Positions 1 to 64,000 of a DNA stretch of 64,000 bases are shown here, one piece after another; the first letter of the stretch is position 1; every line of letters begins with the position of its first letter. The position numbers were made by a program, and so were the translations under genes. The notes under the pieces are model-generated. The model was not told the origin of the DNA, made no database searches, and was given only the letters and a program-made list of their open reading frames with translations. This DNA comes from Flavihumibacter soli (lineage in GTDB: Bacteria > Bacteroidota > Bacteroidia > Sphingobacteriales > Sphingobacteriaceae): positions 434,001-498,000 of the forward strand of contig NZ_JAAFZB010000094.1 of assembly GCF_010692725.1 (NCBI RefSeq). Direction: 5' to 3'.

Positions 1-1027
1 CTTCAGAAAGGTCGCCTTTGAAGAACACAGGCGTTACCATTGTATTGGTAATACCAATATCGAATCCCCGTTCTCTTAAGCCGTTTTGAAGTGTGGTTGC
101 AATCATCCAAAGCTTCTCACGAAGCTCAGGCTTACTCTTCAGTAGTTCGAGACGCTTGCGCAGACCAATAACCATAGGCATAGGTAATGACTTTGCAAAG
201 GTCTGAGAGCGCATGTTATAACGAAGGAAGTTGGTGATCTCTTCAGTTGAAGCAATAAAAGCCCCTATTCCTGCCATTGATTTCGCAAATGTACCGAAGT
301 ATATATCCACCCCATCAATACAGTCCTGTGCTTCATGCGTTCCTGCACCAGTAGCACCCATGGTGCCGAAGCCATGCGCGTCATCGATAAGGAGACGGAA
401 TTTAAACTTGCTTCTCAGGTTTGTGATCTCTTTAAGTTTTCCCTGAGCACCAGACATACCGAATACACCTTCGGTAATGACAAGGATTGCACCACCGGTG
501 TTTTCTACCCAGCGGGTAGCTCTTTCCAGCTGTTTTTCGAGATTCTCAATATTGTTGTGAGTATATACAAAACGTTTTCCCTGGTGAAGGCGCACGCCGT
601 CAATAATACAGGCATGAGATTCTGCATCATATACGATCACATCGTGACGATCGACTAATGCGTCAATTGCCGACATGATACCCTGGTACCCATAGTTCAA
701 AAGGAATGAATCTTCTTTGCCTACAAATTCAGCAAGATCTTTTTCTAACGCTTCGTGATGGTTCGAGTTTCCTGACATCATTCGGGCTCCCATTGGATAG
801 GCCATACCAAAATCCAGTGCCGCCTGTGCATCCGCTTCACGAACTTCCGGATGATTCGCAAGGCCCAGGTAATTATTTAAGCTCCATACCAAATGTTCTT
901 TTCCGCGAAATTTCATGTGAGGGGCAATTTCCCCCTCCAGTTTAGGAAATGCAAAATAACCGTGAGCCATCTTTTGATGCTGGCCCAATGGTCCCATATT
1001 TTTCGAAATTTTATCAAATAAATCCAA
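1..1027 (-). CDS. PLP-dependent alpha-oxoamine synthase family protein (KBL/AONS/SPT-like), 3' part missing
   Basis: The minus-strand frame is open from about 1027 to the window edge, so the C-terminus is missing. The translation reads FDKISKNMGPLGQH near the start, then NNYLGLANHPEVR, YPMGARMMSGN, ESHACIIDGVRLH, LLIDDAHGFGTMG and FAKSMAGIGAF. These are the conserved blocks of the alpha-oxoamine synthases (8-amino-7-oxononanoate synthase, 2-amino-3-ketobutyrate CoA ligase, serine palmitoyltransferase). The family condenses an amino acid with an acyl-CoA using PLP; the DDAHG aspartate is the cofactor-binding residue, and the Schiff-base lysine would fall in FAKS. No ATG lies between the upstream in-frame stop and the internal NMG, so the best start is TTG at 1027, giving an N-terminus of family-like length. 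Substrate choice cannot be settled from the sequence; a Bacteroidota sphingolipid or lipid-precursor role is possible. Confidence 0.85.
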   Translation of the reverse strand, partial: MDLFDKISKNMGPLGQHQKMAHGYFAFPKLEGEIAPHMKFRGKEHLVWSLNNYLGLANHPEVREADAQAALDFGMAYPMGARMMSGNSNHHEALEKDLAEFVGKEDSFLLNYGYQGIMSAIDALVDRHDVIVYDAESHACIIDGVRLHQGKRFVYTHNNIENLEKQLERATRWVENTGGAILVITEGVFGMSGAQGKLKEITNLRSKFKFRLLIDDAHGFGTMGATGAGTHEAQDCIDGVDIYFGTFAKSMAGIGAFIASTEEITNFLRYNMRSQTFAKSLPMPMVIGLRKRLELLKSKPELREKLWMIATTLQNGLRERGFDIGITNTMVTPVFFKGDLSE

Positions 1028-1144
1028 TGCTGTAATGTTTAAATTTTTTAGGTATTCAATTTTGCAAAGTTAGTTCTTACCGGGCTGATTTTCAACATGT
1101 CAATGAACCAATTTCAAAATTGGTTCAAAAGTGACGCTCTATTA

Positions 1145-1181
1145 ATAAAAAAGCCTCTATCTCTAATGAGATAAAGGCTTC
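1145..1181 (-). terminator. Intrinsic terminator of the division/cell-wall operon
   Basis: Read on the minus strand, a stem formed by AGCCTTTATCTC and GAGATAGAGGCT with a four-base loop is followed directly by a run of T. It lies about 20 bases after the ftsZ stop and before the next gene, so it should end the long mraZ-to-ftsZ transcript. The stem is nearly symmetric with A-rich sequence on the other side, but no plus-strand gene ends here. Confidence 0.85.
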
Positions 1182-1202
1182 ATTATAAGTAACCAGTATG
1201 AT

Positions 1203-2846
1203 CTAATCTACATTATCATGCAGAAACGAGTTATTAGGACGTATTTCTGTTATACCTTCATCGGATGATAAGGTAAAACGGGATACCTGAGATTCTGAAG
1301 AATGCGGCACTTGTTGCAGCGCCATCTGCTTACGTTTATAAGCAGGCTCACTTTCAAGTTCCTGCAAACCGTTGGTAGTTCTAAGTTTCATACTTAAATC
1401 CTTCAGGCGCAGAATGCGCTCCTTTGATTTACGTAATTGCTCTTCTATTGACTCATCTGTTTTGTGTTCATCAGGATTGGCAACAGGGGCAGGTGCCTGG
1501 TATTCCGGTTGTTTGATTGGCTGTACTGCTACAGGTTCCTCCTGGTAAGCAGGCAACTCGTTCTTTTCAACCTGCTTTATTTCCACTTCAAATAATGGAG
1601 TCTGCTGTACCGGCTCTTCTCTTTCCACAAGTGTATGACGGATGACTTTCTCCGAGACCGGCACTGGCTGTTTTTCTTCTACTCTCGGTTGCTGACTGTG
1701 AAAGTAACCTGCAAAAAGGTCCGGCTGAGTTTCCTCCTGTACTTTCAATACAGGTTCAGCAGAGAGAACTTCCTCATCCTCTTTAGTTTCAATGAAATTA
1801 TTGGAACTAACAGGGCGAATGAGCGGCGCATTGTCAGGAGTTAAAACAGATATTTTACGCTGCTGGCTCTTTTCAACCTGCCGTTCCTCCATTGTCTGGA
1901 ACCCGGTTGCGATGATCGTTACTGAAATCTTTTCATCAAGTGTTTCATCAAAACAGTTACCCCAAATAAGATCTGCAGAAAGACCCGCCTTTTCCTGGAT
2001 ATAATCTGTAATAACACTGACTTCATCCATCGTTACTTCTTTAGTGCCAGAGCTTATGTTCAACAGAATATAACGCGCACCTTCAATTTCATTATCCTTA
2101 AGAAGCGGAGATGCAAGAGCACCTTTTACTGCTTCCAAAGCCCGGTGTTCTCCATCAGAAGAAGAACTTCCCATGATGGCAACACCGCTGTCTTTCATTA
2201 CGGTCCGAACATCTTTAAAATCAACGTTCATATAACCCGGAATAGTGATTATCTCCGCTATACCTTTTGCTGCCGTCGTTAAGATATTATCGGCCTGCGC
2301 GAATGCAGAGCCCAGGGTCAGGTTTCCAAATATCTCGCGCAGGCGATCATTTGAAATAACCAGGTATGAATCAACGTACTTCTTGAACTCATCTAATCCC
2401 TCCTCGGCCTGGGTTTTCCGACGCTTGCCTTCGAACGAAAAAGGTGTGGTAATTATCCCTACAGTCAGGATGTCTAATTCCTTGGCTGCCTTAGCGATGA
2501 TGGGGCTGGCACCAGTACCTGTTCCTCCACCCATTCCGGCAGTGATAAAAAGCATCTTGGTGTTCGTGCCAAGCATCTGCTTGATATCTTCAATATTCTC
2601 GATAGCTGAATTTTTCCCTACTTCAGGGATAGAACCTGCTCCCATTCCTTCTGTCAGACTAGCGCCTAACTGTACCTTATTGGGTATGGGGCTTAACTCC
2701 AATGCCTGAGCGTCCGTATTACAAATAATGAAATCAACACCGGTTATCCCCTGACGGTACATATGGTTTACGGCATTGCCACCGCCACCACCAACACCAA
2801 TCACCTTAATGATTGATGATTTTTCTTTGAGCATTTCAAACTGCAT
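1203..2846 (-). CDS. ftsZ: Cell division GTPase FtsZ
   Basis: This is the tubulin-like GTPase that polymerises into the cytoplasmic Z ring. The translation has the glycine-rich start VIGVGGGGGNAV, the tubulin signature GGGTGTG at about residues 106-112 and the T7 loop NVDFKDV near 207-213. At 547 residues it is much longer than the roughly 380-residue E. coli protein. The excess is a low-complexity Gln/Glu/Pro-rich linker from about 330 to 530, followed by a conserved tail ending SFLHDNVD instead of the proteobacterial IPAFLR type. It is the last gene of the operon, about 130 bases after ftsA, and is followed by a terminator. The ATG start at 2846 fits the family start. Confidence 0.97.
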   Translation of the reverse strand: MQFEMLKEKSSIIKVIGVGGGGGNAVNHMYRQGITGVDFIICNTDAQALELSPIPNKVQLGASLTEGMGAGSIPEVGKNSAIENIEDIKQMLGTNTKMLFITAGMGGGTGTGASPIIAKAAKELDILTVGIITTPFSFEGKRRKTQAEEGLDEFKKYVDSYLVISNDRLREIFGNLTLGSAFAQADNILTTAAKGIAEIITIPGYMNVDFKDVRTVMKDSGVAIMGSSSSDGEHRALEAVKGALASPLLKDNEIEGARYILLNISSGTKEVTMDEVSVITDYIQEKAGLSADLIWGNCFDETLDEKISVTIIATGFQTMEERQVEKSQQRKISVLTPDNAPLIRPVSSNNFIETKEDEEVLSAEPVLKVQEETQPDLFAGYFHSQQPRVEEKQPVPVSEKVIRHTLVEREEPVQQTPLFEVEIKQVEKNELPAYQEEPVAVQPIKQPEYQAPAPVANPDEHKTDESIEEQLRKSKERILRLKDLSMKLRTTNGLQELESEPAYKRKQMALQQVPHSSESQVSRFTLSSDEGITEIRPNNSFLHDNVD

Positions 2847-2973
2847 AGCCTTAATAATCAGTTAGGTAATCCCGTACTATCCATAGACAGTCCGTTTTGT
2901 AATATTAAATAAATATTAACAGGAGTTATTAACACTTGTTAAGAATGTGGAAAAGTCTCCTTTTTGTTGAAAA

Positions 2974-4326
2974 TTATCTGATATAATCCTCATCCTTAAT
3001 GTCGTCTTTAATAAACTTGGCGCCTGTTTGCAACAACCTGTCGAAGAGCCCGATGCTCTTCTTAACTTTATCCGCAGGTATTATCTTATCAACTATGGCA
3101 CTTGTGTTTTTGCCGCTCGCAACCTGTTGCTCTGCCTTCTGAATACCCTTAATAAGTAACCCGATACCAGTTGCAAAAAGCGGACTTTTCAATTCATCAT
3201 AGATATTCTTCGGGAGCAGTTCATTCTTGGCAAGGTGCTCATTTGGATATCCTACCCGGCAATCCAGTCCGGTTACAAACTCAACAAGCTGGGGCAGATG
3301 TTTCAGCTGTGCTCCTCCCCCTGTAATCACAATACCAGCGATCAGCTTCTTCTCATAACCGGAGGATTTTATCTCGTAGTAAACATGCTCGATGATCTCT
3401 TCCATTCTCGCCTGGATAACATACGCCAGGTTTTTAACAGAAATCTCTTTATGCTCACGTCCCCGTAATCCGGGAACACAGATTATCTCGTTATCCTTGT
3501 TCTCATCGGCAAGTGCAGAACCAAAACGGGTTTTCAGGGACTCAGCCTGATTACGCATCACCGAACATCCTTCACGGATATCTTCCGTTACACTGTTTCC
3601 TCCAAATGGAATGACAGCTGTATGCCGGATAATTCCCTCATGGAAGATAGCAAGGTCAGTTGTACCGCCACCAATATCTACCAATACAACGCCGGCCTCT
3701 TTCTCTTCCTCGCTCAGGACCGATTCAGATGAAGCCAGAGGTTCAAGGATAAGTTCCTGTGTCTCAAGACCGGCATTACCGACGCACTTCAGGATGTTTT
3801 TAACGGCGCTTACGTGACCGGAGATAATATGAAAATTTGCCTCCAGCCTGACTCCTGCCATTCCGATAGGATCTTTAATTCCAGGCTCATTGTCAACGGT
3901 AAACTCCTGAGGAAGAACATGGATGATCTCTTCCCCCGGCGGCATTACCAGCTTAAACATGTCTTCGATCAGCTTATCAATATCCTTATGTTGTATTTCG
4001 GTATTCAGCTCCTTGCGTGTCAGTATACCCCGGTGCTGAAGGCTCTTGATATGCTGGCCGGCAATACCAACATTTACGATCTTAACATCCACGTTAGACT
4101 GTGCCCCGGCTTCTTCCACAGCCTGCAAAATACCCTGTACAGTCTTCTGGATATTGGATACCACGCCACGGGTTACACCTGCAGAAATGGCCTTCCCAAT
4201 ACCCAATATCTCAATCTTACCATGATCACTCCTTCGACCAACGGTAACACATATCTTCGTGGTACCAATGTCGAGGCCAACTACGATCGGAGAACTTTTT
4301 GAAGAGGAAGTAATGCTTTTTTCCAT
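2974..4326 (-). CDS. ftsA: Cell division protein FtsA
   Basis: Actin-fold ATPase that tethers FtsZ filaments to the inner membrane. The protein opens with VVGLDIGTTKICVTVG, the phosphate-1 loop, and contains VLVDIGGGTTDLAIF, the phosphate-2 loop, with the SHS2 (1C) domain between them. Its 450 residues are slightly longer than the E. coli protein because of a C-terminal extension (ending FIKDDIKDEDYIR) that probably includes the membrane-binding helix SIGLFDRLLQTGAKFI. It sits between ftsQ (11 bases upstream) and ftsZ, its standard position. Confidence 0.96.
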   Translation of the reverse strand: MEKSITSSSKSSPIVVGLDIGTTKICVTVGRRSDHGKIEILGIGKAISAGVTRGVVSNIQKTVQGILQAVEEAGAQSNVDVKIVNVGIAGQHIKSLQHRGILTRKELNTEIQHKDIDKLIEDMFKLVMPPGEEIIHVLPQEFTVDNEPGIKDPIGMAGVRLEANFHIISGHVSAVKNILKCVGNAGLETQELILEPLASSESVLSEEEKEAGVVLVDIGGGTTDLAIFHEGIIRHTAVIPFGGNSVTEDIREGCSVMRNQAESLKTRFGSALADENKDNEIICVPGLRGREHKEISVKNLAYVIQARMEEIIEHVYYEIKSSGYEKKLIAGIVITGGGAQLKHLPQLVEFVTGLDCRVGYPNEHLAKNELLPKNIYDELKSPLFATGIGLLIKGIQKAEQQVASGKNTSAIVDKIIPADKVKKSIGLFDRLLQTGAKFIKDDIKDEDYIR

Positions 4327-4337
4327 GTTAAAACGCG

Positions 4338-5210
4338 TTAATTTTTTATTGTATCCTGAGTTATGTTTTTAGTGCTGTCGGCTACAGAATCTATCGGGGT
4401 AGTTACCACCGGTACAGCCTGAGTTCTTAAGCTGTCTTTGCTTCGTTCACCAATAATCTGGTTGGTATATTTTATGTTGATGGTCTTATAAGTATCCCAT
4501 CCCACCCGTGGTAAGGCTTTTTTATAGAAAACGTAGAGATTATTAAACTTTACCTCCAGTGAATCGGCATTACCAAGTATGACCCGCTGGTTCCCCACTC
4601 TGGGAATCATTTCTATCTCACTTTTTTGATTCACATACAGCTGCTCAATCTGGTTATTCCAGAGCGTATCAGATGAAATGAAGGAAGCGGTTTTGTATAG
4701 GTCTTTTGCTAGCCGCGTTCTTAAGGTATCGACCTTACCACCGAAATCCTCATAGATGAGACCGTTTGCTATGAGCACATTAGCTGTAAAATTATCTGAT
4801 ACCGGTATTTTATTCCCCTCTTTGTCTACGTAAAAATCAAGGTTCGCCGTGTTGATGATCCGGAGTACAGGCTCCCGCTGCCGTATCTGAACATTCACTA
4901 TTCCGTCCATATCGGCATATACCTTAGCAAAACGGATGAATGGATTTGCCCTCAAGCTTGTTTCCAGTTGCTGTATGTTGATGTTTCTAATCTCACGACC
5001 CACCAGTTTTCCGCCGTTCTCCAACAGGATCTGGTCTACCTCTGCACGCTCGATAAAGTTCTGATTGCCCGGAATGATCACCTTAACATCCTTGCAAACC
5101 AGGGTCGATTTTTCCCTTTCGATGAAACTCATAAGCAGGACCAGTCCGCTCAGGCATACCGCCCAGGCAAATACAACGAGTACCGCTTTCAAGTTAATTC
5201 GCTTAAGCAT
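4338..5210 (-). CDS. ftsQ: Cell division protein FtsQ (DivIB family)
   Basis: Bitopic divisome protein. There is a short cytoplasmic tail, one transmembrane helix (about residues 8-27, VLVVFAWAVCLSGLVLLMSF), then a periplasmic part that begins with a POTRA-like segment (VKVIIPGNQNF to VNVQIRQREPVLRI). Sequence identity in this family is low, so the call rests on topology, length (290 residues) and position between murC and ftsA. The start overlaps the murC stop by 8 bases, which suggests translational coupling. The last 30 or so residues are Ser/Thr/Asp-rich and probably disordered. Confidence 0.9.
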   Translation of the reverse strand: MLKRINLKAVLVVFAWAVCLSGLVLLMSFIEREKSTLVCKDVKVIIPGNQNFIERAEVDQILLENGGKLVGREIRNINIQQLETSLRANPFIRFAKVYADMDGIVNVQIRQREPVLRIINTANLDFYVDKEGNKIPVSDNFTANVLIANGLIYEDFGGKVDTLRTRLAKDLYKTASFISSDTLWNNQIEQLYVNQKSEIEMIPRVGNQRVILGNADSLEVKFNNLYVFYKKALPRVGWDTYKTINIKYTNQIIGERSKDSLRTQAVPVVTTPIDSVADSTKNITQDTIKN

Positions 5211-6558
5211 TTCCCAGTATGTTTTTAATCGGCTTCACAAGCGTATCAATATCACCAGCGCCAACAGTTAAGATAAGCTCCGGCATTGTCGCCCGTAAAT
5301 GGTCCAGGGTTTCCTGTTTACCTAATATTTTTTTATCAGTCACCAACACTTCATTCAGGATCATCGCAGAATCAACCCCTGGAATTGGAAGCTCACGAGC
5401 AGGATAAATATCCAGCATGATCAGCTCATCAGTCATTCCAAGTACTTCCGCAAACTCCTTTGCAAAATCCCGGGTCCTGGTAAAAAGATGAGGCTGAAAT
5501 ATCGTACAAAGCTTCTTATCAGGATATAATGTCTTAACTGCTGTTATGCAAGCCCGCAGTTCTTCCGGATGATGAGCATAATCATCAATATAAACATGCC
5601 TGTCTGTTTTAACCAGATACTCAAAGCGCCGTTTAACTCCCCTAAAACTTGCGAGGGCCGCCCGGATTTTCTCCTCAGGAATTGCAAGGCGAAGAGCTAC
5701 CTCTATTGCCGCAATAGCATTTTCTATATTATGAACACCGGGAAGTATGATCTGCAGATCCTCAATCAAGTTCGTCGAATTCTTAAAATCAAAACGGAAC
5801 TCGCCGGCTTCTATCCGGATATTTAATGCTTGTATATCTGCATCATCATTAGCTGCATAAGTTATACCTCCATCAAGGTCAAGTCCTTTGCGATTGATTA
5901 AGATCCCGCCCTGCTTCAGCTGGCCTGCAAACTGTTTGAATGACTCAGAAAGGTGACCTGCATCCCCATAAATATCCAGGTGGTCGGCATCCATCGAGGT
6001 GACCACAGCAATATCCGGATGCAGTGTCAGGAATGACCGGTCATACTCATCGGCTTCAACTACAACAGTATTGTTATCGCCAAATAATACATTAGTGTTA
6101 TAATTACTGGCAATACCGCCCAAAAAAGCGGAACAGTCATAGCCACTATCCTTAAGCAAGTGCGCAATGATACTTGATGTCGTCGTTTTTCCATGCGTAC
6201 CGGCTACGGCAATCGTAAACATTCCCTTGCTGATAATTCCCAGAACCTCCGAGCGCTTTTTAAGGGTGAAACCTTTGGAACGAAAATAATTAAGGATTGG
6301 TGAGTTACCCGGTATCGCAGGGGTATAGATGATCAACGTTGAGGCATCCGGTTCCATAAATGAAAACCTTATGTTATCTGCATCGTCCGTAAAGACCACC
6401 GGAATCCCTTCATTCATCAGCCCTTCGGTCAACACGGTTGGCGTCTTGTCATACCCGCAAACAAGTGCCCCCCGCTTTTTAAAATAGCGCGCAAGGCCAC
6501 TCATACCGATGCCACCGATGCCTATTAAATATACCCTGTTAATGTTTCCCAGTTCCAT
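5203..6558 (-). CDS. murC: UDP-N-acetylmuramate--L-alanine ligase
   Basis: Cytoplasmic Mur ligase that adds L-alanine to UDP-MurNAc using ATP, the first step of stem-peptide assembly. Seen directly: the N-terminal Rossmann motif YLIGIGGIGMSGLA, the ATP-binding loop GTHGKTTT at about 120-127, the EADEYDRSF block, and DDYAHHPEELRA in the C-terminal domain. At 451 residues it has the usual length. It overlaps ftsQ by 8 bases downstream and follows murG by 18 bases. Confidence 0.97.
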   Translation of the reverse strand: MELGNINRVYLIGIGGIGMSGLARYFKKRGALVCGYDKTPTVLTEGLMNEGIPVVFTDDADNIRFSFMEPDASTLIIYTPAIPGNSPILNYFRSKGFTLKKRSEVLGIISKGMFTIAVAGTHGKTTTSSIIAHLLKDSGYDCSAFLGGIASNYNTNVLFGDNNTVVVEADEYDRSFLTLHPDIAVVTSMDADHLDIYGDAGHLSESFKQFAGQLKQGGILINRKGLDLDGGITYAANDDADIQALNIRIEAGEFRFDFKNSTNLIEDLQIILPGVHNIENAIAAIEVALRLAIPEEKIRAALASFRGVKRRFEYLVKTDRHVYIDDYAHHPEELRACITAVKTLYPDKKLCTIFQPHLFTRTRDFAKEFAEVLGMTDELIMLDIYPARELPIPGVDSAMILNEVLVTDKKILGKQETLDHLRATMPELILTVGAGDIDTLVKPIKNILGNA

Positions 6559-6576
6559 ATTAGCTTGCCAACCTTA

Positions 6577-7692
6577 TTACAATTTGGTATTTGTTGCTAT
6601 TTTAATCACTTCATTCGCTATAATTTCATCTGCATCAGGCAAAGCCATCTTTTTGATGTTGTCCGCAAGCAGCCGGCATTTCCCTGGATTACCAACCAGG
6701 TTCAATGCAGTATCAACAAGATCACGGTACGCCACATTATCCGCAATCATAATCGCGGCACTGTTATTTGCCAGCGCCAGCGCATTTTTTGTCTGGTGGT
6801 CCTCAGCCACATTCGGCGAAGGAACAAGTATCACAGGTTTCCCGATGACACACAGCTCGGCAATGGTTCCTGCTCCGGCACGCGACACAATGACATCCGC
6901 CGCCGCATATCCCAATTCCATTTTATACAGGAACTCCATCACTTTAATATTTTCAATTCCCCTTTCAGCAACGTTCTCCTTTACCATCTGATAATAGAAC
7001 TTTCCTGTTTGCCAGATCAGTTGGACGTCTGCGTCAATGATCTTGTCAATTCCGGCGAGGAAACTATTATTTAAAGTCCCCGCTCCAAGGCTTCCCCCGG
7101 TTACAAGAATAGTTTGCTTATGCGGAGACAAACTCAGCTTCTCGGCTGCTGCGAAGCGCTTACTTTCTATGTCCACTACTTCCTTGCGAATCGGATTTCC
7201 GGTTAGCAATATCCTCTCTGCAGGAAAGAACTTTTCCATACCTTCAAAAGCGACACAAACACGCTCCGCTTTCTTCCCAAGCCATTTATTCGTAATCCCG
7301 GCATAGGAATTTTGCTCCTGTATCAGGTAAGGAACTCCCATCTGATTTGCCGCGTATAATAACGGGCCGGATGCATATCCCCCGACGCCTACGGCTACAT
7401 CTGGTCTGAAATCGCGAATGATTGACCGGGCCTTCATCACACTTTTTATCATCTTCCAGGGGAGTCCGATATTCTTCAATAAAGACTTACGCTGAAAACC
7501 CTGTATATCCAGGCCAATAATTTTGTAACCGGCGGCCCGTACCTTCTCCATCTCCATTCTCCCTGTTGCCCCTACGAATAGTATTTCAGTATCCGGATCG
7601 ATCCGTTTCAGAGCATTAGCGATCGCTACCGCCGGGAAAATATGCCCGCCGGTGCCGCCCCCACTAATAATTACTCTGATTGGTCTTGCCAT
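6577..7692 (-). CDS. murG: UDP-GlcNAc:lipid I N-acetylglucosaminyltransferase MurG
   Basis: Membrane-associated GT-B transferase that converts lipid I to lipid II at the inner face of the cytoplasmic membrane. The N-terminal glycine loop GGGTGGHIFPA, the second glycine-rich loop LVTGGSLGAGTLN, and the UDP-GlcNAc site SRAGAGTIAEL followed by PVILVPSP are all present. The 371 residues match the family. The next gene, murC, starts 18 bases downstream. Confidence 0.97.
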   Translation of the reverse strand: MARPIRVIISGGGTGGHIFPAVAIANALKRIDPDTEILFVGATGRMEMEKVRAAGYKIIGLDIQGFQRKSLLKNIGLPWKMIKSVMKARSIIRDFRPDVAVGVGGYASGPLLYAANQMGVPYLIQEQNSYAGITNKWLGKKAERVCVAFEGMEKFFPAERILLTGNPIRKEVVDIESKRFAAAEKLSLSPHKQTILVTGGSLGAGTLNNSFLAGIDKIIDADVQLIWQTGKFYYQMVKENVAERGIENIKVMEFLYKMELGYAAADVIVSRAGAGTIAELCVIGKPVILVPSPNVAEDHQTKNALALANNSAAIMIADNVAYRDLVDTALNLVGNPGKCRLLADNIKKMALPDADEIIANEVIKIATNTKL

Positions 7693-7730
7693 GGTTCCTT
7701 TATATAGATCTTTTTTTCAGGGCCGCAAAT

Positions 7731-8918
7731 TTAGGCCAGTTCGGTGATCTCACCCACAATTACTTTATCTTTCTCTGTTTTAACTTTCGCTTTCTTTTCG
7801 TCGTTATCACGGCTAACACTCAGAATAATACCAAAAGCCACGCTGGTAAACAATATCGATGTTCCACCCATACTAACCAGCGGCAAAGGCACTCCTGTTA
7901 CAGGCCCTAAGCCTACAGCGACGGCCATATTTGCAAAGGCCTGTATGGTGAGGCTGAAACTCAGCCCTGCAGCGAGCAAGGCTCCAAAAGCTTTCGGACT
8001 CTGCGTGACTATCAAAATACATCGCCAAAGGAATATGAGATAAATTATAACCATCAGCACACCGCCCACTAATCCATATTCTTCAATGATAAGCGCATAG
8101 ACGAAATCTGAATATGGGTGCGGTAGAACATTCCGCTGCGTACTATTACCCGGTCCCTTACCGAACAGTCCTCCCGAAGCCACCGCGATCTTAGACTGGT
8201 TCCCCTGGAATAGCTTATCGGGATCTGCCTTCTCAGGATGCATAAACGTTTCTATCCGCGAGATGTATGTTTTGCGACGCGGCCCAAGCAACACAACTGC
8301 TGTTAGCAGTATCATTCCGCCAAGGCATACAATGGCTATCTGTTTGATACTGATACGCCCGATTATTAATAGCAGGATGCTCACACCAAACAGCATAATT
8401 GCCGTTGATAAATTCGCCAGGGCAATTAAAATGAATATAAGGCAGACCGATGCCATTATCGGCAGGAACGCTTTCTTCACGTCCTTGATATTCTCCTGCT
8501 TCCTGGTAAGCGTACGTGCAAGGAATGTGATCAACGCCAGTTTTGCCATATCTGAAGTCTGGAAAGTCTGGTTAATGATGGGAATGGTTACCCACCTGCT
8601 GGCATCATTAATCGTATTCCCAAAGATCAGTGTATAAAGCAGCAAAGGAATCGTTATTACCATAAGGATCTTGGAAATTCCTGCATAATAACGATAGTCC
8701 AACAAATGCGAAACGTACATTAAGCCTAATCCACCTACGATAAAAACCAGGTGCTTGATCAGATATTGCTCGCTCCCCACTCCCTTTTTATAGGCAAGAG
8801 TGCCCGTTGCGCTGTAAACTGCCAGCAACGACCATATGGACAGCAGGATCACTATCAGCCAGATCCACCTGTCACCCTTTGCCCTATTTATTATGCTTTG
8901 CATTTTTAACTGATACAA
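7731..8918 (-). CDS. ftsW: Lipid II polymerase / SEDS protein FtsW
   Basis: Polytopic SEDS-family glycosyltransferase that polymerises lipid II together with its class B PBP partner (FtsI, in the same operon). The protein has about ten hydrophobic segments, starting with WIWLIVILLSIWSLLAVYS, and the SEDS signature blocks GGLFGKGPGNS and, near the C-terminus, TGVPLPLVSMGGTSIL. The family catalytic aspartate is expected in the large loop after GKGPG. At 395 residues it is of usual length. FtsW rather than RodA is chosen because of its place between murD and murG. Confidence 0.95.
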   Translation of the reverse strand: MYQLKMQSIINRAKGDRWIWLIVILLSIWSLLAVYSATGTLAYKKGVGSEQYLIKHLVFIVGGLGLMYVSHLLDYRYYAGISKILMVITIPLLLYTLIFGNTINDASRWVTIPIINQTFQTSDMAKLALITFLARTLTRKQENIKDVKKAFLPIMASVCLIFILIALANLSTAIMLFGVSILLLIIGRISIKQIAIVCLGGMILLTAVVLLGPRRKTYISRIETFMHPEKADPDKLFQGNQSKIAVASGGLFGKGPGNSTQRNVLPHPYSDFVYALIIEEYGLVGGVLMVIIYLIFLWRCILIVTQSPKAFGALLAAGLSFSLTIQAFANMAVAVGLGPVTGVPLPLVSMGGTSILFTSVAFGIILSVSRDNDEKKAKVKTEKDKVIVGEITELA

Positions 8919-8975
8919 TTAACCTATAAACATTATTATCACATTTCCTTATTAGCACATTACCATACAAGCATA

Positions 8976-10328
8976 TTAAAGTTCTTTTACAGCGGCTTTA
9001 AACTGGTTGCCACGGTCTTCATAATTTTTGAAGAGGTCAAAGCTTGCACATGCCGGCGACAGCAGAACTGTATCTCCTTTTTTAGCGAGATGATAGGCTA
9101 TCTCAACCGCTTCGCGGGCTGAGAAGGTGTTAACAATAACATCAACATCATCTTCAAAAGCTTCGTGTATTCTGCTATTATCTTTACCAAGGCAGACAAT
9201 GCTCTTAACTTTGTTCTTTACCAGGTCACGAAGCATGTTGTAATCGTTACCCTTGTCAACCCCTCCGAGGATCAGGACAACATCAGAGGCCATACTTTCC
9301 AATGCATACCATGTGGAATTCACATTCGTAGCTTTTGAATCATTGATGAAATCAATCCCTGATATTCGCGCAACATGTTCCAGGCGATGTTCAATATTCC
9401 TGAAACTGCCCATGCTTTCGCGGATAGTTTCATTACGCAACTCCAGGACTTTAGCAACGATGCCGGAAGCCATTGAATTGTAAAGGTTGTGCTTGCCCTG
9501 AAGAGCTAGTTCGCTGATTGACATAATGAATGGTTGTTGATTAGTTTGATTTAAGTTAATGTGCAAGTGACTATCGTCACAGTATGCTCCCGCTTCCACG
9601 GTATGCTTAATAGAAAAAGGAAAGGCGACGGCTCTCACAGGGTGCTCCTGCAGGCCTTTGATAATTTCTTCGTCATCCTGGCAGTATATGAATACATCCC
9701 GTTCAGTCTGGTTTTGTAAGATCCGAAACTTTGAATTCCGGTAATTGGCCATTTCATATTCGTACCTGTCCAGATGATCAGGCGTTATATTCAGCAGTAC
9801 CGCAACATCCGCTTTGAATTCGTACATATTATCGAGCATAAAGCTGCTGATCTCAAGAACGTAATGGTCAAAACTTTCATGAGCCACTTGCCTGGCAAAG
9901 CTTTGTCCGATGTTTCCGGCAAGGCCTACGTTTAAACCTGCATTCTGCAGGATATGATAGGTAAGCATCGTTGTCGTCGTCTTGCCGTTCGAACCGGTTA
10001 TGCAAACAAGCTTGGCACTGGTATATCTCGCTGCAAACTCAATTTCTGAGATCATTTTTATGCCCTTCTCCAACAGCGCTTTGATTACTGGTGCCTTATC
10101 AGGAATACCCGGGCTTTTAATAACCTCATCAGCGTGGAGGATTTTTTCCAGGGTGTGCTGGTTCTCTTCATAAAGAATACCCAGCAGCTCAAGCTCACTT
10201 TTGTAGTGATCAGCAATTGCTCCGAAATCAGAAACAAAAACATCAAAACCTTTTTGCTGAGCCAATATAGCCGCACCTGTTCCGCTTTCACCGGCACCCA
10301 AAATCACTATGTACCCCTTTCCTTCCAT
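8976..10328 (-). CDS. murD: UDP-N-acetylmuramoylalanine--D-glutamate ligase
   Basis: Mur ligase that adds D-glutamate to UDP-MurNAc-L-Ala. It shows ILGAGESGTGAA at the N-terminus (UDP site), the ATP loop TGSNGKTTTT at about 111-120, the NITPDHLDRY block and the C-terminal LSPACASFDLFKNYEDRG, which is diagnostic of MurD. The start ATG shares one base with the mraY stop (TAATG), so the two are translationally coupled. A gap of 57 bases separates it from ftsW. Confidence 0.97.
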   Translation of the reverse strand: MEGKGYIVILGAGESGTGAAILAQQKGFDVFVSDFGAIADHYKSELELLGILYEENQHTLEKILHADEVIKSPGIPDKAPVIKALLEKGIKMISEIEFAARYTSAKLVCITGSNGKTTTTMLTYHILQNAGLNVGLAGNIGQSFARQVAHESFDHYVLEISSFMLDNMYEFKADVAVLLNITPDHLDRYEYEMANYRNSKFRILQNQTERDVFIYCQDDEEIIKGLQEHPVRAVAFPFSIKHTVEAGAYCDDSHLHINLNQTNQQPFIMSISELALQGKHNLYNSMASGIVAKVLELRNETIRESMGSFRNIEHRLEHVARISGIDFINDSKATNVNSTWYALESMASDVVLILGGVDKGNDYNMLRDLVKNKVKSIVCLGKDNSRIHEAFEDDVDVIVNTFSAREAVEIAYHLAKKGDTVLLSPACASFDLFKNYEDRGNQFKAAVKEL

Positions 10329-11569
10329 TATCTGAGTTTAAGGGTGACAATTGTTAAGATCGCCAGCATAATACTTACGATCCAAAAGCGGGTAACTATC
10401 TTGGATTCATGGTAACCCTTTTTCTGATAATGATGGTGCAATGGCGCCATCAGGAAAATGCGCCTACCTTCGCCATATTTTTTCTTGGTATACTTAAAGT
10501 AAGAGACCTGCAGGATCACCGAAAGATTCTCAAGCAGAAAAACGCCACATAAAACAGGTATGAGCAGCTCCTTGCGGATCATTACGGCGAAAGCAGCAAT
10601 GATACCCCCAATAGCGAGGCTCCCGGTATCACCCATAAATACCTGGGCCGGATAAGAGTTGTACCATAGAAATCCCACACATGCGCCCACAAATGCGCCG
10701 GCAAATACTACCAGTTCACCCGAATTGGGTATGTACACAATATTGAGGTATTCAGCAAAAATCACGTTACCCGAGACATACGCCAGGATCGCCAGTGTAA
10801 TACCAATAATAGCTGAAGTGCCGGTGGCCAGTCCATCAATTCCATCGGTCATATTAGCTCCATTAGAAACAGCCGTCACTATGACAATGACGAAGAGCAG
10901 GAAAACTACCAGCGCATAATCTTCCATGTTCTTGCCGAACACATTGAGCACTTTAGCGTAATCAAACTCATTATTCTTATAGAAAGGCACATTTGTAACA
11001 GTGGATTTAAGATCCTGGGTATAATAGTACTCATTGCCGCGCTTGTGAACCTCCAAAGGCGCCTTTACAACCGCAGGAAGTGTTACCTGCTCCCTGACAA
11101 CAATATCAGGGTGGAAATACATTGTCCAGCCAATGATGAGTGCCAGGCCTACCTGGCCCATGATCTTGAAGCGGCCGGCGAGTCCTTCCTTATCCTTTTT
11201 AAAGACTTTGATATAATCATCAATGAATCCGATAACACCCATCCAGACCGTGGTGACTAACATTAAAATGATATAGATATTCTCAAGCTTCGCGAATAAG
11301 AGCGTTGGCACAAGAATTCCCAGCAGGATGATAAGCCCCCCCATGGTTGGCGTACCTTGTTTCTGCATCTGACCTTCCAGGCCCAGGTTTCTGACCGTCT
11401 CACCCACCTGCTTAGCATGCAGCAATTTAATCAGCCTGCTTCCATAGATCGTAGTCAGGAACAAGGACAGGATCACAGCCATCCCGGTTCTGAACGAGAT
11501 GTACTGAAATACACCGGCTCCCGGGAAATTATAATGTTGATCTAGGTATGTGAACAGGTAATACAGCAT
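10328..11569 (-). CDS. mraY: Phospho-N-acetylmuramoyl-pentapeptide-transferase
   Basis: Integral membrane transferase that moves phospho-MurNAc-pentapeptide from UDP to undecaprenyl phosphate, making lipid I. Visible motifs are [22 protein letters not shown] (the aspartate pair), [13 protein letters not shown] and, after FMGDTGSLA, the histidine motif MAPLHHHYQ. At 413 residues it is some 50 longer than the E. coli enzyme. The extra length is an insert at about 165-215 ([11 protein letters not shown] to YYYTQDL), facing the periplasm if the standard topology holds. It overlaps murE and murD by one base each. Confidence 0.97.
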
Positions 11570-13029
11570 CAGCTCATCAGGTTTAATAGTTCAGACAAAA
11601 TCATCTTATCATCAAAAGGATATTTCACCCCTTTAATCTCCTGGTATTTTTCATGACCCTTTCCGGCAAGAACAATAATATCTCCGGGTCTTGCCAGGTG
11701 ACAAGCTGTGCGGATCGCTTCCTTACGGTCGGTTATTGACAAAACTTTCCTCTTGTTCACTGGTGTTACACCAGCCTCCATATCCCGAATGATTGTTTCC
11801 GGGTGTTCGCTTCTTGGATTATCGGAAGTAAGTATGACCTTATCACTCCAGTCAGATGCAACCTGAGCCATCACAGGTCGTTTGGTTTTATCCCGATCAC
11901 CGCCGCAGCCTATGATCGTGATCACCTGCTCGATTCCTTTGCGAATATCCTGAACAGTACTGAGAACATTCTGTACGGCATCAGGGGTATGTGCGTAATC
12001 GACTATACCGATAACGCCGTTTGGCGATGTGATGTAATCAAACCGACCTTCCGCCCCGCTTAACCTGCTCAGAGTGGTCAAAACCCTGTTTTTATCCTGG
12101 TCAAGCAGAAGGGCTGTCCCATATACTGCCAATAGGTTGTAAGCGTTGAAAGCACCAACCATTTTAAACCAAACCTCCTCATTATCAATATTCAAAAGGA
12201 GACCGCTAAAATGGTTCTCCAGAATCCGGGCGTTAAAATCCGCAATATTCTTCAGCGCATAAGTCTTTTGATGTGCCCTGGTATTCTGAAGCATGATCAT
12301 GCCGTTTTTATCATCAATATTGGTGAGTACAAAAGCGGATCTTTCAAGCCCGTCGAAAAATTGCTTTTTGGCTTTTAGATAGTCACTGAAAGTGTGATGA
12401 AAATCAAGATGATCATGAGTGAGGTTGGTGAAAACACCTCCGGCGAAGGATAGTCCTTCAATACGACTCTGCGCCACCGCATGCGAACTCACTTCCATAA
12501 AGCAGTAATCGCAGCCGCTGGCAACCATGTCGCTCAATAAGCTGTTTAAGGCAAGCGGATCGGGAGTGGTATGGGTGGACGGAATGATCTCTTCGTTAAT
12601 TTGGTTCTGAACAGTTGAGATTAAACCAACCTTATAACCCAGTTCACGAAACAACTGAAATAGTAGCGTGGCAATTGTCGTCTTTCCGTTGGTACCGGTA
12701 ATACCTACCAGTTTAAGATTCGTTGACGGATGACCAAAAAAGTTCGCTGCCATCAGGCCCAGTGCCTTTGCAGAATCTTCCACCTGGACATAGGTTAAAC
12801 CTTCAAGAAGATCAGCGGGAAGATCTTCACAAATAATGACGCTCGCACCTTTACCAGCTGCCTGGGAAATAAAGATGTGGCCATCGGATTCGGTACCCCG
12901 GACAGCAACAAACGCTGTTCCCTCTCCGGTCTTCCTGGAATCAAAAGCCAAAGACGAGACTTCTGTTTCCGCAGATCCGATTAATTGCCTTACGGAAATC
13001 TTATCTAGTATGTCCTTTAATGATTTCAT
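11569..13029 (-). CDS. murE: UDP-MurNAc-L-Ala-D-Glu--2,6-diaminopimelate ligase
   Basis: Mur ligase that adds the third stem residue. The ATP loop is [10 protein letters not shown] at about 109-118. Near residue 400 the substrate-selecting motif reads [12 protein letters not shown] is the signature for meso-diaminopimelate rather than lysine, so the cell wall should be the A1gamma DAP type. At 486 residues it has the normal length. The start overlaps the ftsI stop by 4 bases, and the stop shares one base with the mraY start. Confidence 0.96.
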
Positions 13030-15155
13030 TCCAGTTCCAGTATTATTGACGATCCTCGGCCTACTCTCAACCCGCCGGCAAGCGACTGCCGCATTACCTT
13101 ACCTCTACCTTTAACATATGGTTTGAGGCCTGAGTTTCCGACAAGGTATAGTGCATCTTTCAGTCCCATTCCTACAACATCCGGGACAAACCCTTCCCTC
13201 GTATTTACTTCACGTGTTTCAATTCCGCCATTGGTATCAATAGCATTAATATATTCTCCGTTTGCCGTAGCGAAGGCGGCCTTAATGCCGAATGCATGAT
13301 AAACACTTCGAAGTGCCTTTGTCTGCCCTGCCTTCGAGGCGGGCAACCGATCATTGTTTGCATTTTGAACTTCCTTTACAGGATTATACATCTGCACATC
13401 GTTGGCAAAAACCATATCGGCAACCTCCCTGAATACCGGGCCCGCAACCAGTGCCGCATAATAAGCGCCGATCGGGTTCCCTAATACAACAATCATCGAG
13501 TACTTCGGATTGTCTGCCGGGAAATATCCGCAAAAAGAAGACTGGTATTCTCTTTTGCCCTTATATCCTAACTTGCCGTCAGCAATCTGCGCTGTTCCCG
13601 TTTTCCCGGCTATTCTATATAGAGGATTTTTAATAACGTCCTTTCCCGTTCCTTCTTCCACGACACCTTCTAGCATTCCCTGAAGCTTTGAAATTGTCTC
13701 TTCTGATGCTATGCGATCTTCAATGACTCTTACTCCGAAGTTTTCGACGGTACTGCCAAAACGGCGGATCTCCCGAACAAACATCGGAGCCACCATTTTA
13801 CCATCATTAGCTACCGCATTATAAAATGTAAGCATCTGAAGCGGGGTCATTTTCATCTCATAGCCGTAAGCCATTTGTGCCAGACTTAAACCCTTATACC
13901 AGCTTTTGCTTTGCGGGGTCTTAACAAGCGGACTACCTTCCCCGGGAATCTGAAGACCAGCCCTGGTGTTCAAATGCAGGGTATTATGAAGCCTGCTTGT
14001 AAATTGTTCCGGATCACTCAAATAGTGCTTATATATCAGCTTGGCAATTGCGGCATTGGAAGACTCCTCGAATGCCTTTTTTACGGAAATAACCTTCAGA
14101 CCCAGGTGCGAATCCTTAACGGTTTTTACAAGCCTGTTACGGTGATTATAAACTTTAAAGGTCCCGCCTTCTGCATCGACCATCGTACCCGTATCCACCT
14201 TACCATCTTCGAGGAGCGACAGGTAGGAAGCTAACTTAAACGTTGATCCGGGCTCGGCACTCTGTGCAATCGCATAGTTAAATTTTTCTTTATAAACGCC
14301 TTCCGACACCTTGCTGAAATTGGCTACCGCCCGGATCTCCCCGGTCGCAACTTCCATCAGCACAACACAGCCAAAATCAGCTTTACTTTTTATCAGCTGC
14401 TTTTCGAGAGCCCGCTGAGCCACATCCTGCATATTGATGTCAATGGTGGAAATAATATCAGCACCATCCTTGGTTGCAATTTCGATATCCGGATTCACGG
14501 GCTTCCATACGCCGCCGGCCATTCGCTGCATCAGGCGTTTACCGCTCTCACCATCTATATACGCGCTGTAGGCACCTTCAAGACCCACCGGCTGCACATT
14601 CTCATTCTTATAGCCGATCGTCCGGGCTGCCAATGTTTTAAATGGCAGGATCCGCTTATTCTGCTGAACTACGATCAATGCACCACGATTCCGGCCCATA
14701 TTAAAGATCGGGAACTTACGAACTACCTTTAATTGCTGGTGACTTACCTTCCTGCGTAAAAGGACATAGCGCTCACGATCCTTCCGCGCATTCCGCAGCA
14801 TTCGTGAGTATTGCTTTGATGACTTGTCACCGAAAAAGGCTGAAAGCTTCGCTGCAAGGGAATCAACCTTTTCATCAAAGATTTCCTGATCCGCTACCCC
14901 ACCGGCCAGCATATCCATTCTTAGTTCGTATTCAGGAACAGAAGTGGCCAGAAGACTTCCGTCTACAGAATAAATATTACCCCTGGCAGCCTCAACATTT
15001 ACAAACCTGGTTGAAAGGCTGTCTGCCATGGCACGCCACTTATCCCCCTCGACCACCTGAACATAGAACAGTTGGCCCAAAACTGCCAACGCAAGAAGTA
15101 CTATAAGCCCAAAAGCTATATACACCCGCAATAATATGTCAGTCCTGATATTCAT
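13026..15155 (-). CDS. ftsI: Division-specific class B penicillin-binding protein (transpeptidase) with C-terminal PASTA domain
   Basis: One N-terminal transmembrane helix (about residues 8-31) anchors a periplasmic PBP dimerisation domain and a transpeptidase domain. Catalytic motifs: STFK (Ser304, Lys307), SSN in FEESSNAAIAK, and KTGT in IAGKTGTAQ. A PASTA domain (FVPDVVGMGLKDAL to GSSIILELE) closes the 709-residue chain. PASTA on FtsI is known in Bacteroidota and Firmicutes but absent from E. coli FtsI. It should cross-link septal peptidoglycan as the partner of FtsW. It lies 12 bases after the FtsL-like gene and overlaps murE by 4 bases. Confidence 0.95.
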   Translation of the reverse strand: MNIRTDILLRVYIAFGLIVLLALAVLGQLFYVQVVEGDKWRAMADSLSTRFVNVEAARGNIYSVDGSLLATSVPEYELRMDMLAGGVADQEIFDEKVDSLAAKLSAFFGDKSSKQYSRMLRNARKDRERYVLLRRKVSHQQLKVVRKFPIFNMGRNRGALIVVQQNKRILPFKTLAARTIGYKNENVQPVGLEGAYSAYIDGESGKRLMQRMAGGVWKPVNPDIEIATKDGADIISTIDINMQDVAQRALEKQLIKSKADFGCVVLMEVATGEIRAVANFSKVSEGVYKEKFNYAIAQSAEPGSTFKLASYLSLLEDGKVDTGTMVDAEGGTFKVYNHRNRLVKTVKDSHLGLKVISVKKAFEESSNAAIAKLIYKHYLSDPEQFTSRLHNTLHLNTRAGLQIPGEGSPLVKTPQSKSWYKGLSLAQMAYGYEMKMTPLQMLTFYNAVANDGKMVAPMFVREIRRFGSTVENFGVRVIEDRIASEETISKLQGMLEGVVEEGTGKDVIKNPLYRIAGKTGTAQIADGKLGYKGKREYQSSFCGYFPADNPKYSMIVVLGNPIGAYYAALVAGPVFREVADMVFANDVQMYNPVKEVQNANNDRLPASKAGQTKALRSVYHAFGIKAAFATANGEYINAIDTNGGIETREVNTREGFVPDVVGMGLKDALYLVGNSGLKPYVKGRGKVMRQSLAGGLRVGRGSSIILELE

Positions 15156-15167
15156 TCCTTTGCAGGC

Positions 15168-15578
15168 TTATCTTTTTAGTTCGTTGTCCTGTACTACAAT
15201 TTTGGTTGGTGGTTCGACCGACTCTTTCAGACCCAAAGTATCAACCAGTTTGGCCACTTCCGTCTGAGTGCTTTTCAGCATGAGGTCGGCTTTTATTGTT
15301 TTAAATTCCCAGCTCAGTTCCTTTACCTCCTTACTGAGTTTATCGATCTCACGGATGGTATTTTCGGTAAAATGCCTGTTCCCGATATAAACCATTGCCA
15401 GGAAAGCAAGAAAAACAATGAAAGGCATCATATCGGTAGCTGTCTGCTTGGATATCACGCCTTCTGTAAATAGCTGCGTAAAAAAGTTCCGAGGAAGCTC
15501 AGCCTTCTCCCCTTCTTCTGGCTGAACTTCCTGCGGGACTTCCCCCTCATCTACTATTTGTCTGAACTGATTGCTCAT
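15168..15578 (-). CDS. ftsL: FtsL-like small bitopic divisome protein
   Basis: 136 residues: an acidic cytoplasmic head of about 45 residues, one transmembrane helix (MPFIVFLAFLAMVYIGNRHF), then a heptad-like stretch (TIREIDKLSKEVKELSWEF) that would form a periplasmic coiled coil. That is the architecture of FtsL, which pairs with FtsB and FtsQ to activate FtsWI. FtsL sequences barely align between phyla, so the call depends on topology and on the slot between rsmH and ftsI. The acidic head is longer than in E. coli FtsL. Confidence 0.85.
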   Translation of the reverse strand: MSNQFRQIVDEGEVPQEVQPEEGEKAELPRNFFTQLFTEGVISKQTATDMMPFIVFLAFLAMVYIGNRHFTENTIREIDKLSKEVKELSWEFKTIKADLMLKSTQTEVAKLVDTLGLKESVEPPTKIVVQDNELKR

Positions 15579-15598
15579 TCCTATATTTCTCGAAGAAA

Positions 15599-16501
15599 CT
15601 ACTTCTTCTCTGCTATCCTTAATTTTGCACTTCGAGCCCGGTTGTTCTGTTTGATCTCTTCCTCGCTTGCCGTAACCGCCTTGCGGGTAACCGCCTCGAG
15701 AGGCTTTATCTGATTACCGTAAAAATCCTTCTCAACCTCGCCACGAAATTTACCTGTTGCAATAAAGTTTTTTACCAGGCGATCTTCCAGTGAATGATAG
15801 GACATCACAACAAGCCTTCCGCCCGGTTTCAGCACCTCAACTGCCTGTTCCAGAAACTCTCTCAACGCATCCAGCTCCTGGTTCACCTCGATCCTCAGAG
15901 CCTGGAATACCTGCGCGAGATATTTATTTTCTTTTCCTTTCGGGATAAGCTTAGAGATCACCTGCTTCAGGTCCGATACCGTGACAACAGGCGCATTCAA
16001 TCGCGCTGTACAGATGGTCTTAGCCAGCGTGCGTGCATTCTTGATCTCACCATATATTCCAAACATTTTATGCAGGTCTTCCTCGCTGGCAGTATTAATC
16101 ACCTCTTTGGCAGTAAGCGTAGTGGCCTGATCCATCCGCATATCCAGGTCGGCGTCAAAACGAATTGAGAACCCCCTTTCTGGCTGATCAAACTGGTGTG
16201 ATGAGACACCAAGATCAGCCAGAATACCATCTACAGGCATGGCACCCTGTAGACGGCAATTATTTTTCAAATAGCGGAAGTTCTGGTCAATAAAGGTTAA
16301 CCGATTGTCATTTGGGATATTACTCTGCGCATCAGCATCCTGATCGAAAGCCAGCAAGCGCCCTTTTTCATTTAAATTCTTTAAAATTTCACGTGAATGA
16401 CCACCACCACCAAAGGTTACGTCTACATAGATACCCTCCGGCTTGATATTCAAACCCTCAATACACTCCCTGAGCATAACCGGACTGTGATAATCAGTCA
16501 T
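15599..16501 (-). CDS. rsmH: 16S rRNA (cytosine(1402)-N(4))-methyltransferase RsmH
   Basis: SAM-dependent methyltransferase (MraW) that modifies C1402 in the ribosomal P site. The SAM loop appears as YVDVTFGGGGHSREIL, followed by ILADLGVSSHQFD and ERGFSIRFDADLDMRMD, all hallmarks of the family. C-terminal VMSYHSLEDRLVK and NNRARSAKLRIAEK complete it. A start at 16519 is open, but the start at 16501 (MTDYHSPVML) matches the family N-terminus and is chosen; it overlaps the mraZ stop by 8 bases. Confidence 0.96.
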   Translation of the reverse strand: MTDYHSPVMLRECIEGLNIKPEGIYVDVTFGGGGHSREILKNLNEKGRLLAFDQDADAQSNIPNDNRLTFIDQNFRYLKNNCRLQGAMPVDGILADLGVSSHQFDQPERGFSIRFDADLDMRMDQATTLTAKEVINTASEEDLHKMFGIYGEIKNARTLAKTICTARLNAPVVTVSDLKQVISKLIPKGKENKYLAQVFQALRIEVNQELDALREFLEQAVEVLKPGGRLVVMSYHSLEDRLVKNFIATGKFRGEVEKDFYGNQIKPLEAVTRKAVTASEEEIKQNNRARSAKLRIAEKK

Positions 16502-16958
16502 TCGCCCTCCTTCCTGCATTACCCATCACCTCTTCGGCAAGAGCAGCAAAATCCTCAGGCTCGCTATCCATATGTGCCTCATAAGCTTCCTTAGACCAGA
16601 TTTCGATCTTATTAAACTGACAAAGCAGGGTCACCTCTGACTGGATACCGGCATACTCCATTAGTGACTTGGGAAGCAAGACCCGGTTAGCCGAATCAAG
16701 CGTCAGTTCCGTCGCACCGCGGGTAAAATATCTCAGAAAGGTCCGATTCTTTTCTTCGTACTGATTGAGTTTACTAAGTTCATCGGTGATCTTATTCCAC
16801 TCTTTCTTAGTATAAACCACCAGGTGTTTTTCGAAGCCACGATTGATCACAAGACCTTCTGCCTCAGCTTCCGGAAGCTGTTTCTTCAGGTTGGATGGGA
16901 TAACCATCCTGCCCTTAGCATCTAGTTTACAATCAAATTCTCCTAAAAAATGAGACAT
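16494..16958 (-). CDS. mraZ: Transcriptional regulator / division protein MraZ
   Basis: 154 residues with two SpoVT-AbrB-like swapped-hairpin repeats, seen as FDCKLDAKGRMVIPSNLKK near the N-terminus and LTLDSANRVLLPKSLMEYA in the second half. MraZ forms ring-shaped oligomers and, in E. coli and Mycoplasma-type systems, binds TGGG-type repeats upstream of its own operon. Such repeats are present just upstream here. It is the first gene of the operon and overlaps rsmH by 8 bases. The length is typical. Confidence 0.96.
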   Translation of the reverse strand: MSHFLGEFDCKLDAKGRMVIPSNLKKQLPEAEAEGLVINRGFEKHLVVYTKKEWNKITDELSKLNQYEEKNRTFLRYFTRGATELTLDSANRVLLPKSLMEYAGIQSEVTLLCQFNKIEIWSKEAYEAHMDSEPEDFAALAEEVMGNAGRRAND

Positions 16959-16985
16959 AGTGGCACTTACCCTTTTTATGTAGAG

Positions 16986-17026
16986 TAAAAGTAGGCATTT
17001 CTACCACTTTTTCCCACAATGCCCCA
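16986..17026 (-). promoter_or_regulatory. mraZ operon promoter with three MraZ boxes
   Basis: On the minus strand, TGGGG (17026-17022), TGGGA (17016-17012) and TGGTA (17006-17002) are spaced by exactly five bases each, the arrangement known for MraZ operators (TGGGN repeats with 5-base gaps). Just downstream, TACTTTTA (16993-16986) is one mismatch from the Bacteroidota -7 consensus TAnnTTTG, and a TTG 23 bases before it could be the -33 element. The boxes overlap the promoter, so bound MraZ would repress. The third box is imperfect (TGGTA). Confidence 0.75.
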
Positions 17027-17344
17027 CAAAAGTTTTCAACAAACCTAAAACTTGATTTTTACTCCTCAAACAGGACGATTTATAACTCCATTAAAGAAAA
17101 ATGAAAGGGCGGATTGAGTCATAGGTTTACCCGTCGGACTACTAAAAAGGAAGTCACATGGCAGAGGTCAGGTTAGGGTCATCTAGGAGTTATTCCGCTA
17201 ATTTAGTGGACTAACCCCTAGATGGTCTATAGAAAAGTTAATACTGACCCAATAGAGAGGGATGAGAGAATGGTAAGGAGCACCAAAGTTTGCCAGGGGA
17301 ACCAGAAAGACCTATCCCAACCTGGTAAGCCTGCCCGGGAGATC
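17027..17344. other. Gene-free spacer between pgk and the mraZ promoter
   Basis: About 320 bases with no convincing gene; a 77-codon open frame at 17222-17455 runs into pgk on the other strand and has no family features. The notable content is the palindrome listed separately at 17180-17224. I see no clear T-tract terminator for pgk here. Confidence 0.6.
17180..17224. repeat. 45-bp near-perfect palindrome
   Basis: The two 22-base arms starting CATCTAGG and ending CCTAGATG pair at all but two positions (17188/17216 and 17193/17211), with one G.T pair (17197/17207) and a single central base. It lies after pgk and before the mraZ promoter. There is no T run on either side, so it is a poor intrinsic terminator; a protein site, cruciform or short mobile-repeat relic are alternatives. 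Confidence 0.75.
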
Positions 17345-18535
17345 TTAATCATTTATTGCTTTGACACCGGGGAGTTCTTTGCCTTCCATGTATTCCAGCA
17401 AGGCACCGCCCCCGGTCGAAACATAACTCACATCATCGTTAAAGCCAAATTTTGACACTGCAGCAGCCGAATCCCCGCCGCCGATCAGCGAAAAGGCTCC
17501 GCCTTTAGTAGCCTCAACTACTGCTTCCGCAATAGCTTTTGTACCTTGCTCAAATTTTTCCATTTCAAAGACTCCCATGGGGCCATTCCAAAGCAAGGTT
17601 TTTGACTTTAACACCACCTCCTTAAATGTTTTAACCGATTCAGGCCCGATATCCAGGCCCATCCAACCGTCTTTGATATTGGTGTTTTCAGCGGTATCCG
17701 TATTTGCGTCCGGGGCGAAAGCGTCCGCGATCACGGAATCGACGGGCAAAAGCAGGTTAACCTTTTTCTTTTTCGCCTTTTCAATCAGTTCCAGCGCCAG
17801 GTCAAGCTTATCCTCTTCTACAAGTGATTTACCGATCTTACCACCCTGCGCTTTGGCGAAGGTGTATGCCATTCCGCCCCCGACAATCAAGTTATCAACC
17901 TTGTCGAGCAATCGCTCAATCAACAATATCTTATCTGAAACCTTTGCACCACCCATGATAGCAGTAAAAGGCTTTTCAGCATCATTAAGTACTTTCTCAG
18001 CATTCCTGAGCTCGGAAGCCATCAGGTAGCCGAAATATTTAGCATCGGGAAAGAACTGGGCGATCACCGCGGTGGAAGCATGCTCTCGGTGGGCTGTTCC
18101 AAACGCATCGTTAACATATACATCACCCATTAAGGATAATTTATGAGCAAAATCCCTGTCGCCTTTCTCCTCTTCTTTATAAAAACGCAGATTTTCGAGA
18201 AGCAACACTTCCCCGGGCTTTAATTCTTTTGATTTCCGCAATGCTTCACCACTAACACAGTCATCCGCAAACTGCACCTGCAGATTCAAAAGGAACGACA
18301 AATGCTTTACAAGGTGCTTTAAAGAATATTTATCTGTGGGTCCATCCTTAGGTCTGCCCAGGTGCGACATCAGGATCACCGAACCGCCGTCTTTCAATAT
18401 CTTTTCGATGGTAGATACAGCCCCTTGCATTCGGTTATCATCCGTGATATGGAACTTGTCATCAAGCGGCACATTAAAATCAACTCTTATGAGGGCCCGT
18501 TTTCCGGAAAAGTTTATAAAATCGATTGTCTTCAT
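17345..18535 (-). CDS. pgk: Phosphoglycerate kinase
   Basis: Cytosolic glycolytic enzyme that makes ATP and 3-phosphoglycerate from 1,3-bisphosphoglycerate. It has the N-terminal RVDFNVPLD, the SHLGRP substrate loop, [30 protein letters not shown] and the nucleotide-site [13 protein letters not shown] near the C-terminus. At 396 residues it is full length. It is downstream of gap and the GNAT gene on the same strand, but a 200-base repeat-rich gap separates it from them, so it may have its own promoter. Confidence 0.97.
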
Positions 18536-18540
18536 TTAAT

Positions 18541-18742
18541 TAGATTTTAGACGTTAGATATTAGATGTTAGGATAAGCTGGTTAAAGGATATTGTTAGAA
18601 CTGCGAATGTATCGAATCGTTTTAGAAATAGATATTAGAAGTTAGATATTAGACATTAGACAGGTGGCTAGCTTTCTCAATAACACCCTGTATCAGATCT
18701 AATATCTCAGATCTAATGTCTCATATCTCACATCTAATGTCT
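18541..18742. repeat. Intergenic array of degenerate TTAGATATTAGA-type repeats
   Basis: The sequence is built from short variants of TTAGA(T/C)(A/G)TTAGA on one side (18541-18572, 18630-18661) and their inverse complement (AGATCTAATATCTCAGATC and following) on the other (18694-18742), the last reaching into the end of the GNAT gene. The two halves could pair into a large imperfect hairpin. It lies between GNAT and pgk. No coding function is seen. Confidence 0.7.
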
Positions 18743-19168
18743 AATCTTCAAATACATAGCCCTGTGCGGACCGATACCGGCTATTTCGAATTCCTCTGAA
18801 ATAAACTCAAATCCCACACCGAGGTAAAATGAATAAGCAGCCTTACGGGCATTGCACCACACATAATCCGTTTTTAAGCCGCGCAGATACACAATTGCAA
18901 AATTCAGCAGCTGGTTACCAATTCCGTTTCCCCTGGATTCCGGGGCAGTGGCCATTCCGCGCAGCTGGTATGCGTCTCCTTTAAAAGCAGGGTGAGCATG
19001 CAAATGAAAGGTGGCGACACATACTGCCTCGTTATTCTGGATATCGGCGAGATGAAAGGTCGTTTCAAGCTCATCACCGGGGAAAACGCATTCCTGGAAA
19101 GGTTTTCCATCGCGTAAAACCCTTGAGCGCAAAGGAAGTACCGCATCTGTTCCAACAAAAGTGATCAT
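18734..19168 (-). CDS. GNAT family N-acetyltransferase
   Basis: 144 residues with the GNAT fold: motif A appears as GMATAPESRGNGIGNQLLNFA (acetyl-CoA pyrophosphate loop RGNGIG), followed by a beta-bulge segment DYVWCNARKAAYSFYLGVGFE that is characteristic of motif B. The substrate is not identifiable. The start overlaps the gap stop by 4 bases, so the two are probably co-translated. The C-terminus lies at the edge of the repeat array. Confidence 0.88.
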   Translation of the reverse strand: MITFVGTDAVLPLRSRVLRDGKPFQECVFPGDELETTFHLADIQNNEAVCVATFHLHAHPAFKGDAYQLRGMATAPESRGNGIGNQLLNFAIVYLRGLKTDYVWCNARKAAYSFYLGVGFEFISEEFEIAGIGPHRAMYLKIRH

Positions 19169-20199
19169 TTGAAAAAAGTGGTGTTGGATAAAGCGTGTTT
19201 ATTCTCCCTGAGCAACATCATTTTTTCCACCAGGTCTGCCAGCCGGCTGGAATAGCCATATTCATTATCATACCACCCTACCACTTTAACCAGTCCTCCT
19301 ACTATGGAGGTGAGCTTCGAGTCGAAAATACAGGAATGCGGGTTGTGCAAGATATCTACCGAGACTATCGGATCTTCCGTATATTCCAGGATCCCTTTAA
19401 GAAAATCCCCGGAAGCATCCCGGAAGGCCTTGTTGATCTCTTCAACGGTAGCCTGTTTTTTAAGGATACAGGTGAAGTCGGTCAAAGATCCGTTTAACAC
19501 CGGCACCCTGATACCCGCACCTCCAAGGTGCCCTTCCAGGTGAGGAAAGATATTTGTAATGGCCTTAGCTGCACCGGTAGAAGTAGGTATGATCGAAGCT
19601 GAGGCTGCCCGTGCACGACGAAGGTCCTTATGCGGAGCATCATGCAGATTCTGGTCACCGGTCATCGAATGAACGGTAGTAATATAGCCATTGACAATTC
19701 CCCAATTGTCATCAAGAACTTTGACCATGGCAGCCACATTGTTAGTGGTGCAGGAAGCGTTGGAAATAATTTGTTCAGACAGATCGATATCGTCGTCATT
19801 AACGCCAAGAACCACTGCCGCCACGTCCTTATCTGTAGATGGCGCTGAAAGTATAACCTGCTTCGCCCCGGCCTTAAGGTGACCGGATGCTTTTTCGCGT
19901 GAGAGGAATCGCCCGGTTGATTCAATAACAACATCAATTCCCAGTTCCGCCCATGGAAGACCCCCAGGGTCAGACTGTGAATATATTTTGATCTCTTTTC
20001 CTTTAACTACCAGTCGTCCGGATCTTGTTTCAATTTCGCCGTTAAAGTGACCATGTACTGTATCGTACTTTAACAAATGGGCTAGGGTTTCCAGGTCTCC
20101 CAGGTCATTTATCGCAACTATACTTACTCCGGGTTTCTGAAGCAATGTCCGGAAGCATATGCGCCCGATCCTGCCAAACCCGTTTATGGCAACTCTCAT
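19165..20199 (-). CDS. gap: Glyceraldehyde-3-phosphate dehydrogenase
   Basis: Glycolytic enzyme that oxidises glyceraldehyde 3-phosphate to 1,3-bisphosphoglycerate. It starts MRVAINGFGRIGR (NAD-binding loop), has the catalytic loop SNASCTTN with Cys150 and a general-base histidine near 177 (TTVHSMTGDQ), and ends with WYDNEYGYSSRLADL. At 344 residues it is slightly longer than most. Asp32 in AINDLGD favours NAD over NADP. It is transcribed towards GNAT and pgk, giving a small glycolytic group. Confidence 0.95.
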   Translation of the reverse strand: MRVAINGFGRIGRICFRTLLQKPGVSIVAINDLGDLETLAHLLKYDTVHGHFNGEIETRSGRLVVKGKEIKIYSQSDPGGLPWAELGIDVVIESTGRFLSREKASGHLKAGAKQVILSAPSTDKDVAAVVLGVNDDDIDLSEQIISNASCTTNNVAAMVKVLDDNWGIVNGYITTVHSMTGDQNLHDAPHKDLRRARAASASIIPTSTGAAKAITNIFPHLEGHLGGAGIRVPVLNGSLTDFTCILKKQATVEEINKAFRDASGDFLKGILEYTEDPIVSVDILHNPHSCIFDSKLTSIVGGLVKVVGWYDNEYGYSSRLADLVEKMMLLRENKHALSNTTFFK

Positions 20200-20219
20200 A
20201 TTTGACTTTTAGTAAAATT

Positions 20220-20227
20220 CAAAGTTA
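20220..20227 (-). promoter_or_regulatory. Candidate -7 element for gap
   Basis: On the minus strand TAACTTTG matches the Bacteroidota TAnnTTTG consensus exactly, about 20 bases upstream of the gap start, which would give a short leader. No convincing TTTG -33 element is seen at the expected distance. Confidence 0.5.
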
Positions 20228-20371
20228 TCTAAATTGAAGAGATTTAATTGTCATTCATCGCGAAACATAGCCGGCAGCATTTTTGTTCACCGTATCTATA
20301 TGCCCTGGCCCTTGGTTTGCGTTTTTATACCTATAATTACGGCTTCCGAGTTTAACAAGACACAAAAACTA

Positions 20372-21505
20372 ATGATCTTAATTGTTGATGACAATCCTGA
20401 AAATATCTATTCATTAAAAAAAGTCTTAGAACTCAATAATTTCAAAGTTGATACGGCATTTTCCGGCGAGGAGGCTTTAAAAAAGATTCTCAAGAATTCC
20501 TATATACTCATCATCCTGGATGTGCAGATGCCGGGAATGGACGGCTTCGAAGTAGCCGAAACGATTTCAGGCTACAGCAAGACAAAAGATGTTCCTATTA
20601 TTTTTCTTTCGGCAGTCAATACAGACAAACGCTTTATTACCAAGGGCTATGCATCCGGCGGCATTGACTATATAACAAAACCGGTAGATGCCGACATTCT
20701 TCTATTAAAGGTGAAGACTTTTTACCGCCTCTATGAACAGGCCGCCGAACTGAACGCCACCCAGGCAGTATTGCGGGAAGAAATTGAGTTCCGGAAGGCT
20801 GCCGAAAAGAAAAAGGATGAGTTTATAAGTATCGCCAGTCACGAGTTAAAAACTCCTCTCACCAGCATAAAGGGATACATCCAGATCCTTGAGCGCTCGC
20901 TTAAAAAATATAACGAGGAGGGGATCAGCAATTATCTCAACCGTACCCATGTTCAGCTAAGCAAATTAAATAACCTGGTGGCTGACCTGCTTGATATTTC
21001 GAAGATCGAAAGCGGCAAAATTCAATATAATACTGAGTGGTTCGACTTCGGCCAAATGGTTAAGAATGCAATTGAGATCATCGAACAAACACAGGAATGC
21101 TCGATCATTTTAAAAAGCTTTGTAGAAAATATTAGGTTTTACGGCGATGAGAACAGGATCGAACAGGTCATAATCAACTATCTCACAAACGCCCTGAAAT
21201 ATTCCCCTGATTGCAACGAAGTTCACGTAAACTTTTACCTGACAGGCCGGGACGAAATTTACCTGGGCGTGCGTGATTTTGGTATCGGTGTACCCTCAGA
21301 ACTACAGGAACATGTATTTGATAAATTCTATCGAGTGGAGGAAACATCTACCCGTTTTCAGGGTCTCGGCATGGGCCTTTATATCAGTTCGGAAATAATA
21401 AAAAGACACAAAGGCGAATTTGGAGTAATCAGCGACTCTTGCGATGGATCAGAGTTCTATTTCAAGCTTCCCCTTGACCCGCACCCACAACAACCTGAGA
21501 AATAA
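20372..21505 (+). CDS. Receiver-histidine kinase (REC-HisKA-HATPase) protein
   Basis: Cytoplasmic protein with an N-terminal receiver (ILIVDDNPENI, phospho-Asp50 in ILDVQMPGMDG, KPVDAD with the conserved Lys), a short helical linker, a dimerisation/phosphoacceptor domain with His157 in SIASHELKTPLTS, and an ATPase domain (NYLTNALKYSP, then FGIGVPSE and GLGMGLYIS). A frame is open from 20234, but its first 46 residues do not resemble a domain; the ATG at 20372 begins exactly at the receiver and is chosen. Having a receiver before the kinase suggests it takes phosphate from another protein, plausibly the hybrid kinase that follows 29 bases downstream. No membrane segment. Confidence 0.9.
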   Translation: MILIVDDNPENIYSLKKVLELNNFKVDTAFSGEEALKKILKNSYILIILDVQMPGMDGFEVAETISGYSKTKDVPIIFLSAVNTDKRFITKGYASGGIDYITKPVDADILLLKVKTFYRLYEQAAELNATQAVLREEIEFRKAAEKKKDEFISIASHELKTPLTSIKGYIQILERSLKKYNEEGISNYLNRTHVQLSKLNNLVADLLDISKIESGKIQYNTEWFDFGQMVKNAIEIIEQTQECSIILKSFVENIRFYGDENRIEQVIINYLTNALKYSPDCNEVHVNFYLTGRDEIYLGVRDFGIGVPSELQEHVFDKFYRVEETSTRFQGLGMGLYISSEIIKRHKGEFGVISDSCDGSEFYFKLPLDPHPQQPEK

Positions 21506-21534
21506 AGCAATCATTAAACACAAGCAACCTTCAA

Positions 21535-24500
21535 ATGTCAGCTGTAAAACGCAATCTTCAAATCGGCTTTGGCTTCTCCCTTCTACTTCTTCTGATCAGT
21601 TCGGTCGCTTCCTACTTGAGCATAAGTGCATTACTCAGCAGCACAGAGAGTGTCCGGAATACAAATAATCTAATCCGCGAACTGGAAAACACCATTTCAA
21701 CGATTAAAGATGCCGAAACAGGGCAGCGTGGATTTCTATTAACCGGCCGGGAAATATTCCTGGAGCCTTATAATGGCGCACGTAATCAAACCATTAGTAA
21801 TTTAAATCAGATAGACCGTCTTACCAACGGCAGTCCGGTGCAGCAGAAAAGCCATGAACGATTAAGAACGATACTGATATCCCGCCTGGACCATCTGCAG
21901 GAACTGATAGATCAGAAAAAGAAGGGACAAACTGTAACGCTGCCCCTTCTGGAAGAAGGAAAAAAACAAATGGATGAGGCCCGGATCCTGGTCAACCAAA
22001 TGAAAGCCTATGAAGAAGAGCTTTTAAAGGAACGGACAGTAACGATGAACCGGTTTGCCGGCTTCACTCCCATCGTGATAGTTTTGGCAGCCTTACTAGC
22101 CCTTCTTATCACGCTCTTCTTTTATTTCAGGGTGAACAGGGACTTCGAGGAAAAATCCCTGATGCAGCGGGAACTGGAATCGAAGGATAAGGAAATAAAT
22201 GATCGTATTCATATTATCCAAACCCTTGCGGAACAGATATCCTCCGGCGATTATAAACTCCGAATAAATGATACGGAGAAAGATGGATTGGGGAGCCTGG
22301 CAGTTTCCCTCGATAAAATGGCTACTTCGCTGCAACACTCATTCAACCAGTTGCATGATAAGCAATGGCTTCAAACAGGCATCGCCCAACTTAACCAAAT
22401 CATGGTTGAAGAAAAGGAAATGCATACCCTCTCATCAGAGATCATCGAATTCATCGCAAACTACTCCGGAAGCCAGGTCGCTGCTTTATACATGGTAGAA
22501 GATAACCAGTATTTAAAATTGCTGAGTGGATACGCATTTTCACATAAAGGTGAACGCGATCGTATCGAGCTTGGACAAGGTCTTGCCGGCCAGGCTGCTG
22601 TAAGCGGCAGGGAAATGCTCTTAACGGATATCGCACCTGGGGACCTGACCGTGAGCTTTGCTTCCGGCGAGGTAAAACCTGCCACTATTATGGCCGTCCC
22701 GGTATTGTATAACCAGCAGGTACTTGCTGTGATCGAACTGGGGTCGACAAAAGAATTTACAGCCCTGCAAGTCGAATATGTATCCTCCATCATGCATAAT
22801 GTAGGCATCGCCATCAACACGGCAATTATCCGCCGTAAGCAACAGGAGCTTCTTGAAGAAACGCAATCGCAGTCAGAGGAATTGCAAAGCCAGCACAGCG
22901 AGCTTGAAAATCTGAACTCTGAACTGGAGATGCAGACTCAAAAGATCCAGGCTTCTGAAGAAGAACTTCGGGTACAACAGGAAGAACTGCTCCAGAGTAA
23001 CCAGGAACTCGAAGAAAAAACACGCATGCTTGAGGAGCGAAACCAACTGATCGTGGAAAGAAATCTCGATATCCAGCAGAAGGCCGAACAACTTGAACTG
23101 AGTACAAAATATAAGTCCGAATTCTTAGCCAATATGTCCCATGAATTGCGGACGCCCCTTAATTCAATCCTGCTGCTTTCGAGGCTGATGTCGGAGAGCA
23201 AAGAATTAGATACCGAGCAGGTAGAGTATGCCAATGTAATTCAGAATGCCGGCAAGGGCCTGCTGAGCCTTATTGATGAGATTCTGGATCTTTCCAAGAT
23301 TGAAGCAGGCAAAATGGAACTTGAATATTCTCCCCTGACTTTGACAGGGATAACAGAAGAAATGCGGGGCCTGTTTGAACCTCTGGCCCGTGAAAGGGGC
23401 CTTGAACTTCACATGCATGTTCAACCGAATGCTCCCGGCGTAATCATAAGTGATAAAATGCGACTTGAACAGGTCCTGAAAAATCTTCTATCCAATGCAA
23501 TCAAGTTTACAAAGGCGGGGATGGTTGAATTGAATATAACACAGCCTGAAAATTCTGCTTTCGTACATTTCTCAGTAAAGGATACGGGTATCGGAATCGC
23601 ACCCGATAAACAGGAACTGATTTTTGAAGCATTCCAGCAGGCAGACGGATCTACAAGACGTACATTCGGCGGCACCGGCTTGGGCTTGTCTATCAGCAGG
23701 GAACTTGCGAAGCTTCTTGGCGGCGAGATCAGGATAAGCAGCAGACCCGGTGAAGGAAGTGAATTTACATTGTTGATCCCCCCTTCACAACCGGCAACAA
23801 CAGTTCTGACGCTCACGAATCCGACCTCGGAAATGGAAATGCCGCCAGTAATAAAAGCTCAACCAGCTGAAAATTTTACCGTTGATAAGATCCCGGCCGA
23901 AATTCCTGATGATCGCGACGAGATAAGAGACGGTGACCGGGTGATCCTGATAATTGAAGATGACACCAACTTCTCCCGGGCACTAATGGAATTTTCAAGA
24001 GAAAGAGGCTATAAGTGCGTAACTGCGGTTCGCGGCGACCAGGGAACCCTGATGGCTGTAAAATACAAGCCCTTGGCAATTCTGCTGGATGTTCAGCTGC
24101 CCGTAAAAGACGGCTGGCAGGTGATGCAGGAATTGAAATCCAATCCCGCAACCCGGCACATTCCTGTTCATATTATGTCATCAATGGAGAGAAAGAAAGA
24201 AAGCCTCTTAAAAGGCGCTGTTGATTTCATCGAGAAACCGGTGGCCCTGGAGCAGATGGCAGGAATATTCAGCAAACTGGAACATGCCCTGAGCCGACAT
24301 CCCAAAAAAGTGATGATTGTTGAGGAAAATCCAAAACACGCCAAAGCACTGAGTTTTTTCCTCGCCAATTTCAAAATCAATTCCGAGATCAGCAGTACAG
24401 TTAGCGGGGGGATCAGTCTGCTTCAGCAGGAACAAATTGACTGTGTGATCCTCGACATGGGTCTGGCTGATAAAAACGCTTATAAGGAACTGGAACGGGT

Positions 24501-25116
24501 AAAGAAAACAGAAGGGCTCGAAAATCTGCCGATCATAATCTTTACAGGGAAAAATCTGTCAAAGCCTGAAGAAAATCGAATTAAGCACTACGCAGATTCG
24601 ATCGTGGTTAAAACCGCTCATTCCTATAAGCGTATTCTGGACGAAGTTGGCCTGTTCCTACATATTATTGAAGATAGTTCTGAAACGCATAAGCCTAAAC
24701 AGAATAAAATGATGAAGGGGCTTTCAGAAGTGCTGCATAATAAAACGGTCCTGATTGCCGATGACGATGTCCGGAATATCTTCTCACTCACAAAAGCGCT
24801 CGAGCAATACCATATGAATGTTATTTCGGCAACCGACGGGAAAGAGGCACTGAAACAGCTTGAGGAAAACCCGGATGTCGATGTTGTGTTAATGGATATG
24901 ATGATGCCGGAAATGGATGGCTACGAGTCGACAACAAGGATCAGGGAGAATCCCCGGTACAAAAATCTGCCCATACTTGCCGTGACTGCAAAAGCAATGA
25001 TGGGCGACCGGGAAAAGTGTATCCGTGCCGGCGCATCAGATTATATATCCAAGCCGGTTGACGCAGATCAGCTGATTTCCCTGCTTAGGGTATGGCTTTA
25101 CGATAATGGAATGTAA
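21535..25116 (+). CDS. Large hybrid sensor histidine kinase: CHASE3-HAMP-GAF-HisKA-HATPase-REC-REC-REC
   Basis: 1193 residues. Two transmembrane helices (about 11-30 and 178-199) enclose a CHASE3 sensor (DAETGQRGFLLTG). A HAMP-like segment to about 270, a GAF domain (about 280-430) and a long Glu/Gln-rich coiled coil (about 435-525) precede the phosphoacceptor His536 (ANMSHELRTPLNS) and ATPase domain (NLLSNAIKFTK, DTGIGIAP, GTGLGLSIS). Three receivers follow: LDVQLPVKDGW, ILDMGLADKNAY and LMDMMMPEMDGY; the middle one departs from the usual MPxxDG pattern. It heads a run with a lone receiver, cheR and cheB. Similar architectures act in stress and developmental signalling; the ligand is unknown. 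Confidence 0.93.
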   Translation: MSAVKRNLQIGFGFSLLLLLISSVASYLSISALLSSTESVRNTNNLIRELENTISTIKDAETGQRGFLLTGREIFLEPYNGARNQTISNLNQIDRLTNGSPVQQKSHERLRTILISRLDHLQELIDQKKKGQTVTLPLLEEGKKQMDEARILVNQMKAYEEELLKERTVTMNRFAGFTPIVIVLAALLALLITLFFYFRVNRDFEEKSLMQRELESKDKEINDRIHIIQTLAEQISSGDYKLRINDTEKDGLGSLAVSLDKMATSLQHSFNQLHDKQWLQTGIAQLNQIMVEEKEMHTLSSEIIEFIANYSGSQVAALYMVEDNQYLKLLSGYAFSHKGERDRIELGQGLAGQAAVSGREMLLTDIAPGDLTVSFASGEVKPATIMAVPVLYNQQVLAVIELGSTKEFTALQVEYVSSIMHNVGIAINTAIIRRKQQELLEETQSQSEELQSQHSELENLNSELEMQTQKIQASEEELRVQQEELLQSNQELEEKTRMLEERNQLIVERNLDIQQKAEQLELSTKYKSEFLANMSHELRTPLNSILLLSRLMSESKELDTEQVEYANVIQNAGKGLLSLIDEILDLSKIEAGKMELEYSPLTLTGITEEMRGLFEPLARERGLELHMHVQPNAPGVIISDKMRLEQVLKNLLSNAIKFTKAGMVELNITQPENSAFVHFSVKDTGIGIAPDKQELIFEAFQQADGSTRRTFGGTGLGLSISRELAKLLGGEIRISSRPGEGSEFTLLIPPSQPATTVLTLTNPTSEMEMPPVIKAQPAENFTVDKIPAEIPDDRDEIRDGDRVILIIEDDTNFSRALMEFSRERGYKCVTAVRGDQGTLMAVKYKPLAILLDVQLPVKDGWQVMQELKSNPATRHIPVHIMSSMERKKESLLKGAVDFIEKPVALEQMAGIFSKLEHALSRHPKKVMIVEENPKHAKALSFFLANFKINSEISSTVSGGISLLQQEQIDCVILDMGLADKNAYKELERVKKTEGLENLPIIIFTGKNLSKPEENRIKHYADSIVVKTAHSYKRILDEVGLFLHIIEDSSETHKPKQNKMMKGLSEVLHNKTVLIADDDVRNIFSLTKALEQYHMNVISATDGKEALKQLEENPDVDVVLMDMMMPEMDGYESTTRIRENPRYKNLPILAVTAKAMMGDREKCIRAGASDYISKPVDADQLISLLRVWLYDNGM

Positions 25117-25134
25117 ATATCTGGCCCCTGATCA

Positions 25135-25509
25135 ATGAGATCCTTGAAAAAAATATTGCTGGTTGATGACGACCGGCGGAACATCTTCGCTTTAAATGCC
25201 GTGCTGAAAGCCCGTGGTTTCCTGTGCGAGACCGCTTCCGGTGCCTTCCAGGGGATAGAGAAATTAAACCGGGACAATGATATCGGTATCATTTTAATGG
25301 ATATAATGATGCCTGGGATGGATGGTTACGAAGCAATCGCCAGGATTCGCGGGAACCGTGCAACAGCCGAGATACCTATAATTGCGGTTACCGCCCAGGC
25401 GATGGCCGGCGATAAGGAACGATGCCTTGCGGCCGGTGCGAACGGCTATGTCTCCAAACCGGTGGATGTCGACCTTCTGATGAAACTTTTAAACGAACAC
25501 TTAAGATAG
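25135..25509 (+). CDS. Single-domain response regulator
   Basis: 124 residues consisting only of a receiver: acidic pocket LLVDDDRRNIFAL, phosphoacceptor in LMDIMMPGMDGYEA, switch Thr in IIAVTAQAM and Lys in SKPVDVD. There is no output domain, so it acts as a phosphate shuttle or allosteric partner. It resembles the third receiver of the preceding kinase closely (RNIFAL/RNIFSL, MMMPxMDGYE, AVTAxAM), which suggests origin by duplication. It begins 18 bases after that gene and ends 4 bases before cheR. Confidence 0.92.
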   Translation: MRSLKKILLVDDDRRNIFALNAVLKARGFLCETASGAFQGIEKLNRDNDIGIILMDIMMPGMDGYEAIARIRGNRATAEIPIIAVTAQAMAGDKERCLAAGANGYVSKPVDVDLLMKLLNEHLR

Positions 25510-25513
25510 TCCT

Positions 25514-26332
25514 GTGCAGGCAGACCTGATCAACGACAATGAAGTTGAAATACTTCTGAACGACCTGATCGAACAGTACGGGTATGACTTTACAGATTAT
25601 TCGAGAGCTTCACTGAAAAGGCGAATAAACCGCCTGTTCATGCTCGACAAATTTCCGAGCTTCGCCGAATTCAGATATCACCTGCGTACAGAAAGAACTT
25701 ATTTGAAGCGCTTTGTCGAGGAAATAACGGTAAACGTCACCGAGATGTTTCGCGATCCCTTGTTCTATAAGGCACTCCGGACAGAAGTTCTGCCTGCGCT
25801 GGGAACCTATCCCTTCATCAGGGTCTGGCTGGCCGGTTGTTCTACCGGGGAAGAGGTATATTCGATTGCCATCCTGCTGGAGGAGGCAGGCCTGCTTCAC
25901 AAAACGCTTTTATATGCTACAGACCTAAATCCGGATGTCCTTCAGAAAGCGAGCAAGGGGATCTTTCCGCTTAGCCAGATGAAACAGTATTCGGAGAATT
26001 ATATTCTCTCGGGCGGCACAAAAGAATTCTCGTCTTACTATAGGGCTAATTACAACCTGGCCAAGTTCAACCCTGAACTGACCACCCAAATGATCTTCAG
26101 TATGCACAACCTGGTATCTGACGGTTCATTCAATGAATTTCAATTGATCCTTTGCCGCAACGTGCTGATATATTTTGATAAAGACTTGCAAAACCGGGTA
26201 TTCAACCTGTTCAATGAAAGTTTGCAAGCTTTGGGCTTCCTTGCTCTCGGTAGTAAGGAAACGCTTCGCTTTTCCTCCGTAATCGATATGTTCAAACAGG
26301 TAGCACCTCATAAAATATGGCGCAAGATATGA
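25514..26332 (+). CDS. cheR: CheR-family protein-glutamate O-methyltransferase
   Basis: SAM-dependent methyltransferase of the CheR family. The N-terminal helical domain (NEVEILLNDLIEQYG, SLKRRINRL, TEMFRDPLFY) is followed by the SAM-binding domain with VWLAGCSTGEEVYSIAI and ILCRNVLIYFD. At 272 residues it is full length. The start is GTG at 25514, 4 bases after the preceding stop; no ATG is better placed. It overlaps cheB by 16 bases. No chemoreceptor is in the window, so the methylation target may be an unusual one, such as the coiled-coil region of the hybrid kinase. Confidence 0.9.
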   Translation: MQADLINDNEVEILLNDLIEQYGYDFTDYSRASLKRRINRLFMLDKFPSFAEFRYHLRTERTYLKRFVEEITVNVTEMFRDPLFYKALRTEVLPALGTYPFIRVWLAGCSTGEEVYSIAILLEEAGLLHKTLLYATDLNPDVLQKASKGIFPLSQMKQYSENYILSGGTKEFSSYYRANYNLAKFNPELTTQMIFSMHNLVSDGSFNEFQLILCRNVLIYFDKDLQNRVFNLFNESLQALGFLALGSKETLRFSSVIDMFKQVAPHKIWRKI

Positions 26333-26916
26333 TAACACGGTCAGAGCCGGCTTTGATGGTCATTGGCGGATCAGCGGGCAGCCTGGATGTGCTGATGTCT
26401 GTACTTCCACTGATCAGAAAAGATCTGCAGGTTCCGATCATTATTGTCGTTCACCGTAAAAATAACGCGGATTCGTCGTTGATCCAGCTCCTGTCGGCAA
26501 AAAGTCGGCTGAAGGTGAAAGAAGCCGATGATAAGGACGACATCCTCCCGGGCTGGATCTACATCTGCCCAGCCGATTATCACCTGCTGATCGAAACAGA
26601 TCACACCCTCTCGCTCGATGTCTCCGAAAAAGTTAACTATTCGCGACCAAGCATCGATATAACCCTTCAGACCGCAGCGGAAGCTTACGGCACGGCCCTG
26701 ACCTGCCTCCTGCTGTCGGGCGCCAGTACCGACGGAGCAGAAGGGCTTGAATTTGCCGGAAAAAAAGGCGCTGTAATCGCTGTACAAGACCCGTCCAGCG
26801 CAGAAGTCTCTTACATGCCGCAGAAAGCTATTGAAAGAAATCCGACGGCTCATATCCTTAAACCAGGGGAGATAGCGGCGTTCATAAACTCAGCGGGTGA
26901 ACAATCCGGAGGATGA
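26317..26916 (+). CDS. cheB: CheB-type methylesterase domain protein (no receiver)
   Basis: 199 residues matching only the catalytic half of CheB: the nucleophile serine in IGGSAGSLDV, the histidine in IIVVHRKNN and the aspartate in LLSGASTDGAEGLEF form the expected Ser-His-Asp triad, and AEVSYMPQKAI is the conserved C-terminal block. The N-terminal receiver of classical CheB is absent, so control by phosphorylation would have to come from outside, perhaps via the lone receiver two genes upstream. It overlaps cheR by 16 bases; a tightly coupled pair. Confidence 0.9.
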   Translation: MAQDMITRSEPALMVIGGSAGSLDVLMSVLPLIRKDLQVPIIIVVHRKNNADSSLIQLLSAKSRLKVKEADDKDDILPGWIYICPADYHLLIETDHTLSLDVSEKVNYSRPSIDITLQTAAEAYGTALTCLLLSGASTDGAEGLEFAGKKGAVIAVQDPSSAEVSYMPQKAIERNPTAHILKPGEIAAFINSAGEQSGG

Positions 26917-26950
26917 GGCGTTATTGGTAAGACAACAATCGCTTTATAGC

Positions 26951-27160
26951 ATGAACAACCAGAGCAAAAAACCCGAAAAACTGGAACCTCAGGATTCCGA
27001 TCAAAAGAATATAAAACATCCCCGGAACGATGACAAAGCAGTTGTGAAACCGGAAGATAAAGCTTATTACAAGCAGGACGCCAGCTTTAATGACCCGGCG
27101 AAACGGAGGGAGCAGGATGAACAACCGGTTCACCCGGTGAAGAAGGAGCCGAAGGATTAG
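26951..27160 (+). CDS. Small hydrophilic protein of unknown function
   Basis: About 69 residues from the ATG at 26951, very rich in Lys, Asp, Glu, Gln and Pro (MNNQSKKPEKLEPQDSDQK at the start, EQPVHPVKKEPKD at the end). It should be intrinsically disordered and has no signal peptide or membrane segment. A GTG at 26897, inside the end of cheB, would lengthen it by 18 residues. I do not recognise a family. It follows cheB in the same direction, so it is probably the last gene of the signalling operon. Confidence 0.55.
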   Translation: MNNQSKKPEKLEPQDSDQKNIKHPRNDDKAVVKPEDKAYYKQDASFNDPAKRREQDEQPVHPVKKEPKD

Positions 27161-27176
27161 GGTTATGGGGTTACTG

Positions 27177-28250
27177 TTACCTCTTACCTCCTATCTCAAC
27201 TCTGCGTCGCTTTCTTTCAGCTTTCAAAAAACTCAGCAATACCTTTTCATCGTGATCGAGCGTCTTTAATTCAGATGTTCCGGCCGCCCGGTTTATCTTC
27301 CTAAGGTAGGTTTTGAGCGAACCGTCCAGATATGCCTCAAGCAAAGCAGGGAAGACATAGGATTTACGGCATATCGTACGGGTATTCCCTAAGCGTGCAG
27401 ATACCTCATCCAGTGCAGTGTTAATGTTCTTTTTGCGAAGTGTCTCATTGACCGGATACTCAAAACAGGCCAGCTGCCTGAGCGCTTCCAGGGTGCCTGA
27501 CCAGGTACGGAAATCCTTGGCTGTAAAATCACAGCAGCTGACCTCCCGGATATAGCTGTTAATCTTACCGGAATCTATTGAACGACGCTCACCCCCCGGT
27601 ATATAGTACTGAAACAGTTCCTGTCCCGGTATATCACGGCACTTTTTCACCAGTCTTGCCAGGGCTTTATCGTTCAGCTTAATTTCATGCTCAATTCCTT
27701 TCTTCCCTACAAAACGGAGCTTAATCGTATTTCCTTCAATTTTAACGTGCCGATCGCGCAACGTAGTTAAGCCGTAAGAACCATACAGCTGCTTATACTC
27801 TTCATTACCCACCCTGATAAGCGTTTTCTGCATGACATTGACCGAGATGGCGAGCACCTTCCGTTCATCCAGTTCCCGCCGGCGAAGGTCCTTCAAAATA
27901 TTCTTCCGGAAGTCCGGCAGTTTGCTTCCAAATTCCAGGAGCCGGAAATATTTGGTGTCGTTCCTGCGCCTGCTCCACTCATTGTGATAGCGATACTGCT
28001 TTCTTCCCGCAGCGTCAATTCCTGTTGCCTGCAAATGCGCATTGGCCTTATCAGCGATCCAGACCTCGGTCCAGGCGGGCGGCAGAACCAGCTTCCTGAT
28101 CCTTTCCAGTACATTCTCATCCCTAATCTTCTGCCCGCTCTTATCGAGGTAGACAAAGCCCTGAGCTGTTTTTTTTCTCGTAATTCCGGCAGTTGAGCCA
28201 CTTACATATCGCAGCCCCGTATCTTCCAGAATTTGTTCAATCTCTGTCAT
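27177..28250 (-). CDS. DNA topoisomerase IB (poxvirus/bacterial type)
   Basis: Relaxes supercoils by nicking one strand through a 3'-phosphotyrosine link. Seen: the N-terminal domain with VLPPAWTEVWI, AGRKQYRYHNEW and the RVGNEEY block, then the catalytic domain with TLRDRHVKI, FTAKDFRTWSGT and the nucleophile Tyr298 in CRKSYVFPALLEAY. Length 357 residues from the ATG at 28250 (MTEIEQILED); an in-frame start five codons earlier is less family-like. It is convergent with the small protein gene at 27160. Bacterial IB enzymes are sporadic, often accessory genes. Confidence 0.92.
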   Translation of the reverse strand: MTEIEQILEDTGLRYVSGSTAGITRKKTAQGFVYLDKSGQKIRDENVLERIRKLVLPPAWTEVWIADKANAHLQATGIDAAGRKQYRYHNEWSRRRNDTKYFRLLEFGSKLPDFRKNILKDLRRRELDERKVLAISVNVMQKTLIRVGNEEYKQLYGSYGLTTLRDRHVKIEGNTIKLRFVGKKGIEHEIKLNDKALARLVKKCRDIPGQELFQYYIPGGERRSIDSGKINSYIREVSCCDFTAKDFRTWSGTLEALRQLACFEYPVNETLRKKNINTALDEVSARLGNTRTICRKSYVFPALLEAYLDGSLKTYLRKINRAAGTSELKTLDHDEKVLLSFLKAERKRRRVEIGGKR

Positions 28251-28495
28251 GCCATCATAAAGCAAAAAAATGCAAAAATGTTTACGTGCCAGAGAATGAG
28301 CATGAACGGCAATGCGATGTGCGACCTCTTTCGGTGTCCCGGACCATGATCGCTATTTATTTTCAAAATTAAAACCTTATAGAGACGGCTGGGTTAAATT
28401 AGAACCCTATATCTACCTTATTGCTGGAGGCCGTCTCAATGATTTTGAAGACGGCTTCGTTCATCCGGCCAAAATGAGTAAGTTTGGTTACAAGC

Positions 28496-29872
28496 ATGTT
28501 CCGGTTATTTCCCGCTGCATTTAGTTTCTGCCTGTTTTTTGGTGCATTGAGCGCAAACGGGCAGCCCAGGCATAGCCCGGCCGTAATCGATACGGCGGCG
28601 ATTGACCACCTTCTTGATTCCGCTTCTAAAAAATATGCTTTCAACGGGGTAGCCCTGCTTGCACAGGACGGCCAGGTGATCATAGAAAAAGGATATGGCT
28701 GGAAAAACATAAAGAGTAATACGCTTCATGACACGGCCAGTATTTTTCAAACCGGCTCCATCACCAAAGCCTTTACCGCGGCTGTTATCCTGAAATTGCA
28801 GGAGCAGGGGAAATTATCCGTGTCGGATCCGCTCGCGAAATTTCTTCCGGGCTATCCCAACGGCGATAAGATCACGCTTCATCACCTTCTTACCCACACT
28901 TCGGGCATTTACGACTATACGCAGAGCCTGGCACCTTACAAATTTATCATCAAAAAAACGGCCGACCGGAAGAGCATACTGAACATTTTCCGGGATAAGC
29001 CGCTTGCTTTTGAACCGGGCTCCGGCTTCAGCTACAGCAGCTCCGGCTATTACCTCCTGGGGATGGTCATCGAGCAGGTGACAGGTAAGCCCTATGAGCA
29101 GGTGGTCCGGGAAATGATATTCAGGCCATTGGGTATGAGCCATTCCGGCTTCGACTTCCGCGGCTTAAAAAGCGCATCCCGGTCGACGGGCTACAGCGTA
29201 TTTTACAGGGAGAGGCAATCCGTGGCTTTTGACATGGACTCCACGGTGCTTTATGCCGCGGGCGGAATCTACAGCACGGCCGGCGACCTGTTTAGGTGGA
29301 CGGAAGCCTTCTCGGGTCCGAAATTCCTGTCCGCCGCTTCCCGGCAACAGGCCTTAAGTCCCTATAGGAGCAATTACGCTTTTGGCTGGGCGGTCGATTC
29401 GCTTTTCGGTAAAAAGTTTATAGCCCATGGCGGCTTAACTGCGAATTTCAGCAGCTATATCCTGCACTTTGTGGATGAAGACATTACCCTGATCTTACTT
29501 AGTAATACCGCAGGTAATTTATGGGACCTGTGCGTGAAGACGTCCCAGCTTGTATTCGGCCAGCCCTATCCCTGGGGAAGCCGTCCGGAAGCAGAACCCG
29601 GCAAAGAGGTACTTGACCAGTTTGCGGGAACCTACTCAAACAGCGATAAGCTCAGCTTCTTTATCAGTCTAAAAGATGGCAGGCTGCATTTAAATGGCTC
29701 GCCAGCCACCAGGGTTTCCGATGACCCGCTGGTTTCCCTCGGCGGCAGCCGCTTTTACAGCAGGAGGTTTAACCTGGAGATCTGCTTTGTGAAAGATGCG
29801 GAGGGCAAGGTGACCGGCTTAAGATCGCGACGGGAAGGCTTATCGCTGGATTGGAAAAAACTTGAGCAGTGA
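28496..29872 (+). CDS. Secreted serine hydrolase, beta-lactamase (class C/PBP4*) family
   Basis: A signal peptide (MFRLFPAAFSFCLFFGALSANG) precedes a beta-lactamase-like domain with the nucleophile motif SITK (Ser88, Lys91 in FQTGSITKAF), a Tyr motif in FSYSSSGYYLLG and the HGG motif in IAHGGLTANF. The C-terminal 100 residues form a small beta-rich domain seen in many family members. The TTG at 28484 is open, but the ATG at 28496 begins the signal peptide. Family members include esterases, D-aminopeptidases and peptidases; the substrate is unknown. It faces a second family member on the opposite strand. Confidence 0.88.
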   Translation: MFRLFPAAFSFCLFFGALSANGQPRHSPAVIDTAAIDHLLDSASKKYAFNGVALLAQDGQVIIEKGYGWKNIKSNTLHDTASIFQTGSITKAFTAAVILKLQEQGKLSVSDPLAKFLPGYPNGDKITLHHLLTHTSGIYDYTQSLAPYKFIIKKTADRKSILNIFRDKPLAFEPGSGFSYSSSGYYLLGMVIEQVTGKPYEQVVREMIFRPLGMSHSGFDFRGLKSASRSTGYSVFYRERQSVAFDMDSTVLYAAGGIYSTAGDLFRWTEAFSGPKFLSAASRQQALSPYRSNYAFGWAVDSLFGKKFIAHGGLTANFSSYILHFVDEDITLILLSNTAGNLWDLCVKTSQLVFGQPYPWGSRPEAEPGKEVLDQFAGTYSNSDKLSFFISLKDGRLHLNGSPATRVSDDPLVSLGGSRFYSRRFNLEICFVKDAEGKVTGLRSRREGLSLDWKKLEQ

Positions 29873-29945
29873 TAGGCTGACCTGCCACTGAAGGCTCCAT
29901 CCGGAGACACGATGCCAGTCTATCTCCTGTGACTAAGGCCAATTA

Positions 29946-31130
29946 TTACATACCGGAAAAATGCTCGATAAAAGCACGGGCGAAATCGGAAACAAAAAGA
30001 TCTTTACCCAGGCTGGTTTTAAATGGGTTAGGTAAGGGGATAGGGGGGTACAGGGTCAGGTAAAACGGGCGGCTGAGGTCCTGTGAATTGGCGAGAATGA
30101 TAAAGGTCAGATCCTTTTCGGGGATCTTAATAAAGAGCGAAGAATACCCGAACCACCAGCCTGTGTGCCAGACGATCTTTACACCCAGGTAATATTTAAC
30201 AAACCAGCCGTAACCATAGCGAAGCTTTCTGCCTGTGGGTGTTACATAGGGAGTAAATACCTGCTCCCAGGTCTGCCGCTTCAGAAACATCCCGTCATCG
30301 ATGGCGTTTGAATAGATTGCCAGGTCTGAAACCGAGCTCATCAGACCGGCGGCGGGCCCAAATCCGTAGTGAGATTGAACCGGGTGGAGCCGTCCGCCAC
30401 CCCAGGTGTATGGCTTGGCTATCCTGCTACGGAAAGTTTCGGGATCATATCCCGACAGCTTAAAGTTTATGCTGTCGTCGATACTGGGAACCGTATTTGC
30501 CAGGTGCAGGGGGCTTATAATATTCGCTGTCAGGAGTTGCCCGAAAGTTTCCCCCGAAGCTTTTTCGATCACCTGACCGAGCCTGTTATACCAGTCGCCG
30601 TTGTATTTAAAACTATAGCCCGGCTTGTAGCCATTGAAGTCATTTCCGGCTGCCGTGTGGGTAAGCAGGTGCTTCACCTTTATCCGCTTGTCGCTGTCCC
30701 AGCGCCCTCCCAGGTCGATGCCGTATTTGGCTATGGGGTCTTCCAGGCTGATCTTACCCTGCTCTGCCAGCTGCATCAGGATGATGGCGCCGAAGGTCTT
30801 TGTTACGGATGCCAGGTGGTAAGCCGTATGCTCATCCGGCACTACTTTGTTCTCTACGTCTGCATAACCGAAACCTTTTTTCCAGATCAGGTTTCTTTCG
30901 TTTACGATGCCCGCCGATATGGACGGGATGTTATAACGCTTACGAAGAGCTTCAAGATGCTTCTCAAAATGCGCTATATTTTCAGCATTCCAAACCTTAT
31001 CAGATCTGCGTACCGGAGTGGCCTGATGGCTTTGGCTGGTTATGCAGGAACTTAACAGAATGGAGGTCCAGAGTAAAATAAGCCTGCCGACCTGGTAAGT
31101 TCTCCGGCGATGTGCGGTAACAGCATTCAT
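29946..31130 (-). CDS. Serine hydrolase lipoprotein, beta-lactamase (class C) family
   Basis: An N-terminal hydrophobic stretch ends at a lipobox-like LLSSC (about residue 29), so this is probably a lipoprotein. The hydrolase domain has the nucleophile motif SVTK in LASVTKTFG, a Tyr-Asn motif near FKYNGDWYN and HTG in IVWHTGWWFG. At 394 residues it lacks the C-terminal domain of its neighbour at 28496, and the two are not close paralogues by eye. They converge tail to tail with a 73-base gap. Function could be peptidase, esterase or cell-wall related. Confidence 0.87.
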   Translation of the reverse strand: MNAVTAHRRRTYQVGRLILLWTSILLSSCITSQSHQATPVRRSDKVWNAENIAHFEKHLEALRKRYNIPSISAGIVNERNLIWKKGFGYADVENKVVPDEHTAYHLASVTKTFGAIILMQLAEQGKISLEDPIAKYGIDLGGRWDSDKRIKVKHLLTHTAAGNDFNGYKPGYSFKYNGDWYNRLGQVIEKASGETFGQLLTANIISPLHLANTVPSIDDSINFKLSGYDPETFRSRIAKPYTWGGGRLHPVQSHYGFGPAAGLMSSVSDLAIYSNAIDDGMFLKRQTWEQVFTPYVTPTGRKLRYGYGWFVKYYLGVKIVWHTGWWFGYSSLFIKIPEKDLTFIILANSQDLSRPFYLTLYPPIPLPNPFKTSLGKDLFVSDFARAFIEHFSGM

Positions 31131-31329
31131 ACCAATAAGGTAAACAAAATCGCCTGAATAAGAAAAATGTCAGAGTGCCGCGACCCTCCTACCTAACTCT
31201 ATAACCCTATAAACACTATGACTGATATATCCATAAAAATGAAAAACCTCCTGTCCAGATAGCAATTCATCAAAACTTTTTATGCAGCATTTTCTTTCAT
31301 ACTAAACTTTCTTTAGCTCCAATCCAGGT

Positions 31330-31716
31330 ATGACGCACACGATATTAATAGTTGATGATGACGATATCGTGGTTTTTATTCACAAAATGATTATCAGAGA
31401 ATGCAATATTAGCATTGACCCAATCTCGTTTGACAACGGCAGCAAGGCCTTTGACTATCTGAACAACAATCATCGTGAATTTGAAAAGTGTCTAATCTTG
31501 CTGGATATCCAGATGCCGGTGATGAATGGCTGGCAGCTACTGGACATCCTGGAAGAAGCGCCGTTCAGAGAAAAACTCGCCGTTGTCCTGGTTACTTCTT
31601 CGATCGATTCACTTGACCGGAAAAAATCAGAGGATTATCCCCTCGTCTGCGGCTTTATTTCAAAGCCTTTGACCATGGAGAACTGCAGTGAGATCAAAAG
31701 TTCTTTAGAGATCTGA
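31330..31716 (+). CDS. Single-domain response regulator
   Basis: 128 residues, receiver only: acidic pocket ILIVDDDDIVVF, phosphoacceptor in LLDIQMPVMNGWQLL, switch residue in VLVTSSIDSLD and Lys in ISKPLTMEN. There is no DNA-binding or enzymatic output. It lies 3' to 3' with the PAS/DHp protein at 31959, from which it is separated by about 240 bases, so the two may work together although they are not in one operon. Confidence 0.9.
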   Translation: MTHTILIVDDDDIVVFIHKMIIRECNISIDPISFDNGSKAFDYLNNNHREFEKCLILLDIQMPVMNGWQLLDILEEAPFREKLAVVLVTSSIDSLDRKKSEDYPLVCGFISKPLTMENCSEIKSSLEI

Positions 31717-31958
31717 TCCGTGGCCTGATGCCGTTAGTACCCCTTGCGCATACGGCCTGTTTGAGTGTCAGCCCCAGGATTGCATGGAAACCGCTGATGG
31801 CATCGGAATACCGCGCGAGCTGCAGCCTGTTCTTTTTAATAAATATACCCCTGCTGCCCGCAAGGGCGTGGACGGACAAGAATCCGTAGGCCTGGGATGT
31901 GGATCGTTAAGACCCTGACGGAAGCCCATGATGGCAGAGTATGGCAAAAGTATAGTCA

Positions 31959-33371
31959 CTAATCCGCCTTGTCAAAAAAACTATCTCTATTGTCAACTAA
32001 GGGTGAGAAATCAATATTATACTCCTGGTTCAGCTGCCTTTTTTTATCGTATGAAATATTAAGTTGTTGAATGTAGGAGTCCAGTTCTTCAAAGACGTTC
32101 AATATTTTTTTTGTTATGTCAAGCATGTCTTTCTCGTTCAGATCGGCGTCCTTAATAAGCTTGCTCATTCCTAAAATATTGGCAATAGGCCTTCGAATGA
32201 TGTGTGAGATGTCAAATAAAATTTGTTCAATGGAAGTTATGTACTCTATAAAGAGAGTTATGTCCTGTGTAGCGCCATACCAGATCGTTCTTCCATCCGC
32301 CCTGTTTTCCGGAACTGCGCGAAGCCACCGCCATCTTATTGTATCATTAAAGACAACTCTATAATGAACACTCAGGAAATCATTCGTTCTGTATGCCTTT
32401 GCCAATGCCTCCTTAAATGTGAGCTTGTCAGGTTCATAAATAACTTCGAGTAATTCGTCGATGTCAGGTTCCGAATCATTGATACTATGGTTATAGGCAT
32501 CCGTACCTAAACTCATAAAAAGTATTTTGGTTCTGCCGTCAGGCTGGACTTCAAACTGATAGGTGTTTGCCGGCACCTGGCTTGTTATGTTCTTCAACAG
32601 CAAAGCATCCGATTTAATCTTGTCGATAGCTCTCCATTGTTCTATAAATACTCCCAGTACTCTCCCAAGTAGCCTGATCAAGGTTCCTTCCTCCGGTAAA
32701 AATATAGAACCTTCATAGGCAGGAACTTCTGTGAGGTAACAGACTTCCAGAAAACCGTAATGTTCATTGGTACTTTTTATTTCCGACTGGAGAAGCCATC
32801 CAGTTTTCCTGAAGTTCTCCGTACTAAATTCTTCACCGCTGCCCAGCACTATGCGAACCCCTGTTACTTCCGGGTATTGCCAGCCTTCCCGGATAGGATC
32901 TAAAGATAGTTCTAATGCGGTTTTAATATTCGGGTTCTGAAAGAACACTTCAATCAAATCTACAATAGACAATTGCTCCTTTACCCGCTCTTTTAGATCG
33001 TACGACAATTTTCTGCCTATTTCTACCGGATCGAGTGTCCAGATATAATAAATATGATTGCCGGATCCAAAACTGACGGCATTAATGTCGGCGTAAACAT
33101 GGTGTCCCTCCTTACTTTTTACCCAATGTTTATGTTCCGCCTTGTAGGCTGTCAAAAAATCTTCAAACGAAAATGTTTTTGCGTTTCGGTACTCTTTCAG
33201 GAACGACCCGTCAATAAAATCACAGAAATTCGACCCGGAAAACGGGGTTTCTTTGTTGTCTAGAAATGCCTTAGCCCGCTCATTGATCAGCTTAATTTCT
33301 CCCTGCTGGTCAGTAACAATTAAAGGAACCGGGGCTGCATTAAAAAATGATTTATATAACAGTTCTGTCAT
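31959..33371 (-). CDS. PAS/GAF-like sensor protein ending in a DHp-like domain, no ATPase domain
   Basis: 470 residues, no signal peptide or membrane helix. An N-terminal PAS domain (about 1-125), a GAF-like middle (about 135-245) and a second PAS domain (about 260-375, ending WYGATQDITLF) precede a short helical hairpin with DISHIIRRPIANILGMSKLI. That is the H-box pattern of HisKA with a histidine followed by RRPIA in place of ExRTPL. The chain ends some 75 residues later with no N, G1 or G2 box. It therefore cannot bind ATP as a normal kinase; it could receive phosphate or dimerise with a partner. Two other window proteins (43393, 46214) share this ending. Confidence 0.85.
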   Translation of the reverse strand: MTELLYKSFFNAAPVPLIVTDQQGEIKLINERAKAFLDNKETPFSGSNFCDFIDGSFLKEYRNAKTFSFEDFLTAYKAEHKHWVKSKEGHHVYADINAVSFGSGNHIYYIWTLDPVEIGRKLSYDLKERVKEQLSIVDLIEVFFQNPNIKTALELSLDPIREGWQYPEVTGVRIVLGSGEEFSTENFRKTGWLLQSEIKSTNEHYGFLEVCYLTEVPAYEGSIFLPEEGTLIRLLGRVLGVFIEQWRAIDKIKSDALLLKNITSQVPANTYQFEVQPDGRTKILFMSLGTDAYNHSINDSEPDIDELLEVIYEPDKLTFKEALAKAYRTNDFLSVHYRVVFNDTIRWRWLRAVPENRADGRTIWYGATQDITLFIEYITSIEQILFDISHIIRRPIANILGMSKLIKDADLNEKDMLDITKKILNVFEELDSYIQQLNISYDKKRQLNQEYNIDFSPLVDNRDSFFDKAD

Positions 33372-33486
33372 GCCGACGATTTTAACCTTCCGCCTGAAAA
33401 TTTCCCACAGCCTGCCGATATCCTGGCATGATGTAAGTTACAGGTTTTTAAGATAATTGCACACTGATCGAGTCCGGAAACATTAA

Positions 33487-33708
33487 ATGAAACATCAATT
33501 ATTCCCATGGGGAAGCCTGATTTTCTCTCAACACCCTGACAAGGTGGCCGGCAAATCCGAAACACGTTACTGGAGTCCCGAAAATATCCCTGTGTTGGTT
33601 GAGAAGCAGGCGATCTGCATTATTCACACCGTACAGGATATCACGGAACTGGATAATATCCTACGGGATATTATCGGCAAGGCTCAACCGACCTATCTAC
33701 TGCTTTGA
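33487..33708 (+). pseudogene. Probable remnant of a PAS-domain protein
   Basis: A 73-codon frame opening MKHQLFPWG. Its middle, TRYWSPENIPVL followed by CIIHTVQDITELD, matches the last strands of a family of PAS domains common in this phylum (RYWSP.N.PV...IIH.V.DVT). The first half of the domain and everything after it are missing, so it is more likely a decayed gene piece than a working protein, though a tiny standalone protein cannot be excluded. Confidence 0.45.
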
Positions 33709-33818
33709 GCGGATACGATTTCAACCAGACTGGCTAGCAAACTGTTAAAAAAGTATACTTAATTTGTTTAAATTGTTCTGAATAACAAAAACCAACCTCA
33801 CTACTTTAATTTTATGCT

Positions 33819-34394
33819 ATGGCAAAAACAGCTGCAGAATTCGAACAGGAATTCATTCAGACCGCTAAAGAAAAAACCGGAAAAAGCCTTGATGAATGGC
33901 TCGATGTGATAAAGCCGAGCGGTTATACCAGGCCGATGGAGATATTAAACTGGCTTAAATCCGATCATAAGCTCAATCACATGCAGGCTAATTTTCTGGC
34001 TAACATTTATTTGAATAACGGGCAGGTGGTCTACCAGAATGAAAACAATCTTCTTGAAAATCAATTTGTAAAATGCGAAGCAATGCGTTCGCTTTTCGAT
34101 TCTATATCGCAGAACATCCTCACACAATTCCCCGGAACGCAACTAATCCCTAAGAAAACCTATATTTCATTCACTGCTCAGCGTGAATTTGCAGCAATTA
34201 ACCTCAAGCCCAAAGAAATTCGCCTGGGCCTGGACCTTGGCGACGAACCCTTCAATGAGATCGTGCAAAAATCAAAGCTCAGCGGACCTATGCCGCGAAT
34301 ATCTCATATGGTCGTATTAACTGATATCAGTCAGCTTGATAACCGCATTACCGATTATCTAACACAATCTTTTAACCGTTCAAATAAAAAATAA
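33819..34394 (+). CDS. DUF4287/DUF5655 domain protein
   Basis: 191 residues. The N-terminal half (KTGKSLDEWLDVIKPSG, then WLKSDHKLNHMQANFLANIY) matches DUF4287, and the C-terminal half (IPKKTYISFTAQREFAAI, IRLGLDLGDEP) matches DUF5655. No enzymatic role is established for either that I know of; the protein is soluble and has no signal peptide. It is followed 9 bases later by a VOC-family gene, with which it probably forms a two-gene operon. Confidence 0.8.
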   Translation: MAKTAAEFEQEFIQTAKEKTGKSLDEWLDVIKPSGYTRPMEILNWLKSDHKLNHMQANFLANIYLNNGQVVYQNENNLLENQFVKCEAMRSLFDSISQNILTQFPGTQLIPKKTYISFTAQREFAAINLKPKEIRLGLDLGDEPFNEIVQKSKLSGPMPRISHMVVLTDISQLDNRITDYLTQSFNRSNKK

Positions 34395-34403
34395 CACACT
34401 TGT

Positions 34404-34784
34404 ATGAGCAACAATAATGTCCTGGGACTTCGGACGACCATATACATGGTGGCCGATATCGATGCGGCAAAACAGTGGTATTCAGATGCTTTCCTGACAC
34501 CACCCTACTTTGATGAGCCTTTTTATGTGGGATTTAATATTGCCGGCTATGAACTTGGACTTCAGCCTGAGGCCGGAGAGGTTGGAGATAAGAAGGAAAG
34601 CGTGCTGACCTACTGGGGTGTTGAGGATATTACTGCTGAATATAACCGGCTATTAGGTCTCGGAGCTGTCTCGCACAGCCAGCCGGAGAATGTCGGCGGT
34701 GAAATCATGGTTGCCAGTGTGAAAGATCCCTGGGGTAACATTATCGGGTTGATCTATAACCCGGAATTCAAGCCAGGCTCATAA
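34404..34784 (+). CDS. VOC-superfamily (glyoxalase-like) protein
   Basis: 126 residues with a single-chain VOC fold made of two beta-alpha-beta-beta-beta units: LRTTIYMVADIDAAKQWYSDAF in the first and VTYWGVEDITAEYNRLLGLGA (read as VLTYWGVEDI) in the second, ending DPWGNIIGLIYNPEF. The family includes glyoxalase I, resistance proteins and dioxygenases, and the metal ligands here are not fully canonical, so substrate and activity remain open. Confidence 0.82.
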   Translation: MSNNNVLGLRTTIYMVADIDAAKQWYSDAFLTPPYFDEPFYVGFNIAGYELGLQPEAGEVGDKKESVLTYWGVEDITAEYNRLLGLGAVSHSQPENVGGEIMVASVKDPWGNIIGLIYNPEFKPGS

Positions 34785-34805
34785 GATCAACCCTATGACG
34801 CCAGA

Positions 34806-36263
34806 TTAGTGTTCGATTACCTTGATCAGGCTTCCCTGGGCCACCTGGTCAGTTAATTTCATCCCGTTAATGATAGCGAACTCCTCATAACGCTTGGAGG
34901 GAACATTATAAGTAACGAATGCCTGCTGAAGGCTTCCAGTCTGCTTGACTGTTTTAATGCGAACTCTTTCAGGCTGGCGATTGATCTTCGATGCATCGGT
35001 CAGCTCTTTGAAACTGCCCATCGTGCTGGTGAATAAAGGAAGGTAATTATTGAAATTAGTCGAGCTCGTCACACCGATCATGTGATAGATATTCCCGCCG
35101 TACTGAATCAGATAAGACAGGGTCCGGACAACCTCTTGTTGCTGGGTCTGCTGCTGCTCTGCAGGGACCTGGTCAGCGACTATCGCCACGGCCGGTAAGC
35201 CGTTAACACTTAATTCTTTAGATTCAAGAGCCTTCAGGCTGTACCTTTGAAGAACAGCCGATGCAGCTTCCTGCAATGTTTTGCCGGGCGCAAGGGTGAC
35301 CATCATCATCGCGTTGCCATCCTTTGGTGCCATCTGCACTTTATCCGGACTATTTTGAAAAGCCCAGTTAGCGGGTATCGGGAATTGCAGTTTCAGAACC
35401 GGGTGGTAAAAGACGCTATTCTCGACAAAACCCTGTTTCGGATCTTCTCCGTAGACCAATCCTTCGATCCGTTTTAAATACGTGTTGCGGTTCACCTGGG
35501 GATCTTTCAGGTTAAGCTTCTGACTCCATTCCGTTGCAAGCTTGTCTACGGTGACATGGCGATCGCCCGGGTTTGGGTGGGTTGATAAAAAATCTGGAAT
35601 AGCCTCTCCTTCACCAGCGGATTTTCTTTCGAGGGTGCTGAAAAAGCCGGCCATCTGGTGAGCATCGTAACCGATCTTTGAAGAATATTCGACTCCGAGA
35701 CGATCTGATTCTCTTTCGGCATCGCGGCCGAACTTAAGCAGCAAAAGGCCGAGACCCTGCGATGCTTGCTCTGCAAACTGTGCAAATTCGGGAGAAATAA
35801 TCATACCGGTTATTAATCCCAGCTGGCTCAGCATCTGATCCCGTTGCTGTTCCACAGAGTGTCTTGCTGCAATATGTCCTATCTCATGCCCTAAAACCCC
35901 TGCAAACTCCGCTTCGTTGTTGAAATGAGCCATAATACCCCGGGTGAAATAAACATACCCGCCGGGAACAGCAAAAGCATTCAGGACATCCGAATCGACG
36001 ATACGAAACTGGTATTCAATGTTTGGCCTGTGGGAGATAGCAGCCATTTGCTTTCCCTTGAGGTTTATAAAGTCCTGAAGCTCTTTGTTGTCATATAAAC
36101 CCATCTCCTGGATGATCTGGGGGTCTGCCTCCTTCCCCATAGCGAGCTCCTGAGCTTCCGACATAAAAACGACCTGCTTTTTACCGCTTACCGGATTTAC
36201 AGCGCAGGCATCGATCATTAGAACTGATCCTGCTAATACAACAGAGAGAATAAAAGCTTTCAT
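34806..36263 (-). CDS. M48-family metalloprotease, probable lipoprotein
   Basis: An N-terminal hydrophobic segment ends in IDAC (Cys20), a possible lipobox. The zinc site is HEIGH (His126, Glu127, His130 in GVLGHEIGHIAARHS), with the third ligand likely in ERESDRLGVEY. A C-terminal segment after about residue 290 (KLQFPIPANWAF to KVIEH) resembles the extra domain of M48 proteins of the BepA/YfgC or LoiP kind in Bacteroidota. These periplasmic or outer-membrane-facing proteases degrade misfolded envelope proteins. At 485 residues it is full length. It stands alone on this strand. Confidence 0.88.
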   Translation of the reverse strand: MKAFILSVVLAGSVLMIDACAVNPVSGKKQVVFMSEAQELAMGKEADPQIIQEMGLYDNKELQDFINLKGKQMAAISHRPNIEYQFRIVDSDVLNAFAVPGGYVYFTRGIMAHFNNEAEFAGVLGHEIGHIAARHSVEQQRDQMLSQLGLITGMIISPEFAQFAEQASQGLGLLLLKFGRDAERESDRLGVEYSSKIGYDAHQMAGFFSTLERKSAGEGEAIPDFLSTHPNPGDRHVTVDKLATEWSQKLNLKDPQVNRNTYLKRIEGLVYGEDPKQGFVENSVFYHPVLKLQFPIPANWAFQNSPDKVQMAPKDGNAMMMVTLAPGKTLQEAASAVLQRYSLKALESKELSVNGLPAVAIVADQVPAEQQQTQQQEVVRTLSYLIQYGGNIYHMIGVTSSTNFNNYLPLFTSTMGSFKELTDASKINRQPERVRIKTVKQTGSLQQAFVTYNVPSKRYEEFAIINGMKLTDQVAQGSLIKVIEH

Positions 36264-36498
36264 AAGTTTTCTTTAACAATCGATTTTTTGCTGGAATAGG
36301 GCAATGAATTTAACCCTGTCTTTAGCACCGGGTCAAATCTAAACTTTCCATCAACTAAAAATTAATTGGGTTTCAATCTGTATTAGGCAAAGATGATACC
36401 AAACCAAGCAGAACCAGATCTTCGAAAACTTTAAGCAAAAGAAGGGCACGAAACTTTGCCAATAGCAGCTGCGGTGGCAGGTTTCCTTACCTGCTAAA

Positions 36499-37956
36499 TT
36501 AGGTAAACATGTGCCGAAAACCCTTGATAACAGCCGGACTGTACTCCAATGATCTTTTAGCACCGCGAGCGATATTCTTACGCATCCGGCTTCGCATATA
36601 AAGAACCACCTTTCCCTTCTGAACTTCTCCGTTCTCACGAACCTTAACCAGCGTTCTTAGAGAAAATAGGGCGAGTGCTCCGCCAATTATAAAAAAGAAG
36701 TTCCATCCCTGAAGGTTAACCAGGTTAAGCATCGTGCTGTGGGTTCCGCTTTTCCATTCAATGTTCCATACCAGGGAATGAGAAGTAAAGAAGTCTGCAG
36801 CAAGACCACCAACCAGTGGGGCGACAGCGGAGAAAATAGAAATGATAATATTCTTTGCAGAGATATAGGCGGTCGCATCTTCCTGCGGCGCTAACTTCAT
36901 CCCGATGTTATTTAATGCAAGGTTGATCCCCGCGGTTGAAATACCACTGAAAACATTGATCAGCACCAGCATCAGGACACTCAATAAGTGCACTGCTGGC
37001 GCCGCAGCAAAAGCCATTGCCAGGATACATAGAATATATAGAGGCGCACAAATATTGATGATCGTTTTGTTACTGTAACGATCGGCATAACGTCCCCACA
37101 TTTTTACCGAAAAAATGCTGCTTAGCTGCCCGATGATCGTAAGAGCCATGATATAGGTTAACGACAGGCCAATTGTTTTCATCATAAAAACGGTAAAGAA
37201 CGGAACGGCAAGATTAAGCGCGAAGGACCAAAATGAATTAAATACCAGCAGGTTTCTGAAATTTACATCCCGCAAAGGCTTTATGAGCTGACGCAAAAAA
37301 TTTCCCTGGGCGGGCACTGGTGCAGGTTCATCCGCTCTTGATAATAAGTATACGCCAATCATCCCTACTATCGCCCCGATCAGTACCATTATGAAGTAGG
37401 AGTTGGTGACGTATTCCGGATAGCGGGCTTTGATAAAATCAACGGTAAATGCGATCAGCAAATTAGAACTGACACCTACTATCTGCATTATTCTGGTACG
37501 GTGCGAAAAATATTTCCCCAAAATAGAATCAGGCACCAGGTCCTTCATCCAGGAATTCCAGGTTCCTCCTGCAATAGACCCAAAAAGATAATGGATCGAC
37601 AAAAGAAAGATCAGTACTTCCACTCCACCGAATCCGGTAAAGAAAAATGGTATTAAGCCAATAATGATTAGTGCGAATCGCGCAATAAACGATGTAATTA
37701 CTGAGATAGCACGGCGGTTCTGATATTTTTTGACCAGCCACACCGATATAAGCTGGAAGATATTTGTTAAAATCGGCAATGAAGCAAGCAAACCGATCTG
37801 GAAATTCGAGGCACCAAGATGAATAGCCATCGCGACCAGGAATGTCCCGCCCGTCAGGTTTACCATTATCTCAGCGGCAACCCCTTCCCTGACAACATTT
37901 TTTAAACCTGACTGTACCTGCTGGGGTGTTAAATGAGATGATGTTTTTAAATTCAT
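36499..37956 (-). CDS. MFS transporter
   Basis: 485 residues with about twelve hydrophobic segments, starting after a short polar N-terminus and running from VNLTGGTFLVAMAIHLG to FFFIIGGALALFSLRTLV. Characteristic features are the A-like loop (VSVWLVKKYQNRRAISV) and GRYADRYSNKT after the sixth to seventh helices. The substrate is unknown. It has a longer basic C-terminal tail (RMRKNIARGAKRSLEY). No neighbour points to a function. A small hairpin at 36477-36494 follows the stop but has no T run. Confidence 0.85.
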   Translation of the reverse strand: MNLKTSSHLTPQQVQSGLKNVVREGVAAEIMVNLTGGTFLVAMAIHLGASNFQIGLLASLPILTNIFQLISVWLVKKYQNRRAISVITSFIARFALIIIGLIPFFFTGFGGVEVLIFLLSIHYLFGSIAGGTWNSWMKDLVPDSILGKYFSHRTRIMQIVGVSSNLLIAFTVDFIKARYPEYVTNSYFIMVLIGAIVGMIGVYLLSRADEPAPVPAQGNFLRQLIKPLRDVNFRNLLVFNSFWSFALNLAVPFFTVFMMKTIGLSLTYIMALTIIGQLSSIFSVKMWGRYADRYSNKTIINICAPLYILCILAMAFAAAPAVHLLSVLMLVLINVFSGISTAGINLALNNIGMKLAPQEDATAYISAKNIIISIFSAVAPLVGGLAADFFTSHSLVWNIEWKSGTHSTMLNLVNLQGWNFFFIIGGALALFSLRTLVKVRENGEVQKGKVVLYMRSRMRKNIARGAKRSLEYSPAVIKGFRHMFT

Positions 37957-38193
37957 AGGCTGTCGTCCCGAAAACGAAATATTATTAAATATCCCCGGTA
38001 CGGAGCGGTTCTTATGTATGTTACAGCTATTTATAATAAAACTGTCAGGAATGTGTGGTAATAATTGAAAGTAGAATTCGTTTCGAAAATGATCTCATAT
38101 TTTTCGTTCGAATTGACTCTTTCAGGTCGGAATTCTTATATTTAATGGAAAAGCGAATATGTGTGTGTGAATCATTCCACCTTAAACCTTATC

Positions 38194-39141
38194 ATGATTG
38201 AGATCCCTGATTTTTATCGCCCGGATAAATTGTATCTGACAGATGGAGGACTGGAAACAACTTTGATTTTCAGGGACCATTATGACCTTCCGTATTTTGC
38301 AGCTTTCGAACTTCTGAAGACAAGCGAGGGCTATGATTCCCTCAGGAAGTACTTTACCTCTTATCTGAATATAGCCAGAGAATACAACACGGGGTTTGTG
38401 CTTGAAAGCGCCACCTGGAGAGCCAGCACTGATTGGATATTGAAATTAGGATATCCTGAAGCGGCTGTATCGGAAATAAATAATAAGGCAGTCCGTATGC
38501 TGCTTGATCTCAGGAATGAATATCGGGCAAATACCGGGAACATTATTATCAGCGGTTGTATCGGCCCACGGGGCGATGGATATAGTCCAACCGTCACCAT
38601 GACGGTCGAGGAGGCAAGGAAATATCATATGGTACAGGCAAAAGCACTGGTAGATTCAGGCGTGGATATGATCACGGCCATCACAATGAACTATGTTGAG
38701 GAGGCAGCAGGAATAGTAGCGGCGGCTAACGAGCTGAAGGTCCCCGTTGTTATCTCATTTACTGTTGAAACAAACGGGCAATTGCCTACAGGAATGACAT
38801 TGGAGGACGCAATTAACCAGGTCGATGCAAATGCCACTATTCGCCCGGTTTACTACATGATCAATTGCGCTCATCCCGCGCACTTTACAAGTGAATTGAA
38901 CAAGGGATTGCAGGAAGAATGGACCATGCGGATCAGGGGTATCAGGGCGAACGCATCATGCAAAAGCCACGCTGAACTGGATGAAGCTACGGAATTAGAC
39001 CGGGGCGATCCGCGGGAACTGGGAATATCCTACAAACACCTGAAGGAATCGTTTGGCCAATTACATATTTTCGGCGGTTGTTGCGGGACCGACGAGGAAC
39101 ATGTTCATGAAATAGCTGGTGAAATAGCAGCTTTTTATTGA
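38194..39141 (+). CDS. Homocysteine S-methyltransferase family protein
   Basis: A TIM-barrel protein of 315 residues with the opening YLTDGGLETTLIF, the first zinc-ligand region in MINCAHPAHF and the paired cysteines in IFGGCCGTDEEHV. Those three cysteines bind the zinc that activates homocysteine. Relatives such as MmuM use S-methylmethionine or SAM as donor. A GTG at 38161 is open; the ATG at 38194 (MIEIPDFYRP) is a better family start. The 3' end overlaps the convergent GH1-like gene by 7 bases. Confidence 0.87.
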   Translation: MIEIPDFYRPDKLYLTDGGLETTLIFRDHYDLPYFAAFELLKTSEGYDSLRKYFTSYLNIAREYNTGFVLESATWRASTDWILKLGYPEAAVSEINNKAVRMLLDLRNEYRANTGNIIISGCIGPRGDGYSPTVTMTVEEARKYHMVQAKALVDSGVDMITAITMNYVEEAAGIVAAANELKVPVVISFTVETNGQLPTGMTLEDAINQVDANATIRPVYYMINCAHPAHFTSELNKGLQEEWTMRIRGIRANASCKSHAELDEATELDRGDPRELGISYKHLKESFGQLHIFGGCCGTDEEHVHEIAGEIAAFY

Positions 39142-40340
39142 AAATGTATCCCAAAACTTTCATGTTCCAGCGAGTGCCTCCATTCCTGTATGAGTTTCCT
39201 GTACGCTTCACCGACCGGTCTTATCTTCCGTTCAAGGCTATACAAGCCCAGGGCGTTTACATTGCCTGCGTCGTTTCGTAAGGCCGAATCCCAGTCTACC
39301 TGGTCTGTCAAACTATACCATGTGAAACCGAATACCGGCACTCCGTCGTGCTTAAGCTTGCGGACATTGGCCCATTGCTTCTGGAGCCAAATCACAGAAT
39401 TCGGTTCAATGATATTCGTTTCTGTATGCATAACGGGCAATTTATAACGACTAAAATACTGGTGAGTGATAACATAATAGCCCAGGATCTCCCCGGAGGC
39501 TGAAGTCGTTCCATCCTCATGTACCATATGTTCATTGGTAACATAGTAATCGTTCCCCATTACACAACTCCCTTTTATGAAATTATGCGATTGAAACCAG
39601 TGATATTCCTCCTTCGTCATTCCATTTTGCAGCAGATACTCATACATGATCACACTGGTTGGAAACCCATAAGTAAGATCGAGCGACAAAAATCGCTTCC
39701 GGTTCAGGAACGTAGCAAGCGGGTCACACTTCGGATTTTCAGGATGAAAATATTCTGACGACTCACTTTGAATAAATACCGCGTGGGGTTGTACCTTCAG
39801 GATGGCCTGCATAGCCATTACATTAGCCTTGCAAATATGTTTGAGCGCAGTAACGAACGAACGGTCATCCGATCGGCGCTCATTCCACCACCCGTATTGA
39901 GCAGAAAAAGTAGCCGCGATGAAAATTTCGTTTATGGGCGTATAGAATTGAAGACCTGGAAACCGCTTGGCGAAAGCGGTTGCATATTCGACAAAATGTT
40001 CAGGAAAATCCGGATTTTGAAAATCGCCCAGCCAATCCGGCACGCCGAAATGACATAGGTCAACAATGGGTATTATTGACAGCTTCTTAAGGTATTGGAA
40101 AGTTTCGTCGGTAAACGCCCAGTCATACTGCCCGGGCGCAGTATGCACCTTATAGTAAGGCGGTCCGTACCGTAAAAACTCAATATCCATCTCTTTCACA
40201 AGATGAAAGTCCTCTTTCCAACGGGTGTAGTGGCCGCATTTTTCCATTTCATCCACGCGCTTCCTCTTACCATCAGGCAGCGTGATCATGGGGTAGCTAT
40301 TCTCAATACCCGTGCTGAACATGAATTTATTTCTACTCAT
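39135..40340 (-). CDS. Glycoside hydrolase family 1-like protein
   Basis: 401 residues reading as a TIM barrel of the GH1 type: YDWAFTDETFQYLKKL, then the acid/base glutamate in FYTPINEIF (Glu138) and the likely nucleophile glutamate in MHTETN (Glu307), followed by VFGFTWYSLTDQVDWD. No signal peptide, so it acts in the cytoplasm. The N-terminal third is less typical of GH1 beta-glucosidases; the specificity (beta-glucoside, beta-mannoside or other) cannot be told. It is alone in its orientation. Confidence 0.78.
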   Translation of the reverse strand: MSRNKFMFSTGIENSYPMITLPDGKRKRVDEMEKCGHYTRWKEDFHLVKEMDIEFLRYGPPYYKVHTAPGQYDWAFTDETFQYLKKLSIIPIVDLCHFGVPDWLGDFQNPDFPEHFVEYATAFAKRFPGLQFYTPINEIFIAATFSAQYGWWNERRSDDRSFVTALKHICKANVMAMQAILKVQPHAVFIQSESSEYFHPENPKCDPLATFLNRKRFLSLDLTYGFPTSVIMYEYLLQNGMTKEEYHWFQSHNFIKGSCVMGNDYYVTNEHMVHEDGTTSASGEILGYYVITHQYFSRYKLPVMHTETNIIEPNSVIWLQKQWANVRKLKHDGVPVFGFTWYSLTDQVDWDSALRNDAGNVNALGLYSLERKIRPVGEAYRKLIQEWRHSLEHESFGIHFQ

Positions 40341-40603
40341 CGCTAAAGGATCTTGTGACCGGATTTATTAACTTCCTGATCCCGGCCGCTCCTTTTCGAC
40401 TGGAAAGCTTTGTCCTTGAAACAGACATACGCTGGCGACCATTCAGGTTTACTCGTTTCTTTATTCAGGCGTAGAAAGGGATGATCTCCTTTTGCATCGT
40501 CCAAGCCATATCAAGTCTTCTGACAGCTTAAAAACATGCTTAAATGACAATGACCATGAGGATAAGGTTTTGATAATTTTCATTAATAGAATTTTAAGTG
40601 CAT

Positions 40604-40637
40604 TTTCACCGAGAAAATCTGGCATTTCACCGAGAAA
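40604..40637 (+). promoter_or_regulatory. Candidate operator: 13-bp direct repeat with 21-bp period
   Basis: TTTCACCGAGAAA occurs twice without change at 40604-40616 and 40625-40637, two helical turns apart. Each copy is also partly palindromic (TTTC...GAAA). LytTR-family regulators are known to bind direct repeats with this kind of spacing. The repeats lie 20-50 bases upstream of the promoter of a LiaF-LytS-LytTR gene group, so autoregulation by the LytTR protein at 42567 is a reasonable guess. Confidence 0.6.
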
Positions 40638-40659
40638 TACGGCTCGTTGCCAATATCAC

Positions 40660-40691
40660 TTTGCGTTGTGAATGAATGCAACATACATTTG
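40660..40691 (+). promoter_or_regulatory. Bacteroidota-type promoter of the LiaF-like gene
   Basis: TACATTTG (40684-40691) fits the TAnnTTTG -7 consensus exactly, and TTTG (40660-40663) sits 20 bases before it, matching the expected -33 spacing. Transcription would start about 10 bases before the ATG at 40708, a short leader. Confidence 0.6.
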
Positions 40692-40707
40692 ATGAAAACA
40701 TATAAAC

Positions 40708-41484
40708 ATGCAGAACTTTCAATCTTCAAATAAAAAGTCAGGCAAAACTGTCATCGGGTTCATGCTTTTAGCTCTCGGTTGTATATTACTGCTTAGAACA
40801 CTTGACTTATTTTTCCTGCCGGGATATTTGTTCAGCTGGCCGATGTGGCTAATTGCGATTGGCGTTTACATAGGCGCGCGTAAAGGTTACCAGAAGCCTG
40901 GTCCTTTCATACTTATACTTTTAGGATTCATCTTTCTGGCCCATCGCATCGTACCCGACTGGGATCTTTCGCGATTTGTCTGGCCGATGGCTATAATCGG
41001 TTTCGGATTGTGGATGGTTCTTAAGCCATCGAAGGGAAATTGGTTTGGCGGCTCTGCCGGATGGGACAAACGGATCGATCCGCTTACCGGTGAAGAAACT
41101 CAGCCACATAATGAACCGTTCGGCGGATCAGGGGAGAGCCGTACAATTGACGACCGTTTAAATTCAACATCTATTTTCGGGGGTATCAAAAAAACTATTG
41201 TTTCCAAAAACTTCAAGGGCGGAGAAATCATTAACTTCTTCGGCGGTGCAGAATTAAACCTGATGCAGGCAGATATCCAGGGTACTGTGAAGCTTGAAGT
41301 GACACAGGTGTTTGGAGGGACTAAAATAATAATACCCGCAAACTGGATCATTCATTCAGAAATGGTAGCGGTATTCGGCGGCATAGAAGATAAACGCCTG
41401 CAAGCCAGCGAACCTAACCCGGAAAAGATCCTGATAATTGACGGTACATCGATCTTTGGGGGAATTGACATCCGCAGTTTTTGA
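40708..41484 (+). CDS. LiaF-like membrane protein with C-terminal FGG-repeat domain
   Basis: 258 residues. The N-terminal half has about four hydrophobic segments (VIGFMLLALGCILLLRTL to MAIIGFGLWMVLKP); the C-terminal half has a beta-rich domain with a recurring FGG turn (SIFGGI, NFFGGAEL, QVFGGTKI, AVFGGIED, SIFGGIDI). This is the layout of the LiaF/YvqF-type 'cell wall-active antibiotics response' proteins, which restrain a linked two-component system in Bacillota. Here the gene is followed 45 bases later by a LytS kinase and a LytTR regulator, so a similar role as negative partner is likely. Confidence 0.8.
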   Translation: MQNFQSSNKKSGKTVIGFMLLALGCILLLRTLDLFFLPGYLFSWPMWLIAIGVYIGARKGYQKPGPFILILLGFIFLAHRIVPDWDLSRFVWPMAIIGFGLWMVLKPSKGNWFGGSAGWDKRIDPLTGEETQPHNEPFGGSGESRTIDDRLNSTSIFGGIKKTIVSKNFKGGEIINFFGGAELNLMQADIQGTVKLEVTQVFGGTKIIIPANWIIHSEMVAVFGGIEDKRLQASEPNPEKILIIDGTSIFGGIDIRSF

Positions 41485-41528
41485 TTTTGATCTTCCACTG
41501 GTAACAAATTCATCCTAATCTGTAAATT

Positions 41529-42560
41529 TTGTCAACTTCAAATATTAAGATCAAGTACTTCTGGATAGGTATAAGGTATGTGCTGAGTTGTATCTTTTTC
41601 CAGTTCATCGTATTGTTCTGGTATGGATTTACTGTCCAAACTTCAATATACGATAGCGCTATCAGCATCGCCATACTTACCGCGGCCAGTTTACTAATGG
41701 CCAATAACCTGAAATACTACAGGCCGGAGAGAAACAGGTATCTCTACATGCTTATCTGGTGTCTGATCCTGGCTGCGATATGGCTCTTTACAAGCCAGTG
41801 GATCTTATCCCTCCTGTTTTCATCCGATGCATACTACGCTAATTTCTTATATAAATCCTTACCTGTTCGGTTCTTTATCGGACTCCTTATCATCGGGCTG
41901 AGTGCACTCGTTAGTATACTCTGGTATACTCAACAGGATCAAAAGGAAATAGTGCAGCGTAAAGCGGATGCGGAGAAGCTGGCCCGAGATGCCGAACTTT
42001 ATAATCTGCGACAACAGCTGCAACCGCATTTTCTATTTAACAGCCTGAACTCGATAACTGCCCTGATAGGCACGCGCCCGGAAGAAGCCCGGAAGATGAT
42101 CCATAAGTTATCTGACTTTTTAAGAGGTACGTTAAAGAAGGAGGATCAGCAGCCGGTTTCTCTCGCCGAAGAACTCACCCATCTGCAACTGTACCTTGAT
42201 ATTGAGATGGTGAGATTTGGCCACCGCTTATCTACTGAAATTGGAGCCGATGAGGCCTGCAGAAAAATGCTTATCCCTCCAATGATCCTGCAGCCAATTG
42301 TTGAAAACGCAATCAAATTTGGATTATACGATACAACAGGCATTGTGAACATAATTATAAAAGCAGAATGCCATGATAATGAGCTTCATGTAAGTGTGCA
42401 AAATCCTTACGATCCTGAAACCACGCGGCCCAAGCATGGAACCGGGTTTGGCCTGAGTGGTGTAAAACGCCGCCTCCACTTATTATTTGGACGTACAGAC
42501 TTGTTGGAAACCAAAAGTGATAGCCATATATTTACCTCCACTGTAAAAATCCCGCAGTAA
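41529..42560 (+). CDS. LytS-type sensor histidine kinase
   Basis: 343 residues with four hydrophobic segments in the first 140 residues, then the His_kinase (PF06580) phosphoacceptor region LQPHFLFNSLNSITALI and an ATPase domain with PIVENAIKFGL and HGTGFGLSGVKRRL. The only start is TTG at 41529 because a stop precedes it by two codons and the next Met is far inside the membrane domain. It is the sensor for the LytTR regulator that starts 7 bases downstream. The ligand is unknown; the LiaF-like neighbour suggests an envelope signal. Confidence 0.9.
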   Translation: MSTSNIKIKYFWIGIRYVLSCIFFQFIVLFWYGFTVQTSIYDSAISIAILTAASLLMANNLKYYRPERNRYLYMLIWCLILAAIWLFTSQWILSLLFSSDAYYANFLYKSLPVRFFIGLLIIGLSALVSILWYTQQDQKEIVQRKADAEKLARDAELYNLRQQLQPHFLFNSLNSITALIGTRPEEARKMIHKLSDFLRGTLKKEDQQPVSLAEELTHLQLYLDIEMVRFGHRLSTEIGADEACRKMLIPPMILQPIVENAIKFGLYDTTGIVNIIIKAECHDNELHVSVQNPYDPETTRPKHGTGFGLSGVKRRLHLLFGRTDLLETKSDSHIFTSTVKIPQ

Positions 42561-42566
42561 TCCAAA

Positions 42567-43301
42567 ATGCGAGCAATTCTAATTGACGACGAGCCACTGG
42601 CCAGATTGGTAGTTATTGAATATCTTAAAGCCTGGCCGCAAATAGAGATCATACAAGAATGTAATGACGGGTTTGAAGGCGTCAAAGCGATCATGCAACA
42701 CCAGCCCGACCTTATCTTCCTGGACATCCAAATGCCCAAAGTAAATGGTTTTGAAATGCTCGAACTTGTGGATAATCCACCTTCCGTAATTTTCACAACT
42801 GCTTTCGACGAATATGCCATCCGGGCATTCGAAGAACATGCAATTGACTACTTGCTGAAGCCATTCACCCAGCAGCGTTTTGATAAGGCGATCCAGAAAT
42901 TTATTGATCAATTTGAGCCCGCGCAGAGTTCCCAAAACACCAAACAACTCCTCGACAGTCTTCCTTCACCATCGACAGAACGAATCGTCGTGAAGACCGG
43001 CACCAAGATAAAGATCATCCCGGTTTCAGACGTAATTTACCTGGCCGCCGATGATGACTATGTAAATATTCATACACCAGATGGATCATATCTTAAAAAT
43101 AAGACCATGGCGTATTTTGAGCAAATGCTGGATCCGCGACAGTTCGTAAGAGTGCACCGTTCATATATTCTTAAAGTTCAGGAAATTACGCGTATCGATC
43201 CTTATGAGAAAGAAACGCACATTGCGATCCTTAAGTCCGGTGCTAAAATACCTGTTAGTAAAACCGGGTATTCGAAACTGAAACAGACCCTGGGTTTGTA
43301 A
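42567..43301 (+). CDS. LytTR-family response regulator
   Basis: 244 residues: an N-terminal receiver (ILIDDEPLARLVV, phospho-Asp in LIFLDIQMPKVNGFEML, KPFTQQRFDKA) and a C-terminal LytTR DNA-binding domain (RIVVKTGTKIKIIPVSDVIYL, then DDYVNIHTPDGSYLKNKTM and FVRVHRSYILKVQEI). It is the output partner of the LytS kinase just upstream, and may bind the 21-bp-period repeats at 40604-40637. Confidence 0.93.
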   Translation: MRAILIDDEPLARLVVIEYLKAWPQIEIIQECNDGFEGVKAIMQHQPDLIFLDIQMPKVNGFEMLELVDNPPSVIFTTAFDEYAIRAFEEHAIDYLLKPFTQQRFDKAIQKFIDQFEPAQSSQNTKQLLDSLPSPSTERIVVKTGTKIKIIPVSDVIYLAADDDYVNIHTPDGSYLKNKTMAYFEQMLDPRQFVRVHRSYILKVQEITRIDPYEKETHIAILKSGAKIPVSKTGYSKLKQTLGL

Positions 43302-43392
43302 AATCTTATTAACCTTTATTATCGCAGCTACGTATAAACCTTCACGATCACAGATCTTCGAAATCTAATACGAATAAAGGGACCAGAATAAC

Positions 43393-46086
43393 TTGAAAAA
43401 CCAGGGTGAGATTTCGGCAGGTGGTGCCATAGACTTTAACATACTATTTAATTTATCAGACGATCCCCAATGTATTATCAATACTTTGGGATACTTCGAG
43501 AAGGTGAATTACAAATTTGCCGAAGAGTCAGGACTAACCGAAGCTGAACTCCTTTCAAGCTCTTTCGCCGACCTCATCCACGAGGATGATGTAAATCAAT
43601 TAAATCAGGCGCTTTTAACAGCCGGCCCGGGTCGTATCGTCGAGTTTGAAGCCCGCCTTCCTTACTCTCGACATGCTTACAAAGCATTTTTATGGAAAGC
43701 GACCCTTTCCGGCGGAAATCTTTACCTGGCGGGAAAAAAAATAAGTAATCATGGGCCTTTGGCGCATCGCTTTATGCAAACCGATACACTGCCCCTGACC
43801 TCAGACACTTCGCTTGCGGAGCTAATGAGTTCTGATGAGGCCGGAGCCAGCGCCCAAAACGAGCACAGGTTTAAAACCCTCGTCCAAAACAGCACCGACC
43901 TGCTTGCTATTTTATCGATCGAAGGGGAATATAAATATGTAAGTCCGACCGTAAAGCGAATACTGGGTTTCGATCCCGAATATTACATAGGAAAGAATGC
44001 ATTTTCTTTTATTCATCCCGACGATCTCAAACGCCTGATACCTCTTTTCGAGAATATAGTCAATAATCTAAAAATTGAACTCCCTGCATACCGGTTTATC
44101 AGCTCAGATGGCAAGTGGCACTGGCTGGAGACAGTAGCAACCAACCTGCTTCATGATCCCACGATCAATGGAATAGTCGTTAATTCCAGGGATATCACCC
44201 TCCACAAAGAAATGGAAAGCGATATTCTTCGGAACTCCCGGAAACTCAGTAACCTGATAGAGCATAACAGGGACGGTTCGTTTATTCTTAGCAGGGACTG
44301 GAGGTTCACTTTCCTCAATTCCGTAATTCGGAATACACCAGAACTACCCAAAGGATTGACCGTCGGTGTCAATATCTGGAAGGCTATCCCGAACGCTAAA
44401 AACACCGCTTTTTACACCGAATTTCAGCGTGCCTTTGCAGAAAATACCCCTGTTCATTTTAAGGAGTTTTCACCCCTTTTCAATAAATGGTTCGAAGTGA
44501 ATGCCTACCCGTTTGAAGATTCACTGACCGTGATGATCCGGGATATCACTGAACAAAAGGTCCAGCAGCTCACCCTTTCACTCGAGAAGGAAGTGCTGGA
44601 AATGACTGCAGCGTCAACTTACAGCTTTAAACAGCTGACAGACCATTTGCTATCCGGCTTTGAAAATATCCATGCGGGCCTGAAGGCCTCTTTATCGATC
44701 GTTGATAAGGAAACGAATAAGCTTGTTCCATTGTCAGTTCCTTCAATAACCGGACTTTATAAAACAGATAGTGAAGGAGTAGAAATCTCAACGGGAAGCG
44801 GCCCCTGCTCCCTGGCTGCTGTGAATCATTCCGAGGTTTATGTATCTAACATCTTAACCGATGGAATTGTCGGAAACTTCAGGGATACGCTGCTGGCACA
44901 TAAAATAACTTCCTCGCTATCCCTACCTGTTATCGATAAGAATGGGGAAGTATTAGCTGTCTTCACCCTTTTTAACAGCGGTCACAGGCGACTATTAAAA
45001 TCAGGAACCGGTCTTATCGAAAGACTGGGGACGATCATTCAACTGCTGCTCGAGAATAACCAGGCAAAAAAGGATATTGAACTAAGTAACGAACGATATC
45101 AGCTGACCACCCAGGCTACCAGCGATAGCATATGGGATCTGGATTTAAAGAGCCAGAGATTGTACCGGGGTGACGGTTTTGATCAATATTTTAATCAGCA
45201 ACCTGGCTTTGAACCAATAGAACTCAGAAAATGGGAACATAATATTCACCCCGAGGATGCTGAGCGGGTTGAAAGCAGTCTCGAAAATGCATTGGCCGAC
45301 AACTCAATCAATAAATGGACAGCAGAGTATCGCTATTTAAGAAAAGACGGCTCTTACGCCCGGGTTATTGATAAAGGCTTTATTGTCCGGGATAAAGAAA
45401 AACAGGCTGTCAGAATAGTTGGCGCGGTTCAGGATATTAGCGAGATCCGGAAAAGCCAGGAAAAACTCATCCAGTCAGAAGAGAACTATAAAAATATGTT
45501 TTTCAATAATCCTACGCCGATGTGGACGTATGATATGGAAAGTGAACATTTTACGATGGTCAATGCTGCTGCTCTCGCATTATACGGCTATACCGAAGAG
45601 GAATTCTTACAACTTGATCTCCTTTCTATACGCATAGAAGAGGAACATGAGAAGTTAAGAGAGGAAATGAAGAGCGAGGCCTTCTTAGCGGACCGGAATG
45701 TCTCCAAGGAATGGACACATTTGAGAAAAAACAGGTCGGCAATGATCGTTGAGGTCATATCTCATGCCGTGCTCATAAACGGACGCCGATCACGCCTGGT
45801 AGCAATAAAGGACATTACAGATAAAAAGAAAGACCGGCAGGAAATACTGGCGCAAAACAGGCGCCTCAGGGAGATCGCCCAGATAAGTTCCCATGAAACG
45901 CGTAAGCCACTGGCCAGTATATTGGGTCTCGTTAACCTTTTCGACAAAGAGAATCTAAGTAATCCTCTAAACAAAGAGATCATTCAGTACCTCGACGTCA
46001 CTGCCAATGAGCTTGATACAGTGATCCATAATATCGTTGGAAAAACCTGGCTGGAAAGCGAAACTTCGCCCTCTTTTCCGGAATAA
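43393..46086 (+). CDS. Multi-PAS/GAF sensor protein ending at a DHp domain, no ATPase domain
   Basis: 897 residues without membrane segments. PAS domains at about 14-120, 155-275, 285-390, 565-685 and 690-810 flank a GAF domain at about 400-555. The chain ends with an H-box, QISSHETRKPLASILGLVNLF, and about 60 residues of helical hairpin. No N, G1 or G2 box follows, so it is not a complete kinase. The histidine is kept. Its last PAS-DHp module is a close duplicate of the gene at 46214. The start is TTG at 43393; a stop lies four codons upstream and no ATG is nearby. It follows the LytTR gene by 90 bases. Confidence 0.85.
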   Translation: MKNQGEISAGGAIDFNILFNLSDDPQCIINTLGYFEKVNYKFAEESGLTEAELLSSSFADLIHEDDVNQLNQALLTAGPGRIVEFEARLPYSRHAYKAFLWKATLSGGNLYLAGKKISNHGPLAHRFMQTDTLPLTSDTSLAELMSSDEAGASAQNEHRFKTLVQNSTDLLAILSIEGEYKYVSPTVKRILGFDPEYYIGKNAFSFIHPDDLKRLIPLFENIVNNLKIELPAYRFISSDGKWHWLETVATNLLHDPTINGIVVNSRDITLHKEMESDILRNSRKLSNLIEHNRDGSFILSRDWRFTFLNSVIRNTPELPKGLTVGVNIWKAIPNAKNTAFYTEFQRAFAENTPVHFKEFSPLFNKWFEVNAYPFEDSLTVMIRDITEQKVQQLTLSLEKEVLEMTAASTYSFKQLTDHLLSGFENIHAGLKASLSIVDKETNKLVPLSVPSITGLYKTDSEGVEISTGSGPCSLAAVNHSEVYVSNILTDGIVGNFRDTLLAHKITSSLSLPVIDKNGEVLAVFTLFNSGHRRLLKSGTGLIERLGTIIQLLLENNQAKKDIELSNERYQLTTQATSDSIWDLDLKSQRLYRGDGFDQYFNQQPGFEPIELRKWEHNIHPEDAERVESSLENALADNSINKWTAEYRYLRKDGSYARVIDKGFIVRDKEKQAVRIVGAVQDISEIRKSQEKLIQSEENYKNMFFNNPTPMWTYDMESEHFTMVNAAALALYGYTEEEFLQLDLLSIRIEEEHEKLREEMKSEAFLADRNVSKEWTHLRKNRSAMIVEVISHAVLINGRRSRLVAIKDITDKKKDRQEILAQNRRLREIAQISSHETRKPLASILGLVNLFDKENLSNPLNKEIIQYLDVTANELDTVIHNIVGKTWLESETSPSFPE

Positions 46087-46213
46087 TTCTATTATTACCT
46101 GGGCGATAATGCCTGGTATCCTTAATAACAGGATACAAATTGACTTTAATCCAATTAAGGTAGATACTATATCAGCTTGTTTACGTTATATATAGTTCGA
46201 CCTATCGTTTTAC

Positions 46214-47251
46214 ATGCAATTCCCTAATCTGTCTGCTAATCAACTAGAGTTATTATTTGAATCTTCCCCGGAGTGCCTCTGTCTGCTTCATTTTGAGGGA
46301 AAATTTCTGAAGACCAACCCTGCTTTCTCCAATACATCCGGTTACTCAAACCATGAACTGGTTTCCAGACCTTTTACTGACTTCGTTCATTCTCAGGATC
46401 GTGAATTTACTGGCGAAATATTGGGCAGAATGAGAGCCGGGGAAGCCGCCATCACGTTTGAGAACAGGTTTGAGCTTAAAAACTTACAACACAAGCGGTT
46501 TTTATGGAATTGCTATGCAATCCCGCAGCACGAACTTTATTACTGCACGGCAAAAGATATTTCCGGAAAGCCGGAGTGTTTCGGACAATCCGGGCAAGCG
46601 GAGAGTGAGAAAACGGCCGGTGGACCGATTCGAAAAAAACAAGAGATCGATATGCAACATCTGGCGGAAGATTACAAAGTAATGTTTGCCAATAATCCCC
46701 TGCCCATGTGGGCATATGATCTGGATCAGCTAAAAATCCTGATGGTAAATGATGCGGCGCTAAGTCTCTATGGCTATAACAGGAAGGAGTTTCTCGCCCT
46801 GGACTTGTATGACCTTCGACCTGAAGGTGAACATGAAAGGCTCAGACAAGAATTAAAGGATAAGTATATATATCATGATCTGAAATTATCTTCAGAATGG
46901 CAGCATAAAAAGAAAGACGGCTCCATTATTTACGTGGATATCGCTTCGCACATTATAAGGTTAAGTGAGCACAGGGCAAGGCTGATAGTGGCCAACAATA
47001 TTACTGACCGGCGGAAGGCACAGGAGAAGCTCTTAAACCAAAATAAACAATTGCGGGAGATCGCGCAGCTCAGCTCACATGAACTTCGTGGCCCGGTGGC
47101 CAGTATACTTGGACTGGTGAGCATGTTTGATGAGAGCTGCGCAGACCCTAACCTGAATAGCCAGATCATTAAAAAACTGGAGTTATGCGCAAAGGATATG
47201 GATAAAGTAATCCATGCGATCGTTAAAAAAACCTACCAGGAGGGAATATGA
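46214..47251 (+). CDS. PAS-PAS sensor protein ending at a DHp domain, no ATPase domain
   Basis: 345 residues: a PAS domain at about 8-115, a second at about 155-265 (MFANNPLPMWAYDLD, LSLYGYNRKEFLAL), then the H-box LSSHELRGPVASILGLVSMF and a terminal helix. There is no ATPase domain. The second PAS and DHp parts align with the end of the 43393 protein (MFFNNPTPMWTYDME, LALYGYTEEEFLQL, SSHETRKPLASILGL), so the two are tandem paralogues of very different length. It may receive or pass phosphate, or act as a dimerisation adaptor. Confidence 0.85.
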   Translation: MQFPNLSANQLELLFESSPECLCLLHFEGKFLKTNPAFSNTSGYSNHELVSRPFTDFVHSQDREFTGEILGRMRAGEAAITFENRFELKNLQHKRFLWNCYAIPQHELYYCTAKDISGKPECFGQSGQAESEKTAGGPIRKKQEIDMQHLAEDYKVMFANNPLPMWAYDLDQLKILMVNDAALSLYGYNRKEFLALDLYDLRPEGEHERLRQELKDKYIYHDLKLSSEWQHKKKDGSIIYVDIASHIIRLSEHRARLIVANNITDRRKAQEKLLNQNKQLREIAQLSSHELRGPVASILGLVSMFDESCADPNLNSQIIKKLELCAKDMDKVIHAIVKKTYQEGI

Positions 47252-47259
47252 CCCGAAGT

Positions 47260-48153
47260 TCAGCTGCCTATTAAAAGAATTTTCCAGGCAGTATTTACAT
47301 CCCCGGCATCAAGCAATGCTTTTGCTTTTGCATGAATCGTCGCTTCCCTAAGCTCTCTGTCAGTTCCCGTTTCTTTAAGCATTTCCTGTATCTCCCGGCT
47401 GCTCCTGAAGCAATCAATTTCTTCCGGGGTCGGCAGCTTCTCCACGTTGCCAAGCTGGCCCAGGTTATTACCAGTCAGAATGCCTGAGTTTCTTATTGAA
47501 GGGGGAATGGAGTCAACACCAATCCCTATAGTTTTCACAGGTTTGGCAACCTTAAACAGGTTCTCTTTCGTAACCCGGCAGTACCAGTCGCCACCCAGCC
47601 GCGCCACCAGGTCAATTTTTGCCTGATCAATTTTGCCGTCTGCATCAAGAATCGAATCCTGTATATGGATGATCATTACTTCTGCCAGTATCAGGTTGCC
47701 CGCACCATTCTGATCTCCAAGAGGAATTACCTGCCGGATCAGGCACTCGAGCTGGACCGGTGCCTCAGCCACCCGGGGCGGCTTAACCAGCTCTGAAGGA
47801 ATCGCGGTAAAGCCTGCTTTGGCAAACTCATTAACCCCCTTCGGGTATTCAACACTAGCCAGCGAAGTCTGTTGAACCATGCCGTAACTGACAATATTTA
47901 TTACGCATTCGCCCACTTCGAGCACATTCTCCAGCGTATGCTTGGTGGTATTATCCCGAACCCTTCGTGCCGGAGAAAATACGCACATAGGCGGGTTTGT
48001 ACCAAATAAGTTAAAGAAGCTAAATGGACTCAGGTTAACATTGCCGGCCTTATCGATCGTGGAGGCGAAGCAAATCGGCCGCGGTGCGATAGCATATTGC
48101 AGATAATTTTGCAGTTCAGCCGGTGTCATGCCGGCCGTATGAAGTGTTAGCAT
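47260..48153 (-). CDS. Flavin reductase family protein
   Basis: 297 residues. The N-terminal 190 residues fit the FMN-binding split-barrel flavin reductases: YAIAPRPICFASTIDKAGN, LSPFSFFNLFGTNPPMCVFSP and RDNTTKHTLENV. A C-terminal extension of about 100 residues (SIPPSIRNSGILTGNNL to AWKILLIGS) occurs in the Bacteroidota homologues. It probably binds FMN and may reduce flavin for a monooxygenase or bind haem-like ligands; the role is unproven. It lies 68 bases after the FAH-family gene on the same strand, next to tyrosine catabolism genes. Confidence 0.82.
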   Translation of the reverse strand: MLTLHTAGMTPAELQNYLQYAIAPRPICFASTIDKAGNVNLSPFSFFNLFGTNPPMCVFSPARRVRDNTTKHTLENVLEVGECVINIVSYGMVQQTSLASVEYPKGVNEFAKAGFTAIPSELVKPPRVAEAPVQLECLIRQVIPLGDQNGAGNLILAEVMIIHIQDSILDADGKIDQAKIDLVARLGGDWYCRVTKENLFKVAKPVKTIGIGVDSIPPSIRNSGILTGNNLGQLGNVEKLPTPEEIDCFRSSREIQEMLKETGTDRELREATIHAKAKALLDAGDVNTAWKILLIGS

Positions 48154-48221
48154 ATATCGATAGAGGTTGGCAACAAGAATATGCTCATCGCCGAAAAATT
48201 AATCTCCCGCCCGGGTATTGA

Positions 48222-49232
48222 CTATTGATTCACCAATTGCTTTTTAAGATCCAGAATCGACCAATCGGTATCTTCCTTAATGATCGTATTGCTTAATCGT
48301 CCAAGACCGGTAATTTCCATTTCAACGACATCTCCGGGCTGCAGCCACTGAGGTTTATAATCCGGATCGTTTAGCAGGCCGGTACCGTTTAATTCGAGAA
48401 AGCATCCCGTGCCCACGGTGCCGGAACCGATCACGTCGCCCGGCAATATGTCAACCCCGTACGCGCAACGCTCAATGATCTCGGCAAACGTCCAGTCCAT
48501 ATCGGCCACAGACCCCGATGATACCTGTACCCCGTTAACAAAACATTTCATTTGCAGGTCGTAGCTGTTCCCGGTATGACCGGGCTTGGCAGGCACTTTA
48601 TATGGTTCCAGCTCATCAGGGGTGACAAGCCATGGACCAATAACCGTAGAGAAGTCTTTCCCCTTTGCCGGGCCGAGGTTCAACAGCATTTCCTCCATCT
48701 GCAGGGTGCGTGCGCTCAGATCATTCATGATCATAAAGCCGGCGATATATTCGTCGGCCTCAGACGCCCGGATATTCCTTCCCTTTTTACCGATAACGAC
48801 CGACACTTCAAGCTCGAAATCAAGCTTCTGGAAATGATCAGGCATGCAGCGAATATCGCCGGGGCCCTGTATGGCATTGTGATTAGTGAAATAAAAGATC
48901 GGATACTGGTCGAATTCAGGGATCATCTCCACCCGGCGGTTCCGGCGGGCTGAGGCGACATGCTGACGGAAAGCATAGCCGTCGCGACAGGAAGCAGGAT
49001 GAGGTACCGGAGCAAGAAGTTCGTAAAAAACTTCCTCCTTTGCCTGCATCTTCCCGGAGAAGATATCGCTGTTTACTTTCTTCGCCCGGTCCATCAGATC
49101 CACACCACCTTCCAGGAATCCCGCCATGGTATCAGGGATAAGCTTGTCACATGAATTCAGGTTATAAATGTGTCCGTTGATAAACAGACCTAAGTGTTCA
49201 CGATCCTCAGTTTTATAGGAAACTAGTTTCAT
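48222..49232 (-). CDS. Fumarylacetoacetate hydrolase (FAH) family protein
   Basis: 336 residues with the C-terminal FAH fold: the metal-binding acids in FELEVSVVIGKKGRN and MIMNDLSARTLQ, the conserved GPWLVTPDEL, and PGDVIGSGTVGTGC. With hmgA and hppD on the other strand next door, it most likely cleaves fumarylacetoacetate to fumarate and acetoacetate, the last step of tyrosine breakdown. The family also has 2-keto-hydratases and other C-C hydrolases, so the specific activity is inferred from context. It is transcribed divergently from hmgA. Confidence 0.85.
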   Translation of the reverse strand: MKLVSYKTEDREHLGLFINGHIYNLNSCDKLIPDTMAGFLEGGVDLMDRAKKVNSDIFSGKMQAKEEVFYELLAPVPHPASCRDGYAFRQHVASARRNRRVEMIPEFDQYPIFYFTNHNAIQGPGDIRCMPDHFQKLDFELEVSVVIGKKGRNIRASEADEYIAGFMIMNDLSARTLQMEEMLLNLGPAKGKDFSTVIGPWLVTPDELEPYKVPAKPGHTGNSYDLQMKCFVNGVQVSSGSVADMDWTFAEIIERCAYGVDILPGDVIGSGTVGTGCFLELNGTGLLNDPDYKPQWLQPGDVVEMEITGLGRLSNTIIKEDTDWSILDLKKQLVNQ

Positions 49233-49534
49233 ATGGCTTACGGGTTAAATGTGCCCAAAACTAATAAAAAAACCCTTTAAAATACCGGGTCTGTTCCTTA
49301 TCATTTGCGGGGTGAGTGTTAAAGTCCTACCTTTAGCCAGACACTGAAATGAATCACTCCCCAATCCATATTCAGCAATTAATATCCAGTAAGGCTGTCG
49401 CATTATTCAGGTATGCCCTGCTTTCCAAACTCGTATTCGCCCAGTATTCCGAATAGTTGCTCGCCAGCCCAGGCCCTTTAAACACAATCGGCAATTAATC
49501 GTTATTTTTATACCTGAATCATCATATTTCAACT
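49233..49534. other. Divergent regulatory region between FAH-family and hmgA genes
   Basis: 302 bases with no gene. A minus-strand TAGTTTTG (49263-49256), 23 bases from the FAH-family start, fits TAnnTTTG exactly and is a candidate -7 element, without a clear -33 partner. No element of equal quality is seen for hmgA on the plus strand. A shared operator for the two arms was not found by eye. Confidence 0.4.
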
Positions 49535-50701
49535 ATGCCTGTTTATCACACTTTAGGGACTATTCCCGCTAAGCGCCATACGGTTTTTCGTAAACCCGAT
49601 GGCAGCCTGTACGCCGAGGAACTGGTTTCCACTGAGGGCTTTTCCAGCCTTTACTCATTAGTCTATCACACCCATCCGCCCACTATTGTTAAAGAGCTGG
49701 GTGAGCCCTATTCTGTTGAGCCCCGGATAGCCCGTGAGAAACATCTAAAGCACACCAGTCTCATCGGGTTTAATATCAAGCCGGAAGACGATTACCTGGA
49801 AAGCCGGAAACCGGTACTGGTGAATTCAGATATTCACATCTCCCTTGCCGCCCCAAGGAAATCAATGACTGACTATTTCTACAAGAACAGCCAGGCTGAT
49901 GAGGTTATTTTTATCCACGAAGGGACAGGAACACTGAAAACCGGCTTCGGATCTATTCGCTTTGAATACGGCGATTACCTGGTGGTACCGCGCGGAACGA
50001 TCTACCAGATGGAGTTCGATACGGAGGCTAACCGCCTGTTTATTGTAGAGAGCTTCAGCCCTATCCGCACCCCAAAAAGATACCGAAATGAATGGGGACA
50101 GTTAATGGAACACTCGCCCTTCTGCGAACGCGACATCAAACGGCCTTCAAATCTTGTAACCAACGATGAAATAGGCAACTTCAAAGTGCTCATCAAAAAA
50201 CAAGGGCTGATATATCCCTACGTATACGGAACACATCCATTCGATTTCATAGGCTGGGACGGCTTCCATTACCCATGGGCCTTTTCGATCCATAATTTTG
50301 AACCGATCACCGGGCGGGTACATCAACCGCCACCGGTACACCAGACCTTCGAAGGGCACAATTTCGTGATATGTTCCTTCGTACCGCGTAAATACGATTA
50401 CCACCCGGAATCCATCCCTGCCCCTTACAACCATAGCAATGTGGACAGCGATGAAGTGCTGTATTATGTTGACGGTGACTTCATGAGCCGTAAAAGCGTT
50501 GTTAAGGGTCAGATAACCCTGCATCCCGGCGGAATTCCGCACGGACCGCACCCGGGAACTGTTGAAAAATCGATCGGCAAGGAAAAAACAGACGAACTGG
50601 CTGTCATGATCGATCCGTTCAAACCCCTGATGCTCACTGATTACGCTGTGGGTATTGAAGACGAAAGCTATCATAAAAGCTGGCAGGTGAATATTGAATA
50701 A
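49535..50701 (+). CDS. hmgA: Homogentisate 1,2-dioxygenase
   Basis: Opens the homogentisate ring to maleylacetoacetate using a non-haem Fe(II). 388 residues, shorter than the roughly 440-residue human enzyme. The C-terminal half has the expected metal site: a histidine in PYNHSNVDSDEVLYYVDGD with the nearby glutamate, and a histidine in GGIPHGPHPGTVEK. The N-terminal cupin half contains EVIFIHEGTGTLKTGFG and VVPRGTIYQME. It is followed by hppD in the same direction, separated by 240 bases that include a tandem repeat. Confidence 0.92.
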   Translation: MPVYHTLGTIPAKRHTVFRKPDGSLYAEELVSTEGFSSLYSLVYHTHPPTIVKELGEPYSVEPRIAREKHLKHTSLIGFNIKPEDDYLESRKPVLVNSDIHISLAAPRKSMTDYFYKNSQADEVIFIHEGTGTLKTGFGSIRFEYGDYLVVPRGTIYQMEFDTEANRLFIVESFSPIRTPKRYRNEWGQLMEHSPFCERDIKRPSNLVTNDEIGNFKVLIKKQGLIYPYVYGTHPFDFIGWDGFHYPWAFSIHNFEPITGRVHQPPPVHQTFEGHNFVICSFVPRKYDYHPESIPAPYNHSNVDSDEVLYYVDGDFMSRKSVVKGQITLHPGGIPHGPHPGTVEKSIGKEKTDELAVMIDPFKPLMLTDYAVGIEDESYHKSWQVNIE

Positions 50702-50756
50702 GTTTAGTTTGGGAGGTTGGAGTTGAATTAAGAATTATGAATTAAGAATTAAGACA

Positions 50757-50857
50757 GGAACAAAGAGCAAGGGATAAAGAGCAAGGGATAAAGAGCAAAG
50801 AGCAAGGAACAAAGAGCAAGGGATAAAGAGCAAGGAGCAAGGATCAAAGAGCAAGGA
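50757..50857 (+). repeat. Tandem array of GGGATAAAGAGCAA-type units
   Basis: Seven or eight imperfect 14-base units (GGNANAAAGAGCAA) and 7-base half-units (GGAGCAA) run without a break, purine-rich on the plus strand. Just before it (50724-50752) AATTAAGAATTA occurs twice. The array separates hmgA from hppD and could vary in copy number between strains. No coding function. Confidence 0.8.
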
Positions 50858-50942
50858 GGAATTCTGCAAATGGCAAAACAGCTAACAAACCCAAAAGCCG
50901 ATCTACCTACTAAATACTAATTACTAACTACTAAGTAAAAAA

Positions 50943-52067
50943 ATGGAAACGCAATCAATGGAGAATAAAACGCAGACGGCAGATTTCCTGCCGCTGAACG
51001 GCACTGATTATATTGAACTGTATGTCGGTAATGCAAAGCAGGCAGCGCACTTCTACAAGTCGGCATTCGGTTTCCAAAGCCTGGCATATGCCGGCCCGGA
51101 AACCGGGGTTCGGGATCGTGCATCCTACGTTTTGATCCAGGATAAGATCAGGCTGGTGCTTACTACTCCCCTGATCCCGGATCATCCGATATCCAAGCAA
51201 TTAACCGCGCATGGCGACGGGGTAAAGATCATCGCTCTGTGGGTAGATGACGCCTATGATGCCTATCAGCAAACCACTTCGCGGGGCGCGGAAACCTATA
51301 TGGAGCCACAAACGCTGGAAGATGAGCATGGCGTTCTGAAAATGAGCGGTATCTATACCTACGGTGAGACGGTCCACTTATTCATCGAACGTAAAGACTA
51401 TAAGGGTCCGTTCATGCCCGGCTACAGAAAATGGGAAAGTCATTATAACCCCGAACCTGTGGGCTTACTCTACGTTGACCACTGTGTGGGCAATGTGGGC
51501 TGGAATCAAATGAATAAATGGGTTAAGTTCTACGAAGATGTCATGGGATTTCGCAATATCCTGACGTTCGACGATAAGCAGATCTCGACCGAATATTCAG
51601 CCCTGATGAGCAAAGTGATGAGCAATGGAAACGGTTATGTTAAATTTCCGATCAATGAGCCTGCAAAAGGTAAGAAAAAATCGCAGGTGGAAGAGTATCT
51701 TGAATTTTATGGCGACGAGGGTGTGCAGCATATCGCCATTGCTACCCATAACATAGTCGATACGGTCACTAAACTCCAGGACCGGGGTGTTGAATTCTTA
51801 AAGGTTCCGGGCACCTACTATGATGACCTGGAGGCGCGGGTAGGAAAGATTGAAGAAGATGTGGAGCCCCTGAAGAATTTGGGTATCCTGGTCGACCGCG
51901 ACGATGAAGGCTACCTGCTGCAGATATTTACTAAGCCCGTAGAAGACCGTCCAACCGTGTTCTTCGAGATCATCCAGCGAAAAGGAGCCCGATCTTTTGG
52001 TGCCGGAAACTTTAAAGCACTGTTTGAGGCCCTTGAAAGGGAACAGGACCTGAGAGGAAATCTTTAG
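50943..52067 (+). CDS. hppD: 4-hydroxyphenylpyruvate dioxygenase
   Basis: Converts 4-hydroxyphenylpyruvate to homogentisate with Fe(II), the step before hmgA. 374 residues with two VOC units; iron ligands are seen in VDHCVGNV, in QHIAIATHN and as the glutamate in VFFEIIQRKG near the C-terminus, which also forms the family tail motif ending GNFKALFEALEREQ. The ATG at 50943 or the one five codons later (50958) may be used. With hmgA and the FAH-family gene it makes a nearly complete tyrosine degradation route; maleylacetoacetate isomerase is not in the window. Confidence 0.93.
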   Translation: METQSMENKTQTADFLPLNGTDYIELYVGNAKQAAHFYKSAFGFQSLAYAGPETGVRDRASYVLIQDKIRLVLTTPLIPDHPISKQLTAHGDGVKIIALWVDDAYDAYQQTTSRGAETYMEPQTLEDEHGVLKMSGIYTYGETVHLFIERKDYKGPFMPGYRKWESHYNPEPVGLLYVDHCVGNVGWNQMNKWVKFYEDVMGFRNILTFDDKQISTEYSALMSKVMSNGNGYVKFPINEPAKGKKKSQVEEYLEFYGDEGVQHIAIATHNIVDTVTKLQDRGVEFLKVPGTYYDDLEARVGKIEEDVEPLKNLGILVDRDDEGYLLQIFTKPVEDRPTVFFEIIQRKGARSFGAGNFKALFEALEREQDLRGNL

Positions 52068-52086
52068 ATCATCAGGCATTTGCTAC

Positions 52087-52122
52087 AAAAAAGCCGTCTC
52101 ATTTTTTGAGGCGGCTTTTTTA
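52087..52122 (+). terminator. Intrinsic terminator after hppD
   Basis: AAGCCGTCTCA, a short T-rich loop and TGAGGCGGCTT form a strong stem followed by a run of six T, 20 bases after the hppD stop. The A run before the stem means it could also act on the minus strand. Confidence 0.9.
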
Positions 52123-52417
52123 TTTGAAAGAAATAAGCGTGTTGCCGGTCTCCAACAATGGGAACTGGCAGTGACGGGGGGCGGCGGCTGCGCTGCCGCC
52201 CCTACTTCCTGATCTTCAATCCCTCAGAACAGACCCGCAAATTCGTACCCGAATTGAAGTATATCAACCCTGGATCGAACATTCCCGCGAACAAGCCCGC
52301 AACCAGTTCGTTGAATATGAGGCCGCAAGGAAGCGGCCTTAGAGGTTTACAGTAAAGTGGCCTGGGTCGAAACATCATATTTTAATATCCAATCCAAAAC
52401 ACACGAGGAGAATACCA
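52123..52417. other. Gene-free spacer with a GC-rich hairpin
   Basis: About 295 bases upstream of the lanthipeptide cassette. At 52176-52202 a GC-only inverted repeat (GGGGCGGCGGC and GCTGCCGCCCC around TGC) resembles a REP-type element. After it, one plus-strand frame reads DLQSLRTDPQIRTRI and EHSREQARNQFVEYE before a stop at about 52342; it looks protein-like but has no start and I do not recognise it, so it may be a decayed gene end. Confidence 0.45.
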
Positions 52418-52582
52418 ATGATTGCCCTACTCTTTCACATATGCCTTTTTACCGGATTCGGAGCATTTAAAAATATCTTAAAAAAATACTTGACAAAGAG
52501 GGCTTTCACCGTGATAACATGCTTAATTCAGCCGATATTCTTCCGATATGGCGATAGCCTGCTGCTTATTTTGGTCATATGA
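52418..52582 (+). CDS. Possible small hydrophobic protein upstream of lanB (uncertain)
   Basis: A 54-codon frame, starting MIALLFHICLFTGFGA and ending DSLLLILVI, is preceded by an AGGAG-like Shine-Dalgarno sequence (GAGGAG, 7 bases before the ATG), and its stop overlaps the lanB start as ATGA. It has two Cys and few Ser/Thr, so it is a poor lanthipeptide precursor. It could be a leader peptide that couples lanB translation, a membrane peptide, or not a gene. Confidence 0.35.
   Translation: MIALLFHICLFTGFGAFKNILKKYLTKRAFTVITCLIQPIFFRYGDSLLLILVI
52490..52518 (+). promoter_or_regulatory. Sigma70-like promoter candidate before lanB
   Basis: TTGACA (52490-52495), a 17-base spacer and GATAAC (52513-52518) match the general bacterial -35/-10 pattern better than the Bacteroidota one. 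It falls inside the 54-codon frame, about 60 bases before the lanB ATG. A direct repeat CCGATAT (52532-52538 and 52543-52549) lies just downstream. This may be chance, or a sign that the segment was acquired. Confidence 0.3.
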
Positions 52583-55467
52583 AATCATATGAATTTTTCG
52601 GTCAATTACTTCTTAGAGTTCCTCGTTTTCCAAAAGAGTTAATAGATATGGATCTGCAGGAACTAGTAAACAACCCAGTATTCCAGGATGCGCTTTACCT
52701 GGCCAGCAATTCTGTTTATGAAGAATTGAAAAAACGCAGTTTCGAACTGGATGGATGCGATGAAAGAGTTAGGCAGACTTTAAAGAAGTACCAGCACCGG
52801 ATATGTTACCGGTCGACGCCTTTTGGAGGTTTTGCATCAGTATCTGCTGTAAATTGGGGCAACGACGAAAGAGGCCTGAATATTCGGAATTGCAGTTTTG
52901 ATATTCAGACTTTGGATCCTCACGAGCCTGAAATTAACGACTCTCTCGAAGAGTATTTTCAAGTAAACCCCGCCTTGTATGCCTACGGCAGCACTTATAG
53001 GTTATATGAGGGTTCTGGAAAAAACGAGCAGGGTGCACGCTTGTTTAAAATAACTGAACTTAATGTGGAGGGGATTCCAACGGACATTCTTTCCGAAAAA
53101 GGCTGGTTTAAAAAGGTCGATTTGCTTAATCGGTTATCTATGTACGGCCTCGAATTACGGGAAGTTGGGGGCTTTATAGACGAACTTTTGGAGAATCAGG
53201 TGCTTCTTAAAGTGAGAAAACCCGCGCTGCCCCGGTTGAGGCCCCTATTATATCGGGGATCAAGCAGTGGAATAGGTGCAAATTTGTATGCGCATACGTC
53301 AAACAAAACGTGTGGATCGTTGAATGTCGATATCCAAGCTCAGATCCGCGAGGGAATAAAGGCGCTCAAGCATCTGTGCGTTTTAGAGCATGATACCAAT
53401 CTTGAAGAATTCAAACGTCGCTTCATTTCGCTTTTCGACAGGCGGGAAGTCCCGCTTCTACTGGCTCTTGACCCTGAAGCGGGGATTGATTACGGATCAA
53501 ATGCATCTTGGACAACTAATCAGAAAACAAAAACCTATAGACATTCAAAAGGTTTGCAGTGGACCCGGACCCATGAAGTGTTGCTTGGGAAATGGACTCT
53601 TTACAGAGGCTCCGGACTTCCGATAATCCGGCTGACTGATGAGGACCTTAAGTTACTAGAACCAACAGCAATTCAACACCGGGCACCAAGTATGATGGCA
53701 CTTTTTAACATTATCCCTGGTGGTATCCATTTACATTCAGCTGGTGGTGTCAGCGGTATAAATATACTCGGCCGTTTCACCATATTTGATAATGAACTAC
53801 AGCAAATGGCCAAGAAGATAGGAGAACTGGAGCAGGCCGCGAATCCCGATGTGATATTTGCGGAGGTAATTCATGAAAGCGACGAATTAGCAGATAAATT
53901 GAATACCAGACATGACCTTCGAGAAATGGTCATACCAGTTTTAACAGATAGCGGAAAGGAAGAGGAATATCGCTTAGAGTTGAATGATCTTTATCTGTCG
54001 GCATCAAATGGCACACTGGTACTGCGATCAGCCAGATTGAATAAACGGGTGATTCCCAGATTGAGTACTGCATATAATCATCGTAGAGAGACTCTTTCTA
54101 TATATCGATTTCTTTGCGATCTGCAGAACGAAGGAGTACAGCCTTGTTTAAACTTCAGCATGTCTTCTCTCTACCCCGGATTGCCTTTTTATCCTTCCGT
54201 TTACTATAACAACATTCTTCTGGATCCGGCGAAATGGCAGATAGAAGGCAATACTTTTAAGAAAATGAGCAAATTGGACAAACAGAAAAGGTCGGATGCT
54301 TTTAGAAAACTCGCACGGGAATTACAGCTTCCTGAACTATTTGTTTATGAACAACATGACCAGCGCCTACTAGTACGTAGGGAGTTCTGGGAAGATATTG
54401 AAATGTTAATTGAAACAGTCAAGAACCAAAAGCATGTCTTTTTGCGAGAATATCACGACGATAAGAGCGGACTCGTTCGAGATGAAGAGAATAGACTTTT
54501 CGCTCATGAACTTGTGGCGATAATGCTCAACGGCGAAAGTATTTACAGTGGCCTTAACGATCGGGATCTCGTTGAGAAAGTGAATGCTGTCTGCTTTTTA
54601 AAGGATTGGATTTATTTAAAAGCTTATATGCACCCCTGCGGTATGGAGAGCTTTCTGATCCATTACTTCAGTCCGTTTATAAAAGATGTCTCAAAGAGAA
54701 TACCGACTATCCAATGGTTCTTCATCCGTTACTATGATAGGGATGACCACCTGCGTATCAGGATAAAATGCAGTAAAGGAAAAGAATTACTTTTATTAAA
54801 AGAATTGCAAGACTTCCTAGTTCGTATTCAAGCGCTTCCCAATCTCCGATCTCTTGAATTGGCAAGCTATGAGAAAGAACTTGAAAGATACGCTCCCATA
54901 GGGATTTTAACTGCCGAAACGCTTTTTTGCCTCAGTACCGGACTAGTGCTGAAAACAATAAGTGACTTCGAGGAGGAGAACTCCCCTCTTGATGCTGAAC
55001 CTGCAAGTATTAAGTGGGACGGGGATGATTTATCATTAACAAATGAGTCAGGGTTTCCACGCTTGATTGCAGGCGTTTTACATTTAAATGCAGCTTTTGA
55101 GGCCGCAGGTTTTAAGCCTGATGAAGTGATAAATTTCTGCAAGAATAGCGTCAACCACCTTTTTAAAGACCTTAATATCAATAAAGATCTAAGGATTATT
55201 TATGACCAAGATTACAGAATTATGTCTGGAGCTATGACTAGACTTTTCAGTAAAAAGTTTAGGATGAAACCTCAAGACCAGTATTTTGGTGTCTTATCGG
55301 CAAAACTTCGCAATCTGAATCAGTATAATAAATATAAGGTGCTTATAGATATGAATCATTTACACCTTAATCGACTGTTTCCCCATGAACCGAATCATCA
55401 AGAAGCGCGGTGTTACTATTACCTGTATAAGCAGTTGATCCGGCAGCTTAAAACCGCGCAGGGTTAA
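52579..55467 (+). CDS. LanB-type lanthipeptide dehydratase (glutamylation and elimination domains)
   Basis: 962 residues, the length of a complete class I dehydratase. The N-terminal region (about 1-640) has the lantibiotic-dehydratase features SFELDGCDERVRQTLKKYQHR, YRSTPFGGFASVS and HRAPSMMALFNIIPGGIHLH, which glutamylate Ser/Thr using glutamyl-tRNA. The C-terminal region (about 690-955) is the SpaB-C/thiopeptide-type elimination domain with WFFIRYYDRDDHLRIRIKC. The product should be dehydroalanine/dehydrobutyrine in a precursor peptide. No LanC cyclase, protease or exporter is in the window. Its 3' end overlaps the convergent LytTR gene by 20 bases. By eye it is AT-richer than its surroundings. 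Confidence 0.9.
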   Translation: MKSYEFFGQLLLRVPRFPKELIDMDLQELVNNPVFQDALYLASNSVYEELKKRSFELDGCDERVRQTLKKYQHRICYRSTPFGGFASVSAVNWGNDERGLNIRNCSFDIQTLDPHEPEINDSLEEYFQVNPALYAYGSTYRLYEGSGKNEQGARLFKITELNVEGIPTDILSEKGWFKKVDLLNRLSMYGLELREVGGFIDELLENQVLLKVRKPALPRLRPLLYRGSSSGIGANLYAHTSNKTCGSLNVDIQAQIREGIKALKHLCVLEHDTNLEEFKRRFISLFDRREVPLLLALDPEAGIDYGSNASWTTNQKTKTYRHSKGLQWTRTHEVLLGKWTLYRGSGLPIIRLTDEDLKLLEPTAIQHRAPSMMALFNIIPGGIHLHSAGGVSGINILGRFTIFDNELQQMAKKIGELEQAANPDVIFAEVIHESDELADKLNTRHDLREMVIPVLTDSGKEEEYRLELNDLYLSASNGTLVLRSARLNKRVIPRLSTAYNHRRETLSIYRFLCDLQNEGVQPCLNFSMSSLYPGLPFYPSVYYNNILLDPAKWQIEGNTFKKMSKLDKQKRSDAFRKLARELQLPELFVYEQHDQRLLVRREFWEDIEMLIETVKNQKHVFLREYHDDKSGLVRDEENRLFAHELVAIMLNGESIYSGLNDRDLVEKVNAVCFLKDWIYLKAYMHPCGMESFLIHYFSPFIKDVSKRIPTIQWFFIRYYDRDDHLRIRIKCSKGKELLLLKELQDFLVRIQALPNLRSLELASYEKELERYAPIGILTAETLFCLSTGLVLKTISDFEEENSPLDAEPASIKWDGDDLSLTNESGFPRLIAGVLHLNAAFEAAGFKPDEVINFCKNSVNHLFKDLNINKDLRIIYDQDYRIMSGAMTRLFSKKFRMKPQDQYFGVLSAKLRNLNQYNKYKVLIDMNHLHLNRLFPHEPNHQEARCYYYLYKQLIRQLKTAQG

Positions 55468-56191
55468 TGCGGTCGGAAATGACCATCTTGGTGTTCAGAA
55501 CCTCAATCAGCCTGTTTCGAAACACGCCACCGAGAACAAGCTGCTTTTGGTCTTCCATAACAATTTGGTTACCTTCTATGGATTGAAGCCTATCAATGTT
55601 GATCATAAAGCACTTGTGAACCCGAATAAAATTCTCTTTATCCAGCTTAAACTCGAGTTCTTTCAGTGTAAGATAGGTGACAAACTTACCCTTGATGGTA
55701 TGAACCTTCACAAAGTTCTCCATCGATTCTATATACAGCACGTCGTAAAAGTAAATCTTGATCAACTGCCCTTTCCTACCACCCTTAATAAAAAAATACT
55801 CATCCGGAACCCGGTTGGCCCCCTTTTGATTAACCTGTATCCTATTTTTAATCTTGACGATTGCCTGCATGAACCGGGCATACGAAATTGGCTTTGGTAA
55901 AAAGTCGTAAGCATCTTTTTCAAACGCTTCAGCCCCATATTCAGGGTATGCTGAAATGAAGATAATAGATGTGTAATGATTGATGATTCCGGCAAGTTCC
56001 AGTCCATTTATGGCTGGCATGTCGATATCCAGAAAGGTGATATCCGGTTTCACCGGTCCTGAAATAATATCAATAATATCATGCGGCCTTGTACTCGACC
56101 CGAGCAGCCTAAGATTTTTTGTTTGGTTAATATAGTCGCTTATGATTTCAATAGAAGGGACTTCGTCGTCAACGATATAGCAGTGTAACAT
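55448..56191 (-). CDS. LytTR-family response regulator
   Basis: 247 residues: receiver with YIVDDEVPSIEII, phospho-Asp in FLDIDMPAINGLEL and Lys in LPKPISYARF, then a LytTR DNA-binding domain (YFFIKGGRKGQLIKIYFYDVLY, FVKVHTIKGKFVTYL, FIRVHKCFMINIDRL). It follows its kinase by 6 bases. The pair sits between lanB and the peptide gene, so it probably controls them. The final residues overlap the 3' end of lanB on the other strand. Confidence 0.93.
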   Translation of the reverse strand: MLHCYIVDDEVPSIEIISDYINQTKNLRLLGSSTRPHDIIDIISGPVKPDITFLDIDMPAINGLELAGIINHYTSIIFISAYPEYGAEAFEKDAYDFLPKPISYARFMQAIVKIKNRIQVNQKGANRVPDEYFFIKGGRKGQLIKIYFYDVLYIESMENFVKVHTIKGKFVTYLTLKELEFKLDKENFIRVHKCFMINIDRLQSIEGNQIVMEDQKQLVLGGVFRNRLIEVLNTKMVISDRINPARF

Positions 56192-56197
56192 AAGTGC

Positions 56198-57283
56198 TTA
56201 ATTCAAGTGAATATTTAAGAAAGATTTGTATGTCATCCCATCATTCTCAATAATATAATTGAAGGAGTCGGGGTAAGCGTACTTCAGGCGTTTCTTCAGG
56301 TTAGCTACCCCCATACGATGACCTGAGGAGGCGCCCTGCCGAACCATATTTTCTGTGTGTATTCTTAAGCATCCGCTGCGGTAGCTGATGTTAATATAAG
56401 CCGGCCTATCAGGATTTTCTAAGTTTCCATGCTGGAGAATATTTTCTGTCATGGTCACGAGGATCAATGGTATAACCCGTAATGGCAGATCATCCATTAT
56501 CCCTTCTTTAGAGAGTGAAATATAGGAAGGGATCCGCTTTTTATGTAGATTGATATAATGTTCAATGTAGTTTATTTCATCATTCAATTTGACCTTTTCT
56601 TCGTTACTGTTATCAGACAGGGAATAACGCATTAATTCCGATAAAGACATGATATGTTCTGCCACGGGACGATCTACTTTTCTTACCTCATTGTAAAGAA
56701 AGTTTAATGTATTGAACAGCATATGCGGATTAATCGTCGATTTAACCAAGGCGAGCTTCAGTTTTTCTTTCTCCATTGAAGAAATTAAGAGCGCACTCCT
56801 CATACGGTTGATCCGCATTTCTTTTCTCTTCAGATGCAGAACGCACCAATATGCGGTACTTCCGCAAAGAATGTAAATACACCGGTAAATGTTGCCGATA
56901 ATGAAATTGTTCTGAAAGTTCCATTTCTGTTCGATTAGCTCGATATCCAGATAGATGCCAATCAGGGCACCGCAGATAAAAAACAGTATAATCTCCGAAG
57001 TCAGTTTGAGGAGCAAGTTCAGCCACCTTCTTTCCTTTCTGACTTTAGTAACATTTAATACGTAATAGCTATGATAATAAAACGTAGCGATGTACAACGC
57101 ATAATGTAAGACATAGTCGAGAATATGCCCAAATTTTTTCGAAATGGCAGCCGCCAAGGAAATCTCATAAGAGATAAACAGGATCCAGGCCATAATATGA
57201 AAAAAGATGGATGGAACTCTAACTAGAAGCCGCCTGAAACCAATATCGTTGGAAAGGCCTAAAATATCACGTGAAAGCAGCAC
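56198..57283 (-). CDS. LytS-type sensor histidine kinase
   Basis: 361 residues with four hydrophobic segments in the first 150 residues, the His_kinase region STINPHMLFNTLNFLYNEV (phosphoacceptor His) and an ATPase part with TMTENILQHGN and HRMGVANLKKRL. The N-box glutamate-asparagine is kept. The start is GTG at 57283; the in-frame stop upstream leaves no ATG. It is divergent from the peptide gene at 57347 with 63 bases between them, a shared control region. Confidence 0.9.
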   Translation of the reverse strand: MLLSRDILGLSNDIGFRRLLVRVPSIFFHIMAWILFISYEISLAAAISKKFGHILDYVLHYALYIATFYYHSYYVLNVTKVRKERRWLNLLLKLTSEIILFFICGALIGIYLDIELIEQKWNFQNNFIIGNIYRCIYILCGSTAYWCVLHLKRKEMRINRMRSALLISSMEKEKLKLALVKSTINPHMLFNTLNFLYNEVRKVDRPVAEHIMSLSELMRYSLSDNSNEEKVKLNDEINYIEHYINLHKKRIPSYISLSKEGIMDDLPLRVIPLILVTMTENILQHGNLENPDRPAYINISYRSGCLRIHTENMVRQGASSGHRMGVANLKKRLKYAYPDSFNYIIENDGMTYKSFLNIHLN

Positions 57284-57346
57284 TTGATGTAATAAAATAG
57301 CTAGGAAATATTGTCATACTTATATTGAAACAAATAAAAAAAAATT

Positions 57347-57484
57347 ATGGAACAAAAGAAATCCCTAAAATTAAAAATCAGCAAGTCCAACCGGTTTGTC
57401 TATGTAAAGCATCGGCCATTGTCAACCACATTGTCCGATCCAACAATTGTCATTACAACGACGTTAACGGCGTTTGGAAATTGA
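57347..57484 (+). CDS. Candidate RiPP precursor: basic-leader, Thr/Ser-rich, cysteine-free 45-residue peptide
   Basis: The frame reads MEQKKSLKLKISKSNR at the start, then RPLSTTLSDPTIVITTTL and a tail TAFGN before the TGA. The first half is strongly basic and the second half has three Ser and seven Thr in about 20 residues but no Cys. It is followed 5 bases later by a strong terminator, so it forms a single-gene transcript, and lies divergent from the LytS kinase next to lanB. A basic leader with a Ser/Thr-rich core suits a LanB substrate. A GG cleavage site is not seen. I do not recognise a known family, so this is inference from composition and context. Confidence 0.55.
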   Translation: MEQKKSLKLKISKSNRFVYVKHRPLSTTLSDPTIVITTTLTAFGN

Positions 57485-57489
57485 TCATT

Positions 57490-57516
57490 AAGCTCCCCAA
57501 AAGGGAGCTTTTTTTT
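57490..57516 (+). terminator. Intrinsic terminator of the peptide gene
   Basis: AAGCTCCC, a CAAAA loop and GGGAGCTT pair perfectly over eight bases and run into eight T. It begins 5 bases after the peptide stop codon. This is one of the cleanest terminators in the window and supports a dedicated short transcript from the 57284-57346 region. Confidence 0.92.
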
Positions 57517-57851
57517 CTACATATAAGTTTTTATCATATTCATTTTACGACTTTGGAATACTAACTGGCGCATCGTTGAGTTTTACAGGAAGCTCAACAG
57601 AGCCTACAAACACCTGTGGCGGTCACAAGGCTCGACAACCAAGAAGTTAAACGTTTTAGTTCCAAAAAACGGAGAACTCCTGAAGAACTCATCTCCTGCA
57701 CTAAAGAGAAATATTTTAGCCAACCGGATATCTGGCTAATGAGAAGAAATTAGTGATTAAATGCAATTTCTTCGACCTCCACGGCGGCAAGAAATTACTA
57801 TTCCTTTCTTTACCAAATTCTAGTCAATCCTGTAGTGATACACAATCGTGC
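57517..57851. other. Gene-free region after the peptide terminator
   Basis: 335 bases without a supported gene. Several short frames can be read (one Ser/Thr-rich with LTGASLSFTGSSTEP, others Lys-rich) but none has a credible start or family match. It may hold decayed DNA. The pirin gene converges from the other side. Confidence 0.5.
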
Positions 57852-58721
57852 CTACCTCAACACCCCAAACTTCCCGGACCGGAACTCTCGGATCGCTTCC
57901 TCGATCTCCTCCTCGGTATTCATCACGAAGGGACCGTAGCTGACGATGGGTTCATGGATCGGCTCGCCGCTGAGCAGGAGGATCACGGCCTCTTCATTCG
58001 CTTTGATGGAAATGTCTTCGCCGGCATTGGCAAACAACACGAAACTATGTTCCGGCGCCGGCTCCCCGTTCACTTCCGCACTGCCGTTAACCAGCAGCAT
58101 GGCCGTATTGTGTGAAGCCGGTATGGAAAACGATACCCGGCCCTCTTTATGCAGTTTCATGTCGAAGAGGTTCACTGCCGTGTAGGTATCGGCAGGGCCT
58201 TTTACCCCGTTAAAGGTTCCCGCGATAACGTTCACCAGGCCGGCATTATCGGGCAGCTCCGCCTTACCCATCTGGTCGGCGCTGATGGCCTGGTAATGGG
58301 CGGGCGTCGTCTTATCCTTTTTGGGAAGGTTGACCCAGAGCTGGACCATTTCGAAGGGGCCGCCTGTTTTAGAGAACTCTTCCTCGTGGTACTCCTTATG
58401 CAGGATGCCCGAGCCGGCCGTCATCCACTGCACATCGCCGGCACGGATGATACCGCTGTTGCCCGTGCTGTCGTGGTGGGCCACGCTGCCCTTATAAGCA
58501 ATGGTGACCGTCTCGAAACCTTTGTGCGGATGCACATCGACGCCCCGTACATGATCGGAAGGTCCAAAGTCAAACTCGGCCCCGAAATCCAGCAGGAGAA
58601 AAGGACTGATCCTTTCCTGCGGGATACCCGCACCGGGGATCATATTAAACACCCTGAAACCATCTCCGACCATTCCCGGCCGCGCAGGGCGGGGAATGAT
58701 CCGTTCAATCGATTTTTTCAT
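57852..58721 (-). CDS. Pirin family protein
   Basis: A bicupin protein of about 289 residues from the ATG at 58721 (MKKSIERIIPRPARPGMVGDG); an upstream frame to 58802 is open but unlike the family. The metal site is in the N-terminal cupin: GVDVHPHKGFETVTIAYKG with the histidines, and EYHEEEF. Pirins bind Fe and can show quercetinase activity; the role in bacteria is often redox or stress linked. No operon partner is visible. Confidence 0.87.
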   Translation of the reverse strand: MKKSIERIIPRPARPGMVGDGFRVFNMIPGAGIPQERISPFLLLDFGAEFDFGPSDHVRGVDVHPHKGFETVTIAYKGSVAHHDSTGNSGIIRAGDVQWMTAGSGILHKEYHEEEFSKTGGPFEMVQLWVNLPKKDKTTPAHYQAISADQMGKAELPDNAGLVNVIAGTFNGVKGPADTYTAVNLFDMKLHKEGRVSFSIPASHNTAMLLVNGSAEVNGEPAPEHSFVLFANAGEDISIKANEEAVILLLSGEPIHEPIVSYGPFVMNTEEEIEEAIREFRSGKFGVLR

Positions 58722-58876
58722 CGCTCTTTTATTTTGAAGTGATCCTATAGGCCGGCATTTAAGCGAAAAGACCTGCTTCGGGCCTTTGCCGCACAACGGC
58801 ATTCTAAAGGTAAAATTTTTATTTATAGTGCTTAGGGCGGCGTTGCCCGATTGAATCTGATACTAATCAAAACGAC
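58722..58876. other. Short spacer upstream of pirin
   Basis: The promoter of the pirin gene should be here. No clear TAnnTTTG element was seen on the minus strand. Confidence 0.4.
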
Positions 58877-59210
58877 ACTAATTAATCTACGTCAGTGCAA
58901 ATAAAAACTTCGTTTGAAACTTGTTTTGAAGTTCGTCCGCCTCATAGCCGGCGGGGCCTACTTCTTTTTTCTTGAAAAAAAAGAAGCAAAAATTCAAGGC
59001 TGCACAGCCTGGAGCTAAAAGCCCTAAAAACGGCTGATTGCAATTCGAAGCCGTGGGATCGTTAATGAATGCTGATCATTTCTGCAACACTTCCCGAATT
59101 GCCTCTTGCAGTGCGTTAATTAAAGGATCTGCATGCCGTTTTTAGAACTTTCTTAACGCTCCATCCTGTGAGGCCGACGAGGGGACAGATTGAAGGAAGT
59201 GGTTTTTTTG
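58877..59210. repeat. Long dispersed repeat, copy 1
   Basis: About 334 bases that recur, diverged and with insertions, at 59244-59685. Shared blocks include CGTCAGTGCAA near the start, GTCCGCCTCATAGCCGGCGG, AATTCAAGGCT...CACAGCCTGGAGCTAAAAG, and an almost unchanged block ending GAGGCCGACGAGGGGACAG near the right end. It contains short hairpins (CCGCC...GGCGG, GGCT...AGCC). No long frame is shared, so it is more likely a non-coding repeat family than a gene. Confidence 0.75.
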
Positions 59211-59243
59211 AATATCATCGCATCCAACCTTGTTGATAACTCT

Positions 59244-59685
59244 ACTGATTAATCCACGTCAGTGCAAGTAAAAACTTCGTTTGTACTTTGCTTTAAGTTC
59301 GTCCGCCTCATAGCCGGCGGAGGGGCTATTTTTTTCCCTTGATGGAAAAGAAACAATCCCGAGCGAAGTGAGACCACGAAGGCCATTAAAAAACAATAAC
59401 AAAAACTGAGTAAATTCAAGGCTACACAGCCTGGAGCTAAAAGTCCTAGCCGAGCAAAGCGAGACCACGAAAGCCAATAAAAAAATAAACAATCTGAGTA
59501 AAACCGGCTATCTGCAATTTGAAGTCGTGGGTTAGTCAGTGAATGATATCATTGTTACTGCATCACTTCCCGAATTGCTCTTTGGTGTGGGTTATTGAAA
59601 GTATCTGCAGGCCGTTTTTAAAACTTTCTTAACGCTCCATCCTGTGAGGCCGACGAGGGGACAGATTATAGGAAGTGATTTCTTT
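59244..59685. repeat. Long dispersed repeat, copy 2 (with internal duplication)
   Basis: About 442 bases matching copy 1 in the same orientation. It is longer because of two related inserts (59358-59412 and 59453-59505), each with GCGAAGTGAGACCACGAAGG or a variant (GCAAAGCGAGACCACGAAAG) and an A-rich tail ending CTGAGTAAA. The copies are 34 bases apart. It lies between pirin and the exopolysaccharide genes. Confidence 0.75.
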
Positions 59686-59795
59686 AAAAATAAACATCGC
59701 CGGATTTATTGATCCTGAGGGGATTTCAGATTTATAGAAATCCTAACATAATAAACGCGACCCTCAGGGTGCCAGGATCAAAACCGCCCTGTCTT

Positions 59796-60959
59796 TTACA
59801 AACCTTCAATACCCTCGGCATCGGTGCGTTTGCTAAAAAAACGCCTGATTAATTCGCCCGCTTCAGCTGCGAGTGTCCGCTTAAATTTCCGTTCCCGGAT
59901 GTTCAGGGCGAAGGTGAGGGCCGTGTTAAAAACCACGCAGCTCAGGAAAAGAAAGGTGATCAGCACGGTACTTCCAAGCTCCCGGAAATAGATAACGGCC
60001 GACAGCAGCAGGTTGCTGAAGCTCATCAGGATCAGGGTGGTCTGCCGGTGATTAAATCCCAGGCGGAGCAAACGGTGGTGGGTATGATTATTATCGGCAA
60101 TGAAAGGCGAGCTGTTCCGCAGCAGGCGGATCACAAAAACCCGGATCACATCAAATATGGGTCCTATCAGCACGGCCATGGCGATGGCGGGAGCGGAAGC
60201 AAAATAAGCACGGCCTGCCGTTCCGGGAATATTCAGCTCGATGAACTTAATTGCCAGTATAGCCGCAACGAGCCCGATCAGCAAAGATCCCGCATCACCC
60301 ATAAAGATCCTTGCAGGCGACATGTTAAACCTTAAAAAACCGATACTTCCGCCGGTCAGGATGAAAGCGATACAGGCATAACTGGCCTGTCCCATATAGG
60401 CGAAAAAGAGCCCGAATGTCAGGCTGACGACCAGGGCGGTGATCCCGACCAGGCCATCGATCCCGTCGATGAGGTTAAATGAATTGGTGAGGAAAATGAT
60501 CAGCAGCACCGAAAATCCGACGCTCAGCCAGTACGGAAGTGCCCAGATACCCAGGACGCCCTGCATATTGCTGATGCGGATATCCGCCAGCAGCACAACG
60601 GTTAAAGCAGTGAGCAGCTGTATAAAGAATTTCGTACTCGGGTTAACCCCCCACAGGTCATCCTTCAGGCCCACCGCGAATATGAGTATGAAGGCCGTTA
60701 AGAGGTAATTGAAGACATCTAAATTGATGAAATCGGCAAAAAGCAGGGAGGTGAGTATCAAGCTGCAAAAAACAGCGATCCCGCCCAGCCTTGACACGCC
60801 ATGCCTGTGATTCTTACGCGCTACCTTGTTGTTGTCGAATACCTGCAGCTTGTCGGCGATATGTATGATGGAGGGAATTGCCAGGAAGACCAGCAAAAAC
60901 GAAAAAATGAGTATATAGAAATAATGCAATGGATTCCCTTCGAGCCAGGTTATGTTCAT
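59796..60959 (-). CDS. Undecaprenyl-phosphate sugar-1-phosphate transferase (WecA/MraY-like glycosyltransferase family 4)
   Basis: 387 residues with about eleven transmembrane segments. Motifs: HGVSRLGGIAVF, VGLKDDLWGVNP (the Asp pair), NSFNLIDGIDGL and RIFMGDAGSLLIG, which define the polyprenyl-phosphate N-acetylhexosamine-1-phosphate transferases. It probably starts synthesis of an O-antigen or exopolysaccharide repeat unit by loading a HexNAc-phosphate onto undecaprenyl phosphate. The gene is downstream of a GT2 gene on the same strand, in an exopolysaccharide locus. The cytoplasmic C-terminal tail is basic. Confidence 0.9.
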   Translation of the reverse strand: MNITWLEGNPLHYFYILIFSFLLVFLAIPSIIHIADKLQVFDNNKVARKNHRHGVSRLGGIAVFCSLILTSLLFADFINLDVFNYLLTAFILIFAVGLKDDLWGVNPSTKFFIQLLTALTVVLLADIRISNMQGVLGIWALPYWLSVGFSVLLIIFLTNSFNLIDGIDGLVGITALVVSLTFGLFFAYMGQASYACIAFILTGGSIGFLRFNMSPARIFMGDAGSLLIGLVAAILAIKFIELNIPGTAGRAYFASAPAIAMAVLIGPIFDVIRVFVIRLLRNSSPFIADNNHTHHRLLRLGFNHRQTTLILMSFSNLLLSAVIYFRELGSTVLITFLFLSCVVFNTALTFALNIRERKFKRTLAAEAGELIRRFFSKRTDAEGIEGL

Positions 60960-61001
60960 AATCCCAAATAATTCTTTAACAGGTAGCGTCTTTTATGTTG
61001 A

Positions 61002-61745
61002 TTAGAAATACTGACAGATCTTTCTTAAAGGCTTGAACCACATCTTTATCCACGGCCACCTGATACCATTTTTTCCCATAGCCTTCCGATCACTATTTGC
61101 TGCGAGAAGCCGGTTATAAAATGAACGGTTGCTGACTCCCCCCATCCTCATTTTCACAAACACCCGGGGCAGATAGAGACTGTTACTTTCTTTAAGATAT
61201 AAAAATCTTAACATTAATTCATAATCCGCCGCACTTTTAAATTTCAGATCATAGCCACCATATTTCCTGTATACGTCAGAACGGGCATAAAAGGTTGGGT
61301 GAGCGGGCATCCAGCCCCAGGCCATGGAATTCCGGCTGTAAGGGCTGGATTCCCACCTGCGGATCACCCGTTCGGGATCGGTACGGCTGACGTACCACAG
61401 GTCGCCATAGACCACCCCGACCTCCGGCCGGGCAAAAGCCGCGGCGACACGGGCGATAACGGCATCATCGGCAAAGAAGTCATCGGCGTTTAAAAAACCG
61501 ATCACCTCGCCGCCGGCAAGGACGATACCCTTGTTCATGGCATCATAAATGCCCCGGTCTTTTTCAGATACAACAATGCTTATTTTATCGCGGTACCGGT
61601 CTATGATGGAAAGGCTGGAATCGCCTGATCCGCCGTCGATAATGATGTATTCGATATCGCCGTAAGTCTGGCCGATCACCGAAAGTATGCAATTCTCCAG
61701 GAATTCCTCCCCGTTGTAAACTACGGTGATTATAGTTATTTTCAT
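61002..61745 (-). CDS. Glycosyltransferase family 2
   Basis: 247 residues in a GT-A fold: ITVVYNGEEFLENCILSVIGQ at the start, IIIDGGSGDSSLS for the nucleotide-sugar site, and the DxD-type motif in GFLNADDFFADDAV. This arrangement (WcaE/WcaA-like) adds one sugar in exopolysaccharide repeat assembly. The substrate is not predictable. It precedes the WecA-like gene by 42 bases and is divergent from the Wza-like gene. Confidence 0.88.
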   Translation of the reverse strand: MKITIITVVYNGEEFLENCILSVIGQTYGDIEYIIIDGGSGDSSLSIIDRYRDKISIVVSEKDRGIYDAMNKGIVLAGGEVIGFLNADDFFADDAVIARVAAAFARPEVGVVYGDLWYVSRTDPERVIRRWESSPYSRNSMAWGWMPAHPTFYARSDVYRKYGGYDLKFKSAADYELMLRFLYLKESNSLYLPRVFVKMRMGGVSNRSFYNRLLAANSDRKAMGKNGIRWPWIKMWFKPLRKICQYF

Positions 61746-61785
61746 TGGCGATACAAATTAATGGATATATTGTTTAAAAATGATT

Positions 61786-61793
61786 TATTTTTG
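61786..61793 (+). promoter_or_regulatory. Candidate -7 element for the export-protein operon
   Basis: TATTTTTG fits TAnnTTTG exactly, 40 bases before the ATG at 61834. A -33 TTG at the proper distance was not found; the nearest is only 13 bases upstream. Confidence 0.4.
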
Positions 61794-61833
61794 GCCAGCC
61801 AGAAAACATAAATCTACAGCCCGGAACTCATTC

Positions 61834-62622
61834 ATGATCAAACTTCTACCTGCCAGAATTCCCGTTCTTTTCTGTTTTTGCGTACTGGCACTCCTGTCAT
61901 CCTGTTCTTCACGCTATCAGAACGCCTTGTTTACAAGCAAAACCGATATGCTGACGGACACCATCAAAACAGTTTTCGCTATCAATTCAACGGATGCCCG
62001 TGCCGATATCTACCGCATCAAAGCCGGTGACGTACTGGCCATCCGGAATCTCCAGGGCATTGGGTTCATATCAGCCGGCGAGGGCGGAGCACAGGCCAGC
62101 GCGCCGGTAAGCTTCCGCGTGGAAGACGACGGGGGCGTGGTGCTGCCTGTCCTTGGTAAAGTGATGGTCGCCGGCCTCTCCCGTAAGGAAGCCACGCAGA
62201 AGATCCAGGATGCCTATAAACAGAACCTGCTGAAGGACCCTATCATCGAACTGTCCATCGTTAATTTAAAGGTGACCCTGCTGGGTGAATTCGGCAGCCA
62301 GGGTGCGTTCTTACTGGAGGACGACCATACCTCCCTTATCGATATTATCGGGAAAGCGGGCGGCTTCAGCCCCCGGGCCGACCCTAAAACACTGAAGATC
62401 ATCCGCGGCGACCGCCGTGACCCGGAGATCATCTACGTGAACCTGAAAAACATTAACAGCCTGGCAAGCCCGAAACTTATTTTGCAAAACAACGATATTC
62501 TGTATATTGAACCGATGGGAGCATATAATACTTCCGAAAGGATACAAAGAGTATCCACCGTAATTCAGCCCCTGCTGCTGGTTGTAAACTTTGCCATATT
62601 GATATACACTTTTACCCAATAA
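61834..62622 (+). CDS. Polysaccharide export lipoprotein (Wza/BexD family)
   Basis: 262 residues from the ATG at 61834. The signal peptide ends in the lipobox LLSSC (Cys24). A polysaccharide-export domain (DIYRIKAGDVLAIRNLQG, DDGGVVLPVLGKVMVAG) is followed by an SLBB-like segment (VTLLGEFGSQGAFLLEDDHTS, IIGKAGGFSP). A hydrophobic C-terminal segment (IQPLLLVVNFAILIYTF) would pass through the outer membrane or anchor the ring. An open frame from 61780 adds residues that do not look like a signal peptide. It should form the outer-membrane exit of an exopolysaccharide, with the chain-length protein that starts directly after it. Confidence 0.9.
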   Translation: MIKLLPARIPVLFCFCVLALLSSCSSRYQNALFTSKTDMLTDTIKTVFAINSTDARADIYRIKAGDVLAIRNLQGIGFISAGEGGAQASAPVSFRVEDDGGVVLPVLGKVMVAGLSRKEATQKIQDAYKQNLLKDPIIELSIVNLKVTLLGEFGSQGAFLLEDDHTSLIDIIGKAGGFSPRADPKTLKIIRGDRRDPEIIYVNLKNINSLASPKLILQNNDILYIEPMGAYNTSERIQRVSTVIQPLLLVVNFAILIYTFTQ

Positions 62623-64000
62623 ATGAAGAGCGAACTGCTGCAGGAAAATAAACTGGCCAACCAGGATATTGACTATAAGAAGGTTATTAAGATCCTCTGG
62701 AGCCGCTGGTACTGGATAGCCGGCTGCGTACTGATCGCGCTGGTCATCTCCTACATCTACCTCTGGTACACGCCGCCCATTTATACCACCTCAGCCTCCA
62801 TTAAATTCGACGAGAAGAAATCGGAGATCACCGAGCTGCTGAAGGTGAGTAACTTTTATGACCGAACAAATAAGGTACAATCGGAAACTTACGTTATTCA
62901 GTCCTACCCGGTATTACTAAATGCGATATCCAGAATCGATTGGAAAATCTCGTATTATATCAAAGGACGTGTTCGTACTACAGAAATGTATCCCGAGATC
63001 CCCTATCCTATCGAAATTATCAGTCAGGATACTGTTAATTTTAACGGGCAGATTTATGGTATAAGAAATATCAATGCCACCACATTTGAATTATCTCAAC
63101 AGGTGGGATCTGTAACTGAAAAGAAAAAATATCATTATGGGGACCGGATTGAAAAACCAGGTGTTGTCTTTAAAATAAAATCCAGTTCAGCTGTTGATGG
63201 GTCTTTATACAGCTTTAAATTTAATACAAAAAATGACTTTCTAAGTCGGGTAGCTAGCGGCCTCAGTATGGGCGAAGCAGGGAAAGGTTCAAATGTCTTG
63301 TTCCTTTCACATACCGGCGCCAATCCTTTTTTCGCTGCTGATATCTTAAACGCGATCGTCAAGGAATATGTGTATTTCGACGGTTACCAGCGGGCGCAGG
63401 CGGCTTCCCAGACGATCGAATTTATTGACCAGCAGCTGCAATTCCTTTCCGACCAGGTACAACAATCCGGTTCGGCACTTGAGCAGTTTAAACGAACCAA
63501 CCAACTGATCGATATCGGTACCAACACCGGAATGAGCGTAGGAAAATTGACCAACTACGAAACGCAGAAAAGCACGTTAAAACTGGAGGACCTGGCCATT
63601 AGCCAGCTCGAGCAGCAGATAATCAACAATAAAGACCGGGTCAGCCTGAACTTTAACCTGGAAGAATCAGGGGGTGGAATGCTTTCAAACCTCGTCAACC
63701 AGCTGAATGAGCTGATCATCGAAAGGGAGAAAAAATTGATCCAGTTCAATGCCAAGTCACAACCTGTGCAGGAAAGTGATCAGCAGATCGCTGAGATCAA
63801 AGCAGCAATCGTGAATAATATCCGGCTTGCCCGTGATCGCAATAAGCGGACCCAACGCTTTGTAGACGCCCAAATCGAATTGGCGCAGCAAAGTTTAAGT
63901 AAATTGCCAAGGGCAGAGCGCGACTTCGTCAACCTGCAGTCGGTCTTCAATATTAACCAGAAGGTATTTTCCTACCTCTCGGAAAAGAAGCTGGAAGCGC
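62623..64000 (+). CDS. Polysaccharide chain-length/tyrosine autokinase protein (Wzc/Wzz-like), 3' end beyond window
   Basis: The frame from the ATG at 62623 is open to the window end (459 codons). It has a cytoplasmic N-terminus (NQDIDYKKVIKILWSRWYW), a first transmembrane helix (YWIAGCVLIALVISYIYLWY), then a periplasmic Wzz domain with SASIKFDEKKSEITELL, ETYVIQSYPVLLNA and a long coiled-coil region (AQAASQTIEFIDQQLQFLSDQ). The last visible block, LPRAERDFVNLQSVFNIN, is the conserved end of the periplasmic coil. The second helix and any Walker/tyrosine-kinase domain lie outside. The start follows the previous stop directly (TAAATG). Confidence 0.9.
   Translation, partial: MKSELLQENKLANQDIDYKKVIKILWSRWYWIAGCVLIALVISYIYLWYTPPIYTTSASIKFDEKKSEITELLKVSNFYDRTNKVQSETYVIQSYPVLLNAISRIDWKISYYIKGRVRTTEMYPEIPYPIEIISQDTVNFNGQIYGIRNINATTFELSQQVGSVTEKKKYHYGDRIEKPGVVFKIKSSSAVDGSLYSFKFNTKNDFLSRVASGLSMGEAGKGSNVLFLSHTGANPFFAADILNAIVKEYVYFDGYQRAQAASQTIEFIDQQLQFLSDQVQQSGSALEQFKRTNQLIDIGTNTGMSVGKLTNYETQKSTLKLEDLAISQLEQQIINNKDRVSLNFNLEESGGGMLSNLVNQLNELIIEREKKLIQFNAKSQPVQESDQQIAEIKAAIVNNIRLARDRNKRTQRFVDAQIELAQQSLSKLPRAERDFVNLQSVFNINQKVFSYLSEKKLEA

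Follow-up and report, generated by a model that had tools for sequence, protein, structure and literature searches.

The window, that is, the whole 64,000-nucleotide stretch of DNA analyzed here, contains the following features:

52579-55467, + strand: full-length LanB-type class I dehydratase, 962 aa (PF04738 and PF14028)
55448-56191, - strand: LytTR response regulator (RR), with a receiver and a LytTR DNA-binding domain (Response_reg PF00072, PF04397)
56198-57283, - strand: LytS-type membrane sensor histidine kinase (HK) with a GTG start (His_kinase PF06580)
57264-57295, + strand: putative LytTR operator, ATATCACGTGAAAGCAGCACTTGATGTAATAA, recognized by motif score; on its left side it overlaps the start codons of the kinase
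57347-57484, + strand: predicted precursor peptide gene, 45 aa, with homologues at the equivalent position in relatives
57490-57518, + strand: intrinsic terminator (stem and T run) directly 3' of the precursor gene

A first-pass annotation had described a complete LanB, a LytS/LytTR pair convergent with it and a small ORF with its own terminator, and these descriptions hold. Indeed, the LanB matches both Lant_dehydr_N (PF04738, glutamylation, E=1.7e-71) and Lant_dehydr_C (PF14028, elimination, E=3e-38), the LanB and RR genes converge with a 20 bp overlap, and the terminator that follows the precursor ORF has an 8-bp stem and a T run (dG -12.8 kcal/mol, z=-4.3). As also noted then, no LanC, exporter or protease gene lies near the window LanB; moreover, the whole host genome contains no Peptidase_C39, which rules out a C39 exporter acting in trans. 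The placement of the precursor ORF, about 1.9 kb from LanB, beyond the RR-HK pair and facing away, had been called unusual, but is actually how the family is normally arranged.

The AlphaFold model of the window LanB (pLDDT 80.9) has MadB (9g05, E=3.3e-41) and NisB (4wd9, E=9.8e-34) as its top structural matches, with TbtB/TbtD and GodF also among them. R13, R74, R78, T80, R399, R728, R770 and H927 are conserved in the LanB family, D113 is kept in the window LanB, and the mapped glutamylation and elimination residues of this enzyme are intact. A glutamylation-type domain is shared with the PEARLs, which are LanB-like amino-acyl ligases, but here the elimination domain PF14028 is present and its residues R728, R770 and H927 vary little or not at all within the family, which sets this LanB apart from them. 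Thiopeptide and goadsporin-type dehydratases (TbtB/TbtD, GodF) likewise carry out LanB-like dehydration without LanC; they differ in that the enzyme here is a single fused LanB, and no azole-forming enzyme or cycloaddition partner recurs among its neighbours. YcaO was not among the recurrent neighbour families of LanB loci either, a statement that concerns neighbour families only.

The 45-aa ORF (MEQKKSLKLKISKSNRFVYVKHRPLSTTLSDPTIVITTTLTAFGN) has the composition announced for it, namely a basic leader, which includes the motif NRFVYVK, followed by a Cys-free, Thr-rich core (LSTTLSDPTIVITTTLTAFGN): it contains no Cys at all, and nine of its final 21 residues are Ser or Thr. We infer that residues 1 to 24, approximately, form the leader. 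A search for homologues beside LanB genes in relatives, proposed in the first-pass annotation, was positive far beyond the genus, as ORF homologues lie divergent from a homologous LytS kinase in Daejeonella and other Sphingobacteriaceae. When ORFs were required to combine a Lys-rich leader, an aromatic motif, a DPT-like motif and a Cys-free stretch over the final 28 residues (the strict criterion), 64 of the 125 divergent ones beside the kinase passed, compared to 10 of 5381 background ORFs; the non-strict pass rates were 93/125 and 524/5381, respectively. Codon-position differences across the peptide family (48, 34 and 109 at positions 1, 2 and 3) follow the pattern of coding sequence. These three observations rule out a chance ORF. 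In the last 28 residues, Thr reaches 22.9% in the family versus 5.5% in the comparison set, and Cys 0.6% versus 3.3%; among 88 unique family peptides, 77 have no Cys in this segment and 11 have one or two. A known precursor family was ruled out in turn, since 39 family peptides gave no NCBIfam match and no credible Pfam match among curated-family models. From its sequence, then, the ORF is a real precursor gene belonging to an uncurated family.

The same genes were found together again in dozens of relatives that live in soil and water. In 80 LanB loci picked by LanB similarity alone, HK and RR were within 4 kb of LanB in 77, and a passing peptide, with its Lys-rich leader and Thr-rich composition, was divergent from HK in 70. 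The distance matrices of LanB, HK and RR correlate (r 0.84-0.92). These comparisons indicate that the peptide gene, LanB and a private LytS/LytTR pair are one conserved cassette. In approximately 100 loci, no exporter, leader protease or immunity gene was recurrent among its neighbours.

The missing cyclase bears on the nature of the product. LanC was found in none of 105 loci, whole-genome searches found no LANC_like in the host or in three other genomes (G001, G013 and G014), and LanC is absent genome-wide from 31 of 45 other LanB-positive genomes. Where a LanB of this phylum is linked to LanC, its precursors contain Cys and are of the LSLNK...GG type, and a two-component system is mostly lacking. 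Of the features that define class I lanthipeptides, the cassette has the LanB, and lacks LanC, a core Cys and a dedicated exporter or leader protease; by definition, its product is not a lanthipeptide. Two ideas had been put forward earlier for this product. The Cys-free cores and the missing LanC favour the first, a linear dehydrated peptide, the dehydration itself being predicted, while nothing was found in support of rings formed via a Cys donor elsewhere; a LanC or Cys donor in trans is ruled out by the same two observations.

Three points are new compared to the first-pass annotation: the shared upstream operator, the kinase class peculiar to the cassette and how widely the family extends. 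The LytTR-like element lies about 83 bp upstream of the precursor ORF and scores 22.1 bits against a motif shared by 56 of the 73 non-redundant regions taken from upstream of precursor genes. The total for this motif is 1297 bits, whereas shuffled controls reached no more than 536, and the 4.44-Mb genome contains its core pattern a single time, with 0 mismatches. The half-sites are tandem repeats spaced 21 bp apart; AgrA, too, binds upstream of its promoters at two direct repeats (PMC4227749). The window HK belongs to a LanB/peptide-linked kinase class: in every LanB-positive Daejeonella/g19 genome searched, the top kinase match was the cassette-linked HK (156-236 bits in 8 genomes). The next kinase class begins at 111 bits, except for one kinase at 148.8 bits (G037, contig C41), which sits in a cassette that has a peptide of its own alongside a remnant of LanB. 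In three LanB-less genomes (G002, G005 and G009), the best match did not exceed 93 bits. A LytTR RR and a tandem-repeat operator upstream of a peptide gene are among the features of LytTR-regulated peptide signalling; the cassette has the RR and a putative operator of this kind, and its RR is very likely to bind this predicted site.

The explanation that we favour, and consider moderately probable, is a self-contained cassette that modifies and regulates a Cys-free ribosomal peptide, whose linear dehydrobutyrine (Dhb)-rich product is a self-regulated signal. The leader-binding domain of LanB would bind the basic leader via the aromatic motif FVYVK, glutamylate core Thr and Ser using Glu-tRNA, and eliminate the glutamate to give a linear Dhb-rich peptide, with neither cyclase nor Cys used in maturation; judging from sequence, dehydration of the peptide by LanB is highly probable. 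Export may follow an unlinked general route. Counting against this reading are the lack of any recurrent exporter, leader protease or immunity gene, the 11 of 88 peptides with one or two Cys, and a Lys that sister Daejeonella LanBs appear to align with NisB Asp121. The LytS/LytTR pair would control the precursor promoter through the operator, and the mature peptide or a fragment of it would be what the kinase senses, a self-regulated signal being its most likely role. That the peptide is the ligand of the kinase is an evenly balanced proposition; the kinase could sense another cue, the peptide being an output only.

This last idea underlies the most serious alternative, in which the same dehydrated linear product would be secreted as a toxin or antimicrobial, and the two-component system would do no more than regulate in response to another cue. 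Nisin-type clusters do contain LanR/LanK pairs (PMC3091789), and tandem arrays of three to seven near-identical precursors, found at six loci (L086, L095, L096, L149, L165 and L167), would suit a high dosage, but the lack of a recurrent immunity or exporter gene, and of Peptidase_C39 in the host, makes this role rather unlikely. It is less probable still that LanB modifies the peptide otherwise, adding glutamate without elimination or cross-linking Dhb to a residue other than Cys, such as His or Lys. Ser/Thr-His dipeptides are indeed commoner in family cores ([ST]H 42% versus 8.6%; TH[ILFVM] 23% versus 1%), and sister Daejeonella LanBs have a Lys aligned with NisB Asp121, in a local alignment that is uncertain; against this stand the near-invariant elimination residues, and the window core has neither His nor Lys. 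We give very little credence to the view that LanB acts on an unlinked peptide, the ORF being small and regulatory or present by chance. The link between ORF and LanB is predicted from sequence, they lie on opposite sides of RR-HK, and in genome G014 LanB (contig C13) is apart from HK, RR and peptide (contig C21); nevertheless, the peptide recurs in 70/80 LanB loci, its composition and codon-level selection are those described above, LanB, HK and RR are co-inherited, and in G014 copies of the element occur beside both the unlinked LanB and the HK/RR/peptide group. Finally, the NisB/MadB fold of LanB might suggest a conventional class I lanthipeptide whose LanC and Cys donor are provided in trans; this reading is already contradicted by the genomes without LANC_like, the precursors without core Cys and the different LanC-linked LanBs of the phylum, and has next to no probability.

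The favoured signalling cassette can be set beside known systems. Class I lanthipeptide clusters (NisB/MadB-type LanB with LanC; pinensin; the Bacteroidota LSLNK...GG type) share a full-length LanB with both domains, a separate leader and core, and an aromatic motif in the leader; here, in contrast, there is no LanC, core Cys, GG leader or PCAT/LanT/LanP, and a LytS/LytTR pair belongs to the cassette. With nisin NisRK and agr/com quorum sensing, it shares a two-component system beside a peptide gene and a conserved upstream operator, direct or tandem repeats being common to this operator and AgrA sites; it differs by its LytS-type kinase (PF06580), its Cys-free LanB peptide and its Gram-negative host, the ligand being putative.

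LanB enzymes are usually read as lanthipeptide enzymes, and Caetano et al. reportedly dealt with Pedobacter lanthipeptides in 2020. Two published surveys took LanC or the cyclase domain as their anchor (Walker 2020, PMC7268733; PMC11251773) and therefore pass over cassettes of this kind, of which no description was found in the open full-text literature, subscription papers being outside that scope. In Bacteroidota, a large set of LanB enzymes seems to work on Cys-free peptides that come with a two-component system of their own. For annotators, a tiny unannotated ORF divergent from a kinase is the likely substrate of such LanBs. Should the product prove to be a dehydrated linear signal, it would represent a new kind of pheromone chemistry, and it offers a directly testable handle on Bacteroidota peptide signalling.

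In some lineages, the precursor heads an operon adjoining the conjugative-element genes RteC and TraG. A 390-aa protein encoded downstream of many precursors was considered as an RteC relative, which is unsupported (hhalign probability 19%). We suggest, tentatively, that Sphingobacteriaceae have a widespread peptide signalling system whose pheromone is linear and Dhb-rich, produced by a stand-alone LanB and detected by a private LytS/LytTR pair; given the operon beside RteC and TraG, it may control the transfer of conjugative elements.

In a plain LanB tree with midpoint rooting, the LanBs linked to two-component systems did not make up one clade: LanBs of other families (LanC-linked, split and HK-linked) formed one group, with a support of 1.0, among several groups linked to two-component systems.

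The four genes described by the first-pass annotation, together with the terminator, were all found where it had placed them. The genes and the putative operator are:

52579-55467, plus strand: LanB dehydratase
55448-56191, minus strand: LytTR response regulator (RR)
56198-57283, minus strand: LytS-type kinase (HK)
57264-57295: putative LytTR element (operator), about 83 bp upstream of the precursor ORF
57347-57484, plus strand: Thr-rich, Cys-free 45-residue ORF (precursor), divergent from HK

Homologues of the ORF, which the annotation had suggested seeking in related genomes, do exist: used as query, it retrieved relatives of 47-48 aa in three genus-mates of the host, D. lutea DSM 22385 (G001), Daejeonella sp. 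JGW-45 (G013) and a Daejeonella MAG (G014), each next to, and directly divergent from (3/3), a homologous kinase. Gene order in JGW-45, LanB-RR-HK-peptide, is exactly that of the window, and the layout also occurs in another genus (genomes G071 and G104). In D. lutea, RR and LanB are separated, LanB lying two genes beyond RR, and in the MAG contig C21 carries the peptide-HK-RR block and contig C13 the LanB. The relatives share the core [DS][PS]T[VI][VI]I[TS]TT[VL]T, the one variant being ILTT in G104. Between the JGW-45 and MAG peptides, synonymous and nonsynonymous changes number 13 and 11, a nonsynonymous fraction of 0.46 where neutrality predicts 0.82 (2.5% bound 0.67); eight close pairs elsewhere in the peptide family show, when pooled, 48/34/109 differences at codon positions 1/2/3. 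Judged from sequence comparison, this short ORF is a genuine precursor gene. A second D. lutea cassette has a peptide (L133:6203-6343) whose core, CSGGTVDPTTITNTVSLGC, contains two Cys.

LanB relatives were present in 217 of 400 Sphingobacteriaceae genomes. We selected 80 LanB neighbourhoods on LanB rank only, which confines the sample to the closest relatives of the window LanB; HK and RR both lay within 4 kb of LanB in 77 of them, and 70 had a peptide divergent from the kinase, usually 60-150 bp from it, that passed a simple leader/core criterion. Because this criterion was devised after examples had been seen, the control provided by background ORFs is important: 74% of divergent ORFs beside the kinase passed versus 9.7% of background, and 51% versus 0.19% under a strict criterion. 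Family leaders are Lys-rich, at 25% over residues 1-20, and an aromatic motif (for example TLFVYK, VYGFKK or RFVYVK) is present in most of them. Cores are high in Thr (22.9% versus 5.5%) and low in Cys (0.6% versus 3.3%), which is absent from the last 28 residues of 77 of the 88 unique peptides. None of the Pfam and NCBIfam models compared with these peptides fits them. Ser/Thr-His is enriched in the 88 cores (42% versus 8.6%; TH[ILFVM], 23% versus 1%), possibly as a non-Cys reaction partner or a recognition motif. Near-identical precursors stand in tandem arrays of 5-7, about 150-160 bp apart, at L086, L095, L096, L149, L165 and L167.

With the kinase as query in twelve genomes, the cassette kinase was the top match in all eight LanB-positive relatives (156-236 bits). 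Non-cassette kinases begin at 111 bits; the exception, at 148.8 bits on contig C41 of G037, proved to be a second cassette (L218), which has a separate peptide and a LanB remnant. This kinase class was absent from the three LanB-less Daejeonella genomes searched. LanB, HK and RR distances correlate (r = 0.84-0.92), part of which is explained by shared species history. On these comparative grounds, the two-component system belongs to the cassette unit. LanB is split or a remnant, with HK, RR and peptide intact, at L080:5123-7940, L097:2142-5174 and L218:8190-8651; split LanB genes also accompany LytS/LytTR genes in other families (L219:5702-11002, L211), and L219 also has a small ORF that is rich in Ser and lacks Cys.

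A 32-bp element, consensus TTATCT.G..AAA...GG.GTTCGTGTAA.AA, precedes the precursor in 56 of 73 non-redundant cases, starting mostly 81-91 bp before the ATG. It totals 1297 bits; mononucleotide shuffles, for which EM was restarted from the true motif, reached at most 536. The best repeat distance for its half-site is exactly 21 bp (z = 2.7; for example TTTGGTGTAA-N11-TTTCGTGTAA), in agreement with direct-repeat binding by LytTR regulators such as AgrA (PMC4227749). Scanning 3.7 Mb of strand gave 57 matches that precede precursors and 20 that lie elsewhere; among these 20 are several in front of precursors that the filter had missed. The Daejeonella form occurs once in the host genome, at 57266-57294. 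In JGW-45 another perfect copy separates LanB from a MauE/DUF6520-like operon that runs leftward, and the MAG has a weaker one (3 mismatches) in the same place beside its unlinked LanB. LanB-less genomes, too, contain three-mismatch matches, at chance-like rates; the MAG copy therefore carries weight by position, not score. These copies link LanB, kinase and peptide even where they lie apart. At L010:5243 and L021:9912, an operator copy lies between LanB and a MauE/DUF6520-like leftward operon adjoining SusC/SusD; 11 loci contain MauE. A related element, (G/A)TCACGGAACAAATTAGTTTGGTGTAAAA, probably marking another LytTR regulon, is conserved across Daejeonella genomes with and without LanB:

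G001:C8:390097
G005:C15:2501
G009:C18:286347
G013:C1:415599
G014:C58:48719

The closest solved relative of the window LanB is MadB (phmmer E=7e-34), and the structure model of the window enzyme matches 9g05 (E=3e-41); 9G04/9G05 are MadB (PMC12241602). Among the essential MadB residues (PMC12241602), R89/R93/T95, R483 and R822/R864 correspond to R74/R78/T80, R399 and R728/R770. H927 represents the C-terminal His motif, MadB H1005 falling beyond the alignment limits. D113 is probably the counterpart of NisB Asp121 (MadB Asp128), in a poorly aligned stretch where Lys aligns with it in three sister Daejeonella LanBs. The enzyme thus looks competent for glutamylation and elimination.

LANC_like was found in none of seven Daejeonella genomes, host included, in none of 105 LanB loci, and was absent from 31 of another 45 LanB-positive genomes. 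Both LanC and core Cys were looked for and neither was found, so the cassette cannot be classified as a lanthipeptide system; it resembles the working of the first half of one. Unlike it, full-length LanBs of other families in the phylum mostly adjoin LanC together with LSLNK...GG precursors that contain Cys, and most of them have no two-component pair. Outside the family, L200:6420-6760 encodes a Cys-free peptide, MKTTATTAKFSFKKTTVTVFNKQVSGLKRYTDDDTTTTIINTQQTWIDTTSGF, with a LanC-like gene after it and, ahead of it, copies of GTTGGTGTA spaced 21-22 bp. Two published surveys were anchored on the cyclase (PMC7268733, PMC11251773), the first setting aside LanM-linked precursors without Cys; our search, confined to the open-access literature, found no description of a LanB/peptide/two-component cassette.

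In the simplest account, LanB would dehydrate the Cys-free core to a linear peptide rich in dehydrobutyrine, and the LytS/LytTR pair would control the precursor gene. We favour the peptide, or a fragment of it, as the ligand of its own cassette kinase, for three reasons: peptide and kinase keep a fixed neighbourhood, immunity and exporter genes are not among the recurrent cassette neighbours, and the host genome has no C39 peptidases. This signal reading is weakest at export and leader removal. The peptide may instead have a toxin role, or LanB may perform other chemistry.

In about 25 LanB loci, the gene for a protein of about 390 aa and of no known family follows the precursor on its strand, starting 0-120 bp further downstream (L128:12693-13946; also L100, L105, L107, L109, L110 and others). 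The conjugation genes RteC and TraG often come next, so some cassettes seem to be carried by conjugative elements.
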